From positions 1-45,314 of the IMG/VR virus record IMGVR_UViG_3300036866_000010: a stretch of DNA of 45,314 nt. One strand, 5' to 3'. The notes beneath the pieces are model-generated. The model had not been told where the DNA came from, did no database searches, and worked only from the letters and a program-made list of their open reading frames with translations. Both the position numbers and the translations under genes were made by a program. This stretch comes from a virus. How positions within the stretch are numbered: position 1 is the stretch's first letter; the number at the start of each line of letters is the position of its first letter. Shown here in pieces: positions 1 to 45,314 of the stretch.

Positions 1-126
1 GTGCAATTCAATCCACCGTTTAGAGCAGACATTCGCCAAGTGAGTTAACTCCTGCATCTCCCGCATGACGCCCTCTTTGCCGGTCTTGAGACTCGCGGCC
101 TCCCATTCCAGACATTCGGACTTCAC
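1..126. repeat. Terminal direct repeat (circular join)
   Basis: Positions 1-126 are identical to 45184-45309; the copies differ at 127/45310 (G/A) and 131/45314. The minus-strand gene starting at 240 runs off base 1 and continues in frame from 45183 to a stop at 45163. This shows a circularly assembled or terminally redundant phage genome of about 45,183 bp. The two late mismatches are probably read-end noise or population variants. Confidence 0.93.
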
Positions 127-240
127 GGCATCCCTCTGTTTTTTGTTGCTGAGTTCTTCCCAAGGGCCGTATTTTTCAAAGCCCCTGATGGCTTCCTTTT
201 CGACTTCTTTCATGAAAGTGATGAGTGTTACCGTGTTCAT
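1..240 (-). CDS. Hypothetical helical protein, spans circular join (N-terminal 80 codons)
   Basis: ATG at 240 with a good GGAGG site in the 3' end of the upstream gene. Eighty codons reach base 1; the last six and the TAG are at 45163-45183, giving 86 aa. The protein is helical and charged, with an ECLEWEAA segment and a C-terminal helix, loosely recalling small MazG-like all-alpha phosphohydrolases, but the EXXE pattern is too short to assign. It follows the Tad2-like gene by four bases and belongs to the leftward early operon. Function unknown. Confidence 0.75.
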   Translation of the reverse strand, partial: MNTVTLITFMKEVEKEAIRGFEKYGPWEELSNKKQRDAVKSECLEWEAASLKTGKEGVMREMQELTHLANVCSKRWIELH

Positions 241-244
241 GCGG

Positions 245-712
245 TTACTCCTCCCATTCCATAAATCCCTTTGCGCCTTGAGGCATAGAGAACATCAGCA
301 TCATTTCTTTGTCCAAATAGCGTCTTTCCCTGCCATCGAATATCAATACCTCTTCCCGCCGCTTAATCTTTGCCGGGACATTGCGCTCCACCTTTACGAC
401 ATGGATGATATACCCTCCGCCATTTTTAAACGACTGAGGAATTTCGTCCGCGTCATCATAGCAGTTTACACAATCGCCGTCCTTGGTTACAAGGTGACGT
501 TCTACAGTCTCCGTGACGGGTTTCGGGTTGTAAGGCCTCCAATCCGTAGAAAGTAAGTCATGTAATGTAATACTGTTGGGAGGGGGGAACATCGGACCTT
601 GCCCCTCCCATTTAAAACCGAAACTATCTATTACTATGTGGAATGTACTCCATCGCGTAATCCCCTCACACCGTCCCGCCTTCAATTCCTCTACTGCTTC
701 CAGAAAATTCAT
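245..712 (-). CDS. DUF2829/Tad2-like N-terminal domain protein
   Basis: 155 aa, ATG at 712 behind AAAGGAGG, overlapping the upstream stop as ATGA. The first ~65 residues follow the DUF2829 pattern: MNF.EA...LK.G at the start, an R-W pair near residue 20, a Pro-rich loop and a terminal DW near residue 57. DUF2829 includes Tad2, a phage protein that sequesters cyclic-ADP-ribose-type signals of Thoeris immunity. The C-terminal half is not recognised. The family link is by eye; anti-defence activity is inference. It lies just downstream of the left attC cluster. Confidence 0.5.
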   Translation of the reverse strand: MNFLEAVEELKAGRCEGITRWSTFHIVIDSFGFKWEGQGPMFPPPNSITLHDLLSTDWRPYNPKPVTETVERHLVTKDGDCVNCYDDADEIPQSFKNGGGYIIHVVKVERNVPAKIKRREEVLIFDGRERRYLDKEMMLMFSMPQGAKGFMEWEE

Positions 713-951
713 TCCCTTCCTCCTTTCCCATCTGCAATAATTGACCGCATTTCCTCAACTGACATTTTCCGTCTACACCCCTCGCATGCCCTCCCTGCTA
801 TCTTGTGCCGGATAAATATAGCGCGCTGCCCCTTCACCGGCTTATCTTCCCCGTAGACATCACAGGCAAATTTCATGGCGGCGGGACGCTTGCGGGGCGT
901 GGGCCGAGTTAGGACCGTTTCCAGTATGGTGATTAGTGGTGACAGGTTCAT
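709..951 (-). CDS. Hypothetical protein with C-terminal CxxC motif (cassette-adjacent gene)
   Basis: 80 aa from ATG 951, preceded by AAAGGAAT; an in-frame ATG at 975 lies inside the attC-like hairpin and has no ribosome site. The N-terminus is followed by a basic PTPRKRP stretch; the C-terminal half has GRACEGCRRK, a possible half zinc site or redox motif. It is the first gene after the attC-like site 961-1008, whose core overlaps its leader. It overlaps the next gene by ATGA. Function unknown. Confidence 0.7.
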   Translation of the reverse strand: MNLSPLITILETVLTRPTPRKRPAAMKFACDVYGEDKPVKGQRAIFIRHKIAGRACEGCRRKMSVEEMRSIIADGKGGRE

Positions 952-960
952 TGGATTCCT

Positions 961-1008
961 TTCCAACTTACGCATGGACCGGTCAAGCCGGTCATGCTTG
1001 CGTTATGC
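961..1008 (+). other. attC-like recombination site (left cluster, site 3)
   Basis: Read on the plus strand: R''-like TTCCAAC (961-967), stem arm GCATG-G-ACCGG (972-982), loop TCAAG, arm CCGGTCATGC (988-997), R'-like GTTATGC (1002-1008). The arms pair fully except for one extra G in the left arm, the extrahelical-base position typical of attC. The TAA stop of the minus-strand gene 1003-1137 lies inside the R' core, and the Shine-Dalgarno of the next gene abuts the R'' core. R'' deviates at its first base. Confidence 0.62.
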
Positions 1009-1137
1009 TTCAAATGGACAGGCGTTGTCATTACAAAGAAATTTTACGCAATTATCAGCACACCGTGGCCCATTTTCATCGTAAGGTGTAAATTTCTCAC
1101 ATAAAGGGCATTGTTCATCTATTTCCAGAATATCCAC
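1003..1137 (-). CDS. 44-aa Cys-rich mini-protein (cassette gene)
   Basis: Small gene between two attC-like sites. GTG start at 1137, seven bases after a GGAGG; TAA at 1003-1005 inside the attC core. The acidic protein has six cysteines in CxxC-like and spaced pairs (CPLC, CADNC, C, C), suggesting one small zinc-binding fold. It is the only gene in its ~200-bp cassette. Not recognised; function unknown. Confidence 0.68.
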   Translation of the reverse strand: MDILEIDEQCPLCEKFTPYDENGPRCADNCVKFLCNDNACPFEA

Positions 1138-1160
1138 TTTATCCTCCGATCCACCCGAAC

Positions 1161-1210
1161 GCATAACAAAACGTTCGAGCCGTTGTACGGCTCAACTCAA
1201 GCCGTTATAT
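1161..1210 (+). other. attC-like recombination site (left cluster, site 1, best match)
   Basis: Plus strand: R'' GCATAAC (1161-1167); L'' arm GTT-C-GAGCCG (1173-1182); 5-nt loop TTGTA; L' arm CGGCTCAAC (1188-1196); then TCAAGCC and R' GTTATAT (1204-1210). Pairing is complete apart from an extrahelical C at 1176. The flanks TAACAA..CGTTC.AGCCG and CGGCT.AACTCAAGC.GTTA match the architecture of the class 1 integron aadA-type attC almost base for base. The TGA of the upstream minus-strand gene (1210-1212) touches the core. Confidence 0.85.
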
Positions 1211-1335
1211 CACTCTGCAACTTTGCCTTGAGTCGCCGCCAGTTCCTTCAACTTTTGCCACGGGATACAGTTGGTGAGCGGCCCCGCCTCGCATTCAAAA
1301 CCGTACTTTTCAATTTCTTCCATAAGTTTTTGCAT
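1210..1335 (-). CDS. 41-aa hypothetical phage protein (cassette gene)
   Basis: ATG at 1335 behind GGAGGATTGGT, stop TGA one base before the attC core. Sequence starts MQKLMEEIEKYGFECEAG and contains NCIPWQKLKEL, a pattern I associate with short uncharacterised phage proteins. It overlaps the preceding gene in the cassette by 26 bases, so two genes share one cassette. Function unknown. Confidence 0.7.
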   Translation of the reverse strand: MQKLMEEIEKYGFECEAGPLTNCIPWQKLKELAATQGKVAE

Positions 1336-1525
1336 ACCAATCCTCCGTTTTGTAACTGAATGTTTTTGCCGTGATTGGAGCAAAAACAAACTCCCGTAAT
1401 TGCCCTTGGCAAAATACCTGCCCTCCGCAGGAATCGAGGATTTCATCAACTACGTCCGCAGTAGTTGTCCCATGATATCCTGGCATAGAAGCGGCATTGT
1501 GCATGATCCGCTGATACTCTTGCAT
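1310..1525 (-). CDS. 71-aa hypothetical protein (cassette gene)
   Basis: ATG at 1525 behind GAAAGGATGG, in the first position of the cassette bounded by attC-like sites 1545-1596 and 1161-1210. The central part ADVVDEILDSCGGQVFCQGQLREFVF suggests a small mixed alpha/beta fold. It ends inside the next gene. The ATG, the ribosome site and the position directly after the attC core support it. Function unknown. Confidence 0.62.
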   Translation of the reverse strand: MQEYQRIMHNAASMPGYHGTTTADVVDEILDSCGGQVFCQGQLREFVFAPITAKTFSYKTEDWYAKTYGRN

Positions 1526-1544
1526 GTGGCACCATCCTTTCGTA

Positions 1545-1596
1545 ATCTAACCAACGATGTCCACCGGCCAGAGCCGGTGACGCTCAAGCGTTATCC
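1545..1596 (+). other. attC-like recombination site (left cluster, site 2)
   Basis: Plus strand: R'' ATCTAAC (1545-1551, fits RYYYAAC), L'' ending GT-C-CACCGGC (to 1568), loop CAGA, GCCGGTG (1573-1579), then ACGCTCAAGC and R' GTTATCC (1590-1596). The CTCAAGCGTTA junction is the same as in aadA-type attC. One unpaired C at 1561 is extrahelical, again in the R''-side arm. The TAA of the XRE regulator (1591-1593) lies inside R'. Confidence 0.82.
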
Positions 1597-1803
1597 CTCC
1601 GCCCTCAAAGACCTCATATCAACACCCATCCTGCGGCACATGGCGGCAAGGCGGATATCAGGGACTTCGTGGACGCCGTTTGCCTCGATCTGGTAAATAC
1701 GGGTGACGTTTCCGTTCTTGTACTTCGCCGCTTTCGCAAGGTCAAAAGCTGACAATCCGGACCTCGCTCTTGCTTCCTTGAACTTGCTTCCGTCTATCTT
1801 CAT
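1591..1803 (-). CDS. XRE-family helix-turn-helix regulator
   Basis: 70 aa from ATG 1803 (GGGGGA behind it). Residues ~8-45 form a Cro/CI-type HTH: KEARARSGLSAFDLAKAA, then a recognition-helix segment ending in YQIE, then PDIRLAAMCRRMGV. The longer frame from an upstream non-ATG codon would read through the promoter and is discarded. Its own promoter (1835-1863) and a palindrome (1813-1824) suggest autoregulation. It is the first gene of the unit that leads into the attC cluster and its stop codon lies in the first attC core. Confidence 0.85.
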   Translation of the reverse strand: MKIDGSKFKEARARSGLSAFDLAKAAKYKNGNVTRIYQIEANGVHEVPDIRLAAMCRRMGVDMRSLRAEG

Positions 1804-1812
1804 ATATCCCCC

Positions 1813-1824
1813 ATCAAAATTGAT
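1813..1824. promoter_or_regulatory. Operator-like palindrome before XRE gene
   Basis: ATCAAAATTGAT is a 12-bp perfect inverted repeat between the -10 element and the start codon of the XRE regulator, followed by a further TGATAAATGAT. Position downstream of the -10 fits a repressor site. Which protein binds is inference. Confidence 0.5.
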
Positions 1825-1834
1825 TGATAAATGA

Positions 1835-1863
1835 TATATAAACCATTTAAGCGGGGTTGTCAA
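1835..1863 (-). promoter_or_regulatory. Sigma70 promoter for regulator and attC cassette unit
   Basis: Minus strand: TTGACA (1858-1863), 17-nt spacer, TATATA (1835-1840). It lies between the stop at 1867 and the XRE start at 1803. The transcript would cover the XRE gene, the three left cassettes and, through the circular join, the right-hand genes. Confidence 0.78.
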
Positions 1864-1866
1864 TAA

Positions 1867-2079
1867 TTATTCTTCAAATGCCGTGCAACACGCTTCCCCG
1901 TCCTTAATCACCCACACTTCCGGCTGTTCGTTCATGGCCATCGCTTGGACGATATAGGGGCAACCGGGGGGTATATCATCATTCACCCATGCCAGTTCTG
2001 CCGGATTCTGGCACCTGTCGCACCAGTTGTCGTAAAACTGCATCCTCTCTGTTCCGTTTGACGGTAGGTATGGTTCCAT
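1867..2079 (-). CDS. Conserved phage hypothetical protein with CxxC
   Basis: 70 aa from ATG 2079 with AGAGGGG upstream. The pattern MEPYLPSNGTE..QF.DNWCDRC at the N-terminus and CTAF at the C-terminus is common in small phage proteins that probably bind one metal ion. It starts 11 bases after the end of gene 2091-2462 and ends in the promoter region of the XRE unit. Function unknown. Confidence 0.75.
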   Translation of the reverse strand: MEPYLPSNGTERMQFYDNWCDRCQNPAELAWVNDDIPPGCPYIVQAMAMNEQPEVWVIKDGEACCTAFEE

Positions 2080-2090
2080 GTTATTCCCCT

Positions 2091-2462
2091 CTATCCTAAT
2101 GCGTTCCATGCCGTTATAAGTCCGAGTTCCAATTCGCCTAGTCTATCCTTAACTTCGCCAATGCCGAGAGAATAGGCTTGTATATTCCACCAGGCACCAT
2201 TTGCTTCCCCGCACAACTCAACAGTCACGCTTTCGTGCCGAGTGCCGTCCAAGGTAAACGTGGACGGTTTAATCACTATCGGTATCCCCTCTTTATCGTT
2301 GTTACATTCGCATCTTCTGGCGGGGCGGTTGCTTCTCCGGTAGGCGTACCAGTTGCACTCGTTCATATTATGACTTAAACTGTCTACCTCACATTTGAAG
2401 CCTTGAGCAATTAGCCATGCTTGTAAATCCTCACATCCGAAAAGTCTTGATTTATTTCCCAT
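2091..2462 (-). CDS. Hypothetical protein
   Basis: 123 aa, ATG at 2462 right after a GGGGGAG stretch. Cysteines at FGCEDL, FKCEV, MNECNW and CECN, and a Trp-rich middle (GAWWNIQAYSLG). The last ~20 residues form an amphipathic helix (VKDRLGELELGLITAW). It follows a GC hairpin that separates it from gene 2499-2975. Not recognised. Confidence 0.7.
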   Translation of the reverse strand: MGNKSRLFGCEDLQAWLIAQGFKCEVDSLSHNMNECNWYAYRRSNRPARRCECNNDKEGIPIVIKPSTFTLDGTRHESVTVELCGEANGAWWNIQAYSLGIGEVKDRLGELELGLITAWNALG

Positions 2463-2498
2463 CTCTCCCCCTATCCCCGGTACGTGGCCGGGGGGTGA

Positions 2499-2975
2499 TT
2501 AATCATGCTGTAATCGTCCCATGAAGTGCTTCCGCAAATCTCGCCACTCTTCCGCAACCGCAGGAAAGCTGTCTATCATCACAAGACACATATCAGCCAG
2601 TTTGCGTTCATTTTCCCCGTCCAACGCCATCAGCATCATTTTATGGCATGTGCGGTCATATTCAAGTTTCTGAGGTTTTGAGAGGAACGTCCCTTCGTCT
2701 CGCTTGGGTTTATTCCTTTCTATTTCTTCCTCACGCTGTTTTGCTTCCTGTAACCTAATCTTTCGGCCTTCTTCGGTGATCTTAGCTAGGAATTGTGCCG
2801 GAGACGGCAAATAAGCACTGTTCAGGATAAACCAGTCGTAGGCTGTTGAAACAGCTTGATCTGATTCCTTCATAAGTTCAGGCCATATCTTTCGCTTGCC
2901 CTCTTTCGGCATCTGGCGTTTAAACTCAGTTTCAAGGCTCGTTATCGTATGGAGTAGGAAATCTCTCTCTGCCAT
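2499..2975 (-). CDS. Putative replication-associated protein (helicase-loader position)
   Basis: 158 aa, ATG at 2975 directly after the stop of the replication protein. Mostly helical with a charged central coiled coil (residues ~65-95, REEEIERNKPKRDE). It contains KIWPELMKE and LPSPAQFLAKI segments resembling proteins that sit next to phage initiator genes and load the host helicase, such as lambda P. The assignment rests mainly on position; no ATPase motif is present. Confidence 0.55.
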   Translation of the reverse strand: MAERDFLLHTITSLETEFKRQMPKEGKRKIWPELMKESDQAVSTAYDWFILNSAYLPSPAQFLAKITEEGRKIRLQEAKQREEEIERNKPKRDEGTFLSKPQKLEYDRTCHKMMLMALDGENERKLADMCLVMIDSFPAVAEEWRDLRKHFMGRLQHD

Positions 2976-3626
2976 TTATGCCCCCAGTCCTTCAGCCCAT
3001 GAAGTATCAATCTTACTGGCATCCGACCTCTGCCATGTCCTGACCGCTGATTTCCAATTGACCATTTTATTTTTACCAACCATCCATCCTTTCGATGAAT
3101 AGAAGTCATGCCATTTATTTGCATCACCAGAATGAAATCCAATTTCTTGCATGTAGGTGTGTACCTCTTCGACAGAAGGAGGTACAAATCTTTTATTCCT
3201 AGTATCAGGTATCCTAACATCAGGTATCCTAACATCAGGTATCCTAACATCAGGAATCAGAGAATCAGCATTACATTTCGTTACATGTAATGACATGTCA
3301 TGACATTGATTTATATCAGGTTTTTCAGGTAGTATACTTTTAGCCTCATGAGGGTGAGGGTTTTGATGTTTCTTGAAATTCTCAACATAACCAACACCAT
3401 CATGGCATGTAATGACATTCAATGACAAAAGATTTTTAAGGAGCTTTTCGATGTTAACATTATCGTAAGGGAAAATTGTTGCCTTGATCTGCTTAGGTTT
3501 CCATTCAAACCTTCCTTCTTTGTCGGCATAACACCAAAGACCGATAAAAAGCAGGCGTGAAGGAAAACAGACTTCGGACAATTCGGCGTTAAGAAAGAAT
3601 CCCGGCTTAATATTTCTAGCCCTCAT
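2976..3626 (-). CDS. Phage replication initiation protein with internal iterons
   Basis: 216 aa from ATG 3626; the longer frame from TTG 3686 lies within the HNH gene. N-terminal ~95 residues resemble replisome-organiser winged-helix domains (ARNIKPGFFLNAELSEV, LLFIGLWCYADKEGRFEWKPKQIKA). A low-complexity linker has DVRIP repeated three times plus a variant. The C-terminus has a second globular segment (SVEEVHTYMQEIGF, WKSAVRTWQ) typical of DnaD/replisome-organiser C-termini. The linker is encoded by 15-bp direct repeats, as in lambda O, where the origin lies inside the initiator gene. Confidence 0.78.
   Translation of the reverse strand: MRARNIKPGFFLNAELSEVCFPSRLLFIGLWCYADKEGRFEWKPKQIKATIFPYDNVNIEKLLKNLLSLNVITCHDGVGYVENFKKHQNPHPHEAKSILPEKPDINQCHDMSLHVTKCNADSLIPDVRIPDVRIPDVRIPDTRNKRFVPPSVEEVHTYMQEIGFHSGDANKWHDFYSSKGWMVGKNKMVNWKSAVRTWQRSDASKIDTSWAEGLGA
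3204..3263. repeat. 15-bp iterons within replication gene, likely origin
   Basis: Unit ATCAGGTATCCTAAC occurs three times without spacing at 3204-3218, 3219-3233 and 3234-3248, followed by a diverged copy from 3249. The repeats keep the reading frame (five codons each). AT-rich sequence and two palindromes follow immediately. The arrangement recalls the iterons inside lambda O. Confidence 0.75.
3281..3300. repeat. Adjacent 10-bp palindromes next to iterons
   Basis: TTACATGTAA (3281-3290) is followed without a gap by TGACATGTCA (3291-3300), both perfect palindromes. CATGTAATGACAT across them occurs again about 120 bp to the right, near 3406. Possible additional origin or protein-binding sites. 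Confidence 0.6.
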
Positions 3627-3969
3627 GGGACACCACGCGTTCAAAATAAAATTGGAAAACAGGTCGCTTTGGAAGATCAATACCAAATTTGGCTAGGTAT
3701 TTTATTTGTGACGGGGAAAAATGGACATTACCTAATTTCCTCCGTCCGAGACAATCCCTTAAATGCGAAAGCGTAGTTGATCTGTTTTTGATTACATTAC
3801 ATACTTTGCAACTCGGCACTAGATTTTCTATCCGGTGGTCCTTGCCGTCAATCTGTGGTTTGACATGATCGACTTGGAAATTGTCAAATGATATATCTTC
3901 ACCGCAATACCAACAGAATCCGTTAGTTTTAGCGAAAACCTCTTTTCTTTTTTCTGGTTTCATTCCCAT
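3616..3969 (-). CDS. HNH endonuclease
   Basis: 117 aa from ATG 3969, preceded by GAGGTGGGCA; ATG 3981 has no ribosome site. HNH pattern: CWYCG near residue 20, VDHVKP near 35, ENLVPSCKVCN near 52, with two CxxC pairs around the DH and N. It overlaps the start of the replication gene by 11 bases. Either a free-standing homing-type nuclease next to the origin or a replication/packaging helper nuclease. Confidence 0.85.
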   Translation of the reverse strand: MGMKPEKRKEVFAKTNGFCWYCGEDISFDNFQVDHVKPQIDGKDHRIENLVPSCKVCNVIKNRSTTLSHLRDCLGRRKLGNVHFSPSQIKYLAKFGIDLPKRPVFQFYFERVVSHEG

Positions 3970-3995
3970 TGCCCACCTCATATTGCAGAATACAA

Positions 3996-4036
3996 GAAAG
4001 CCGCCGAGATAGGGACGAGCTATCAGGGCGGCTTTC
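3996..4036 (-). terminator. Strong hairpin between methyltransferase and HNH genes
   Basis: GAAAGCCGCC (3996-4005) pairs perfectly with GGCGGCTTTC (4027-4036); inside, GATAG and CTATC form a second helix closed by a 7-base loop. On the minus strand the stem ends in CTTTC followed by TTGTATTC, a weak U-run. It may end or attenuate transcription from the methyltransferase gene, or be a processing or structured RNA element. The remaining ~110 bp to 4148 shows no gene I can support. Confidence 0.55.
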
Positions 4037-4148
4037 AGGGGTTTGGGGATTGCTCCCCATTACCAACTTTAACAAGGATGTCTCGTCCACATCTTGTTGC
4101 TATTTAATTGTTGCCGCCATTATCGCACAAGCTTGGCGCGGGTGTCAA

Positions 4149-4763
4149 TTAAAATAACTTCTGTTGCTGTTGGGAAAGTCTTATCCTTTCCACCGATGCC
4201 TTGAAATAATCTTCATCAATTTCATAGGCAGTTATAGAATAGCCCATGTCGAGGCAAGCAATGGCGTTTGAGCCGCTTCCGTGGTGTGTGTCAAGGATTG
4301 TATCGCCTTCTTTGGTGTAACGGTTTAGAAGCCATTTATAAAGTTGTACCGGTTTCTGTGTCGGGTGGATTTTGTTCTTTTCGTTCTGCACTGAATAGCG
4401 AAACATTTTTGCAGGGGATTGAATACTCGTCCACGCCATTTCACACATAGCCAATGAGAAGTCGACCGGCTGTATTTTATCCCAAATAATGAAGCCTTGA
4501 GATGCAGGGAGACCAAAATAGTTTCCTCCCCATATTATCTGATTAGCTGAGACTCTAAACAGTTCCTTAAAATACTCGCCGTTGGGAATGGCGGAATCCC
4601 ACTGCTTTTTCGTGTGCATCTGCCGTACCGGATTGTTTGCTATGCCGATTCCATACGGAGGGTCAACAATAGCAAGGCTGAAAGCATTATCCGGCATCTC
4701 CCGCATCGCCTCAAGGCAACATCCGTGATACAACGTGGCATTTCCTATAACTACCTTATTCAT
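4149..4763 (-). CDS. DNA N6-adenine/N4-cytosine methyltransferase
   Basis: 204 aa, ATG 4763 with GGAGGGG. Catalytic motif IV DPPYGI at residues 34-39, HPTQKP at 133-138 and the SAM-binding motif HGSGS at 161-165. The order catalytic-then-SAM marks the beta class (N6-A or N4-C), as in CcrM-like and many phage orphan enzymes. The FxGxG Phe is replaced by His. No restriction gene is nearby, so it is likely an orphan enzyme protecting phage DNA from host restriction or acting in regulation. Confidence 0.9.
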   Translation of the reverse strand: MNKVVIGNATLYHGCCLEAMREMPDNAFSLAIVDPPYGIGIANNPVRQMHTKKQWDSAIPNGEYFKELFRVSANQIIWGGNYFGLPASQGFIIWDKIQPVDFSLAMCEMAWTSIQSPAKMFRYSVQNEKNKIHPTQKPVQLYKWLLNRYTKEGDTILDTHHGSGSNAIACLDMGYSITAYEIDEDYFKASVERIRLSQQQQKLF

Positions 4764-4848
4764 CCTTCCCCTCCACGCAAGACTTCCCTTCAGGCTTCCA
4801 ACATTGCCCGTGGTACAGCCATTTGCAGTTTGAAAAGCATCCGTTCAC
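4756..4848 (-). CDS. 30-aa Cys-rich mini-protein
   Basis: GTG start at 4848 behind GGGGGAG, stop TAA at 4756-4758, overlapping the methyltransferase start by 8 bases. The peptide carries four cysteines (CFSNC, QCW, SC) with KW and GQCW motifs resembling tiny phage zinc-binding proteins. Start, ribosome site and overlap support translation. Confidence 0.55.
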   Translation of the reverse strand: MNGCFSNCKWLYHGQCWKPEGKSCVEGKDE

Positions 4849-4857
4849 AACTCCCCC

Positions 4858-5196
4858 TTATCTCGTATTAACCACCCACCCTGCGCCTGATCTGACAAAG
4901 GGCGGGAGGGCGTTACTGTGCGGCCTCTTCGCCATGTGATCTTCGTACTTTCGCATCTGCTCGGAATGAGTATGGCAAAGCCCCCTTTCGTTCCCTCGGT
5001 GCGTCCCCTCGCAACCAACTAGGGTACACGGATAACGCTTGCCGGATGGCTTGCGAGTCTTGGCAGGGGGAATATCGGCGGGAACGTCAGCGGGGACATC
5101 CTCCCTGTAATAGCCGCAAATCGGACAACGCCAAGCCAAAACATCGCCGGAAAGGGGATAGAATATCAGCCGAGCGCGGCACTTTGGGCAGTGCAT
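4858..5196 (-). CDS. Zinc-ribbon protein
   Basis: 112 aa from ATG 5196 behind CCGGAGG. An N-terminal two-CxxC ribbon (CPKCRARLIFYP...WRCPICGYY) is followed by an Asp-Val-Pro-Ala repeat linker (VPADVPADIPPAKT) and a C-terminal Cys/His cluster (CTLVGCEGTHRGNERGLCHTH). Likely a nucleic-acid or protein-binding factor. It lies one base after NinB in the recombination block. Confidence 0.72.
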   Translation of the reverse strand: MHCPKCRARLIFYPLSGDVLAWRCPICGYYREDVPADVPADIPPAKTRKPSGKRYPCTLVGCEGTHRGNERGLCHTHSEQMRKYEDHMAKRPHSNALPPFVRSGAGWVVNTR

Positions 5197-5197
5197 G

Positions 5198-5647
5198 TCA
5201 ATCCTCCGGATGTGGCAAGCTGATTGCCAGACTCGCCGCGTCATGTTCGATGTTGGTCATGTACTCGGATAGCTGTTTAACGGTTGCAGTGGTGGTTGAA
5301 GTTAAAGCCACAATCCTTTTCCTTAAATTCAATGCTTCCGATTTCATCCCATGTCTCCAAACTTCGCGGAGAGCTTGCACCATCTCCGCATAATCAGGGT
5401 CATCCCGTTCGTAGATATTGACTAGGAATTTATCCTTGTACCTCTCGGCAACATCTTCCTTCGGTTCGCCTAATTCGTTTCCGATTATGGTAAACCATTT
5501 CCACATGAGCGCATTCTGCTCAAGAGTCCGGTTTTTCTTGAACTCCCTGAAATCAACTTCATGTACAGGGTCAAGCGGCAGAGACTTTAAAATCTCCATA
5601 GCCCTGTGTCGATGTTCTTCGCTGGCGATGATAACCTTTTGTTTCAT
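5198..5647 (-). CDS. ninB: NinB-like recombination protein
   Basis: 149 aa, ATG 5647 overlapping the exonuclease stop (ATGA). NinB features: the KKNRTLEQNALMWKWFT helix near residue 38 (compare RNRSLDQNRKLW in lambda NinB), then a helical bundle. Lambda NinB (Orf) binds ssDNA and works with the phage recombination proteins as a RecFOR substitute. Its place immediately after exonuclease and Erf supports this. Confidence 0.8.
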   Translation of the reverse strand: MKQKVIIASEEHRHRAMEILKSLPLDPVHEVDFREFKKNRTLEQNALMWKWFTIIGNELGEPKEDVAERYKDKFLVNIYERDDPDYAEMVQALREVWRHGMKSEALNLRKRIVALTSTTTATVKQLSEYMTNIEHDAASLAISLPHPED

Positions 5648-6267
5648 GGCTTGATTGCCTTTAAATCTTCAATCATCTTTTCCACTGACAGGTTAAAAGC
5701 GATAACCGCTAATTCTGTTTCAGCAATAAAGGAATCATCCCGCTCAAGTCTGACGATGAACAGTTGCAGTTCTTCCGTCAGTCTGTTGTCGTAACTGACA
5801 AAATCACACCATTTCCGTTCTGTACATGCCATTTGCCACTGCATCTGAGGGATGTACTGAGCAGGCGGCTTCCCCCCTAGCAGGTAGTCAATATGGGTTG
5901 CCGTGTTGGGACACTTTATCTCCACAAGACCATCATCACCTACTAAGCCATCGGGACTGGCACCAGCCATACTGATTGCGGGATGATTGACGAATCCGAC
6001 CTGTTCAACCGTCACCCCTTTAATAAACTCGTAGCACTCCCGCGCCAAAGGCTCAAGGTCCGTACCCCTTTGCATAGCCCCATTGATGTAAAGCTCTTCA
6101 CGTTGCCCTGTTAGGCGCTCACAAACGAGCTGTGCGCGATAATTCCGGACTCCTGCGGGTTCTACATTGCCTTTGCCTTTGCTCAATACATCGGCAATTT
6201 TTGACGCTGTAACCTTGCCAAGACGTGCGGCGAACCATTCGGGCGAACCCTGTATTAATTCTTCCAT
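5644..6267 (-). CDS. YqaJ/lambda-type 5'-3' exonuclease
   Basis: 207 aa, ATG 6267 overlapping the Erf stop (TAATG). N-terminal QGSPEWFAARLGKVTASKI is the conserved entry motif of the YqaJ family; the catalytic Asp, Glu and Lys are visible in GASPDG (D106) and VEIK (E116, K118). The enzyme resects DNA ends to give the 3' ssDNA that the annealing protein uses. It pairs with the Erf gene, as in lambda exo-bet and many P22-like modules. Confidence 0.9.
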   Translation of the reverse strand: MEELIQGSPEWFAARLGKVTASKIADVLSKGKGNVEPAGVRNYRAQLVCERLTGQREELYINGAMQRGTDLEPLARECYEFIKGVTVEQVGFVNHPAISMAGASPDGLVGDDGLVEIKCPNTATHIDYLLGGKPPAQYIPQMQWQMACTERKWCDFVSYDNRLTEELQLFIVRLERDDSFIAETELAVIAFNLSVEKMIEDLKAIKP

Positions 6268-6968
6268 TATTTTTCCCTCTTGGCTTCGAGCATTTTAACG
6301 GCATTGTTGTATTTCACGGCGGGGAGGAAACAAACCTTTTCTACCTTCCAGTATGAGCAAAATTTGACTTCATCGGCTCCGACCTCTTTGATTAAAGCAA
6401 GGATGTTGTTGGTTTGTTCAGGGGTGATAACTTCCACCTTAGCTTCCTCTGCACTTTTGCCGTCATTATCCATCTCGCGGCTCGAAAGGCCAAGTATGGC
6501 ATAGAGGGTGTACCGCTCCAGATATGAGACAGTAGAACCGATAGCCTGGATTGAGTTCTTACTTCCGCTCGTATCGGGGTCAGATGAAAGGCTTGTTGAT
6601 TCAGAATGGCCGAGCCGATGGGTTACGGTACACTCAACGGTAATCAGCTTGCCGTCCTGCCGAGTTTTCCACTGGTGAGAAAGGCCGAACTGCGAAAGAA
6701 GCGGCTGTATTGCCTCAATTGACTCCGACAACCCGGCATACTTGATATTGTGGCCGGTGCGAGTCTTAGCGATTGCAGGGGCTTTCTCTCGGAAATTAGA
6801 CATTGCTTCATTGTAGGCCTTACGCGCCTCGTTTGCCTCATAACGGAGTTGCAAGTCAAAAAGCTGTTGCATCTGCTCAATACTGGCGTTTGCCGCTGAT
6901 GCTCTTGCTATTAATGACATGGGCGTAATTGTTTCCGCTTCCACTGTTATCACTTCATTCTCTTTCAT
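6267..6968 (-). CDS. erf: Erf-family ssDNA annealing protein
   Basis: 233 aa from ATG 6968 (GAAAGGGGAAAGAGG before it). The Erf core includes RKAYNEAMSNF, IKYAGLSESIEAIQPLLSQ, SSDPDTSGSKNSIQAIGSTVSYLERYTL and a C-terminal acidic stretch. Erf promotes single-strand annealing and genome circularisation in P22. The terminal repeat of this genome is consistent with that need. It forms an overlapping operon with the exonuclease and NinB. Confidence 0.9.
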   Translation of the reverse strand: MKENEVITVEAETITPMSLIARASAANASIEQMQQLFDLQLRYEANEARKAYNEAMSNFREKAPAIAKTRTGHNIKYAGLSESIEAIQPLLSQFGLSHQWKTRQDGKLITVECTVTHRLGHSESTSLSSDPDTSGSKNSIQAIGSTVSYLERYTLYAILGLSSREMDNDGKSAEEAKVEVITPEQTNNILALIKEVGADEVKFCSYWKVEKVCFLPAVKYNNAVKMLEAKREK

Positions 6969-7095
6969 CCTCTTTCCCCTTTCTATCCTCTTCACACGCC
7001 ATGCAAGGGCAATCCCCTACATGGTCGATGTTACCGCATTCGCAATTCTGTTTGAGTTCGTGGCATCTTCGGCATATCTGCCATGTGAGGTTCAT
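6955..7095 (-). CDS. 46-aa Cys-rich mini-protein
   Basis: ATG 7095 behind GAGGAG, overlapping the upstream stop (ATGA) and ending inside the Erf start region. Eight cysteines arranged CRRCHE, CECG, CPC and AC suggest a compact zinc-binding protein. Both overlaps indicate translational coupling within the recombination operon. Function unknown. Confidence 0.6.
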   Translation of the reverse strand: MNLTWQICRRCHELKQNCECGNIDHVGDCPCMACEEDRKGKEDERE

Positions 7096-7334
7096 TCTTC
7101 CGGCTCCTCGATACTACAAATGTGCGGCATCACGTTCACTTCAAACTTGTCATCTATCCGCCGCAACTTGGAAATGAGGGGCGCGGTACACTGAGCACAG
7201 ACGGCGGTGATTTCAAATTCAACGGCATTGACAAAGTTATTATTCCAAGTGTTTTTACCCTTTGAGTGATTGTTATCCCGGCAGAGTTCTACGCCCTTTT
7301 CGTCGGCGTAATGGCGGTGGCAGTCGCATTTCAT
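7092..7334 (-). CDS. Cys/His-rich hypothetical protein
   Basis: 80 aa, ATG 7334 behind GGGGGAAG. N-terminal CDCHRHY with a His/Cys cluster and CAQC near residue 48 point to one or two zinc sites. Overlaps the next small gene by ATGA. Function unknown. Confidence 0.68.
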   Translation of the reverse strand: MKCDCHRHYADEKGVELCRDNNHSKGKNTWNNNFVNAVEFEITAVCAQCTAPLISKLRRIDDKFEVNVMPHICSIEEPEE

Positions 7335-7367
7335 TTCTTCCCCCTATTTGATTACCTTCTTGAGTGC

Positions 7368-7637
7368 TTAAACTGGTTTTTGCATGTTTTGGACTTCAAC
7401 TAGTTTGTTTTCTTCGTAACTTAGTTGCAGTCTGGACGACTCGACTTTTGATATTGCTCTTGTTAGAAGATATGAATGAGCATCCTCCCACGAATTGTGA
7501 TAATCTCTGTCTTTAAGGTTTTTTATTTCCCTGCCGGTGCCGCGCCGAGGAGGTATGTAATAACACTTTTCAGTTTCGCGGGTGACTTCTATTTGTTCGA
7601 TTGAATTCCGATAACTAGATGTTAGATATTTAATCAC
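7368..7637 (-). CDS. Conserved phage hypothetical protein
   Basis: 89 aa from GTG 7637, which overlaps the upstream stop (TAATGTG) and follows AAGGGGG. Short beta strands at the start (IEQIEVTRETEKCYYI), a basic middle, then SWEDAHSYLLTRAISKV. This beta-beta-helix pattern with a WEDA..YL motif is common among unassigned early phage proteins. It follows the ribbon-helix-helix regulator in the same unit. Confidence 0.68.
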   Translation of the reverse strand: MIKYLTSSYRNSIEQIEVTRETEKCYYIPPRRGTGREIKNLKDRDYHNSWEDAHSYLLTRAISKVESSRLQLSYEENKLVEVQNMQKPV

Positions 7638-7638
7638 A

Positions 7639-7791
7639 TTACACCCCCTTGAATTCGCTGTCTCTTGCTCTCGCAATAAAGTAAGCGTCGATTGCCCTGC
7701 GGATGATTTCAGAGATTGAAAGCCCCGTTGTTTTCCTTTCCTCCAGAATCCTCTTGTCGTACTCCTTCGGTAAACTAATCGTTCTGTTCAT
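7639..7791 (-). CDS. Ribbon-helix-helix (CopG/Arc-type) repressor
   Basis: 50 aa from ATG 7791 behind CGGGAGG. A short beta strand (MNRTISLPKEYD) followed by two helices ending in GLSISEIIRRAIDAYFIA is the RHH fold; the turn residues TGLSIS are typical. Such proteins bind DNA as dimers at repeated short sites. Two copies of ATCATACAC lie in its own promoter, so autoregulation is likely. Confidence 0.85.
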   Translation of the reverse strand: MNRTISLPKEYDKRILEERKTTGLSISEIIRRAIDAYFIARARDSEFKGV

Positions 7792-7829
7792 TTGTTCCTC
7801 CCGTCTGGTAAAATGTAAATCATGCAAGT

Positions 7830-7858
7830 ATCATACACGGCCAGTATTGCAAAGTCAA
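7830..7858 (-). promoter_or_regulatory. Consensus sigma70 promoter for RHH regulator unit
   Basis: Minus strand: TTGACT (7853-7858), 17-nt spacer, TATGAT (7830-7835). It faces the RHH gene and would drive the leftward recombination and replication block. Confidence 0.82.
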
Positions 7859-7873
7859 TAATAAATCATACAC
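7830..7873. promoter_or_regulatory. Direct repeat operator ATCATACAC
   Basis: ATCATACAC occurs at 7830-7838, overlapping the -10 element, and at 7865-7873, just upstream of the -35. The 35-bp spacing brackets the promoter. Probable RHH-binding sites. Confidence 0.55.
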
Positions 7874-7887
7874 ACATGATAAAAAAA

Positions 7888-8013
7888 CTACCGCTCCCGC
7901 CATTTCAACGAGGCGATAAATCTTGACGCTACCCTCTCCAACAATATCCCCGCCGCCGCGCCAATAATAGCGAGGCCCAGGACCTCAAGGTACCATATCA
8001 AGTAGTCAGTCAT
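7888..8013 (-). CDS. 41-aa single-pass membrane protein
   Basis: ATG 8013 behind GGAGGACTGGAAGCC, overlapping the previous stop (ATGA). One hydrophobic segment (YLEVLGLAIIGAAAGILL) is followed by a basic tail (RFIASLKWRER), predicting N-out/C-in topology. It lies immediately upstream of the RHH promoter. Function unknown. Confidence 0.6.
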   Translation of the reverse strand: MTDYLIWYLEVLGLAIIGAAAGILLERVASRFIASLKWRER

Positions 8014-8132
8014 GGCTTCCAGTCCTCCTTATCCGCCTTGGGTGGAAACAGTTCTAGGGCAACAATATAGAGTGTAATTAAGGCAACTAACCCAACAAAA
8101 GCCCATGCGTAGAACTCAGCGAATGTCATCAT
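8010..8132 (-). CDS. 40-aa single-pass membrane protein
   Basis: ATG 8132 (or 8129) behind AAGGAAGG. One hydrophobic helix (AWAFVGLVALITLYIVALELF) and a charged C-terminus. It forms an overlapping pair with the next membrane mini-gene and overlaps the zinc-finger gene upstream. The pair might act together at the inner membrane. Confidence 0.6.
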   Translation of the reverse strand: MMTFAEFYAWAFVGLVALITLYIVALELFPPKADKEDWKP

Positions 8133-8304
8133 TGTGCCTTCCTTTCCTAATCCGAGATACCCGCAACGGTTCACACGCGGGATGATTATCTATGCAATCC
8201 CGACAGATGGTAGCTGTTTCCATGTTGGGAAGGGTGAAGCCCTCTTTTATGCCGGTCACAGCTTTGCAGAATTGACAGACCTTTTTGGCGTGATAGTATT
8301 TCAC
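8116..8304 (-). CDS. Zinc-finger mini-protein
   Basis: 62 aa, GTG 8304 behind GGAGGTCACTT. Two CxxC pairs (CQFC near residue 10, CRDC near 34) with a conserved helix between them and a basic tail. Family unknown. Likely a single zinc-ribbon. Confidence 0.7.
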   Translation of the reverse strand: MKYYHAKKVCQFCKAVTGIKEGFTLPNMETATICRDCIDNHPACEPLRVSRIRKGRHNDDIR

Positions 8305-8326
8305 AAGTGACCTCCGTGTCGTTTGA

Positions 8327-8575
8327 TTATTCCTTGATTACCCAAACCTCCCCGGCTAATTCCGACAATTGATAAGTGTAAACCCCCCTGCGAAGGATGC
8401 GACAGGTTACGGGGATACTGTTCTGGCGAAGCTTTGCCATGATTGAATTAACAGCGCATACATCGGCATCCCTTACTATCCGGCGCGTGGTATACTCGTC
8501 ACCATCGGAGAGTAGAGCGAATACCCTTTGAAGTCGGGGGCTAGCGTCGAATCTGGCGGCGTGAATTGTTCCCAT
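8327..8575 (-). CDS. Putative winged-helix DNA-binding protein
   Basis: 82 aa, ATG 8575 behind GGAGGGAC. Residues ~12-65 (LQRVFALLSDGDEYTTRRIV...VCAVNSIMAKLRQN...RRGVYTYQL) follow the helix-helix-helix-wing pattern of small winged-helix domains that read phage or host operators. Function unproven. Confidence 0.6.
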   Translation of the reverse strand: MGTIHAARFDASPRLQRVFALLSDGDEYTTRRIVRDADVCAVNSIMAKLRQNSIPVTCRILRRGVYTYQLSELAGEVWVIKE

Positions 8576-8600
8576 GTTGTCCCTCCGTGATGGTTAATGA

Positions 8601-8738
8601 CTAATCAATCCAGGTCTTAGATTCCCTTAACAGCCCGTCCCTGATCTGCTCAACTGGCGTGATTTCGCCTCTTGCTATCAGGTCGGCTATTTCCTCCGGT
8701 GTCAAACTTCGGGCGGGCTCGAAGATGTATTCGGTCAC
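8601..8738 (-). CDS. 45-aa hypothetical protein
   Basis: GTG 8738 behind GGAGGG, TAG at 8601-8603. The acidic peptide has a helical LTPEEIADLIARGEIT motif reminiscent of short phage adaptor peptides. Not recognised further. Confidence 0.58.
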   Translation of the reverse strand: MTEYIFEPARSLTPEEIADLIARGEITPVEQIRDGLLRESKTWID

Positions 8739-8762
8739 TTTCCCTCCTTCCCCTGAGAGGGG

Positions 8763-8906
8763 CTAATTTCTGTTACAGTGGATATTGTTGCAAATTTTCC
8801 TACCTGATGGCATTCGGTTTAGCCGCTTACCGCATTTTTTACAGTATCCGCAAAACTCACAGAACACAGCGGCATAGTAAAGGACCCTGTATTTGATACG
8901 CAGCAT
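8763..8906 (-). CDS. 47-aa zinc-ribbon mini-protein
   Basis: ATG 8906 behind GGGGGAG, TAG at 8763-8765. Basic, with CEFCGYCKKCG and C-N-N-I-H-C, a dense metal-binding set. It follows a GC hairpin at the preceding gene end and is followed by a CCCCT/AGGGG hairpin. Function unknown. Confidence 0.6.
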   Translation of the reverse strand: MLRIKYRVLYYAAVFCEFCGYCKKCGKRLNRMPSGRKICNNIHCNRN

Positions 8907-8936
8907 CTGCTCCCCCTCCCCCGGTCATGCCGGGGC

Positions 8937-9167
8937 TTATTTTGTCATTCGCTCTTCGATTGCCTTCCATGTCGGCTCATATTCGGGCCAATCAGATTCA
9001 ACAACAACACAATGAAGTGGTTTTTTGCCTGACTTTTCTCTAAACCACGCGATAGTTTCCATCAAATCCCTCGCTCGGTTCAAAAATTTCTCGCCAAAAT
9101 AGGGAATAGAAATAATATCGCTGATCTTCAGGACTATGTACCGCTCTTCTCGCTTAAACTCTACCAT
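8937..9167 (-). CDS. Hypothetical phage protein
   Basis: 76 aa; ATG 9167 lies six bases after AAAGGAG, better placed than ATG 9173. It begins MVEFKREERYIVLKISDI, a pattern common in small phage proteins, and ends in an alpha helix with a WPEYEPTW segment. Function unknown. Confidence 0.68.
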   Translation of the reverse strand: MVEFKREERYIVLKISDIISIPYFGEKFLNRARDLMETIAWFREKSGKKPLHCVVVESDWPEYEPTWKAIEERMTK

Positions 9168-9196
9168 TTCCATCTCCTTTCTCTCCGGGGAGGGGG

Positions 9197-9457
9197 CTAC
9201 CAATCCTCGCCTTTGCCAATCTGTGCAATAATATCGCAGAGGCTTGCCTGTTCTGCCGCACCGTCAATCCCATTTATCATTACATCAAGCTGTTTAACAA
9301 GTCGATTATGGCTATCAATAACTTCTTGGTAATCTTTTACGGTTCGCAGTAAACCGGTAATTAGGTCGAATTCTTTTTGGTTTGGATAGTTTAGCCTGCT
9401 ATCGAAAGGCTTTTGCTTTATTATCCATTCCTGCGCTTCGCTAATATAGTTTCTCAT
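9197..9457 (-). CDS. Helical hypothetical protein
   Basis: 86 aa, ATG 9457 behind TTGGAGG. Helical throughout, with a likely coiled coil at residues ~35-65 (TVKDYQEVIDSHNRLVKQLDVMI). A stop and CTCCCC-GA-GGGGAG hairpin precede its ribosome site. Function unknown. Confidence 0.68.
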   Translation of the reverse strand: MRNYISEAQEWIIKQKPFDSRLNYPNQKEFDLITGLLRTVKDYQEVIDSHNRLVKQLDVMINGIDGAAEQASLCDIIAQIGKGEDW

Positions 9458-9487
9458 CTCTCATCCTCCAATCTCCCCGAGGGGAGG

Positions 9488-9664
9488 CTATGTCAGACCA
9501 ATATCCAGGGCGTTCATTACTTTCTGCCGGATGGTTTGCTCCAGATCAAAAAGCACCGATTGGGATATAACGATTTTGCCCTGCCCTAGTTTAACCCGAA
9601 GATCCCATACCGGATCGCTAATCCCTCGGCATATCGCGTCGATACGCTTTTTACTGATTTTCAT
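9488..9664 (-). CDS. 58-aa hypothetical protein
   Basis: Start ATG 9664, which follows GGAGAGAGGGAGGGG. A small basic protein of three short helices (MKISKKRIDAICRGISD, then FDLEQTIRQKVMNALDI). Upstream of its ribosome site is the 13-mer TTAATTTGACCCG (9693-9705, minus), also found before the next gene. Confidence 0.62.
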   Translation of the reverse strand: MKISKKRIDAICRGISDPVWDLRVKLGQGKIVISQSVLFDLEQTIRQKVMNALDIGLT

Positions 9665-9707
9665 GGTTTCCCCTCCCTCTCTCCCGCCGTAGCGGGTCAA
9701 ATTAATG

Positions 9708-9884
9708 TTATTTTGCTATCAGCCATGCCGCGAAAAACATCCCTGCCACCAATGCTGGTATAAACATGAATAGAGTAATAAATAGCGTCCCGATGATATG
9801 AACGCCGGGGTATACCCCAACGAAGTGCCATGATACAGCACCTATTACGAAAAAACATATAGTGCAAATGAGTATGTCTATCAT
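9708..9884 (-). CDS. 58-aa two-pass membrane protein
   Basis: ATG 9884 behind TGGAGAT. Two hydrophobic stretches (ILICTICFFVIGAVSWHFVG and the later IGTLFITLFMFIPALVAGMF) suggest a hairpin in the membrane, the layout of small phage-encoded inner-membrane effectors or pinholins. Too far from the lysis genes for a confident lysis role. Confidence 0.6.
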   Translation of the reverse strand: MIDILICTICFFVIGAVSWHFVGVYPGVHIIGTLFITLFMFIPALVAGMFFAAWLIAK

Positions 9885-9904
9885 TGTTCTATCTCCATAA
9901 CGGG

Positions 9905-10036
9905 TCAAATTAACAGCAAAACTAAAGTTATCCCCGCCACTCGGCAAAACACCTGATCGAAATCCTCCAGCCGGTAGATAAGGGCGAGTTCGGCGCGCTC
10001 AATGGCGTATTCGATATGCTCAACTAGGGCGGTCAT
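9905..10036 (-). CDS. 43-aa hypothetical protein with hydrophobic C-terminus
   Basis: ATG 10036 overlapping the previous stop (ATGA); its ribosome site is distant, so coupling is likely. The N-terminal helix is acidic/basic (EYAIERAELALIYRLEDF) and the C-terminus ends GITLVLLLI. The gene ends inside the 13-mer repeat. Modest support. Confidence 0.5.
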   Translation of the reverse strand: MTALVEHIEYAIERAELALIYRLEDFDQVFCRVAGITLVLLLI

Positions 10037-10248
10037 GGTTTATTGCCCGTTCCTCTTTCCGGGAGCGGCCACCATTCAGTTACAGTGATTGAGTTATTAT
10101 GCCCGATAATGCGCCACTCTTCCAATCCGTAGTAATACCGGCCTACCGCCATATTTTCCCATTCTGGCGAATTTATCAGAACCATGACAGACGGCTTAGA
10201 CGCTTTAGCGGTCCAATGCTCATCTTGAGCCAATTCAGGTAAGTTCAT
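10033..10248 (-). CDS. DUF551-like protein
   Basis: 71 aa, ATG 10248 behind GGGGGAGG. The C-terminal VTEWWPLPERG and the preceding GRYYYGLEEWRII are the DUF551 signature (VTHWMPLPEPP type), a family of short phage proteins of unknown role. It is coupled to the mini-gene after it. Confidence 0.7.
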   Translation of the reverse strand: MNLPELAQDEHWTAKASKPSVMVLINSPEWENMAVGRYYYGLEEWRIIGHNNSITVTEWWPLPERGTGNKP

Positions 10249-10284
10249 CTCCTCCCCCTTAGTCGGTAAGCGACCGGCGGCGCG

Positions 10285-10467
10285 TTAGGGCAGACAAATT
10301 CTGTCAGAGTTTATCCACTGCTCACCTGCTCCGACAAGAGGCTCGACCAAGTACTCAGTCCGCCCGAAATTGTAACGGGCATCGGTGATACGGACTTCAA
10401 TCCTGATTTTCTCCATGCTGATAACTGCGATAGTGCCTACTTTCTCCATCAGTTCTTTTGTACTCAT
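10285..10467 (-). CDS. Conserved phage hypothetical protein
   Basis: 60 aa, ATG 10467 behind TTGGAG. Mostly beta: VGTIAVISMEKIRIEVRITDARYNFGRTEYLVEP with a GAGEQWINSDRI end, a pattern I have seen in small phage proteins probably forming a beta barrel. A GC hairpin and the CCCTAACGCGCCGC end resemble a decayed attC core but do not complete one. Confidence 0.68.
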   Translation of the reverse strand: MSTKELMEKVGTIAVISMEKIRIEVRITDARYNFGRTEYLVEPLVGAGEQWINSDRICLP

Positions 10468-10510
10468 AATGGCTCCAATGCCGGATAAAGCCCCGGCTGG
10501 CGGTTGGTGG

Positions 10511-10666
10511 TTAGAGGTCTGCTATGATGTTGGCTTTCGTGGTATTCAGTATGTTGCGGAAGATAAAAGGCTTGATGCCGAACTCCTGAACCCTCCAAAG
10601 TTTAGAGAACCGGAACCCTGTAATTTTCAGTATCGGTGCTACTAACATTGCGTTAAAGTTTCTCAT
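10511..10666 (-). CDS. 51-aa basic protein
   Basis: ATG 10666 behind AAGGAGG and directly downstream of the promoter 10707-10735. Very basic with hydrophobic stretches (MLVAPILKITGFRFSKLWRV). Small early host-directed proteins often look like this, but no family is recognised. Confidence 0.62.
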   Translation of the reverse strand: MRNFNAMLVAPILKITGFRFSKLWRVQEFGIKPFIFRNILNTTKANIIADL

Positions 10667-10706
10667 TCCATCCTCCTTTTGTTTTTTTATTGTCGCTACA
10701 GCTATA

Positions 10707-10735
10707 GTTATACTGCTAGTTAATTGCATAGTCAA
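10707..10735 (-). promoter_or_regulatory. Consensus sigma70 early promoter
   Basis: Minus strand: TTGACT (10730-10735), 17-nt spacer, TATAAC (10707-10712), lying between gene 10740-10922 and gene 10511-10666. Confidence 0.8.
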
Positions 10736-10739
10736 GCAT

Positions 10740-10922
10740 TTATTTTGCATCAGGTGAAAATAATTCTTCCAGTTTCTCCCTCACCCTCTGGCTACCTATG
10801 GCGCGGAGGGCGGTCTTGAGGGCGGCTGATACACGTATCTGATAAATAACCGACTTCTCTTTCTGTACTTTGTTGGGAGTACCGGGTTTGCGCCCGGCTC
10901 CTGTTCTTGCGCCACCTCTCAT
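10740..10922 (-). CDS. Basic GRKPG-type DNA-binding protein
   Basis: 60 aa, ATG 10922 behind GGAG. The start MRGGARTGAGRKPGTPNKVQKEK is typical of basic N-terminal arms in small phage regulators; the rest (YQIRVSAALKTALRAIG...VREKLEELF) reads as ribbon-helix-helix. It lies just upstream of a strong promoter and could control it. Overlaps the previous gene. Confidence 0.68.
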   Translation of the reverse strand: MRGGARTGAGRKPGTPNKVQKEKSVIYQIRVSAALKTALRAIGSQRVREKLEELFSPDAK

Positions 10923-11191
10923 GCTTTCACTCCTTGTTTGTTGTGACTCGGTATTATTACAAAATCATTACCGCTGTTGGGATGTTTGCGTGTGAATACA
11001 GCTTTTCCGCAACTAGGACAAACCACTGCCACTAAATCAATGTCGCCCCTTTTTTTAGTTGTCCACCGAATACAGACTGGAGGAGAAATCCGGCTGAAAC
11101 AATAATTAGATGAAGGGCATTTATTTTTCTCCCGTAATTCTGCTTTCATTTTATTATCCGCTACCATTGCGTAATATTCTAATTTGTCCAT
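10919..11191 (-). CDS. Cys-rich hypothetical protein
   Basis: 90 aa from ATG 11191 behind GGGAGG. Cysteines fall in CPSSNYCFSRISPPVC and in a CPSCGKAVF ribbon, with a long basic helix first. The zinc-ribbon half suggests a nucleic-acid binding role. Overlaps the GRKPG gene by ATGA. Confidence 0.68.
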   Translation of the reverse strand: MDKLEYYAMVADNKMKAELREKNKCPSSNYCFSRISPPVCIRWTTKKRGDIDLVAVVCPSCGKAVFTRKHPNSGNDFVIIPSHNKQGVKA

Positions 11192-11201
11192 TTTATCCTC
11201 C

Positions 11202-11444
11202 CTAAAACCCGTTGATTGCCCAATCAAGGCACCAATCCATTACTTCCGCTTTCGTTCCATGCTTCCGGCCTGTTGTATTAGGCTCTGACGTAAATCCGGT
11301 CCATCCGTTTTCACTCGTTTTATGCATCCATGCTATAGGGCTTGACTGACTAGCCGCATACATGTTGACCATTTCGCCGTGGTTGTAAATTGTAATACCG
11401 TGTTCAGTCGCTTCCGCTTTTAGGCTTTTAAGTGTGCGTTTCAT
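11202..11444 (-). CDS. Hypothetical protein, first gene of leftward operon
   Basis: 80 aa from ATG 11444 behind AAAGGGGG; upstream in-frame starts lie in the promoter. Starts MKRTLKSLKAEATEHGITIY with a helix then a small alpha/beta fold containing WGFT-like and WCLDWA segments. First gene after the divergent promoter at 11483-11510. Function unknown. Confidence 0.7.
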   Translation of the reverse strand: MKRTLKSLKAEATEHGITIYNHGEMVNMYAASQSSPIAWMHKTSENGWTGFTSEPNTTGRKHGTKAEVMDWCLDWAINGF

Positions 11445-11482
11445 TTCATCCCCCTTTGTTCGTTGTTCCATCCTTTGATATA

Positions 11483-11510
11483 AATATACCACAGATTTAT
11501 CTATTGTCAA
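11483..11510 (-). promoter_or_regulatory. Main leftward early promoter
   Basis: Minus strand: TTGACA (11505-11510), 16-nt spacer, TATATT (11483-11488). Consensus -35 and near-consensus -10, facing the leftward gene block. Confidence 0.82.
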
Positions 11511-11582
11511 GCAACAAAATGAAGAAAAATGCAATTATTTTCAATTTTAATAATTCTGTTCAATCCCTGCACAACAATCCTG

Positions 11583-11611
11583 TTTACATGGGGGGATTAT
11601 AGGGCTATAAT
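11583..11611 (+). promoter_or_regulatory. Main rightward promoter
   Basis: TTTACA (11583-11588), 17-nt spacer with a G-rich run, then TATAAT (11606-11611). It lies ~70 bp from the leftward promoter, giving a divergent control region, and precedes the structured leader. Confidence 0.84.
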
Positions 11612-11626
11612 GCTGGGGAAATCAGG

Positions 11627-11697
11627 TGCAAGCTAATCTTACCCCGGCCAGGTTAAGAGAACAGGGGAGTTCATCCCTCCCCTCGCTTGCATTTTCT
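11627..11697 (+). ncRNA. Three-way-junction leader RNA / attenuator of the rightward operon
   Basis: Outer helix TGCAAGC (11627-11633)/GCTTGCA (11685-11691) encloses two hairpins: TCTTACC (11637-11643)/GGTTAAGA (11651-11658) with one bulge, and AGGGGAG (11663-11669)/CTCCCCT (11677-11683). The outer helix is followed by TTTTCT. It starts about ten bases after the predicted transcription start. It may be a factor-independent antitermination element (compare HK022 put sites), an attenuator, or a ligand-binding RNA; I cannot decide. Confidence 0.65.
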
Positions 11698-11722
11698 AGG
11701 ATGACCACGGAGGATGAAGCCG

Positions 11723-12076
11723 ATGGGGTTGTATTACTTGCCGTTCTGGTTGGAAGTCTGGTATAAGGATTACAAGGTTCAAGCTCTACCACGTAATACC
11801 CGCCTTATCCTCTACGATCTGCTGTTCATCATGTGGGACAAGGATATGTTTCTCGACAACGATGATGCCGCAATCAGCTACTATATGCGCATCACTCAGG
11901 AAGAGTGGATAGATGCTAAACGCATCCTCCTGAAGCATGGTTTCATAAAGACCATTTCAGCGGGGAAACGGCTCATTTCAGACCGACTTGCGGCAGAGTA
12001 TGACCGGGTGTTGGAAAACAAGGAATTGCAGAGTAACCGCGCAAAAAAGGGATGGACAACTCGTAAGAATCATTAG
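11723..12076 (+). CDS. DUF1376-like phage protein
   Basis: 117 aa; ATG 11723 is nine bases after GGAGG, better spaced than ATG 11714, which abuts it. Early part YYLPFWLEVWYKDYKVQALPRNTRLILYDLL and the middle (ITQEEWIDAKRILLKHGFI) follow DUF1376/replisome-organiser N-terminal winged-helix patterns. First gene after the rightward promoter and leader RNA. It could be a regulator or a second replication-type protein. Confidence 0.65.
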   Translation: MGLYYLPFWLEVWYKDYKVQALPRNTRLILYDLLFIMWDKDMFLDNDDAAISYYMRITQEEWIDAKRILLKHGFIKTISAGKRLISDRLAAEYDRVLENKELQSNRAKKGWTTRKNH

Positions 12077-12091
12077 ATATTTTCTGCTCAC

Positions 12092-12120
12092 CATATCATC
12101 AGCATATCATGGGCATATGC
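12092..12120. repeat. CATATCAT repeats before small terminase gene
   Basis: CATATCAT at 12092-12099 and 12103-12110, and an inverted pair GCATAT (12102-12107)/ATATGC (12115-12120). The AT-rich block 12077-12188 holds no gene. Near terS, so a packaging (pac) or regulatory site is possible. Confidence 0.42.
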
Positions 12121-12188
12121 TATAAGATAATATAAGACTTTATAGGCGTTAAAAGCTTCAAAATCTCTCCCCCAGAAAGGCGCACATT

Positions 12189-12707
12189 ATGGCCGGTAAT
12201 GCACTGCAAAAGACATACGACGGATGCAACGGCAATAACCTACCAGAAAATATAGGTCAATCCCTCCTAAATGCCTTCCAAAAACGACAAGAAGGACGAG
12301 CCAGTCAATTCACTGAAGAGAAAGCAATAACCATCCTAGAGAGCATTATGGACGGCTCTACAGTCCAGCAGGCTTGTGACAAGGTAGGGATTTCAAGAAC
12401 AACTTTCTATACTTGGCGCAGTCTTGTGCCAGAGTTTCCTAACATGATTGCGCTTGCCCATGAAATGCAGGCTGATTCAATGGTCGATGATAACGTAAAA
12501 CTACTTGAAAATGTTGACGTTACATCAGAGGATGCCGACCCCAGACGGTTAATGGCACAGCTCCGCAAGGCAGAACAGGTCGCTAGGTTCAAGTTTGATC
12601 TGGCTAAGTGCTTGAATAATAAGTATGTTGAGAAGAAGCAGAATCTCAACGTCAACCTCAACGCCAATGTCAGCGATGCCGATGTCAGCAAGTGGTTCAA
12701 CCGGTGA
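12189..12707 (+). CDS. terS: Small terminase subunit
   Basis: 172 aa, ATG 12189 behind AAAGG. A helix-turn-helix at residues ~45-75 (EEKAITILESIMDGSTVQQACDKVGISRTTFYTWR) is followed by a long helix that likely oligomerises (DPRRLMAQLRKAEQVARFKFDLAKCL). TerS recognises the packaging site and recruits the large subunit. The large subunit is 1.3 kb downstream, separated by an HNH gene, a metallopeptidase and a tRNA. Confidence 0.8.
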   Translation: MAGNALQKTYDGCNGNNLPENIGQSLLNAFQKRQEGRASQFTEEKAITILESIMDGSTVQQACDKVGISRTTFYTWRSLVPEFPNMIALAHEMQADSMVDDNVKLLENVDVTSEDADPRRLMAQLRKAEQVARFKFDLAKCLNNKYVEKKQNLNVNLNANVSDADVSKWFNR

Positions 12708-13034
12708 CAGGAGTTATGCACAGGTTATCAACAACCCTATATGGAATGTGCTATATATCAATCCCCTATCCCAATACCTAACCTATTGTAAACGTTAGCA
12801 TAATGTGCGTAGGTTCAGATAATATATATTATGGTGAGTCTATCATGTAAAGTAGAGCGTAGCGACAGAGGGAGGAACGGAGGCCGGGGGGATACGGAGG
12901 GGGGAGGGGGCAAAGTAAGCACTCGGCAATACTGCCCCTAGTACCGTTTCCGGGGAATATGTAGTTTTTCCTCAAACATTCTACTTTACATCCGCACCAT
13001 AATAATGTACGCTTTCCCATAAGGGAGGTGTACC
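12708..13034. other. Gene-free region with DnaA-like boxes and long inverted repeat
   Basis: 327 bp without a supportable gene. It holds TTATGCACA (12714-12722) and TTATCAACA (12725-12733), like DnaA boxes; a long inverted repeat (12828-13003); a purine-rich core with AGGGAGGAACGGAGG and G-runs; and the ribosome site of the HNH gene. Reading frames on the minus strand here lack ribosome sites and look like shadows. Confidence 0.6.
12828..13003. repeat. Long imperfect inverted repeat (MITE-like or RNA hairpin)
   Basis: Left arm ATTATGGTG (12828-12836) plus ATGTAAAGTAGA (12845-12856); right arm TCTACTTTACAT (12980-12991) plus CACCATAAT (12995-13003). The 21 paired bases are separated by ~125 bp of G-rich, gene-free DNA. 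Could be a small mobile element, a packaging signal, or a structured RNA. Confidence 0.6.
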
Positions 13035-13565
13035 ATGATACTACGTAAATGCAAGTTGACCATTCCTGAGATTACAGCCATGTATGACGATGGGGCCAGT
13101 ATCAAGAGCATCCAGGAAGCTGCAGGAATAAGTAGACCGGCTGTGTACAACATCATTAAGTCGGCCGGAATTGAAACGTATCGGCGGGAAGTCCTAACCT
13201 TGGAATGCCGGTTCTGTGAAGAGACTTACATTAAGCCCCGCTCTCATGTTAAGGGTGAGCATGGCGGGTATTGCTCACCGGCCTGCTTTCATGCTGACCG
13301 GTCAATGTCGGGAGAGTATTCCAAGGTGGGGGGCAAACTCACAAGACTGTATGATTCGGTAAACAAGGCAGTAGATAGGCAGTTGGGACGATTGGCAGTC
13401 AAGGCTGTTAAGGAGTCAGGTATCGAACTGAAACCGGGGGAAGTTGTCCATCACAAGGACGGCAACCGTAACAACTTCGCCCTTGACAATCTGCAGATAT
13501 TTCCTAGCCAGTCGGCCCACATGATGTTCCACCATCAACAGCGTGGCAAGCGAAGGGTGGCCTAA
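13035..13565 (+). CDS. HNH endonuclease with N-terminal helix-turn-helix
   Basis: 176 aa, ATG 13035 behind AAGGGAGGTG. Residues ~5-45 resemble a resolvase-type HTH (ITAMYDDGASIKSIQEAAGISRPAVY), then a CxxC-type zinc segment (CRFCEETY...CSPAC), and a C-terminal HNH_3 motif: VHHKDGNRNN, DNLQIF, AHMMFHH. The HTH is typical of target recognition in free-standing homing nucleases. It lies between the terminase genes, a frequent place for such nucleases, where it may aid packaging or be selfish. Confidence 0.88.
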   Translation: MILRKCKLTIPEITAMYDDGASIKSIQEAAGISRPAVYNIIKSAGIETYRREVLTLECRFCEETYIKPRSHVKGEHGGYCSPACFHADRSMSGEYSKVGGKLTRLYDSVNKAVDRQLGRLAVKAVKESGIELKPGEVVHHKDGNRNNFALDNLQIFPSQSAHMMFHHQQRGKRRVA

Positions 13566-13605
13566 CATGCGATACGATTTTTCCCCAAACGTTTTTGGAG
13601 GTTCA

Positions 13606-13917
13606 ATGTTAATTCCTAAGCGGTTCAAGCTACTAGGGCATACCATAGAAGTCATGGACGAGAATGACCGCTATTACGAGAAGGGTTCGTTTGGCGCATG
13701 TTCATATGAGAGCAAGTGGATAAAACTTGTTCAGCCTTCCGAACACCATCCCATCACCCAAGGAAGCCTTGAACATACGTTTTGCCATGAACTGACACAT
13801 ATGCTCCTGTATCATTCCGATTGCGCAGCAGGGAAAAATCTCAGGGATGATGAGGGATTCGTCGATTTGTTGGCCGGGTTGCTTCACCAAGCCCTGACCA
13901 CAATGGAGTATGAATAA
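13606..13917 (+). CDS. HExxH zinc metallopeptidase (ImmA/IrrE-like)
   Basis: 103 aa from ATG 13606 behind TTGGAGG; the upstream in-frame ATGs lack a ribosome site. The active-site helix HTFCHELTHMLLYH (H61-E62..H65) matches HExxH peptidases, with a downstream acidic DDEGFVDLLAG. ImmA/IrrE-like proteins cleave phage or element repressors; here it could inactivate a regulator. Its position between terminase genes is unusual. Confidence 0.75.
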   Translation: MLIPKRFKLLGHTIEVMDENDRYYEKGSFGACSYESKWIKLVQPSEHHPITQGSLEHTFCHELTHMLLYHSDCAAGKNLRDDEGFVDLLAGLLHQALTTMEYE

Positions 13918-13921
13918 ATAT

Positions 13922-13995
13922 TTCCCTGTCGTCTAGCGGTAGGACATGAGACTTTGAATCTCAGAACACAGGTTCGATGCCTGTCAGGGAATCCA
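13922..13995 (+). tRNA. tRNA-Gln (anticodon TTG)
   Basis: Acceptor TTCCCTG (13922-13928)/CAGGGAA (13985-13991) is perfect; D-arm GTCT/GGAC; anticodon arm TGAGA-CTTTGAA-TCTCA with anticodon TTG; T-arm ACAGG-TTCGATG-CCTGT; discriminator T and an encoded CCA (13993-13995). Reads CAA. It lies four bases after the metallopeptidase gene and 19 before terL, inside the late operon, so it must be cut from the transcript. Confidence 0.93.
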
Positions 13996-14014
13996 ATACC
14001 AACATAGAGGTAAT

Positions 14015-15742
14015 ATGCTCCCCCTCTTCCAATCTTTCCAACCGCACCCGCAAGTCTGTTGCTCGAAAGAACAATATGACGCCGATTTACTTGAGTTCAA
14101 ACGTTCCCACAATATTCCTGATGATGCCCCCCATGTAGAAAACCATCCTCAGTTTAAATGGCGGTCATACTACCGCTACAACTACCCTGAGATATTCGCC
14201 CACATTGCCAAGAACCCGAAAGAGGCACAGGGTATCCTGCGGAGTATCTGCAAGACTGACCGGTTCTTCCTTGCATACTTCGTAGCAAATTGGGAAAGCG
14301 ATAAGGTGTCAGGGAACAAGCCATATATCGTTTCCCTGTGCCGGGAGTTGGAAGAGGGACCGCAAGACGGGACTATTGACGTTCACGCTAGAGAGCATGG
14401 AAAATCGGCCTGCATTACCATTGCCGGTACCCTTCAGCGCATCCTGAACAATCCTGAGTGCACAACGGCTATCTTTTCCTTTCGTAAATCCTCCGCCGAG
14501 AAGTTCCTTGAGTCGATTAAGCACATGTTGGAATCGGATTTCATGAAGTGGCTGTTCCCCGATATTTGCTATGAGAATACGAATCAAACCCAGTGGAGCG
14601 TACAGAACGGCATCAGGGTGAAGCGTGTCAACCAGGCGATGAAAGAACATACCGTTGAGGCTTTCGGCTTGATAGAGGGTATGCCGACCGGTGGACATTA
14701 CGACCATCGGATTTATGACGATATCGAAACCGAGGATATGGCCTCTTCTCCCGACCAGATGCAACTTTGCTTTGATAAGCTGATGATGTCCCGATATTTG
14801 GGACGGGATGGCGGCACAGAACAGGTTATCGGAACGTACTATTCTCACTTCGGAACGATTGTGAAGCTGAAAGAGGTTAAAGACATTCATGGCAAACCTC
14901 TTTACCTTTTAAGGCTGAAACCTGGTACTGATGATGGCACCGTAACTGGCAAACCGGTTTTCTTTTCGCAGAAATATTTGGATTCCAAAAAAGTGGATAT
15001 GCGGACGTTTAACACGCAGATTCTTTGCAATCCTACCCCTCAGAGCGAGATTAAGCTTGATTTTACTCGATTCAGAATGATTGAACGTAAAAACCTGCCG
15101 AAAGACCGGATCAAATTTGTGATTATCGACCCCGCTGGGGATAAGGAGGTGCAGAGTGGCAGCGGTAATGATAGTTGGGCTATGTTATGTTGTTCTGTAC
15201 GGCCTTACATTGATGAACTTGGTAACTCTGACGTTTATATCGAGGATGGTATCGTTTCGGAATTGGGGTTGTCGGCTGCTATTGATGCTGCTTGCAATCT
15301 CTACATCAGGAATGGTCGGATTGGTATACTTGGCATTGAGAAAGTAGCCAATGATACTACATACCGGCATATTCAGAACGCCCTCACTGCGAGGGGCCGT
15401 TATCTTGAACTAAGGAAAAGCGGCAGATATGGCGGGAATCTAATGTTGCTTTCTCCATCCGGGAGGTCGAAAAATTACCGCATTGAAACCGCTTTGGCGT
15501 GGCCGCTCAATAACTCAAAACTACATTATACTGATGATCTTGATATTGATATTGTGGCAAGACTTAAAGAAGAATGCAACAAGTTCCCCTATTTCCACGT
15601 TGATATGCTGGACGCTTTAGCCTACGTCTATGATATTCTAGCCGACCCGACTTGCGCTTATAACTTTGGCATGGAAGAAGATGAGGATGATTGGGAAGAA
15701 GAAGACATGGTTACTGGACGCAGTGATGTTACCGGGTATTAA
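14015..15742 (+). CDS. terL: Large terminase subunit
   Basis: 575 aa, ATG 14015 behind GAGGT. The ATPase P-loop is a variant AREHGKS (residues 125-131); Walker B DDIE at 235-238; the RNase H-like nuclease starts with VIIDPAGD (D372) and includes DMLDALAY near residue 540. TerL translocates DNA into the prohead and cuts it. The terminal repeat is compatible with headful packaging, but the mode is not provable here. Confidence 0.95.
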   Translation: MLPLFQSFQPHPQVCCSKEQYDADLLEFKRSHNIPDDAPHVENHPQFKWRSYYRYNYPEIFAHIAKNPKEAQGILRSICKTDRFFLAYFVANWESDKVSGNKPYIVSLCRELEEGPQDGTIDVHAREHGKSACITIAGTLQRILNNPECTTAIFSFRKSSAEKFLESIKHMLESDFMKWLFPDICYENTNQTQWSVQNGIRVKRVNQAMKEHTVEAFGLIEGMPTGGHYDHRIYDDIETEDMASSPDQMQLCFDKLMMSRYLGRDGGTEQVIGTYYSHFGTIVKLKEVKDIHGKPLYLLRLKPGTDDGTVTGKPVFFSQKYLDSKKVDMRTFNTQILCNPTPQSEIKLDFTRFRMIERKNLPKDRIKFVIIDPAGDKEVQSGSGNDSWAMLCCSVRPYIDELGNSDVYIEDGIVSELGLSAAIDAACNLYIRNGRIGILGIEKVANDTTYRHIQNALTARGRYLELRKSGRYGGNLMLLSPSGRSKNYRIETALAWPLNNSKLHYTDDLDIDIVARLKEECNKFPYFHVDMLDALAYVYDILADPTCAYNFGMEEDEDDWEEEDMVTGRSDVTGY

Positions 15743-15810
15743 AATAACTTGACATTTGTATTGATTTGTGGTTCCCTCCCAACTGTATAAAACTCGAACA
15801 GGGGAAGCCT

Positions 15811-16215
15811 ATGCTTTGCGACAAATGCAGTTCACAATGCCTGACCTGTTCTGAGTTTGAGGCGATAGTCACCGCTGAGACTGACGCCACAGTTCTTAAG
15901 TCCGTCCGGCTTGATTTATCCAAATTCAAGTACAAGAATAACGAATCATGGTCCGGCAGATTTGCTGATTCCATCGTCAATAAAGTCGGCACTATGCCGT
16001 TTTTTTACGTCTGCTGTCTGTTGGCTGTCTCTCCCCTGGCTTTCCCGCAAATCAACACCATTGTTCAATATATTTCTTCTGCTTTTCTCCAACTGGTTTT
16101 ACTGCCTTTAATCATGATTGCCCAAAACCGGCAGGAGGCCATTGTTGCCGCCAGAGCCGAAAGGGAATACCGGATGCTGTTGGTTTCCGACCGAATAGAC
16201 GAGCTAGCGGGGTAA
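15811..16215 (+). CDS. DUF1003-family membrane protein
   Basis: 134 aa from ATG 15811 (AGGGG upstream). Two transmembrane helices (MPFFYVCCLLAVSPLAFPQ and SSAFLQLVLLPLIMIAQ) joined by a short loop, then QNRQEAIVAARAEREYR, the DUF1003 signature. An N-terminal CDKC..CLTC pair is an extra. DUF1003 proteins are inner-membrane proteins of unknown function; between terL and portal the role is unclear. Confidence 0.75.
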   Translation: MLCDKCSSQCLTCSEFEAIVTAETDATVLKSVRLDLSKFKYKNNESWSGRFADSIVNKVGTMPFFYVCCLLAVSPLAFPQINTIVQYISSAFLQLVLLPLIMIAQNRQEAIVAARAEREYRMLLVSDRIDELAG

Positions 16216-16216
16216 T

Positions 16217-18511
16217 ATGGCAATCCTTCCCGATATAGAACCAAGAGACATTACATGGTTAAAGGCAAATGTGCAGAAATTGAACATTGCCGACCAGTTT
16301 GAGGATACGACCCTTTCCGCGATAGGTTCGGATATTGTCAATCTGGTAGATATTGACCGTTCATCCCGTTCTCAGTGGCTAGAGGACTGCGACAAGGGCG
16401 AAAAGATCGCCATGCAGGAGCGGGAAGAGAAGTCTTTTCCATGGCCGAATGCCGCCAATATCAAAGACCCCCTAATGCCGGTTGCCATGATGCAGTTTGC
16501 CGCCAGAGCCGGTGCTGAAGTTATCCGAGGCCGGGATGTAGTTAAGTGCCATGTCACCGGAGAAGACCCTTTAGGGCTGAAGGAAGAACGAGCCAAGCGC
16601 GTTTCTATGGCAATGTCCTATCAATGCTTAACGGAAATGCCAGAATGGGTGCCGGGCACCGATCAGCTTCTTTCCTCCATGTCCGGTTATGGGATGTACT
16701 ACAAAAAGACCTACCGCGACACGTTGAAGAACAGAAACGCCTCTCCTGCCATTTCCCCGCGCAAAATCATCGTTCATAACGAAGTAACAGACTTGGAAAG
16801 TGCCGAAAGAGTCACTCATGAACTTGACGGCATGTCTCGGAATACCATAATTGAGCGCATCCGGTCCAAACAATGGCTCGATATTGAAGACAAGCTCTCC
16901 AAGGACGATGATGTCGAACTTGAACGTTTTTACGAGTGCTATACGTGGTATGACCTTGACGGCGACGGTTACAAGGAACCTTATATTGTTACGGTTCATG
17001 TTGAGTCTTGTTCGGTGGCGAGGATATTCGCCCGTTATGATGCCGATAGTATCAAGGTCATAGATGGGAAAGTGGCGCAGATAGAACCGGTTCATTGTAT
17101 TACCGAGTTTCCTTTTCTCCCCTCTCCGGACGGCAAGTTCCACAAGATGGGATTTTTTAAGCTCCTAGGCGCGATAAACGAACAAATCAATACAGTTTCC
17201 AACCAGTTAATTGACGCCGGGACTATTCAGAACTCCCCTCCGGTTTTTGTCGGAAAGGGTGCCAAGCTCCCCGGTGGAAATTTCCGCACCGCTCCGGGCA
17301 AATTCACCCCTGTCGAGTCTACCGGTCAAGCCCTGAAGGACAATATTTTTATCCCTCCGATGGCCGGACCGTCTGCCACTTTGTTTAATTTCCTGACCCG
17401 CCTTGATGATAAAGGTATGAAACTCGCCTCCGTTTCGGAAACAATGATGGGGGATGAACCGCAGGCTAATGTCCCCGCTACGACAATTCTTGCTATTATC
17501 GACCAGGGGCTGAAGGTCTTTTCCTCGATTCTTATGAGGCTTTACCATGCCTTTGAAAAGGAATACCGGAAGCTCTACCGGCTGAATTTCCTGTATATGG
17601 ACGATGATGAATACCTGAAAATCATCGACTGCACCGCCGAAGAATTGATAAAACTTGGCTTACAGGAATATGTTGACCCACAAACCGGAAAAATAAACGT
17701 CAAAAAAGGTCTTCGTAAACTCGTCAAGATGGACTTCAGCCTTGATGATTGCGATATTCAGCCGGTCATGGACCCTTCGGCGGCAAGTGAAGCTATCCGG
17801 TTGGCGAGGGCGCAGGCAATTTATCAGGCCGACCCACAGAATCCGGCAGTCAAAAAGTATTTCTACGGTGTTCTTGGCGTCCCCGATAAGTTGATTAATG
17901 AATTTGTCCCCGCTCAAGCCGCTCCTGACCCGAAAATGATTATGGTTCAGGCCAAAATCACCGAAATGGGCGCAAAGCATGAAATTGAATTACAGAAGCT
18001 CAAGAACGAATCGGTTAAAATGGCGATTCAGGAACTTGAAACGTCTTACCGGATGATGCTTCTGGAAGCTCAAGCTGTTCAAAGCAAAGCCAATGCGGAA
18101 CTTGCCCTTGCCAACTCCGACGCAGTACAGGTTCAGATGCACATTGACGCTTTCCAAACTCAGATAGACCACCTGAACCAACAATATCAGAATCAACTTG
18201 ACGCAGTAAGGCTGATGATAGAGAAAGGAGAGGCCGAAAATGGCGGAGATGGTGGAACTGAAGGGAGTGGAAGCGGAGGAACTGGCGGCATGGTACCGCA
18301 ATCGGACGACCAAGAAGGTAATGGCATTCCTGGAAGCCCTGAAAGCGGAAACGGTGGAGGACCTACTGACGGGAGCCTACCGGGTACCGGACCAGACGCT
18401 ACAGGAGGTGGGGGTATGGCTCCTGGTGGCGGAGGAGAGATTCCTGCTACTCAACCTCATGCTACACCTCAAAAACTCGCTGCCGCAGAAGGATCAAATC
18501 CAATGATGTAA
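16217..18511 (+). CDS. Portal protein (with C-terminal Gly-rich tail)
   Basis: 764 aa, ATG 16217, directly after the DUF1003 gene. Position, size and content (FPWPNAANIKDPLM, INEQINTVSNQLIDAG, ANVPATTILAIIDQGLKVFSS) fit podovirus-type portals forming the dodecameric DNA channel. A coiled coil (IELQKLKNESVKMAIQELE, residues ~580-660) is followed by ~90 Gly/Ser/Pro-rich residues. This tail coincides exactly with an overprinted gene in another frame (18240-18506), so its low complexity may be a by-product. Confidence 0.88.
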   Translation: MAILPDIEPRDITWLKANVQKLNIADQFEDTTLSAIGSDIVNLVDIDRSSRSQWLEDCDKGEKIAMQEREEKSFPWPNAANIKDPLMPVAMMQFAARAGAEVIRGRDVVKCHVTGEDPLGLKEERAKRVSMAMSYQCLTEMPEWVPGTDQLLSSMSGYGMYYKKTYRDTLKNRNASPAISPRKIIVHNEVTDLESAERVTHELDGMSRNTIIERIRSKQWLDIEDKLSKDDDVELERFYECYTWYDLDGDGYKEPYIVTVHVESCSVARIFARYDADSIKVIDGKVAQIEPVHCITEFPFLPSPDGKFHKMGFFKLLGAINEQINTVSNQLIDAGTIQNSPPVFVGKGAKLPGGNFRTAPGKFTPVESTGQALKDNIFIPPMAGPSATLFNFLTRLDDKGMKLASVSETMMGDEPQANVPATTILAIIDQGLKVFSSILMRLYHAFEKEYRKLYRLNFLYMDDDEYLKIIDCTAEELIKLGLQEYVDPQTGKINVKKGLRKLVKMDFSLDDCDIQPVMDPSAASEAIRLARAQAIYQADPQNPAVKKYFYGVLGVPDKLINEFVPAQAAPDPKMIMVQAKITEMGAKHEIELQKLKNESVKMAIQELETSYRMMLLEAQAVQSKANAELALANSDAVQVQMHIDAFQTQIDHLNQQYQNQLDAVRLMIEKGEAENGGDGGTEGSGSGGTGGMVPQSDDQEGNGIPGSPESGNGGGPTDGSLPGTGPDATGGGGMAPGGGGEIPATQPHATPQKLAAAEGSNPMM
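18240..18506 (+). CDS. Overprinted 88-aa helical protein inside portal 3' end
   Basis: Fully nested in the portal gene in another frame: ATG 18240 behind AAAGGAG at ideal spacing, TGA at 18504-18506. The protein is a well-formed amphipathic helical sequence (VEAEELAAWYRNRTTKKVMAFLEALKAETVEDLL) with charged, non-repetitive residues, unlike the Gly-rich frame it overlaps. That contrast points to this frame as the selected one in this stretch. Probably a small virion or assembly factor. Not recognised. Confidence 0.72.
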   Translation: MAEMVELKGVEAEELAAWYRNRTTKKVMAFLEALKAETVEDLLTGAYRVPDQTLQEVGVWLLVAEERFLLLNLMLHLKNSLPQKDQIQ

Positions 18512-18536
18512 CAAACAAAAGCCCAAGGAGGCAAAA

Positions 18537-18755
18537 ATGAATTACGGATTAGTGGGGATATGCTCTGTATGTAACGAAGAAATAGACATTGTTGACGTAT
18601 CCACAACTTCTGCGGAAATGATTATAAAATTCGCTCCTATGTGTGGGTGCAATCGGCAATTTGCCAAAATCAAAGCGGCAATGAAAAGGGTAGTTGAATC
18701 CGACCCCGATTTCAAGTCTGCGTTGAACGTTCCCACTACTAAAGACAATATTTAG
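18537..18755 (+). CDS. Zinc-ribbon-like small protein
   Basis: 72 aa, ATG 18537 behind AAGGAGG. N-terminal CSVC near residue 9 and a CGC near 36 form a plausible zinc site; the C-terminal half is a charged helix. Lies between portal and GroES genes. Unknown function. Confidence 0.68.
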   Translation: MNYGLVGICSVCNEEIDIVDVSTTSAEMIIKFAPMCGCNRQFAKIKAAMKRVVESDPDFKSALNVPTTKDNI

Positions 18756-18780
18756 GCTAAAGGGCCAGAAAGGGGAGTAA

Positions 18781-18978
18781 ATGAAAACCCTTCAAGAAAT
18801 AAACGATAAAAAGGCTGAGCTGTTAGATGCTTTCAAAAATATAACACCAATTAACAAACAATTAGGATTGGAATGCATGGGAGCAATTGACGCCTTGGCA
18901 TGGGTAAGCGAATCTAATGAAAACCTGATAGGGTCACTTATTGCTAATATTGAACAAGAACTGAGGGGGAATAAATGA
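18781..18978 (+). CDS. 65-aa helical protein
   Basis: ATG 18781 behind AAAGGGGAG. Two helices with heptad spacing (EINDKKAELLDAFKNI) and an acidic/basic C-terminus. Its TGA overlaps the GroES start (ATGA), so the two are translated together. Function unknown. Confidence 0.62.
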   Translation: MKTLQEINDKKAELLDAFKNITPINKQLGLECMGAIDALAWVSESNENLIGSLIANIEQELRGNK

Positions 18979-19289
18979 AGCCAGTAGCTATTGGATACCG
19001 TGTAGTAATTCAGCTTGACCCAGTGGAGGAAGTTACCGCAGGGGGCATAATTCTCACATCGGCGCGACAGGAAACCGATGAAATCTGCATGACTGTCGGC
19101 ACCGTTGCCGATATGGGGGAATTTTGTTTCTGTACCGATGATGGCAAGCCGGGATTCCCCGCTCCGTGGTACAGAGTAGGGGACAGAGTTATCTTTGCGG
19201 AGCATTCAGGACGGTTGTGGAAGGATGAAGATACCAACATTTCCTACCGCATCATGAACGATCGGGATGTTATTTGCAAAGTGCAATAA
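18975..19289 (+). CDS. GroES-like co-chaperonin (phage Cpn10)
   Basis: 104 aa, ATG 18975. Follows the Cpn10 pattern: RVVIQLDPVEEVTAGGIIL with the mobile loop region, then VGTVADMGEF, PWYRVGDRVIFAEHSG, and the C-terminal strand DRDVICKVQ. Phage GroES-like proteins (for example T4 gp31) pair with host GroEL to fold the major capsid protein. Located upstream of scaffold and capsid, it fits that role. The middle has an insertion (CFCTDDGKPGFPA). Confidence 0.85.
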   Translation: MKPVAIGYRVVIQLDPVEEVTAGGIILTSARQETDEICMTVGTVADMGEFCFCTDDGKPGFPAPWYRVGDRVIFAEHSGRLWKDEDTNISYRIMNDRDVICKVQ

Positions 19290-19294
19290 ACCTC

Positions 19295-19322
19295 TTGACA
19301 TTCTGTGCAAAAGTTATACAGT
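19295..19322 (+). promoter_or_regulatory. Rightward promoter followed by terminator
   Basis: TTGACA (19295-19300), 16-nt spacer, TACAGT (19317-19322); a TATACA at 14 nt is an alternative. Only about 30 bases later comes a strong terminator. Confidence 0.55.
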
Positions 19323-19350
19323 GTGGAAAAAGCATCATTAAATTATCCCT

Positions 19351-19396
19351 AAGAGGGCAATAGTTTCAGATTTAAGAAACCGTTGCCCTTTTTTCT
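19351..19396 (+). terminator. Rho-independent terminator before scaffold operon
   Basis: Outer stem AGGGCAA (19354-19360)/TTGCCCT (19383-19389) and inner stem GTTTC (19363-19367)/GAAAC (19376-19380), followed by a T-run (TTTTTTCTT). Clear intrinsic-terminator layout between GroES and the scaffold gene group. Confidence 0.85.
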
Positions 19397-19410
19397 TAAC
19401 CGGAGGTCAT

Positions 19411-19527
19411 ATGGCAGAACCTACCAAAAAAGAATTGCAGGAAGTCAAGACCGGTAAAGCCAAATGTGAGGCTTACGGTGGCAATCCTCTTAAACCTGTC
19501 AAAGAAAGCACAAATATCAGTAAATAA
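19411..19527 (+). CDS. 38-aa basic mini-protein
   Basis: ATG 19411 behind CGGAGG, TAA at 19525-19527. Lys-rich (KKELQEVKTGKAKCEAYGG) with one Cys. Starts right after the terminator. Function unknown. Confidence 0.58.
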   Translation: MAEPTKKELQEVKTGKAKCEAYGGNPLKPVKESTNISK

Positions 19528-19556
19528 CCGCCATAAGTGGCAGAAAGGAAGGAATC

Positions 19557-20351
19557 ATGAGCAACGAAGGAACCGCCGAAGTAGGCACAGAAGAACCCAC
19601 CCAAGAGGGTATAGCAGAAGTCATCTCAATGGAAGAATTCAAGCAGATGGCAAAGAAGGCCGGGTGGAAAGAGGATGGTCCGCTCGATGCCAAGACGTTC
19701 ATTGCCGGGATGGGGGACCGCTTCCACGAAAATTCCCAATCGACCAAGCAGATGAAAAAAATGGTCGAAGGCATGACGCGGCATTTTGCCAAAACCGTAG
19801 AAATCCAGGTTAACGAAAAACTGGCACAACTTGACTCGGAGCGAGACAAGGCAATTGTTGCCGGTGATGTCAATGCGGTCAAAGAGATCGACAAGGCTAT
19901 AGAAAAAGCCAAGAAAACTGAAATACCGGGAGCCGAAATCGAACGCCCTGCGGTTCAGGAATTTGTAAACCGTAACGCGGCATGGTTCGAGAAAGACCCT
20001 GAAATGACCGAAGCGGCAGTAGCCTTCAACAAAGGTTATCTGTCGAAACACCCGACCGCCGACGATTCAGAAATCTTGGATCATGTGGAAAGAAAGATGA
20101 AGGCTGCTTTCCCGGATTACTTTAAGGTTGAGACCAAGGAAGACCCGAAACCCCCTAGCGGGGTAGAAAGCCCTACTCAATCGGGTGGAAAATCGGAACC
20201 GTGGCAGAAGTTTGAATCCATGATGACTTCTTTTGAGAAGGGTCAGATGGAGGATATGCTTAAGCAGACCCATAACGGGAAACCGATTACCACGAAAAAA
20301 GCATTCGTAGAATCACTAATGGCCGTAGGAGCCTTTGAAGGGAGAAAATAA
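19557..20351 (+). CDS. Scaffolding protein
   Basis: 264 aa, ATG 19557 behind AAAGGAAGG. Acidic helical N-terminus (EEPTQEGIAEVISMEEF), a long central coiled coil (QVNEKLAQLDSERDKAIVAGDVNAVKEIDKAIEKAKK) and a Pro-rich C-terminal linker before a short helix. Position before the decoration-type and capsid genes and composition fit a capsid scaffold, which is removed after assembly. Confidence 0.82.
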   Translation: MSNEGTAEVGTEEPTQEGIAEVISMEEFKQMAKKAGWKEDGPLDAKTFIAGMGDRFHENSQSTKQMKKMVEGMTRHFAKTVEIQVNEKLAQLDSERDKAIVAGDVNAVKEIDKAIEKAKKTEIPGAEIERPAVQEFVNRNAAWFEKDPEMTEAAVAFNKGYLSKHPTADDSEILDHVERKMKAAFPDYFKVETKEDPKPPSGVESPTQSGGKSEPWQKFESMMTSFEKGQMEDMLKQTHNGKPITTKKAFVESLMAVGAFEGRK

Positions 20352-20353
20352 CA

Positions 20354-20764
20354 ATGGTAATGCCACGCAAAGAGCGCACCGATGTAAGAACAGAATTTGT
20401 CATGCCGGGAGACGATAACAAACTCGATGCTCCACAGAGAAAGGGCTATGTGCGAAGGTGGGTAATCGACAAGCCGGGGAATATCCAGACTTATCAATCC
20501 TATGGGTACACCTTCGCCGCCGATGATTTCACCGCCAACAGAGACAGTTCTGAGTCCTCGGCAATGGATAGCAGGATCAGCCGTCCGGCTGGCGGTGGTT
20601 TTACCTACTACCTTATGGAGACAACGGCACAGCGTCACAAGGAAATTCAGGCGCACAAGCGCAAGCGTAATGCAGAAATCACCAAATCAATCGGCATTCC
20701 GAATAGCCCGAATATTTATCAGCCCAAGGATGAAATTTTGGGTGTGACGGAAGAAGCCGTATAA
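20354..20764 (+). CDS. Virion structural protein (unidentified)
   Basis: 136 aa, ATG 20354. Basic, glycine-containing, with mixed beta strands (RRWVIDKPGNIQTYQSYGYTF) and a charged helix (TTAQRHKEIQAHKRKRNAEI). Between scaffold and a decoration-type protein; likely capsid-associated. Not recognised. Confidence 0.6.
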   Translation: MVMPRKERTDVRTEFVMPGDDNKLDAPQRKGYVRRWVIDKPGNIQTYQSYGYTFAADDFTANRDSSESSAMDSRISRPAGGGFTYYLMETTAQRHKEIQAHKRKRNAEITKSIGIPNSPNIYQPKDEILGVTEEAV

Positions 20765-20773
20765 GGAGTTACC

Positions 20774-21352
20774 ATGTCAAGCAATAACAACATTCTCAAT
20801 GGCTTCAAGGCAGTCGGGACGCTTAATGGCGCACCCCTCAACCTTCAGCAGGCCAAGTTTGCCACGGTAGCTACGGACGCCGTAGCTATCTATCCGGGTG
20901 ACGCTATCAAGCTCACCGGTGGCGTTGATGCCAACGGATTTGCAATCGTAGCCAGAGCCGCAGCCGGTGATGTTCCCATTGTCGGGGTAATGTCTGGCGT
21001 TGTTCCCGATGGCACCGATCTGAGCCTTCAATACCGCAAGGCTTCCACGGCAACCTACATTTACGCGACCGTGGATCCCAACACTATCTACGAAGTTCAG
21101 GCTAATGCCGCGGTTGCTCTCGCAGATGCCGCTAAAACCTGCTCCCTCGTCTCCACTAATGGCGGTACGGCGGCAACCGGTCTTTCCGGTATGCAGATTG
21201 ACGCCTCCACTCTGGCAACCAATACATCGACTTTTGCCTTCAAAGCCCTTGGGTTCTCCCAGACTGTCGGCAATACTCCCAACGCCACGTATAACCGGCT
21301 GTTGGTGAAAATCAACAACCATTCCTACGCCAATGCCGTGGCAGGCGTATAA
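20774..21352 (+). CDS. Putative head decoration or capsid-stabilising protein
   Basis: 192 aa, ATG 20774. Beta-rich, Ala/Gly/Thr-heavy and strand-repetitive (FATVATDAVAIYPGDAIKL, IVARAAAGDVPIVGVMSG, YRKASTATYIYATVD), as in capsid-decorating proteins. Placed immediately before the major capsid gene, a common site for such proteins. Confidence 0.6.
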   Translation: MSSNNNILNGFKAVGTLNGAPLNLQQAKFATVATDAVAIYPGDAIKLTGGVDANGFAIVARAAAGDVPIVGVMSGVVPDGTDLSLQYRKASTATYIYATVDPNTIYEVQANAAVALADAAKTCSLVSTNGGTAATGLSGMQIDASTLATNTSTFAFKALGFSQTVGNTPNATYNRLLVKINNHSYANAVAGV

Positions 21353-21365
21353 GGGAGGATAGACA

Positions 21366-22298
21366 ATGAGCGGATTAATTACCACAGGATCAGCACCAAA
21401 AAGTCTTTGGCCGGGAGTCAATACCTGGTGGGGGCTTGGCTATGAGCAATGGCAGAAGCTTTACGACAAGATGTTTGACGTTGAACCGTCCAAGAAGAAC
21501 TACGAAGAACTGGTAGCTTTTTCCGGCCTTGGCTTTATGCAGCAGAAACCGGAAGGGCAGGGTATCAAGTACGATGACATGAAACAGGGGGCCGTAACCC
21601 GCGCCTATAACCTCACTTACGCCCTCGGCTACATGATTACCGAGGAAGCAATCGAGGACAACCAGTATCCCGACCAGTTGAACGCACTTGGCAAGGATGC
21701 CGGACGGACGCTGATTCAGTCGGCAACACAGACCATCGAAACCCTTGCGGCCAATGTCTACAACAATGCCTTTTCCGGTGGGCCGACTTATGGGGACGGC
21801 AAAACCCTTATTGACACGGCGCACCCCGGCACCAAAGGACTTTCTTTCTCGAACACCCTCACGACTGCCGCCGACTTCTCGGAAGTTGCCCTTGAAACTG
21901 CCAACATCCAGATTAAGCAGTATAAGAACGATGCCGGTCTGCTTATTAACCTGACTCCCGACCGGCTCATTCTTCCGCCCGCACTGGAATATGAGGCAAA
22001 CAGGGTGCTCAATTCGGTACTTCAGAACGACACCGCCAACAACGCTTTGAACGCCCTGAAAGCATCCGGTGCCTATCCGAAGGGGATTGTCATTAACCCC
22101 TTCCTGACTGATGCAAAAACGTGGTTTATCCGGACTTCGATTATGAGTGGCAAGGGTATGACCTGTTTCGAGCGTATCAAGCCTGAAATCAAGCCCGATA
22201 ATGATTTTGACACCGGGAATGCTAAATTTAAGTGTAGATTCAGGATTTCCTTTACTAACGGAGATCCGCGCTCAATTTTTGGCGTTCAAGGGCCTTGA
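21366..22298 (+). CDS. Major capsid protein (HK97 fold)
   Basis: 310 aa, ATG 21366 behind GGGAGG. N-terminal arm, then a long spine-helix region (ITEEAIEDNQYPDQLNALG), and the GDGKTLIDTAHPG and RLILPPALEYEANRV segments seen in HK97-type and Mu gpT-like capsids. The C-terminal FRISFTNGDPRSIFGVQGP is typical. The size is normal. Confidence 0.88.
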   Translation: MSGLITTGSAPKSLWPGVNTWWGLGYEQWQKLYDKMFDVEPSKKNYEELVAFSGLGFMQQKPEGQGIKYDDMKQGAVTRAYNLTYALGYMITEEAIEDNQYPDQLNALGKDAGRTLIQSATQTIETLAANVYNNAFSGGPTYGDGKTLIDTAHPGTKGLSFSNTLTTAADFSEVALETANIQIKQYKNDAGLLINLTPDRLILPPALEYEANRVLNSVLQNDTANNALNALKASGAYPKGIVINPFLTDAKTWFIRTSIMSGKGMTCFERIKPEIKPDNDFDTGNAKFKCRFRISFTNGDPRSIFGVQGP

Positions 22299-22326
22299 CG
22301 GATTGTTTTACTTGCTAAACATTAAC

Positions 22327-22372
22327 CCTTTGCGCCCCTGCTACGGTGGGGGCGCGATAACCCGCGCAAAGG
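22327..22372 (+). promoter_or_regulatory. Bistable RNA hairpin after capsid gene
   Basis: Two mutually exclusive helices: GCGCCCC (22332-22338)/GGGGCGC (22349-22355), and CCTTTGCGC (22327-22335)/GCGCAAAGG (22364-22372). The second would cover the AAGGAG ribosome site of gene 22382. This may tune translation or protect the capsid mRNA end. No U-run follows, so it is not a clear terminator. Confidence 0.62.
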
Positions 22373-22381
22373 AGTAACCCA

Positions 22382-23170
22382 ATGAGACCAACAAGATTCC
22401 CCAATGGTATTAACAATTCCGACAAATCCGGCCCCTTGCGTAATCTTGGGATGCTTGACCCTACTCGCCTTTTTGGAATGTGCGAGGACTTCTCCGGCAA
22501 TATGAGTTTCCCGCTTGCCGCTTCCGGTCTTGCCGCCGCTTCAAACGGAACATGGACCATCACGGTAACAGAAGCGGGTGCCGGTGATGCAAGTTCCGCA
22601 GTGGCAGACATAAATGGCGGCGGAATTACTCTGACTACCGATGCCGCAGATAATGACCTGATTTTCGTACAACACAAAAACGCTTGCTTTACCCCTACCG
22701 CTGGGAAGAAATCCTTTTTCAAGATGAAATTCGGCATTACTGATGCCAATGCAGTAGCAGAATCCATCAAGCAGACTGAATGGTATTGCGGCCTGATGGT
22801 CCGTGATACCGACCCTCTCAGTTCAACGGGTGGCGATGGTGTTACTGACGGTATCTTCTTTATGAAGGAAGACGGCACTCAGGATATTTACCTGTACTGC
22901 CAGAAAAACACCACGACCGGCCAACTAGCTACCAAAATGGCCGATACGCTGACCGTCAATACTCAGACCGAATTTGCTTTCTACTTCGATGGCGACCGGT
23001 ACATTGAGGTTTTCGTAAATGGGGTCAAATCCATCACCGCCGACCTTACCACTACTCCTTCTGCTTACCTTCCTGATACGGTTCTGAATCTCAGCTTCGG
23101 AATCAAAAATGGGGAGGCAGTAGCCAAGGTAATGACCATCGACTACATTATGGTAGCCCAAGAGCGATAA
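22382..23170 (+). CDS. Beta-sandwich virion protein
   Basis: 262 aa, ATG 22382 behind AAAGGAG. Residues ~45-250 have the alternating strand pattern of a lectin-like jelly-roll (GNMSFPLAASGLAAASNGTW, FAFYFDGDRYIEVFVNGVK, LSFGIKNGEAVAKV). Such domains are common in tail fibres or head decorations. After the capsid gene, an accessory head protein is most likely. Confidence 0.62.
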   Translation: MRPTRFPNGINNSDKSGPLRNLGMLDPTRLFGMCEDFSGNMSFPLAASGLAAASNGTWTITVTEAGAGDASSAVADINGGGITLTTDAADNDLIFVQHKNACFTPTAGKKSFFKMKFGITDANAVAESIKQTEWYCGLMVRDTDPLSSTGGDGVTDGIFFMKEDGTQDIYLYCQKNTTTGQLATKMADTLTVNTQTEFAFYFDGDRYIEVFVNGVKSITADLTTTPSAYLPDTVLNLSFGIKNGEAVAKVMTIDYIMVAQER

Positions 23171-23182
23171 AGGAGGTCTACC

Positions 23183-23569
23183 GTGGCTAACACACTCAGC
23201 ACTACATATCCCATCAATGAATCTTACCTGTTCATTGCCAGGATAACGGTTGTTGGCGATGGTTCCGGCGAAATCACAGGCGGGGTCGTTATTGATCCCG
23301 CCGACCTTACCGGCACTCCGTCAAAATTCAGCATTGAAACCATCGACTTTGAACTTAACGGCTTTACCGCCAACCTGTTTTGGGCCGCTACCGCCCCGGT
23401 ACTCGCCTGCGCCCTGCCTAATTATGACGGCTTTGTCAACTTCAAACAGGCCGGTCAAGCCCTCCATAATAATGCAGGAGCGGGGATAACGGGCAAACTG
23501 ACCATCGACACTCATGGCTTAGTAGCGGGTGCGGCAGGGACCATCGTCATAAAGGGGTATCACCGATGA
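23183..23569 (+). CDS. Virion structural protein (unidentified)
   Basis: 128 aa from GTG 23183, with AAAGGAGG upstream. Beta-rich with Gly turns (GDGSGEITGGVVIDPADL, LTIDTHGLVAGAAGTIVIKG), a small beta barrel or sandwich. Its stop overlaps the next start (ATGA). Confidence 0.6.
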   Translation: MANTLSTTYPINESYLFIARITVVGDGSGEITGGVVIDPADLTGTPSKFSIETIDFELNGFTANLFWAATAPVLACALPNYDGFVNFKQAGQALHNNAGAGITGKLTIDTHGLVAGAAGTIVIKGYHR

Positions 23570-23919
23570 AAACATATATATTCGCTGTGATATTTCTCGC
23601 GATAACATCCATTTGTTGGGCTTTCCAACTCAATCCCGGCGGTTTTGCCCCGGCTTTAGGCAGAGAGGTAAAGCTTACCGTTGCCGCCAAAGTCATAGAT
23701 ATGTCTGATGATACGGCTTGGGAAGTAATACCTCCTTCCGGTTGCACGTTCAAGGTTCTCAGCTCGCCAACAAATGTGGGGATTGCTCACCCGATGGTGG
23801 CAAGCGTTTTGAATGTGCGGTATGTCAGTCATAGAAAACACGGGGTCTCTTTCGGGAATCATTCTACGGCTTTTATACTGTTCACAAATTGCACATCGGC
23901 AATAGTTGAGAGGTATTAA
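23566..23919 (+). CDS. Secreted or periplasmic protein with signal peptide
   Basis: 117 aa, ATG 23566. The N-terminus MKTYIFAVIFLAITSICWA is a Sec-type signal peptide with cleavage near residue 19. The mature part is beta-rich (TVAAKVIDMSDDTAWEVIP). A secreted protein inside the virion operon is odd; it may act at the host envelope, for example in superinfection exclusion. Function unknown. Confidence 0.65.
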   Translation: MKTYIFAVIFLAITSICWAFQLNPGGFAPALGREVKLTVAAKVIDMSDDTAWEVIPPSGCTFKVLSSPTNVGIAHPMVASVLNVRYVSHRKHGVSFGNHSTAFILFTNCTSAIVERY

Positions 23920-23979
23920 ATGTGCTGCATCCGTCACAGTTTAATGGTACAATCCCTTTAAATAACAAGGGGGTTTGCC

Positions 23980-24534
23980 ATGAAAGAAAAATTGTGTTGC
24001 ATCCGAGATTGTGAAAAGAAAGAAAGAGCTTCGGGTTTTTGTAACCATCATTATATGCAATGGCATCGGTACGGTCATCCGTTAGCAGATGTTTTACCAT
24101 TTCAAAGAACGGGGCACCGTGCCAGAAACTCAGCGACATACAATTGTTGGGTGGCAATGAAAAAGAGATGTACCGATAGCAAAGCTTCAGGATGGAAAAA
24201 TTATGGAGGAAGGGGCATAAAGGTTTGCGATAGATGGCTCGTAAGGTTTGCAAACTTTCTTGAAGATATGGGCGAATGCCCAGAAGGATTATCTTTAGAA
24301 AGGATTGACAATAACGGAAATTATGAACCAAGCAATTGTAAATGGGCAACACAAATAGAACAAAGCCAAAACAAGCGAGGCATACTTCTCACGGAAAACA
24401 AAGTTTTGTCTGCAAGGCAGTTGTATTACAGCGGAGTCAGGACGATTGCCCAATTAGCGGAAGACTTTTGTATTCCTTACAGCACTATGTACCAAGCCGT
24501 TAAAGGAAGATCGTGGAGACACCTTGATGCCTAA
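23980..24534 (+). CDS. HNH-type homing endonuclease (YGGRG family)
   Basis: 184 aa, ATG 23980 behind AAGGGGG. Hallmarks: YGGRGIKVCDRW near residue 75, then DMGECPEGLSLERIDNNGNY and NCKWATQ, with extra N-terminal CxxxC...CNHH zinc residues and a C-terminal HTH (TIAQLAEDFCIPYSTMYQAVKGR) that could recognise the target. The sequence is AT-richer than its neighbours, suggesting recent insertion between virion genes. A second copy is 1.1 kb downstream. Confidence 0.85.
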   Translation: MKEKLCCIRDCEKKERASGFCNHHYMQWHRYGHPLADVLPFQRTGHRARNSATYNCWVAMKKRCTDSKASGWKNYGGRGIKVCDRWLVRFANFLEDMGECPEGLSLERIDNNGNYEPSNCKWATQIEQSQNKRGILLTENKVLSARQLYYSGVRTIAQLAEDFCIPYSTMYQAVKGRSWRHLDA

Positions 24535-24832
24535 CTTCCCTAACAGTACACTAAAGAGAGGTGCAAGCGCGGTCATATGCGACCGTTGCGGTTTTCGCTA
24601 TTGGGATTTCCAATTGAAGCGCGAATGGCAAGGGCTGATGGTTTGTGAAACTTGTTGGGAGCCTCGACACCCGCAAGACCTTATCAGGTCTAAGCCAGAC
24701 CAAAGACCGCGACCTTACTACCGTCCAGAGCAAACACCGCAATTCGTAACGTATCCGAGCGAGGACGCTTTAACGTATGACGATGGTTCAACCATGACAT
24801 ATGATGACGGAACAGAGGTGACAAGTGGCTAA
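24527..24832 (+). CDS. Zinc-ribbon tail-region protein
   Basis: 101 aa from ATG 24527 (GGAGAC upstream), overlapping the HNH stop by 8 bases. CDRCGFRYWDFQLKREWQGL plus CETCW form a zinc ribbon, then a Pro/Arg-rich linker and acidic YDDGS repeats. This type sits before the head-tail adaptor in several podoviruses. Likely structural or a chaperone. Confidence 0.68.
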   Translation: MPNFPNSTLKRGASAVICDRCGFRYWDFQLKREWQGLMVCETCWEPRHPQDLIRSKPDQRPRPYYRPEQTPQFVTYPSEDALTYDDGSTMTYDDGTEVTSG

Positions 24833-25547
24833 TACCATTTACAATCCCGTCTGGCTGTCTATAGTTTATCGCGCCCTGCGGATTGTTGGGGCCTACGACG
24901 CCAACCAAGACCCAGGACCAGAACAGGTAAGTCAAGCCTCTGACGCGCTCAACTCCATGCTCAAATCGTGGCAGATTGAACAATTCATGTGGCTCAAGGC
25001 CTTTGCTTCTCTTACCCTCGTTGCCGGTCAAAATAGCTATCTTCTCGGACCGGGAGGGACGGCACAGTATTATCCTGCTGATACAGTGACCATTGACCGT
25101 CCTACCAGAATATCAGGCTTGCGGCGATTGATGGCTACAGGGCAGGAAGTTCCTTTAGGGTGGGATAACGGCACTCCTGTTTCCCGTTCTGAATGGGAAA
25201 TGTTGCCAAATAAAGCCACTACCGGGACAGTAGTCCAAGCCTACTACGATCCGCAATTAGTCAATGGCATACTTTGGGTTTGGCCGACTCCTGATACGAA
25301 CGTCACCGATAAAATCCTGATGACGGTTGACCGCCCTATTCTGGTGCCAACTGTTGATACTGATACCGTAGATTTGCCGATGGAGTGGATAAATACCATT
25401 ACCTTCTGTTTAGCAGAAATATTGTGGTGGGAATATCCCGGCAACGGTGCCGAGTATCAGCTTTTAGCAATGAGGGCGTCTACTTCCAAGGATAATTTGA
25501 GTAGCTTTGACAGGGAAACAGCATCGACGCAATTCGGGCCCGGATAG
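24825..25547 (+). CDS. P22 gp4-like tail-accessory / head-completion protein
   Basis: 240 aa from GTG 24825 behind GAGGTG, overlapping the previous stop. YNPVWLSIVYRALRIVGAYDANQDPGPEQVSQASDALNSML is the start of the gp4-like adaptor family, which attaches below the portal ring. The first ~55 residues are helical, then a beta core. It is followed, beyond an inserted HNH gene, by a gp10-like protein, the P22 order. Confidence 0.78.
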   Translation: MANTIYNPVWLSIVYRALRIVGAYDANQDPGPEQVSQASDALNSMLKSWQIEQFMWLKAFASLTLVAGQNSYLLGPGGTAQYYPADTVTIDRPTRISGLRRLMATGQEVPLGWDNGTPVSRSEWEMLPNKATTGTVVQAYYDPQLVNGILWVWPTPDTNVTDKILMTVDRPILVPTVDTDTVDLPMEWINTITFCLAEILWWEYPGNGAEYQLLAMRASTSKDNLSSFDRETASTQFGPG

Positions 25548-25564
25548 TATTGAGTGTTTGAAAA

Positions 25565-25617
25565 AATCACGGCTAGGGTAGCTCCCGAACAGCAGAACCT
25601 TACTGCTTGCCGTGATT
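25565..25617 (+). ncRNA. Small three-way-junction RNA before second YGGRG HNH gene
   Basis: AATCACGGC (25565-25573) pairs with GCCGTGATT (25609-25617) over nine bases; inside, GGG/CCC (25576-25578/25584-25586) and AGCAG/CTGCT (25591-25595/25603-25607) form two hairpins. It sits in the ~100-nt leader of the inserted nuclease gene, starting 18 bases after the stop of the upstream gene. It may be a processing or regulatory element carried by the homing unit. Confidence 0.6.
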
Positions 25618-25648
25618 AAATAATAAGGGCATCCAAAGGAGATGTGCA

Positions 25649-26128
25649 ATGGGAAGAAAAGAAGGAAATCTGATACATGGTTTAAGGTATGCCCCCGAGT
25701 ATCCAATATGGAATACAATGAAGCAAAGATGTCTTAACCCAAACAACAAAAAGTATCCTAATTATGGTGGTAGGGGAATAACAGTATGTGATGAATGGTT
25801 AAAATCTTTCGTAAATTTCTATGTCGATATGGGTCCATCTCCAAGTAAGAAACATAGCATTGAGCGTATTGATAACAACAAAGGGTACAGTAAAGATAAT
25901 TGTAGATGGGCTACCAACACGGAGCAATCTAGAAACAGAAGATCAAACAAGTATTTCGAATACAACGGCACATTATTTATGTTATCAGACCTTTGCAAAT
26001 TAACCGGAGTCAATATTAATACTTTTTTGCACAGAATTAGACGAGGGTGGACAGTAGAGAAGGCAGCCGATACATCACCGTATTGTTATCGTTCAAGGGA
26101 ATTCAGATATGTTTCCATTGCCGATTAA
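25649..26128 (+). CDS. HNH-type homing endonuclease (YGGRG family, second copy)
   Basis: 159 aa, ATG 25649 behind AAAGGAG. Shares the same core as the copy at 23980: YPIWNTMKQRC, YGGRGITVCDEWL, NFYVDMGPSPSKKHSIERIDNN and DNCRWAT. It lacks the N-terminal zinc part. The region is AT-rich and separates the gp4-like and gp10-like genes; it overlaps the latter start. Two relatives within 2 kb suggest duplication or repeated homing. Confidence 0.82.
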   Translation: MGRKEGNLIHGLRYAPEYPIWNTMKQRCLNPNNKKYPNYGGRGITVCDEWLKSFVNFYVDMGPSPSKKHSIERIDNNKGYSKDNCRWATNTEQSRNRRSNKYFEYNGTLFMLSDLCKLTGVNINTFLHRIRRGWTVEKAADTSPYCYRSREFRYVSIAD

Positions 26129-27563
26129 TCAAGCCCCTTATTACAATACCGACCCTATCGCCAATGAGATAGCGGCAGACGCCATGTTTGACTGCTATCT
26201 TGAGCCGGTGCCGGGAGTGGGTTTTGTTACTCGTCCGCGTCCATGGCTTCTTTCTTTCACGGATTTGCAGACAGGTTGCCAAGGAGATGGGATTTTCTGG
26301 TGGGATGCGGCGAACCGGTGCATTGCTGTTTCTGGTGGGCAAATCTTCGATGTGAGAGAAGATGGCACTTACACTGACATCACAGGTTCAACTTGCACCC
26401 CCGGAGTGCCGGTGGTTTTTGCTGATGGTCAAAATTTGAACACTGACCCATGGCTTTACATGGCATCTGGTGGACTTGTTTATACTGTTGATGGTGGAGC
26501 AACTCAGAAATCTACCGATGGCAATGCACCAAAAGCGACCCATGTTGCCTATATTGACGGCAGGTTTATTGCCTCACAACCAGATTCTCCCCGATGGTTG
26601 ACTACCGATACCAATCCCGATACGGGAAACATGGAAAACGATTTTTGGAGTTCGACAGTCAATCCCTTCCGGAATACGGCAAGGGGTGACAACCTGAAAG
26701 CACTACTTACATGTTGGGAAGAAGTCTACGCATGGGGTAGTGGGTGCCTTGAAGTATGGTTAAACGATTTCGTTACTCCGTTCACTCCAATACCGGGGGC
26801 TATGTCGGAAATAGGGCTAGAGGCCCCGTATTCAGTGTGTAGGACCGAAAACACTCTCTTTGCTCTCTGTGTACTTGACGGGAAGAGAGTGATTGTCAGG
26901 ATGCAAGGCCGATTGCCTGTTATAGTCTCTGAGCCTATCGCAAACCTGTTGAGCCAAATGGATAAAGTTTCGGATGCCATTGGTGACTTGATAAACGTGG
27001 ACGGTATTGCAATCTACCTGCTTTCCTTCCCTTCGGCTAACCAGACTTGGGCGTATGACCACAAGAACGATACTTGGAGCCGATGGGGGCATTATACCGG
27101 AGAAGCGGACAGTCGCGACAGATTTATAGGTCAACATTCCTGTTTTTGCAAAGCATGGAACAAGCACTTAATCATGTCTCGCAAGGATGGCAAGATTTAC
27201 GAATTATCCCGAACTATTTACGATAAATCGGTTGAGACTGTTCTTCCTTATCGACAAACGGGATGGATAAGCCCTATTTGCTTTGGTATGGCTACTCCTT
27301 CAGATCATAGAAAACGCTGTGACCAGTTTTACGTTAAAGCCAAGAAAGGAATAACAGACCATCCCCGCCTCATGATGCGCTATCGTGATAATGGCCGAGA
27401 AGAATGGTCGCGGTGGGTAGAGTTCAACTTTCAAGACGATATGATCGAATATCGCAATAGGCAAGGAACATTCAGAACAAGACAATATGAGTTTAGAATA
27501 CCCGAAGGTCTGGATACTGCGCTTGTTTCCGCATCAGGGACGTTCATGGAGCTAAAAAATTGA
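26109..27563 (+). CDS. P22 gp10-like packaged-DNA-stabilisation protein
   Basis: 484 aa, ATG 26109 overlapping the HNH gene by 20 bases. Starts MFPLPINQAPYYNTDPIANEIAADAMFDCY and shows the beta-propeller-like repeats of the gp10 family (VNPFRNTARGDNLKALLTCWEEVYAWG, AIYLLSFPSANQTWAYDHKN). Plugs the portal with gp4 to hold DNA. Good support from neighbours. Confidence 0.78.
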   Translation: MFPLPINQAPYYNTDPIANEIAADAMFDCYLEPVPGVGFVTRPRPWLLSFTDLQTGCQGDGIFWWDAANRCIAVSGGQIFDVREDGTYTDITGSTCTPGVPVVFADGQNLNTDPWLYMASGGLVYTVDGGATQKSTDGNAPKATHVAYIDGRFIASQPDSPRWLTTDTNPDTGNMENDFWSSTVNPFRNTARGDNLKALLTCWEEVYAWGSGCLEVWLNDFVTPFTPIPGAMSEIGLEAPYSVCRTENTLFALCVLDGKRVIVRMQGRLPVIVSEPIANLLSQMDKVSDAIGDLINVDGIAIYLLSFPSANQTWAYDHKNDTWSRWGHYTGEADSRDRFIGQHSCFCKAWNKHLIMSRKDGKIYELSRTIYDKSVETVLPYRQTGWISPICFGMATPSDHRKRCDQFYVKAKKGITDHPRLMMRYRDNGREEWSRWVEFNFQDDMIEYRNRQGTFRTRQYEFRIPEGLDTALVSASGTFMELKN

Positions 27564-28000
27564 CCTTGACTCCTGAAATAATACAACAGCTTGTCGGCAG
27601 ACCGCCAAAGTACCTTTTGGATGGTAATGAGCCTAATCAACGGGAATTGTACCGATGGCTGATGAAGATTTACAATCTACTCGGTGCTCCCGTAAACAGC
27701 ATTATTTACAATATCCCAGATCAGATATTACTATCGAATGACCGCGCGACCGATATAGAAACAGAATTGATGTTTACAACCAACAATCAGCAGGAAATAG
27801 AGGACTTGCGGAACAGCCTGAACGATATTCTGGCTACAATCGGTTTTATTACGAACAATGAACAAGACGTAGCCGATTTATCGAGCAAAATTGACGATAC
27901 TTTATCTCTACTGCATTTCACTGGCGGCAACGAGCAACGTTTAAGCGACTTGGAACAGGCTTTCCAAGACAATCAAACTCTGTACTGGATGGAGGCATAA
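27560..28000 (+). CDS. Virion coiled-coil protein with TTG start
   Basis: 146 aa. The start codon is TTG at 27560, which overlaps the previous TGA (TTGA), eight bases after GGAG. The C-terminal half is a repeat-containing coiled coil (TTNNQQEIEDLRNSL, ITNNEQDVADLSSKI, TGGNEQRLSDLEQAF). It probably joins the tail complex. Confidence 0.7.
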   Translation: MTLTPEIIQQLVGRPPKYLLDGNEPNQRELYRWLMKIYNLLGAPVNSIIYNIPDQILLSNDRATDIETELMFTTNNQQEIEDLRNSLNDILATIGFITNNEQDVADLSSKIDDTLSLLHFTGGNEQRLSDLEQAFQDNQTLYWMEA

Positions 28001-28336
28001 ATGGCAATTACACCGACTAAGATCGTTCCAGGTAGTGCATTAACTAATGCCCTTGCCACATATTACACCGTACCTGCCACGACAAAGCAGACCATAGTAA
28101 AAGAAGTGGAGTTTTGCAACACCGATACAGTCCCACGGTTGGTTACATTGAATATCATACCTTCTGCCGGTTCAGCTTCAGTGGCAAACACGGTTTACAA
28201 TTCGGTAACTATTCAACCGAATGAAACCAAGAATTTCAGCCGGTCTACGGTAATGCTTCCCGGTGGATTTATCCAAGCAAAAGCCGACGCGGGAGCTGTT
28301 GTCAGCTTCAGAGTGTCGGGAGTGGAGTACACCTGA
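28001..28336 (+). CDS. Small beta-rich virion protein
   Basis: 111 aa, ATG 28001. Beta-strand pattern (TPTKIVPGSALTNALATYYTVPA, VVSFRVSGVEYT). Its stop overlaps the next start (TGATG). Similar short proteins occur near tail genes. Function unknown. Confidence 0.62.
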   Translation: MAITPTKIVPGSALTNALATYYTVPATTKQTIVKEVEFCNTDTVPRLVTLNIIPSAGSASVANTVYNSVTIQPNETKNFSRSTVMLPGGFIQAKADAGAVVSFRVSGVEYT

Positions 28337-28872
28337 TGGGCGAATTATCTTCATCATTAAATCCGTTGGTTGATAGTTTCGCCCCATCTTATATATCTAT
28401 TGATGAGGCCCATCATGAAATCCATGACGGAGATTCTTACTTCTTTCAAGACCCTATTAGCTTGAATAACGGCGTTGCCCAGGATTATCTCATAACTACA
28501 CCAAACGATACTGATTGGCATCATTGGCGGTTTGCTATTGATTTCCTTTTTGTGACACAACTACAGCTTTTTGAAGGTGCAGACAGGACTGGGACCACGT
28601 TGCAAAGCATACAGAAAAGCAATCGAAACAGCGCCAATACTTCGGCGATGACGATCCACAAAGGCACATCAGGCGGCACAACCGATGGTACGTTAATATT
28701 CCCATATAAATCCGGACTGTCAACCGGAAGCGGAGCAAACCATATAACCAGTGGGGGCGGTCTTTCCGGTAGAAGTGAAATCATCCTCAAGCAAAACACG
28801 AAATACATTCTCAGGATTACATCTTCTACAGACTCCAACCTGATAAATGTTGGATTCGATTGGTATGAATGA
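28336..28872 (+). CDS. Beta-sandwich virion protein
   Basis: 178 aa, ATG 28336. Lectin-like strand pattern with Ser/Thr-rich turns (NTSAMTIHKGTSGGTTDGTL, ILKQNTKYILRITSSTDSN). The SSTDSN..NVGFDWYE end suggests a carbohydrate-binding or receptor domain. Overlaps the next start (ATGATGA). Confidence 0.62.
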   Translation: MGELSSSLNPLVDSFAPSYISIDEAHHEIHDGDSYFFQDPISLNNGVAQDYLITTPNDTDWHHWRFAIDFLFVTQLQLFEGADRTGTTLQSIQKSNRNSANTSAMTIHKGTSGGTTDGTLIFPYKSGLSTGSGANHITSGGGLSGRSEIILKQNTKYILRITSSTDSNLINVGFDWYE

Positions 28873-29705
28873 TGAAAGAACTTAAAACTCTAGAATTATC
28901 AGGCAAGGTCAACACCCTTATGGAGGAGTTGCTCAAGATGCCGCAAGCTGATTGCCCGGTCAAACACACTTTCATGCCGGGTGTCTATATGCGGGAGATT
29001 ACCTTCCCGGCAGGTACAGCGGCAGTGGGGCAATTTCACAAGTACGACCACATAAACATCCTGGTTAAGGGCAGAGTAACGGTTGTAAATGATGACGGCT
29101 CTACGACCGATTTAACGGCCCCCATGACGTTTATCGGGCATCCCGGCCAAAAGTGCGGATACGTCCACGAAGAAACCATATGGATAAACGTTCATTACTG
29201 CGACTGTACCGATGTTGAGACTATGGAAGCAAGCCTTTACGATTTATCCAAGGCCCCGCAAAGGGGCAAGGGAATATCTTCCGATAGAAAAGCAATAGAT
29301 ACCGATGATTATAACCTTCTCGTCGAGGATATGGTTTTGAATCCTGAAGAGATTAAGGCGGAAGTTGCAGACCTTGAAAATCAAATGGCGATGCCTTACG
29401 GGATTTATAAGGCTAAAGTTTCTGATTCCCTTCTTCACGGTAAAGGGGTTTTTGCTACAGGCAACATAAAGAAGGGTGAATTAGTCGGCCCCGTCAAGTT
29501 CCAAGGCAAAAGAACCCCACTAGGCAGATATTGTAATCATTCCAAAAACCCTAATGCCGAATTCAAGCTATTCGGGGAAGATATTTATCTTGTAGCCCTA
29601 ACGGATATCAGCGGTTGCCAAGGTGGTAATGACGGTGAGGAGATAACCACCAATTACCGGCGCAACTTAATGATTACGGGGAGAAAATCATGTCAGCAGC
29701 CATAA
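28869..29705 (+). CDS. Cupin-SET fusion protein (putative protein methyltransferase)
   Basis: 278 aa. Residues ~30-120 read as a cupin barrel (FPAGTAAVGQFHKYDHINI, KGRVTVVNDDG, PGQKCGYVHEETIWINVHY), residues ~178-265 as a SET domain: HGKGVFATG (190-198), the substrate/SAM motif YCNHSKNPN (NHS at 223-225) and GEEITTNY (256-263). SET enzymes methylate lysine. A cupin-SET fusion in a phage tail block is rare; it could modify a virion or host protein. Confidence 0.75.
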   Translation: MMKELKTLELSGKVNTLMEELLKMPQADCPVKHTFMPGVYMREITFPAGTAAVGQFHKYDHINILVKGRVTVVNDDGSTTDLTAPMTFIGHPGQKCGYVHEETIWINVHYCDCTDVETMEASLYDLSKAPQRGKGISSDRKAIDTDDYNLLVEDMVLNPEEIKAEVADLENQMAMPYGIYKAKVSDSLLHGKGVFATGNIKKGELVGPVKFQGKRTPLGRYCNHSKNPNAEFKLFGEDIYLVALTDISGCQGGNDGEEITTNYRRNLMITGRKSCQQP

Positions 29706-30391
29706 CGGCGGCAGTATTAGGCGCGGGAATAATTACGGGTGGCAATCTTATCAGTGGCAATGCTAATAAGAATGCCACTAATAAGGCTGTCGATGTCCAA
29801 TTATCAGCACAGCAACAGCAACAGGCCAATTTTAATCTAGTTCAGGGGCAGGAAGCCCCCTACCGTCAATTAGGCGAACAGAACATCCCCGAATTGCAAA
29901 AGATGCTTTCTGGCGGCTATGATATGAAAGCCTCCCCCTCGGCGCAGTATGCCATGACGCAAGGGACACGCTCTATCAACTCAGCTTTAGGCGCAAGAGG
30001 ATTGGAAGGCACCGCAGTTCAGCAGTTGGGGCAGTTATCCTCGCAGACTGCCGCTAACGATTACCAGAATAGGTTCAATCAATTACTTTCCGCAACCAAT
30101 ATCGGGTCTAATGCTGTAGCTATGACCGGTTCAGGAGTGAACAACCTCAATAACAACCTTCAGGCCGGGGCGGGGAATCTTGGCAATATCAATATGGCTA
30201 ATGGTAATCAGCAGGCAACGGGTATTGGTGCAGCGGCGGGTGGTCTTGCCAGTATCACATCCGGTTTGCTAGGGAATTACCAGAATAGTTCTCGCGGTTC
30301 ATCCGGGTCAACCGGTTCATCCCCTGATAGCTCCTTTGAGGTATCGCAGAGCGATCAGGGTTATAGCGGTTGGAATCCGTCACTGACATAG
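29690..30391 (+). CDS. DNA-ejection protein (P22 gp7-type)
   Basis: 233 aa, ATG 29690 overlapping the SET gene by 16 bases. Starts with a Gly/Ala hydrophobic stretch (AAITAAVLGAGIITGGNLISGN), then a glutamine-rich repeat region and a Gly/Ser/Asn-rich C-terminus. These are features of small pilot proteins that leave the virion with DNA. Three such genes in a row follow the gp10-like gene. Confidence 0.7.
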   Translation: MSAAITAAVLGAGIITGGNLISGNANKNATNKAVDVQLSAQQQQQANFNLVQGQEAPYRQLGEQNIPELQKMLSGGYDMKASPSAQYAMTQGTRSINSALGARGLEGTAVQQLGQLSSQTAANDYQNRFNQLLSATNIGSNAVAMTGSGVNNLNNNLQAGAGNLGNINMANGNQQATGIGAAAGGLASITSGLLGNYQNSSRGSSGSTGSSPDSSFEVSQSDQGYSGWNPSLT

Positions 30392-30400
30392 GAGTACATC

Positions 30401-32227
30401 ATGGGATACGCGGAAGGTTTGGGAGTAGGGGCGCATGTCGGGCAACAGGTCTGGAATAATATTGACCCGATACAGCGACAAGCTGCCATAGAGCAAGTTC
30501 AGGCACAACGGCAGCAGAACGCTTTAGGTGCCTTGAATCTCCAAAAACAGCAGATAGCCTATCAGGACCTTCTCGGAGCCAGATCAGCGGCACAGAACGC
30601 CCAGGGTACCCCCGCACAAACTACAACTACGGTACAGCCGGGACAGACCCAACCGCCTGCCCTTTCCGACGCTTTCGGCGTCCAGACTGCGTTAGGCGCT
30701 AACCCTGCTACCGGAAGCTCACCACAAAGCGATGTACAAGGCTTACAAGCCAATGTTGATAAGTACCCACAGCTTGCTAATCAGTTGGGCGCTACCCAAC
30801 GGCTTCAGGAAATGAAAGCGGAAGCACCCCCTGTTGACCAGAATGCGCCGGTTGACGCTTCCGGCTTTCCGGCTCCGGCTACCGAGACAAGCCCCATTGT
30901 GCAGGCTTACAAGGAAGGCAGGGTGCAAAGCATTATGACTCCGGCAATGCCTCCCGACCGTATCAAGGCGCAAATTGACTATTACCATAGTGTTGGCAAT
31001 ATGGACGCCGCAAACGCCCTCAAACAGCAAGTATTTGCTGAATCAAAAAATATTGTTGATGCTACCGGTAATATGGCAGACGGATTGAAGTTGATGAACT
31101 CTGCTTTTGGCACCAATTATTCATACTCGAAATTGCCTGATATAGAATTCATAAAGGATGGCGAAGGCAATGTGGTTTCCGCTATCAATAAAAATGGCGT
31201 AGCAATGGACGTTGCAAATAAAATGCAAATGTCTGACGCTATCACCAAAAATTCAACGCCGATGAATCTCGGCAATAAAAGTTCTATAGTCACCGGATGG
31301 CTTGCCAAAAACTCAGACATGCCTCTGAAAGACCAGATTTCGGGACTATACACTCTCGCCTCAGAGAATAATATTTCCACTAAACTGATTGAACCGATTG
31401 TCACGAATCTGGTCAAGACGGAGGCGGAACAGGATGCCAACGCAAGGCAGCTTAAATCTGAGCAGTTCCAAGTCCAACAGCAGATGCGGTCGCAGGGTTT
31501 CTCGATGGAGCAACAGGCTCGCATGATGAAGAATATGCAGGACATAGCTGACAAGCGGATGCAGGGATATATGCAATCCCGCATGACCCCTGCTCTGGAT
31601 ACCAAAAATGGCAATGCGCCAATTCTAGTGACTCCCGAAATGAACGCGACTGAACCTGGGAGATATATTCCTGCCGGTGCGGGTGCTAAAGCCCTCAGTC
31701 AAACTAATCTGCAAGAGGACATTAAAGGAACCATCCAGAATACCCGTAAATCCCTTGCGGCCCTTGACAAAGATTTTACTCCGGCCCAAGCCGCGCAACT
31801 CAATGTTGCCATGCGGAGCAATGACCCTCATTCGGCAGTATCGGCCTTTTACCAAAGCGGGATAGGCTCGACCCTTACGCCAAAACAGCAGGAATATGTA
31901 GCCGACCTCCAACAGTTGACAGAAAACGCAATGGCTATGCGCTCCGTTCTCGGTGCGGGTCAAGGTTCGGATGACCTGAGAAGCGCAATTCAGGCTACAT
32001 TACCGAATGCCACAACTCCTGACAGAAAGACCGCTTCCATGAAGCTTGATAAGTTTGAAGGGACTATTGACCGGTTGAGTAGGGGTATTCCGAAAGTACA
32101 ATTAAACCCCATGCCGGGACAAGGCAAACAACTTGATACAGCGACAGCTCAATCTTTCTTACAAAAAGCAGGCGGGGATAAAAATAAGGCCCGTCAACTT
32201 GCCAAAGAAGCGGGGTATCATTTCTAA
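30401..32227 (+). CDS. DNA-ejection/injection protein
   Basis: 608 aa, ATG 30401. Low-complexity Gln/Ala-rich N-terminus (RQAAIEQVQAQRQQNALGALNLQKQQIAYQ), then a long helical body (ESEQFQ-type coiled coil near residues 340-400). Large helical ejection proteins form a channel through the envelope. Its TAA overlaps the next start (TAATG). Confidence 0.7.
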   Translation: MGYAEGLGVGAHVGQQVWNNIDPIQRQAAIEQVQAQRQQNALGALNLQKQQIAYQDLLGARSAAQNAQGTPAQTTTTVQPGQTQPPALSDAFGVQTALGANPATGSSPQSDVQGLQANVDKYPQLANQLGATQRLQEMKAEAPPVDQNAPVDASGFPAPATETSPIVQAYKEGRVQSIMTPAMPPDRIKAQIDYYHSVGNMDAANALKQQVFAESKNIVDATGNMADGLKLMNSAFGTNYSYSKLPDIEFIKDGEGNVVSAINKNGVAMDVANKMQMSDAITKNSTPMNLGNKSSIVTGWLAKNSDMPLKDQISGLYTLASENNISTKLIEPIVTNLVKTEAEQDANARQLKSEQFQVQQQMRSQGFSMEQQARMMKNMQDIADKRMQGYMQSRMTPALDTKNGNAPILVTPEMNATEPGRYIPAGAGAKALSQTNLQEDIKGTIQNTRKSLAALDKDFTPAQAAQLNVAMRSNDPHSAVSAFYQSGIGSTLTPKQQEYVADLQQLTENAMAMRSVLGAGQGSDDLRSAIQATLPNATTPDRKTASMKLDKFEGTIDRLSRGIPKVQLNPMPGQGKQLDTATAQSFLQKAGGDKNKARQLAKEAGYHF

Positions 32228-33879
32228 TGGGTGATATATTCGATACTGTAGCGGCAAGCGGTAGTCCGCAAGGCGACATATTCGACCACGTGGCTTCTCA
32301 GCCGATTCCTGACGCGGAAGCGCAGAGAATTGCTTTCGTGAAGTCTCAAGGTACACCAGAAACTGTAACCAAATATGGCAACCCGTATTCTAATATCACC
32401 TTCGGTCAGCAACCCCCGACAGATACCCGTAAAATTAGTTATACCGATTCCGGTTATCGGCCTAATGCTCCTGCTACCGATACTAAAAGTTTCATTAAGA
32501 ACTTGACGCAGGATATTGTAGAGGCCCCCATTGCTCCGGTCAGGATGTTGGGTAATGTCCTTAACGCTCCCGATACTGGTTCAGCTATTGCTGATTTAGG
32601 AAAGGGAGTAGTCAAAGGCGTTGCCGGATTTGTACCTTATCTGTCTGAGCCTGTTACCGGCAAGACTGCCGCTGAAAATTGGGCGACTAATCCCGGATAT
32701 GGTGCAATGACCTTGCTAGGAGCGGGTAAGTTAGCGTCGGAACCGATTAAGCCGTTAATAGGTAATCTTGCAAAAAATCCCGAAACGGTTATAGATTCCG
32801 CTATCCAGACTGGAATAGAGAAAGGTATACGTCCAGGTATCGCAGGAAACAGGACATACGGGCAACAAACCGGGTATATAGATAAGGCAAAGGACGCCGT
32901 CAAAACAATAGTTGCCAACAAGAACAAGCTTTCCCTTACTGACGCAGATAATGAGCCGATTCAGGGGCCTCCACAGACATTAAAGCAGTTTTCACAGGCG
33001 ATAGAACAAACAAAGGGCCAGATTTTCAAGCAGTATAATGATATGGCGGTACAGGCGGGAGAACGACAGGCACATATTGAACTTTCTCCGATAGCGGATG
33101 AACTTAATAAGGTAGCTAGCAATCAAGTATTGCAGGATTCCGCACCGGAAGTTGCCGCATATGCCCGTAAAAGATCACAAGCTTATACAGGGACGGCGCA
33201 ATCAACGGACGGCGTAACTACCACCCCGGCGTCAAAAACCTACACCCCTGAACAAGCGCAGGAAGCCATATCGGTTTACAATCAAAGCCTTAAAGCTTTT
33301 TACCAGAATCCATCATATGATACGGCAAGCAAGGCATACATAGATTCTCTTGTGGTAAATCAATTGCGAAAAGGACTTGACGATGCCATCGAAAAGAGTA
33401 CGGGCGAAGGTTATCAGGCACTTAAAAATCAATATGGGGCATTAAAAGCCATTGAAGCAGATGTAAATCGCCGCGCCCTTGTGGATGCCAGATCAAACGT
33501 TAAGGGTTTAATTGACTTTTCGGATATCTTTTCGGGGTCTCAGGTTGTGCATGGCATAATGTCAATGAACCCGGCGACCGTTGGCACAGGTATAGCCGCC
33601 AAGTTCATATCTGCATTGTACAAAGCAGGGAACAATCCGAATAATATTGTCAAAAAAATGTTTGAGAAGGTAGATGCAAATTATAGCCCTCCTGCTGTAA
33701 ACGATGTAAAACCTTATACGCCCCCTGTTGCACCACCAGTACAACCTTTGGCAAGGCGCGTACCCACTGAATTACCCACTCCAAAACCGGAACCCATACG
33801 GCAACGGATACCATTAGGGGCATTGCCCAACGAAGGCATAACCAGACCATCATCGGCAAATCAACTCGGTGTTAAATAG
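32227..33879 (+). CDS. DNA-ejection/injection protein
   Basis: 550 aa, ATG 32227. Duplicated start motif GDIFDTVAASG/GDIFDHVASQP, a central helical domain (TPEQAQEAISVYNQSLKAFY) and a Pro-rich tail. Similar to pilot proteins of podoviruses. Together with the two genes upstream it forms a three-protein ejection set. Confidence 0.68.
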   Translation: MGDIFDTVAASGSPQGDIFDHVASQPIPDAEAQRIAFVKSQGTPETVTKYGNPYSNITFGQQPPTDTRKISYTDSGYRPNAPATDTKSFIKNLTQDIVEAPIAPVRMLGNVLNAPDTGSAIADLGKGVVKGVAGFVPYLSEPVTGKTAAENWATNPGYGAMTLLGAGKLASEPIKPLIGNLAKNPETVIDSAIQTGIEKGIRPGIAGNRTYGQQTGYIDKAKDAVKTIVANKNKLSLTDADNEPIQGPPQTLKQFSQAIEQTKGQIFKQYNDMAVQAGERQAHIELSPIADELNKVASNQVLQDSAPEVAAYARKRSQAYTGTAQSTDGVTTTPASKTYTPEQAQEAISVYNQSLKAFYQNPSYDTASKAYIDSLVVNQLRKGLDDAIEKSTGEGYQALKNQYGALKAIEADVNRRALVDARSNVKGLIDFSDIFSGSQVVHGIMSMNPATVGTGIAAKFISALYKAGNNPNNIVKKMFEKVDANYSPPAVNDVKPYTPPVAPPVQPLARRVPTELPTPKPEPIRQRIPLGALPNEGITRPSSANQLGVK

Positions 33880-33888
33880 GGGCCAACA

Positions 33889-34056
33889 ATGAAAACAAGT
33901 AAACATCCTGGCTTTGCCGCCGTACAGAGTAAAATCGCGAAATCAGAAAATGTCAGCAAGAAATCAGCCGGGGCAATCCTTGCCAATGCCACGCGCAAAG
34001 CTTCATCGAAAGCCAAGAAAGCTAACCCTAACCTGAAGCGTGTAAAGGGGAAATAA
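33889..34056 (+). CDS. 55-aa highly basic protein
   Basis: ATG 33889, ten bases after the ejection gene. KHPGFAAVQSKIAKSENVSKKSAGAILANATRKASSKAKK: a helix followed by Ala/Lys repeats; resembles a known small phage protein type I cannot name. May bind DNA or act in the virion. Confidence 0.65.
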   Translation: MKTSKHPGFAAVQSKIAKSENVSKKSAGAILANATRKASSKAKKANPNLKRVKGK

Positions 34057-34058
34057 TC

Positions 34059-34250
34059 ATGCCTGCGGTCAGTAAGAACGAGGCCACGGCGATGCGGATA
34101 GCCGAAGCCGTCAAGAAAGGTAAAGCCAAAGCCAAGCCCGGAAGCCCCTCGGCTAAAATGGCAAAGAGTATGAGCGTCAATCAGCTTGAAGATTTCACGC
34201 ATACCAAGACCAAGGGATTACCGAAGAGAGTCAAAAAGGCAAAGAAATGA
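34059..34250 (+). CDS. DUF3008-like basic protein
   Basis: 63 aa, ATG 34059. SKNEATAMRIAEAVKKGKAKAKPGSPSAKMAKSMSVNQLEDF followed by TKTKGLPKR. The MAKSM..NQLEDF and GLP elements are conserved in similar phage small proteins, tentatively DUF3008. Overlaps the lipoprotein gene. Confidence 0.6.
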   Translation: MPAVSKNEATAMRIAEAVKKGKAKAKPGSPSAKMAKSMSVNQLEDFTHTKTKGLPKRVKKAKK

Positions 34251-34411
34251 AATACCTGCCATTGTTACTGCTTTTGTCCGGTTGCGGCACTTTCACCGGA
34301 TACGATTTGAACGCCAATACAGGCACTCAGCTAGGACAAATGCCGTATGGCACAGTATCCAGACCTGTCTATAATGGCGGGGTAACGCTTCACTATGAGG
34401 TCAAGAAATGA
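34247..34411 (+). CDS. Small lipoprotein (lipobox LSGC)
   Basis: 54 aa, ATG 34247 overlapping the previous TGA (ATGA). N-terminus MKYLPLLLLLSGCGTF with a lipobox LSGC, so Cys13 becomes lipid-modified; the mature peptide is about 42 aa with a Gly-Tyr-rich body. Could be an outer-membrane spanin-like (Rz1-type) lysis protein or a host-envelope modifier. It lies away from the endolysin, which weakens the lysis guess. Confidence 0.68.
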   Translation: MKYLPLLLLLSGCGTFTGYDLNANTGTQLGQMPYGTVSRPVYNGGVTLHYEVKK

Positions 34412-34455
34412 TAATGACCGGCTCGGTTCCAAAATCACTTTTAGGAGGCAAACCC

Positions 34456-34611
34456 ATGAAGAAAGCAAAGGGCGCAAAGAAGTGGGAAGGCTCGGCAGAA
34501 GACAAGAAGATGGACAAGAAACTCGGCATCAAGGAAAACGACAAGCGGGACAAGAAAATGGATAAGGCCGGTCAAGCCAAATTCAACAAGATGGCCGGGA
34601 AGAAGAAATGA
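34456..34611 (+). CDS. 51-aa Lys-rich protein
   Basis: ATG 34456 behind TTAGGAGG; an in-frame ATG 34408 is possible with a weaker site. Lys/Asp-rich (KKAKGAKKWEGSAEDKKMDKKLGIKENDKRDKKMDKAG). Role unknown, possibly DNA- or RNA-binding. Confidence 0.62.
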   Translation: MKKAKGAKKWEGSAEDKKMDKKLGIKENDKRDKKMDKAGQAKFNKMAGKKK

Positions 34612-34733
34612 GCAAATCTATCAAAAAACCAGTTAAGAAGCCAGTAAGAAAGCCTGTAAAGAAAACTCACCCGAAACCTAAACCATCTCCGAAGCCGCCA
34701 AGGAGTATGCCGGAGTATTCTCAGTACGCATAG
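34608..34733 (+). CDS. 41-aa Lys/Pro-rich protein
   Basis: ATG 34608 overlapping the previous stop (ATGA), TAG at 34731-34733. KKPVKKPVRKPVKK-type repeats with KPKPSPKPP, then a short MPEYSQYA end. Resembles basic Pro-rich tails; function unknown. Confidence 0.6.
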   Translation: MSKSIKKPVKKPVRKPVKKTHPKPKPSPKPPRSMPEYSQYA

Positions 34734-34743
34734 GAGGTGCGCA

Positions 34744-35043
34744 ATGGAACGTGAAGAAACGGTGTACCCAAATAAAAGAGAAAAAATCCGTAGATCAACG
34801 GATCATACCTGTCTTGAGCATAGCGGAATCAAGACAACGCAATGGATTATTATTGTCGGTGTGATGATTAACGTGGGCTTGCTCTCATGGGATAAATTCG
34901 TTACATCTGCCGAGATAAAAGAAAACCTTGTCGGACTGAGGAACGATATTAGTTCTGTGATGAAAGCACAGGAAAAGCTCGAAATTAGGGTATCAGAAGT
35001 TGAACGGATTGTTTACAGCTATAACCCTAAAGGAGTGCGGTAA
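34744..35043 (+). CDS. Membrane protein with coiled coil
   Basis: 99 aa, ATG 34744 behind AGGAGG. Basic N-terminus, one transmembrane helix (TTQWIIIVGVMINVGLLSW, residues ~31-50), then a coiled coil (LVGLRNDISSVMKAQEKLEIRVSEVERIV). Layout resembles inner-membrane spanin or holin-like accessory proteins. It ends overlapping the tailspike start. Confidence 0.62.
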   Translation: MEREETVYPNKREKIRRSTDHTCLEHSGIKTTQWIIIVGVMINVGLLSWDKFVTSAEIKENLVGLRNDISSVMKAQEKLEIRVSEVERIVYSYNPKGVR

Positions 35044-37031
35044 TGGCACAGAAAGCGGCAGTTTTCGAGTTTCTCCTGAATCAGCAAAGAACGGCTATCA
35101 ATGCCGTCGCAGGTGGTTGGGCGTATTTCTATGAAGCAGGTGCGGGATATCCAAGCCTTAAAGACACATGGCTTGACCGGGATAAGAATACTCTTGCTTC
35201 CAACCCTTATCAGCTTGACGCCAATGGCAAAGCACAAATTTACGGTGATGGTAACTATCGTATCGTGGTCAAAGATGCATCAGGGGTAACGGTAGAGGAT
35301 TGGGACAACATCACCGTTGTCGATTATCTGACAGCCGGAGGATATCAGGCTGTTGACGGTGATTATGCTTCCCTGAGTGCCGCAGTAACAGCAATCGGAA
35401 GCACCCCGACCACATTGACCATTAAAACTGCTAATTACCCCATCGGTGCGCCGGTTACGGTCCCCTCGACTTTGCGGCTCTCCTTTTTGCCTCCCGGCAG
35501 TATCGCTCAAGGTATTGACGTCCTGATTGTCGATAGTGAAATTACAGCAGGCGCCTACCAGATTTTCAGTGGAACGGGAAACTTGACGCTCAACGCAGTA
35601 AGTAAAGCCTACCCTCAATGGACAGGGTGCGTTTGCGACGGCACCACGGATGACACTACAGCCCTTCAGCGGCTGAACGATGCCCTCTCCCCCGGCGCGA
35701 CCATCTCCCTGCAAAAAGGCGATTGCAAGTTTACCACTCTCAATCTCACAGCAGGCGTGAATATCGTTGCCGAGGGAGGCAGGCTGTATAACGGTTTGGT
35801 GGTATTCGGGTCAACAGTGGCAGACGGCACATCATACAACAGCACCCTTTCCGGATGGTTCAAGAGGTGCCGGTTCGATCTTCATTACACTCAGGATGTG
35901 AGCGAAGTATTGGCGGAGGCTTTCGTTGCTGATGTTCATTTTGTCAACGCCACTCTTGACGGCACAGACCGTATCACGAATACGGGAAGCACATCAGGAA
36001 CAGCGGTATTTATCGGTCAGTTAGCGTTCAACACCACTTTCACAAATGTTCGAATAAACAACTACACCAATGGGGTTGTCATCCAAGGGAATTCCGCAAC
36101 CGATCTTTCCGGAACTGCTTTTATCGGAACTGGCGTATCAACATATTTCACCGATGTGAATATTAACAACATGGGATGGGGTGCCGGAGGGAAAGGTATT
36201 CAAGTCCTCGGTTCGGCTAAAGATGGGACGAGCTTGCACATGAGCAACGTGCTTCTAGATCATTGTGGCATCGGTCTTGACTTACACAATGTGCGGTCAG
36301 GAGGAGCAGGGGAGCTTACTGTCCTCGGTTCTAATTTAAGAACCGAATGGTGCGACCAGGCAGTAAGGAATGACAGTTTTGACGGTTTGCTGAGTCTTAA
36401 AGGTTTGTGGGCTTTTGCTCCTCCCGGTGTAGATAAATACATCGAAAACGTGACCGGAAATATCATGTTATCCGATGCCAGAGCTACCGCTGATTCCGGG
36501 AAATATGTTTTCTATAACGATATAGCTAATCCTTCCCGACAGTTCACCATATCGGGAGAATATCCGGTTAGCGGAGTGTATAATGTCGTCGCTCCGGTTT
36601 ACAGCGACGAATCAGCCTATAATCAACTCCGTGTTCTCAGGTTTGGTATAACGGCGGGAGCAGCAGGTAAAATTAAAGTTCAGTTCCTAAACGATTCATC
36701 CTTACAAAGCTTCGGTGGTAGCTTTCTAGATACAACCCAGTCGGCCGATATTGCCAGTGGCGGCACAGCTTCGGTTGGTTCGGGGATTTCAGCCATTACC
36801 TACGATTTTACTACCGGGACGTTAGGTATCACCTTGGCGAAAAATATCGGCAGAGCAGTAAGCGGGACGTTATCCTATCAACTCGGATCTCTCGGTATTG
36901 TCAGCGTTGCCGTTTCCAATGCCGCAGGTAAAGCATCCATATCATTTAACAAAGCCAACGGGACAAATCTCGATCTCAGTACTTTGACCGGGGCCAACTA
37001 TATTGAGTTCACGCTGTTCATGGCGCAATAG
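35043..37031 (+). CDS. Tailspike protein
   Basis: 662 aa, ATG 35043. N-terminal ~100 residues (FEFLLNQQRTAINAVAGGWAYFYEAGAGYPSLKDTWLDRDKNTLASNPYQLDANGKAQIYGDGNYRIVVKDASG) resemble head-binding domains of phage receptor-binding proteins. A right-handed beta-helix region (residues ~130-480, with TDDTTALQRLNDAL at its start) and a C-terminal strand region follow. Binds and likely degrades surface polysaccharide; catalytic residues not identified. Confidence 0.72.
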   Translation: MAQKAAVFEFLLNQQRTAINAVAGGWAYFYEAGAGYPSLKDTWLDRDKNTLASNPYQLDANGKAQIYGDGNYRIVVKDASGVTVEDWDNITVVDYLTAGGYQAVDGDYASLSAAVTAIGSTPTTLTIKTANYPIGAPVTVPSTLRLSFLPPGSIAQGIDVLIVDSEITAGAYQIFSGTGNLTLNAVSKAYPQWTGCVCDGTTDDTTALQRLNDALSPGATISLQKGDCKFTTLNLTAGVNIVAEGGRLYNGLVVFGSTVADGTSYNSTLSGWFKRCRFDLHYTQDVSEVLAEAFVADVHFVNATLDGTDRITNTGSTSGTAVFIGQLAFNTTFTNVRINNYTNGVVIQGNSATDLSGTAFIGTGVSTYFTDVNINNMGWGAGGKGIQVLGSAKDGTSLHMSNVLLDHCGIGLDLHNVRSGGAGELTVLGSNLRTEWCDQAVRNDSFDGLLSLKGLWAFAPPGVDKYIENVTGNIMLSDARATADSGKYVFYNDIANPSRQFTISGEYPVSGVYNVVAPVYSDESAYNQLRVLRFGITAGAAGKIKVQFLNDSSLQSFGGSFLDTTQSADIASGGTASVGSGISAITYDFTTGTLGITLAKNIGRAVSGTLSYQLGSLGIVSVAVSNAAGKASISFNKANGTNLDLSTLTGANYIEFTLFMAQ

Positions 37032-37040
37032 GAGACAACA

Positions 37041-39950
<2,910 letters not shown>

Positions 39951-40023
39951 CATGAGAACCTACGCACTAATAACCCTCTCCGTCAAATGCGCCGACCGGA
40001 GGGGATACTTGGAGGCTAACGGC

Positions 40024-40323
40024 ATGAAAGCACTTATCATCGCAATGGTACTCACGGCAACCGTAGCCAGTGCCGCTTGCCCAGTCACTCCCACTGCATC
40101 GGAACGGGTACGGGTGGTGGCGTGTCCAGGCGGTAAATTTGCCGTCCAGGTGTTCGACGGCGAGTGGCAGAACTATATAGAACCACGACCCTGTATGTTT
40201 ATAGATAAGCATGCGGCTCGGGAGTACCGTGATGCCGCTCGGCTTACTCTGCAAAATCAGGACATGCTTGCTTGCCCTCCTCCTGAGACCAGACCTTATG
40301 AGCCGGTGAGGGTGGAGGAATGA
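40024..40323 (+). CDS. Secreted protein with signal peptide
   Basis: 99 aa from ATG 40024 behind TTGGAGG. N-terminus MKALIIAMVLTATVASAACP is a Sec signal peptide. The mature part is Cys/Pro-containing (VVACPGGKFAVQVFDGEW, EPRPCMFIDKHAA). Possibly acts in the periplasm at lysis. Function unknown. Confidence 0.62.
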   Translation: MKALIIAMVLTATVASAACPVTPTASERVRVVACPGGKFAVQVFDGEWQNYIEPRPCMFIDKHAAREYRDAARLTLQNQDMLACPPPETRPYEPVRVEE

Positions 40324-40508
40324 GCCAAGAACCCTTTGAATGCCCCATACAAGGGCGCACACGGCTTCAACATTGCGGTTTTAAACTATGCCACGAAGAG
40401 GGGGCACAACGGGCAAAGTGCCGCTTCCTGAAGGAGAAGGAACAGCAGGAGTTATGCCGTGGCGACATGTGCCATGAGTTCTGTAAAATTTATGAGGTGA
40501 CAAAATGA
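40320..40508 (+). CDS. Cys-rich 62-aa protein
   Basis: ATG 40320 overlapping the previous stop. Six cysteines (CPIQGRTRLQHC, CHEEGAQRAKC, CRGDMC, CKIYE) suggest disulphide or zinc stabilisation. In the lysis region. Function unknown. Confidence 0.65.
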   Translation: MSQEPFECPIQGRTRLQHCGFKLCHEEGAQRAKCRFLKEKEQQELCRGDMCHEFCKIYEVTK

Positions 40509-41077
40509 AATCACTCAATGAAATGTTTTACGACATAATTGTCCTGAACGAACTCGGCGGGGATCTGTCGCTATCGCTGAAATTCTCCGATCCTGACGGG
40601 GCACGTACCGGAAAATCAGGTTGGTCATTCGGCCCTTGCCAATTCGACACGCAGAACAATTCACAGGCTCTTGCTTGCCTCAGGGAATGTGGCTTTACGG
40701 AAGCAGAAATAACCGGCATCGTCAATCAGACCATCGACATTCACCCAATGAATGCGAAACTGGCTCAGTGTGGGGAGATTGTCGAAAAGTACTCCACGGC
40801 GCAATTATCGTACTGTCTGCAAAAGGCTCTGAACTTCGACACTGATTTTGGCATTCCCATTGAATCCCCGGACGGCATCCTTGCCGGTGCAGATTATGTT
40901 AATCAGTACGGGTCACAGGGTAACGGAGCAAAAGCTTATTATCAGTCTCTCGGCAGACCTGTAACGGCGCAGGATGTTCTTGACTTCCGGCTGACTACTT
41001 TGTACGGTAGAAACCATCCTGCCGACTGCAAACGCAGGATTGCAAATGTCTTGACGATTGTTGCGGAAAATTCATAG
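40505..41077 (+). CDS. Endolysin (lysozyme superfamily)
   Basis: 190 aa, ATG 40505 behind GAGGTG, overlapping the previous stop (ATGA). E16 sits at the end of the first helix, before a segment with D29, D31 and T35 and the GKSGWSFGPCQFDTQNN motif (residues 36-52), reminiscent of pesticin/T4-type lysozyme folds. No Sec signal is present, so export probably needs a holin. TAG stop at 41075. Confidence 0.58.
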   Translation: MKSLNEMFYDIIVLNELGGDLSLSLKFSDPDGARTGKSGWSFGPCQFDTQNNSQALACLRECGFTEAEITGIVNQTIDIHPMNAKLAQCGEIVEKYSTAQLSYCLQKALNFDTDFGIPIESPDGILAGADYVNQYGSQGNGAKAYYQSLGRPVTAQDVLDFRLTTLYGRNHPADCKRRIANVLTIVAENS

Positions 41078-41092
41078 AAAGGGGGGATTTTT

Positions 41093-41209
41093 ACGGCTCA
41101 GTTTAAGTTTTACTGCTATCCCCACGATAAAGACAATTGTACAACATCGTGCGGAGAGTGCCGGGATTGTCCGTATGTAGTCAACAAAAAAAGGGAGGCG
41201 AACAAGTGA
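41093..41209 (+). CDS. 38-aa Cys-rich ORF, apparent ACG start
   Basis: Between the endolysin TAG (41075-41077) and the holin. A GGGGGG run (41081-41086) is followed six bases later by ACG at 41093; read as Met it gives M-A-Q-F-K-F-Y-C-Y-P-H-D with five cysteines in all (one CGEC, one CRDC, one lone TSC). No standard start exists in this frame. TGA at 41207 overlaps the holin GTG. It is also in frame with the endolysin, so TAG readthrough would add it as a tail. A T-to-C change or sequencing error in ATG is the simplest explanation. Confidence 0.5.
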   Translation, partial: TAQFKFYCYPHDKDNCTTSCGECRDCPYVVNKKREANK

Positions 41210-41448
41210 TCTATCCTATTAACTGGCAATGGCTGAACGATTGGAGTCACGCTCTGCTTGTGGCGTTGTTCGTTCGAGAATTTCTCAATAATCTGCTTAC
41301 TCGGACACCTTCTCTGAAAAGCAACACGATATTCGAATGCTTCTACAATACCCTTGATTCTGCCATTACAACGGTACAGAGTATCGGGAACAAGGCTCCG
41401 CAACCCGAACAGGTGATACCTCAACCCACTACCCCTAACCAACCGTAA
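41206..41448 (+). CDS. Putative holin
   Basis: 80 aa from GTG 41206, behind AAGGGAGG. One hydrophobic segment (WLNDWSHALLVALFVREFLNNLL), a charged middle and a Pro-rich C-terminus. A small protein with one membrane helix next to endolysin fits a class III-type holin or a pinholin. Moderate support. Confidence 0.55.
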   Translation: MIYPINWQWLNDWSHALLVALFVREFLNNLLTRTPSLKSNTIFECFYNTLDSAITTVQSIGNKAPQPEQVIPQPTTPNQP

Positions 41449-41497
41449 TCGTTTTCCTGATGCCGGGAAGACGACCAACCCACAGGAGGAATTTCAA

Positions 41498-41728
41498 ATG
41501 GCTTTCAATCTGACTGACTTCAACACGTTCGTTGCGACCACGTTCAAGACCATTAACCTTGCGCTTCAGCTTCCCTCTGCCAAGTCTGACATTCTGGCGG
41601 CTGTTGCGGCAATCACCAAGGCCGTTATAGAAGAGGGCGCAAACCCTCTTGACGACCTCGCCGCCCTGCAATCCCTAAACGTCATCGTTACTAACCTTGC
41701 TGCAGCTAAGACTCAGGTACAGGCGTGA
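41498..41728 (+). CDS. Hypothetical helical protein
   Basis: 76 aa, ATG 41498 behind ACAGGAGG. Ala/Leu-rich helices with an amphipathic N-terminus (FNLTDFNTFVATTFKTINLALQL). Overlaps the next GTG start. Possibly a membrane-active lysis accessory. Confidence 0.62.
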   Translation: MAFNLTDFNTFVATTFKTINLALQLPSAKSDILAAVAAITKAVIEEGANPLDDLAALQSLNVIVTNLAAAKTQVQA

Positions 41729-42231
41729 ACCTGTCCGACCTCCGAAAACGGGCTGCAACTGGAGATATCCTCCTTGTACATGGTAACAGCTTCGTGCAAG
41801 AAGGGATACAGCTTGCAACCGGTATTTTCTGCCATGTAGCGCAATTATTTATTCCTGCTTCGGGTGGATTGTTCGTGGAAGAAATGTTGGAGGGTACAGG
41901 CTATCAGAACATGACCCTTGACGATTGGCTTGCGGGGCGTCCTGATGATAAGATTTACTTAGGGACGGCTCCGCCGATAGTCGTTGACAACGGGCAAAAG
42001 ATACTTGATCGCTTCGGGTTTTACATCGACCATGAGCACCGGGAGTATCACTATGACGAATTGCTGAAAGTGTTGCTCTTTGACAAGACCGGTCAGGTTG
42101 CCCCGGCTGACGGGGAGGTATGCAGCCTTCTCGTCATTGACAATTGGAGGGTTGCCGGATATGAGTTCACCGGTAATCCCTCACCGTCAGACTTTTTGGA
42201 TTTGTGCGAGAGTATTTCATTTATAAGATAA
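41725..42231 (+). CDS. Permuted NlpC/P60 (YiiX-like) hydrolase
   Basis: 168 aa from GTG 41725 overlapping the previous TGA (GTGA). The permuted papain-fold pattern: GDILLVHGNSFVQEGIQLATG..CHVAQLF near the start with the catalytic His in CHVA, EEMLEGTGY in the middle, and the catalytic Cys in EVCSLLV near residue 134. YiiX-like enzymes hydrolyse amide or ester bonds. Last gene of the rightward unit, before the terminators. May aid lysis or modify lipids or peptidoglycan. Confidence 0.7.
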   Translation: MNLSDLRKRAATGDILLVHGNSFVQEGIQLATGIFCHVAQLFIPASGGLFVEEMLEGTGYQNMTLDDWLAGRPDDKIYLGTAPPIVVDNGQKILDRFGFYIDHEHREYHYDELLKVLLFDKTGQVAPADGEVCSLLVIDNWRVAGYEFTGNPSPSDFLDLCESISFIR

Positions 42232-42251
42232 TCTCCTCGCCATTTGGCAAG

Positions 42252-42290
42252 CTCACTGAATCCCCCTCCTTTTCAGTGGGCTTTATTTTA
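42252..42290 (+). terminator. Rho-independent terminator of the rightward operon
   Basis: Stem 42252-42260/42272-42280 (CTCACTGAA with TTCAGTGGG, one G-U) and an 11-base loop, followed by CTTTATTTTA. It ends the late transcript. Confidence 0.82.
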
Positions 42291-42295
42291 CCCAC

Positions 42296-42326
42296 AAAAA
42301 AGCTCCTTCCTTTCGGTTGGAGCTTT
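42296..42326 (-). terminator. Rho-independent terminator of the leftward operon
   Basis: AAAGCTCC (42299-42306) pairs with GGAGCTTT (42319-42326); on the minus strand it is followed by TTTTTT. It ends leftward transcription and lies between the two convergent units. Confidence 0.85.
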
Positions 42327-42350
42327 CCCTTTTCCTGTGACAGAATCTGA

Positions 42351-42665
42351 TTAAAGTTCGATTCTCCGATAAAGCAATTCAAGGCCGGATGTGACATTAT
42401 CAATCTGCCTCCGAAATGAATCAAGGCTGGATGCCAAGCCGGTTTGATACCCAATTTCCTTGTTGATTGATCCGCATTCGGGTTCGGGTGGAGTCGCTAT
42501 GCTACTAAGCCTATCGTGCAGACGACTAGAAATATCACTGTACCGGTCAATTGAGTCCGAAAGGGCGCTCATTACCCTCGGTATCTCAGGATTGCGCTCA
42601 CATGAGCCACCAATTCCCACTTGATGCAAACTCGGCTCTTGCATTGTCTTTGCTGTTTCGTACAT
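42351..42665 (-). CDS. Hypothetical helical protein, last leftward gene
   Basis: 104 aa, ATG 42665 behind AAAGGAGG. Coiled-coil-like helices (SALSDSIDRYSDISSRLHDRLS and LASSLDSFRRQIDNVTSGLELLYRRI). Lies just upstream of the leftward terminator. Not recognised. Confidence 0.7.
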   Translation of the reverse strand: MYETAKTMQEPSLHQVGIGGSCERNPEIPRVMSALSDSIDRYSDISSRLHDRLSSIATPPEPECGSINKEIGYQTGLASSLDSFRRQIDNVTSGLELLYRRIEL

Positions 42666-42708
42666 ACTTCCTCCTTTAGAATGGTAAAATTACCGGCGTA
42701 CCGGTTTG

Positions 42709-42870
42709 CTACTTGAGTTTACTTCTCACATCAATCCGGTAATACTTCGTCACTCCATCCCTGTCAGTCATTATGGTAGCTATGACTGTATAATGACCGT
42801 CAGAGTGACGACAGCGCCTCCGCCCCGACTGTCGGAGTTCTGATAATACTTTGGCTATGAGGTGGAGCAT
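42709..42870 (-). CDS. 53-aa basic protein (cassette gene)
   Basis: ATG 42870 behind AGGGAGTG, which partly overlaps the attC core; stop TAG at 42709-42711. It begins MLHLIAKVLSELRQ and continues with a basic stretch and a DGHYTVIATIMTDRDGVTKYYRIDV beta hairpin, a small possible nucleic-acid binding fold. It follows site 42878-42925. No clear attC-like site lies downstream. Confidence 0.62.
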   Translation of the reverse strand: MLHLIAKVLSELRQSGRRRCRHSDGHYTVIATIMTDRDGVTKYYRIDVRSKLK

Positions 42871-42877
42871 TCGCACT

Positions 42878-42925
42878 CCCTAACTATCGCATACACCGGT
42901 CAAGCCGGTGATGCTTGTGTTATGT
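42878..42925 (+). other. attC-like recombination site (right cluster, site 1)
   Basis: Plus strand: R'' CCCTAAC (42878-42884), L'' GCAT-A-CACCGG (42889-42899), loop TCAAG, L' CCGGTGATGC (42905-42914), R' GTTATGT (42919-42925). The only unpaired base in the arms is an A in the R''-side arm. Nearly the same stem as site 961-1008, with a different loop context. Confidence 0.82.
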
Positions 42926-42927
42926 CA

Positions 42928-43119
42928 CTATTCACATTTGCATGATTTTATTGTTTCCCGCCATGAGCCAGTGAAGCGCGGAGTTATCGTGCACCCATCC
43001 GCAATCCATTTTCCTAGTATTTGACCAGCGGCTTTTCTGTCAGTTCGTTCGTAGTCGAGTGCTCCAACTATTTCACCGCACTGGCATGTAGCTACAAATC
43101 CTGTTGGTTTCTGTTTCAT
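42928..43119 (-). CDS. Conserved phage protein with Cys pairs (cassette gene)
   Basis: 63 aa, ATG 43119 with GGAGG twelve bases upstream. FVATCQCGEIVGALDYERTD at the start and KSCKCE at the end, with a GCTITPRF middle: a pattern shared by small phage proteins that likely bind zinc. Stop TAG 42928-42930 lies two bases from the R' core of the adjacent attC-like site. Confidence 0.72.
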   Translation of the reverse strand: MKQKPTGFVATCQCGEIVGALDYERTDRKAAGQILGKWIADGCTITPRFTGSWRETIKSCKCE

Positions 43120-43137
43120 CTATGTGGCACCTCCGCG

Positions 43138-43201
43138 CCATAACCCCGCTTTGGAAGCGGTCTCCGCTGACGCTACGCCGTTCAAAGCGTAGCCGTTATG
43201 T
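43138..43201 (+). other. attC-like recombination site (right cluster, site 2, longer)
   Basis: Plus strand: R'' CCATAAC (43138-43144), L'' GCTTTG-G-AA-GCGG (43148-43160), a 17-base central region, L' CCGTTCAAAGC (43178-43188), then GTAGCC and R' GTTATGT (43195-43201). Pairing leaves unpaired bases in the L'' arm, as in the other sites. The variable central part is longer than in the others. Confidence 0.68.
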
Positions 43202-43223
43202 CGGTCGGAATTCCGACTGACCT

Positions 43224-43517
43224 TTAAAATGGAATGTGCGGCACGTTATCGTCATGTTTTCCGAATCTGCCGCCACAATCCGGACATGGGTTCCACCATT
43301 TGCGGAGATAGTCGATCCGATCATTCCGCCAAATCTTGAATTTCCAGCGGAGCATTTCCAGCCATCCGGCCTCATAGTCGTTGTGACCACACCGGAGACA
43401 ATCATAGATGTTGTAATACTCAGCCGCTTCAGGGTGGTAGTCATGGCCGATAATCCGACATAACCAGCGTTTAGACCTGTCCGCCGGTTTGTCGTCTGTA
43501 GTTCTGAATATGCCCAT
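43224..43517 (-). CDS. Two-zinc-site protein (cassette gene)
   Basis: 97 aa from ATG 43517; a GTG at 43523 is too near the AAGGGGG. CLRCG near residue 42 and CPDCGG near 80 form one or two zinc knuckles; a Trp-rich middle (WLEMLRWKFKIWRNDRIDYLRKWW) may bind nucleic acid or membrane. Between two attC-like sites; a short palindrome (GTCGGAATTCCGAC, 43205-43218) follows its stop. Confidence 0.7.
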   Translation of the reverse strand: MGIFRTTDDKPADRSKRWLCRIIGHDYHPEAAEYYNIYDCLRCGHNDYEAGWLEMLRWKFKIWRNDRIDYLRKWWNPCPDCGGRFGKHDDNVPHIPF

Positions 43518-43535
43518 AGTCACGGCCCCCTTGAT

Positions 43536-43568
43536 GCTGGCGGTCAGGTCAAACGCCAGCCGTTATCT
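43536..43568 (+). other. attC-like site (right cluster, site 3, degenerate)
   Basis: Stem GCTGGCG (43536-43542)/CGCCAGC (43554-43560) with an 11-base loop, then R' GTTATCT (43562-43568). No RYYYAAC core lies on the left; CATAGTC at 43514-43520 is the nearest. Context (gene stop TAA inside R', start of next gene near R'') matches the other sites. Weaker, possibly decayed. Confidence 0.45.
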
Positions 43569-43793
43569 GCCTTTTAGCGCCTTGATCATCGGAGGGTTGA
43601 AATGACTCCCCTCTATTCCTTCTCCGAGCTTCCATTCCAATATTTCACACTCATATTTCCGGCCCCGATACTCTTCCTCAGTTTCAGCGGCTTTCTGAGC
43701 AGCAGCTTTTTTGGAATAAACGCCAACGATGTAGCTATGAGTTTCCTGATCGCCCCATCTACAGGCTCTAACTGTGTAAACTGTCTGTTTCAA
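43563..43793 (-). CDS. Hypothetical basic protein (cassette gene)
   Basis: 76 aa from TTG 43793, seven bases after TAGGAG; longer frames lack a ribosome site. KQTVYTVRACRWGDQETHSYIVGVYSKKAAAQKAAETEEEYRGRKYECEILEW, a beta-hairpin plus helix arrangement, suggests a small nucleic-acid binding fold. Its stop lies inside the R' core of the degenerate site. Function unknown. Confidence 0.6.
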   Translation of the reverse strand: MKQTVYTVRACRWGDQETHSYIVGVYSKKAAAQKAAETEEEYRGRKYECEILEWKLGEGIEGSHFNPPMIKALKGR

Positions 43794-43819
43794 CCGCTTA
43801 CTCCTATTCCGCCGATAGC

Positions 43820-43870
43820 AGATAACCATCGGCTGTTGCGCTCAAGGCGCAAAGCCTCAGGCCGTTACCC
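43820..43870 (+). other. attC-like recombination site (right cluster, site 4)
   Basis: Plus strand: R'' AGATAAC (43820-43826), L'' GGCT-G-TTGCG (43831-43840), loop CTCAAGG, L' CGCAAAGCC (43848-43856), then TCAGGCC and R' GTTACCC (43864-43870). One extra G in the L'' arm. The R' is followed by a GGAGGGTGG stretch on the gene strand, 27 bases from the next upstream stop. Confidence 0.74.
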
Positions 43871-43896
43871 ACCCTCCAATATATCGCATATCGTCG

Positions 43897-44202
43897 CTAT
43901 GCCGGAGGGTGGGCGTTTTGCCATTTTGCCAGAAGTCGCGATATTTCCTTTTCTATATCTATCCGATGACTGGCCGCAAAGGTGTCTCTGCCGACTCGGT
44001 GGAATTCTTCATGGTGTCCTGTAGGTCCAAAGCATAACGGTACCGCTCTGTAATCCGAGCATTTTCCACCTTTCTTGCCGTGACCTTTTTCCTGCCAGTG
44101 GTGATGTGTGGATTGACCGCCGCAAACCAAGCATGGCTGAGTGTCAATCCATTTCAGGTATTTCGGGTCTTTGGGAGTTCGGTCCTTGAAAAAGGTTTTC
44201 AA
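43897..44202 (-). CDS. DUF968/Ref-like HNH-related nuclease
   Basis: 101 aa, start at 44202 overlapping the RusA stop. KYLKWIDTQPCLVCGGQSTHHHWQ and DYRAVPLCFGPTGHHEEFHRVGR match the DUF968/Ref pattern: CxxC, HHH, an Asp-Arg pair, PLC, and HH..FH. P1 Ref is a RecA-dependent nuclease. It pairs with RusA as a recombination module. Confidence 0.75.
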   Translation of the reverse strand: MKTFFKDRTPKDPKYLKWIDTQPCLVCGGQSTHHHWQEKGHGKKGGKCSDYRAVPLCFGPTGHHEEFHRVGRDTFAASHRIDIEKEISRLLAKWQNAHPPA

Positions 44203-44606
44203 AACTGTACCTCCACATATTCCTCTACTTCGATATTGATTCCCGGTGTATTACTGTAAATCTTCTCGGCGGTCAATTTTACCACTTGGCTGTCATCATG
44301 CCACGCTATTCCCTTCAATCCATCCTTAGCCGCTTTGATGAAGTTGTCAAGGTCAGGCTTGCAAGTAGGATATGGCCGTTTTTTAGCCGAAACTGACGCA
44401 GGACGGGTCAAATGGAATGTAACCCATACCTGTAATGGGGTTCCCTGAGAAAATGGCTTCACGCCCTCAGAATTTGCGCGTAACGCAATAAAGTGTTTCC
44501 AGTCGGAACTTTTCTTTGGGTCGAAGGTTCGCACGCCATTTCCGATACGAGCGAAACGGGGGCGACCTTGTGCGACTGGTTGACCGGCAATCCACAATGA
44601 AATCAT
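44199..44606 (-). CDS. rusA: RusA-family Holliday junction resolvase
   Basis: 135 aa, ATG 44606. RusA signatures: the substrate-binding start ISLWIAGQPVAQGRPRFAR and the catalytic CKPDLDNFIKAAKDGLKGI with D85/D87 and WHDD (D104/D105) downstream; the E. coli RusA triad is D70, D72, D91. It resolves four-way junctions formed during phage recombination and packaging. Overlaps neighbours by four bases on both sides. Confidence 0.9.
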   Translation of the reverse strand: MISLWIAGQPVAQGRPRFARIGNGVRTFDPKKSSDWKHFIALRANSEGVKPFSQGTPLQVWVTFHLTRPASVSAKKRPYPTCKPDLDNFIKAAKDGLKGIAWHDDSQVVKLTAEKIYSNTPGINIEVEEYVEVQF

Positions 44607-44791
44607 TCCTCCCTCCTAAGTGAAATATGGCAATCAGAACAGCGTACCGGCTGCATCATTGTTTCCCTCCCGATAGTAACCAATCCCTTCCTTACCGGCT
44701 CCGGTGCTCTCTCCTTCACCTTCACGCCGATGAAGATAATGACGGCGGCGAGGATGAGGCAACAGAGGCGGTCCTTTGCGTGGGGGGTCAT
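44603..44791 (-). CDS. 62-aa membrane mini-protein
   Basis: ATG 44791 overlapping the previous stop (ATGA). One transmembrane helix near the start (LCCLILAAVIIFIGVKV) then CSDCHISL, possibly metal-binding. Sits in the RusA operon. Function unknown. Confidence 0.65.
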   Translation of the reverse strand: MTPHAKDRLCCLILAAVIIFIGVKVKERAPEPVRKGLVTIGRETMMQPVRCSDCHISLRREE

Positions 44792-44943
44792 ACCCTCACC
44801 TCTTCTATTTCAAGACCACAGTAAGGGCAGAATTTGTACTTATTATCCTTTATCCCCGATTCGATGAAACAATGAGCTTCGCCGCAGGATGTATCCCACG
44901 TATTGAAATCATCAGGGATCCACGGTTCCCATTGACATTTCAT
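44788..44943 (-). CDS. Cys-rich 51-aa protein
   Basis: ATG 44943 behind AGGAGGGGGAGGG. CQWEPWIPDDFNTWDTSCGEAHCF and CPYCGLEI: a zinc-ribbon-like fold with conserved Trp. A family of similar short phage proteins exists. Function unknown. Confidence 0.68.
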   Translation of the reverse strand: MKCQWEPWIPDDFNTWDTSCGEAHCFIESGIKDNKYKFCPYCGLEIEEVRV

Positions 44944-44981
44944 CCCTCCCCCTCCTTCCCCCGCCCGCAGGCTACCCTTTG

Positions 44982-45134
44982 TCATAAAACCTCGCTCCAA
45001 ATTTCTATGTAATTATTAGCCCATTCCTGCAAGGCCGCCTCTATATCCTCTTGCGTGAAACTGTCGGGCAGTTCAATTATATCTTCGTGTTCTGCCGTAG
45101 TGTATCCGATGCTCAAAAAGAATCTGACTTTCAT
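44982..45134 (-). CDS. 50-aa hypothetical phage protein
   Basis: ATG 45134 behind AGGAAGAGGG. KVRFFLSIGYTTAEHEDIIELPDSFTQEDIEAALQEWANNYIEIWSEVL: a beta hairpin then a helix, a pattern seen in short phage proteins. Function unknown. Confidence 0.68.
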   Translation of the reverse strand: MKVRFFLSIGYTTAEHEDIIELPDSFTQEDIEAALQEWANNYIEIWSEVL

Positions 45135-45162
45135 CCCTCTTCCTCCTTTCCCCACCGGCAGG

Positions 45163-45314
45163 CTACCCCTTAGATAGTTTATGGTGCAATTCAATCCACC
45201 GTTTAGAGCAGACATTCGCCAAGTGAGTTAACTCCTGCATCTCCCGCATGACGCCCTCTTTGCCGGTCTTGAGACTCGCGGCCTCCCATTCCAGACATTC
45301 GGACTTCACAGCAC
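45163..45314 (-). CDS. Second copy of the join-spanning gene (3' part)
   Basis: The repeated end carries the C-terminal codons of the gene listed at 1-240, ending TAG at 45163-45165. It is truncated at the window edge by the circular join, not a separate gene. Confidence 0.88.
   Translation of the reverse strand, partial: AVKSECLEWEAASLKTGKEGVMREMQELTHLANVCSKRWIELHHKLSKG

Follow-up and report, generated by a model that had tools for sequence, protein, structure and literature searches.

Integron gene cassettes in phage genomes are already known. Integrons and CALINs were reported in 21 phages by Qi et al. (PMC9892861), and five of six tested phage attC sites were recombined by IntI1. In the virulent phages TJE1, PH101 and P12002L, attC-bounded cassettes are carried without an integrase; the TJE1 cassettes have the canonical polarity, whereas P12002L is reported with divergent attC. 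In contrast, the records of the temperate Vibrio and Shewanella phages (MK672802, MZ568829) contain intI together with an attC array. The locus described here is in an uncultivated bacterial virus, an IMG/VR record of 45,314 bp (hereafter the window). As in TJE1, its cassettes are bounded by attC sites and no integrase is encoded, but the whole array is inverted, a near-identical attC is shared by unrelated phages, and replacement of cassettes between sister phages is visible. In a literature search that did not cover preprints and most subscription journals, no report of an inverted phage integron class or of an attC family shared across unrelated phages was found.

Positions 1-130 of the window are repeated at 45184-45313 with 99% identity, indicating a complete circular or terminally redundant genome. 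The map is circular (45,183 bp), and the left cluster (961-1596) and the right cluster (42878-43870) lie 2.3 kb apart on one leftward early operon. The phage has terminase, portal and major head proteins and the recombination genes YqaJ exonuclease, NinB, ERF and RusA, but no integron-integrase candidate (TIGR02249) was found. A tRNA-Gln (TTG) at 13922-13995 (+) is just before the terminase large subunit gene, and was the only match in an Rfam gathering search. In addition, the window contains a SET-domain protein (28869-29705, +) inside the structural gene region, nine-base collagen-like repeats in the tail fibre gene (37475-37636) and 15-bp tandem repeats (3197-3256) inside ORF 2976-3686.

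The three sites of the left cluster proposed in an earlier note, at 961-1008 (attC 5), 1161-1210 (attC 6) and 1545-1596 (attC 7), are real attC sites. Four more are present in the right cluster at 42878-42925 (attC 1), 43138-43201 (attC 2), 43458-43568 (attC 3) and 43820-43870 (attC 4). Each has RYYYAAC- and GTTR-like cores around a stem, although R' is often GTTAT, slightly off the consensus. attC 3 is a long form of 111 nt with a stem of about 18 bp. One extra base is located in the 5' (R''-side) arm in all seven sites when read on the + strand, and none was found in the mirrored scan. This rule was checked on a class 1 integron plasmid, a Shewanella integron and phage TJE1, where the extra bases lie in the 5' arm in the direction of the genes. 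Folding of the bottom-strand DNA showed the stem with an extrahelical base and, in several sites, also paired TAAC/GTTA around an unpaired spacer. The z-scores were -3.0 to -3.7 for the three sites of the left cluster and -2.3 to -3.8 for all seven sites. attC 6 matches the aadA-type attC of class 1 mobile integrons in layout and in sequence, in order. However, the genes here read toward the preceding core instead of toward their own attC, they are tiny and of phage type, and there is no intI or attI in the window.

A loose scan for RYYYAAC/GTTRRRY cores with folding found many weak candidates across the window and was too noisy alone, so that covariance models were trained. Model R1 was trained on 20 attC from bacterial integrons. 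With filters off, its three best hits over both strands of the window were attC 6 (29.7 bits, E 2e-5), attC 7 (12.9 bits) and attC 2 (9.9 bits), all on the + strand; the fit was strong for attC 6, weak for the other two and absent for the remaining four. In 1.0 Mb of phage loci, its only hit was attC 6. The TJE1 attC at 244-293 scored 23.0 with the same model. Model R2 was trained on 43 attC from other phage contigs, leaving out the window and its sister phage G001 (described below). Its top seven hits in the window are exactly the seven sites, at 53.9 (attC 6), 29.3 (attC 7), 22.8 (attC 3), 21.6 (attC 4), 20.7 (attC 5), 19.0 (attC 1) and 15.5 bits (attC 2), and the next hit is at 11.0 bits. 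R2 found nothing in 927 kb of 80 control phage loci, recovered attC of bacterial integrons in their proper orientation at 17-50 bits and also found the TJE1 attC. It should be noted that the training hits for R2 were themselves found with R1 after a pattern search modelled on attC 6, which means that R2 is independent of the other six sites but not wholly of attC 6; the E-values of both models are rough. A strict structural scan gave seven sites on the + strand, six of them array sites, and none on the - strand, against a mean of 0.2 (maximum 2) in 60 dinucleotide shuffles and three in 927 kb of other phages. Its cut-offs were chosen after seeing the sites, and this result is supportive only.

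The cassette genes lie on the - strand. In the right array, a gene of 63 aa with no known family (42928-43119) is located between attC 1 and attC 2. It is followed by a gene of 99 aa with a weak match to PHROG 2670 (43224-43523), whose start lies in the loop of attC 3, and by a gene with a weak match to DUF7336 (43563-43829; ORF of 88 aa, likely start TTG near 43792), whose TAA stop is the complement of TTA in GTTA. In the left array, a gene of 53 aa (1003-1164) has its TAA stop inside the GTTA core of attC 5. Between attC 6 and attC 7 are gene 2b (1210-1335), of about 41 aa from an internal ATG of ORF 1210-1449 and matching PHROG 31702 (E 1.1e-6, residues 39-76), and gene 2a (1310-1525) of 71 aa. 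The two left cassettes are about 202 and 386 bp. The array is flanked by two backbone genes on the - strand: a gene of 88 aa (709-975), 88% identical in G001, starts inside attC 5, and an HTH gene (1591-1863), conserved in G001, abuts the array with its stop inside the GTTA core. Searches for relatives of the cassette proteins in viral contigs, genomes and isolate phages found none.

Only one close relative, G001 (IMGVR_UViG_3300036870_000006, 45,994 bp), was found in IMG/VR, also when flanking backbone genes were used for the search. Its backbone is 85-95% identical to that of the window, but everything between the outer attC sites of both clusters is replaced. In the right array, homology runs through attC 1 to its GTTAT and stops, then resumes at the CCGTTA of attC 4: about 940 bp with three cassettes in the window faces about 1,005 bp with three unrelated cassettes in G001. 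In the left array, homology runs through attC 5, which is 86% identical to attC 1, to GTTAT and resumes at the CGTTA of attC 7, and two cassettes face one. All four edges fall at the core where integron integrases cut (G^TT; PMC9892861). Exchange at this position is inferred from comparison of genomes. In addition, G001 (locus L103) has a third pair of sites at 29147-29097 and 28866-28806 (L103:2807-3148), where the window has other sequence and no attC, and a further attC-like hairpin at 39628-39562 whose 3' end (GATAGTTTATGG) is where homology to window position 45173 resumes, which might reflect insertion at a secondary site. Other parts of the early region are mosaic without attC, and this is therefore one route among several. 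A 43-nt gene leader repeated at 44938-44980 and 45129-45171 (86% identical), also matched once in G001, is another possible recombination boundary.

Near-identical copies of attC 6 occur in ten or more unrelated uncultivated phages. A pattern modelled on this site hit 39 viral-contig stretches, against about 3 expected by our own estimate; some are chance matches in coding sequence, but more than a dozen are near-identical sites. Among ten of these contigs and the window, all 55 pairs stop matching 3, 4 or 5 bases after the G of GTTA, and the next 50 bases are 25% identical on average. On the other side, the match runs 41 to 64 bases, through attC and in some groups into the ribosome-binding region. 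A gene difference between two of the contigs (L204 and L223) lies 47 bases from the site and was not used as evidence.

In canonical cassettes, the gene runs toward its own attC. Here, the genes start beside attC and end at the previous core. By the longest ORF ending at the site, all 14 informative sites in the window and G001 were inverted and none canonical, whereas in other phage contigs 31 were inverted and 4 canonical (38 sites, 3 undecided), and in bacterial integrons 5 were inverted and 33 canonical (Fisher p 3e-11 and 7e-9). Longest-ORF calls are a proxy, and several of the contigs are related (L204, L220, L222, L223). One phage (G007, 40970-47296; L246) has about nine attC-like sites in 6.3 kb, all in one orientation, with genes on the opposite strand, including a C5 DNA methyltransferase. 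The earlier note had described one- or two-gene cassettes separated by integron-like attC sites, through which a phage could swap early genes. This reading is supported: the attC models hit far above background, and a related phage does not keep the same genes, so that both tests it had set came out in its favour. The note missed the inverted polarity. The two clusters join through the terminal repeat, and a fourth site (attC 3) exists in the right cluster.

Although neither the window nor G001 has an integron integrase, three of 21 phage contigs with this attC family encode full-length proteins above the TIGR02249 cut-off (385, 299 and 296 bits) with the IntI-specific insert. The genes are at L239:9475-10488 (G003), L236:9460-10497 (G014) and L241:1217-2200 (G017), where L239, L236 and L241 are loci of these phages. 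IntI4 (2A3V) is the best solved relative of the one tested. The three phages also carry portal and terminase genes, and the G003 and G017 integrases are 73% identical although these phages have different portal and terminase families. In G003 and G017, a conserved stretch next to intI ends in TTGATGTTAT, a candidate attI; the same ten bases occur in the attI1 region of a class 1 integron. The first cassette of G003, a C5 DNA methyltransferase, ends with its stop codon at that core. In the tree, the Shewanella phage IntI is almost identical to a host IntI, whereas the G003 and G017 IntIs form a separate long branch, the position of which is uncertain because of long branches. The G014 IntI groups with those of Desulfuromonas, Chlorobi and Omnitrophota. 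A scan of viral sequences with two of the phage IntIs, which relied on poor peptide patterns, returned only themselves.

These results strongly suggest that the locus is a CALIN, the cassettes of which are exchanged by integron-integrase recombination at the G^TT of the R' core. Each cassette begins at TTA, the complement of a TAA stop codon, and ends with the start codon, often a ribosome-binding site, and then attC. The genes therefore read opposite to the canonical attC direction and in line with the leftward operon of the phage. As the phage encodes no integrase, IntI would have to act in trans, from a host integron or from a co-infecting or resident phage that carries intI. It would act on attC hairpins formed when the phage DNA is single-stranded. 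The catalyst, its source and the single-strand step are inferred, and the benefit might be rapid exchange of small host-interaction or anti-defence genes. A host search by attC pattern in 395 and 250 genomes gave no match, so that no bacterial genome with the attC 6 type is known among the 645 searched.

Other explanations appear unlikely. The array might be a remnant of a host chromosomal integron captured by accident, as reported for Vibrio and Shewanella prophages (PMC9892861), and the fit of the sites to bacterial models is in agreement with this. However, the polarity is opposite to that of bacterial cassettes, the array is still turning over, and the attC 6 type was absent from the 645 genomes and from the plasmids and isolate phages searched but present in many phage contigs. 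It is somewhat less likely that the hairpins are conserved boundary sequences at which the annealase, exonuclease and RusA of the phage recombine without an integrase. The presence of these genes, the identity between attC 1 and attC 5 and the mosaic early region without attC are consistent with this idea. On the other hand, only a few core bases are shared at the right-hand edges, too little for homologous recombination. Furthermore, identity in the 55 pairs ends at the integron cleavage point and not at random positions within the 43-bp shared site, and the sites have a conserved one-sided extra base and fit bacterial attC models. A role as transcription terminators or other RNA elements, which is not exclusive of an attC role since attC sites can act as weak terminators (PMC9892861), is very doubtful as the explanation, because only the tRNA matches Rfam, the single extra base always lies in one arm, both conserved cores are present and the replacement edges fall at the cores. 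Chance hairpins near AAC and GTT triplets are contradicted by the independently trained models, the controls and the conserved copies in unrelated phages.

It is more likely than not, but not established, that there is a phage-dedicated integron class in which cassette genes read inward, toward attI and intI, with the stop codon of each cassette at the boundary and its start and ribosome-binding site beside attC. Such a class would have its own divergent phage-encoded integrases and a shared attC family, and would move small genes, including DNA methyltransferases, between unrelated phages; integrase-less phages such as this one would use the integrase in trans. The finding makes it testable whether phage cassettes feed bacterial integrons and the reverse, and how a gene acquires an attC, because the same attC here sits next to different genes in many phages. 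Phage mosaicism is usually credited to illegitimate or homologous recombination. A site-specific cassette system shared by unrelated phages would give a defined mechanism for how small early genes, many of unknown function and some likely anti-defence, spread between phages.
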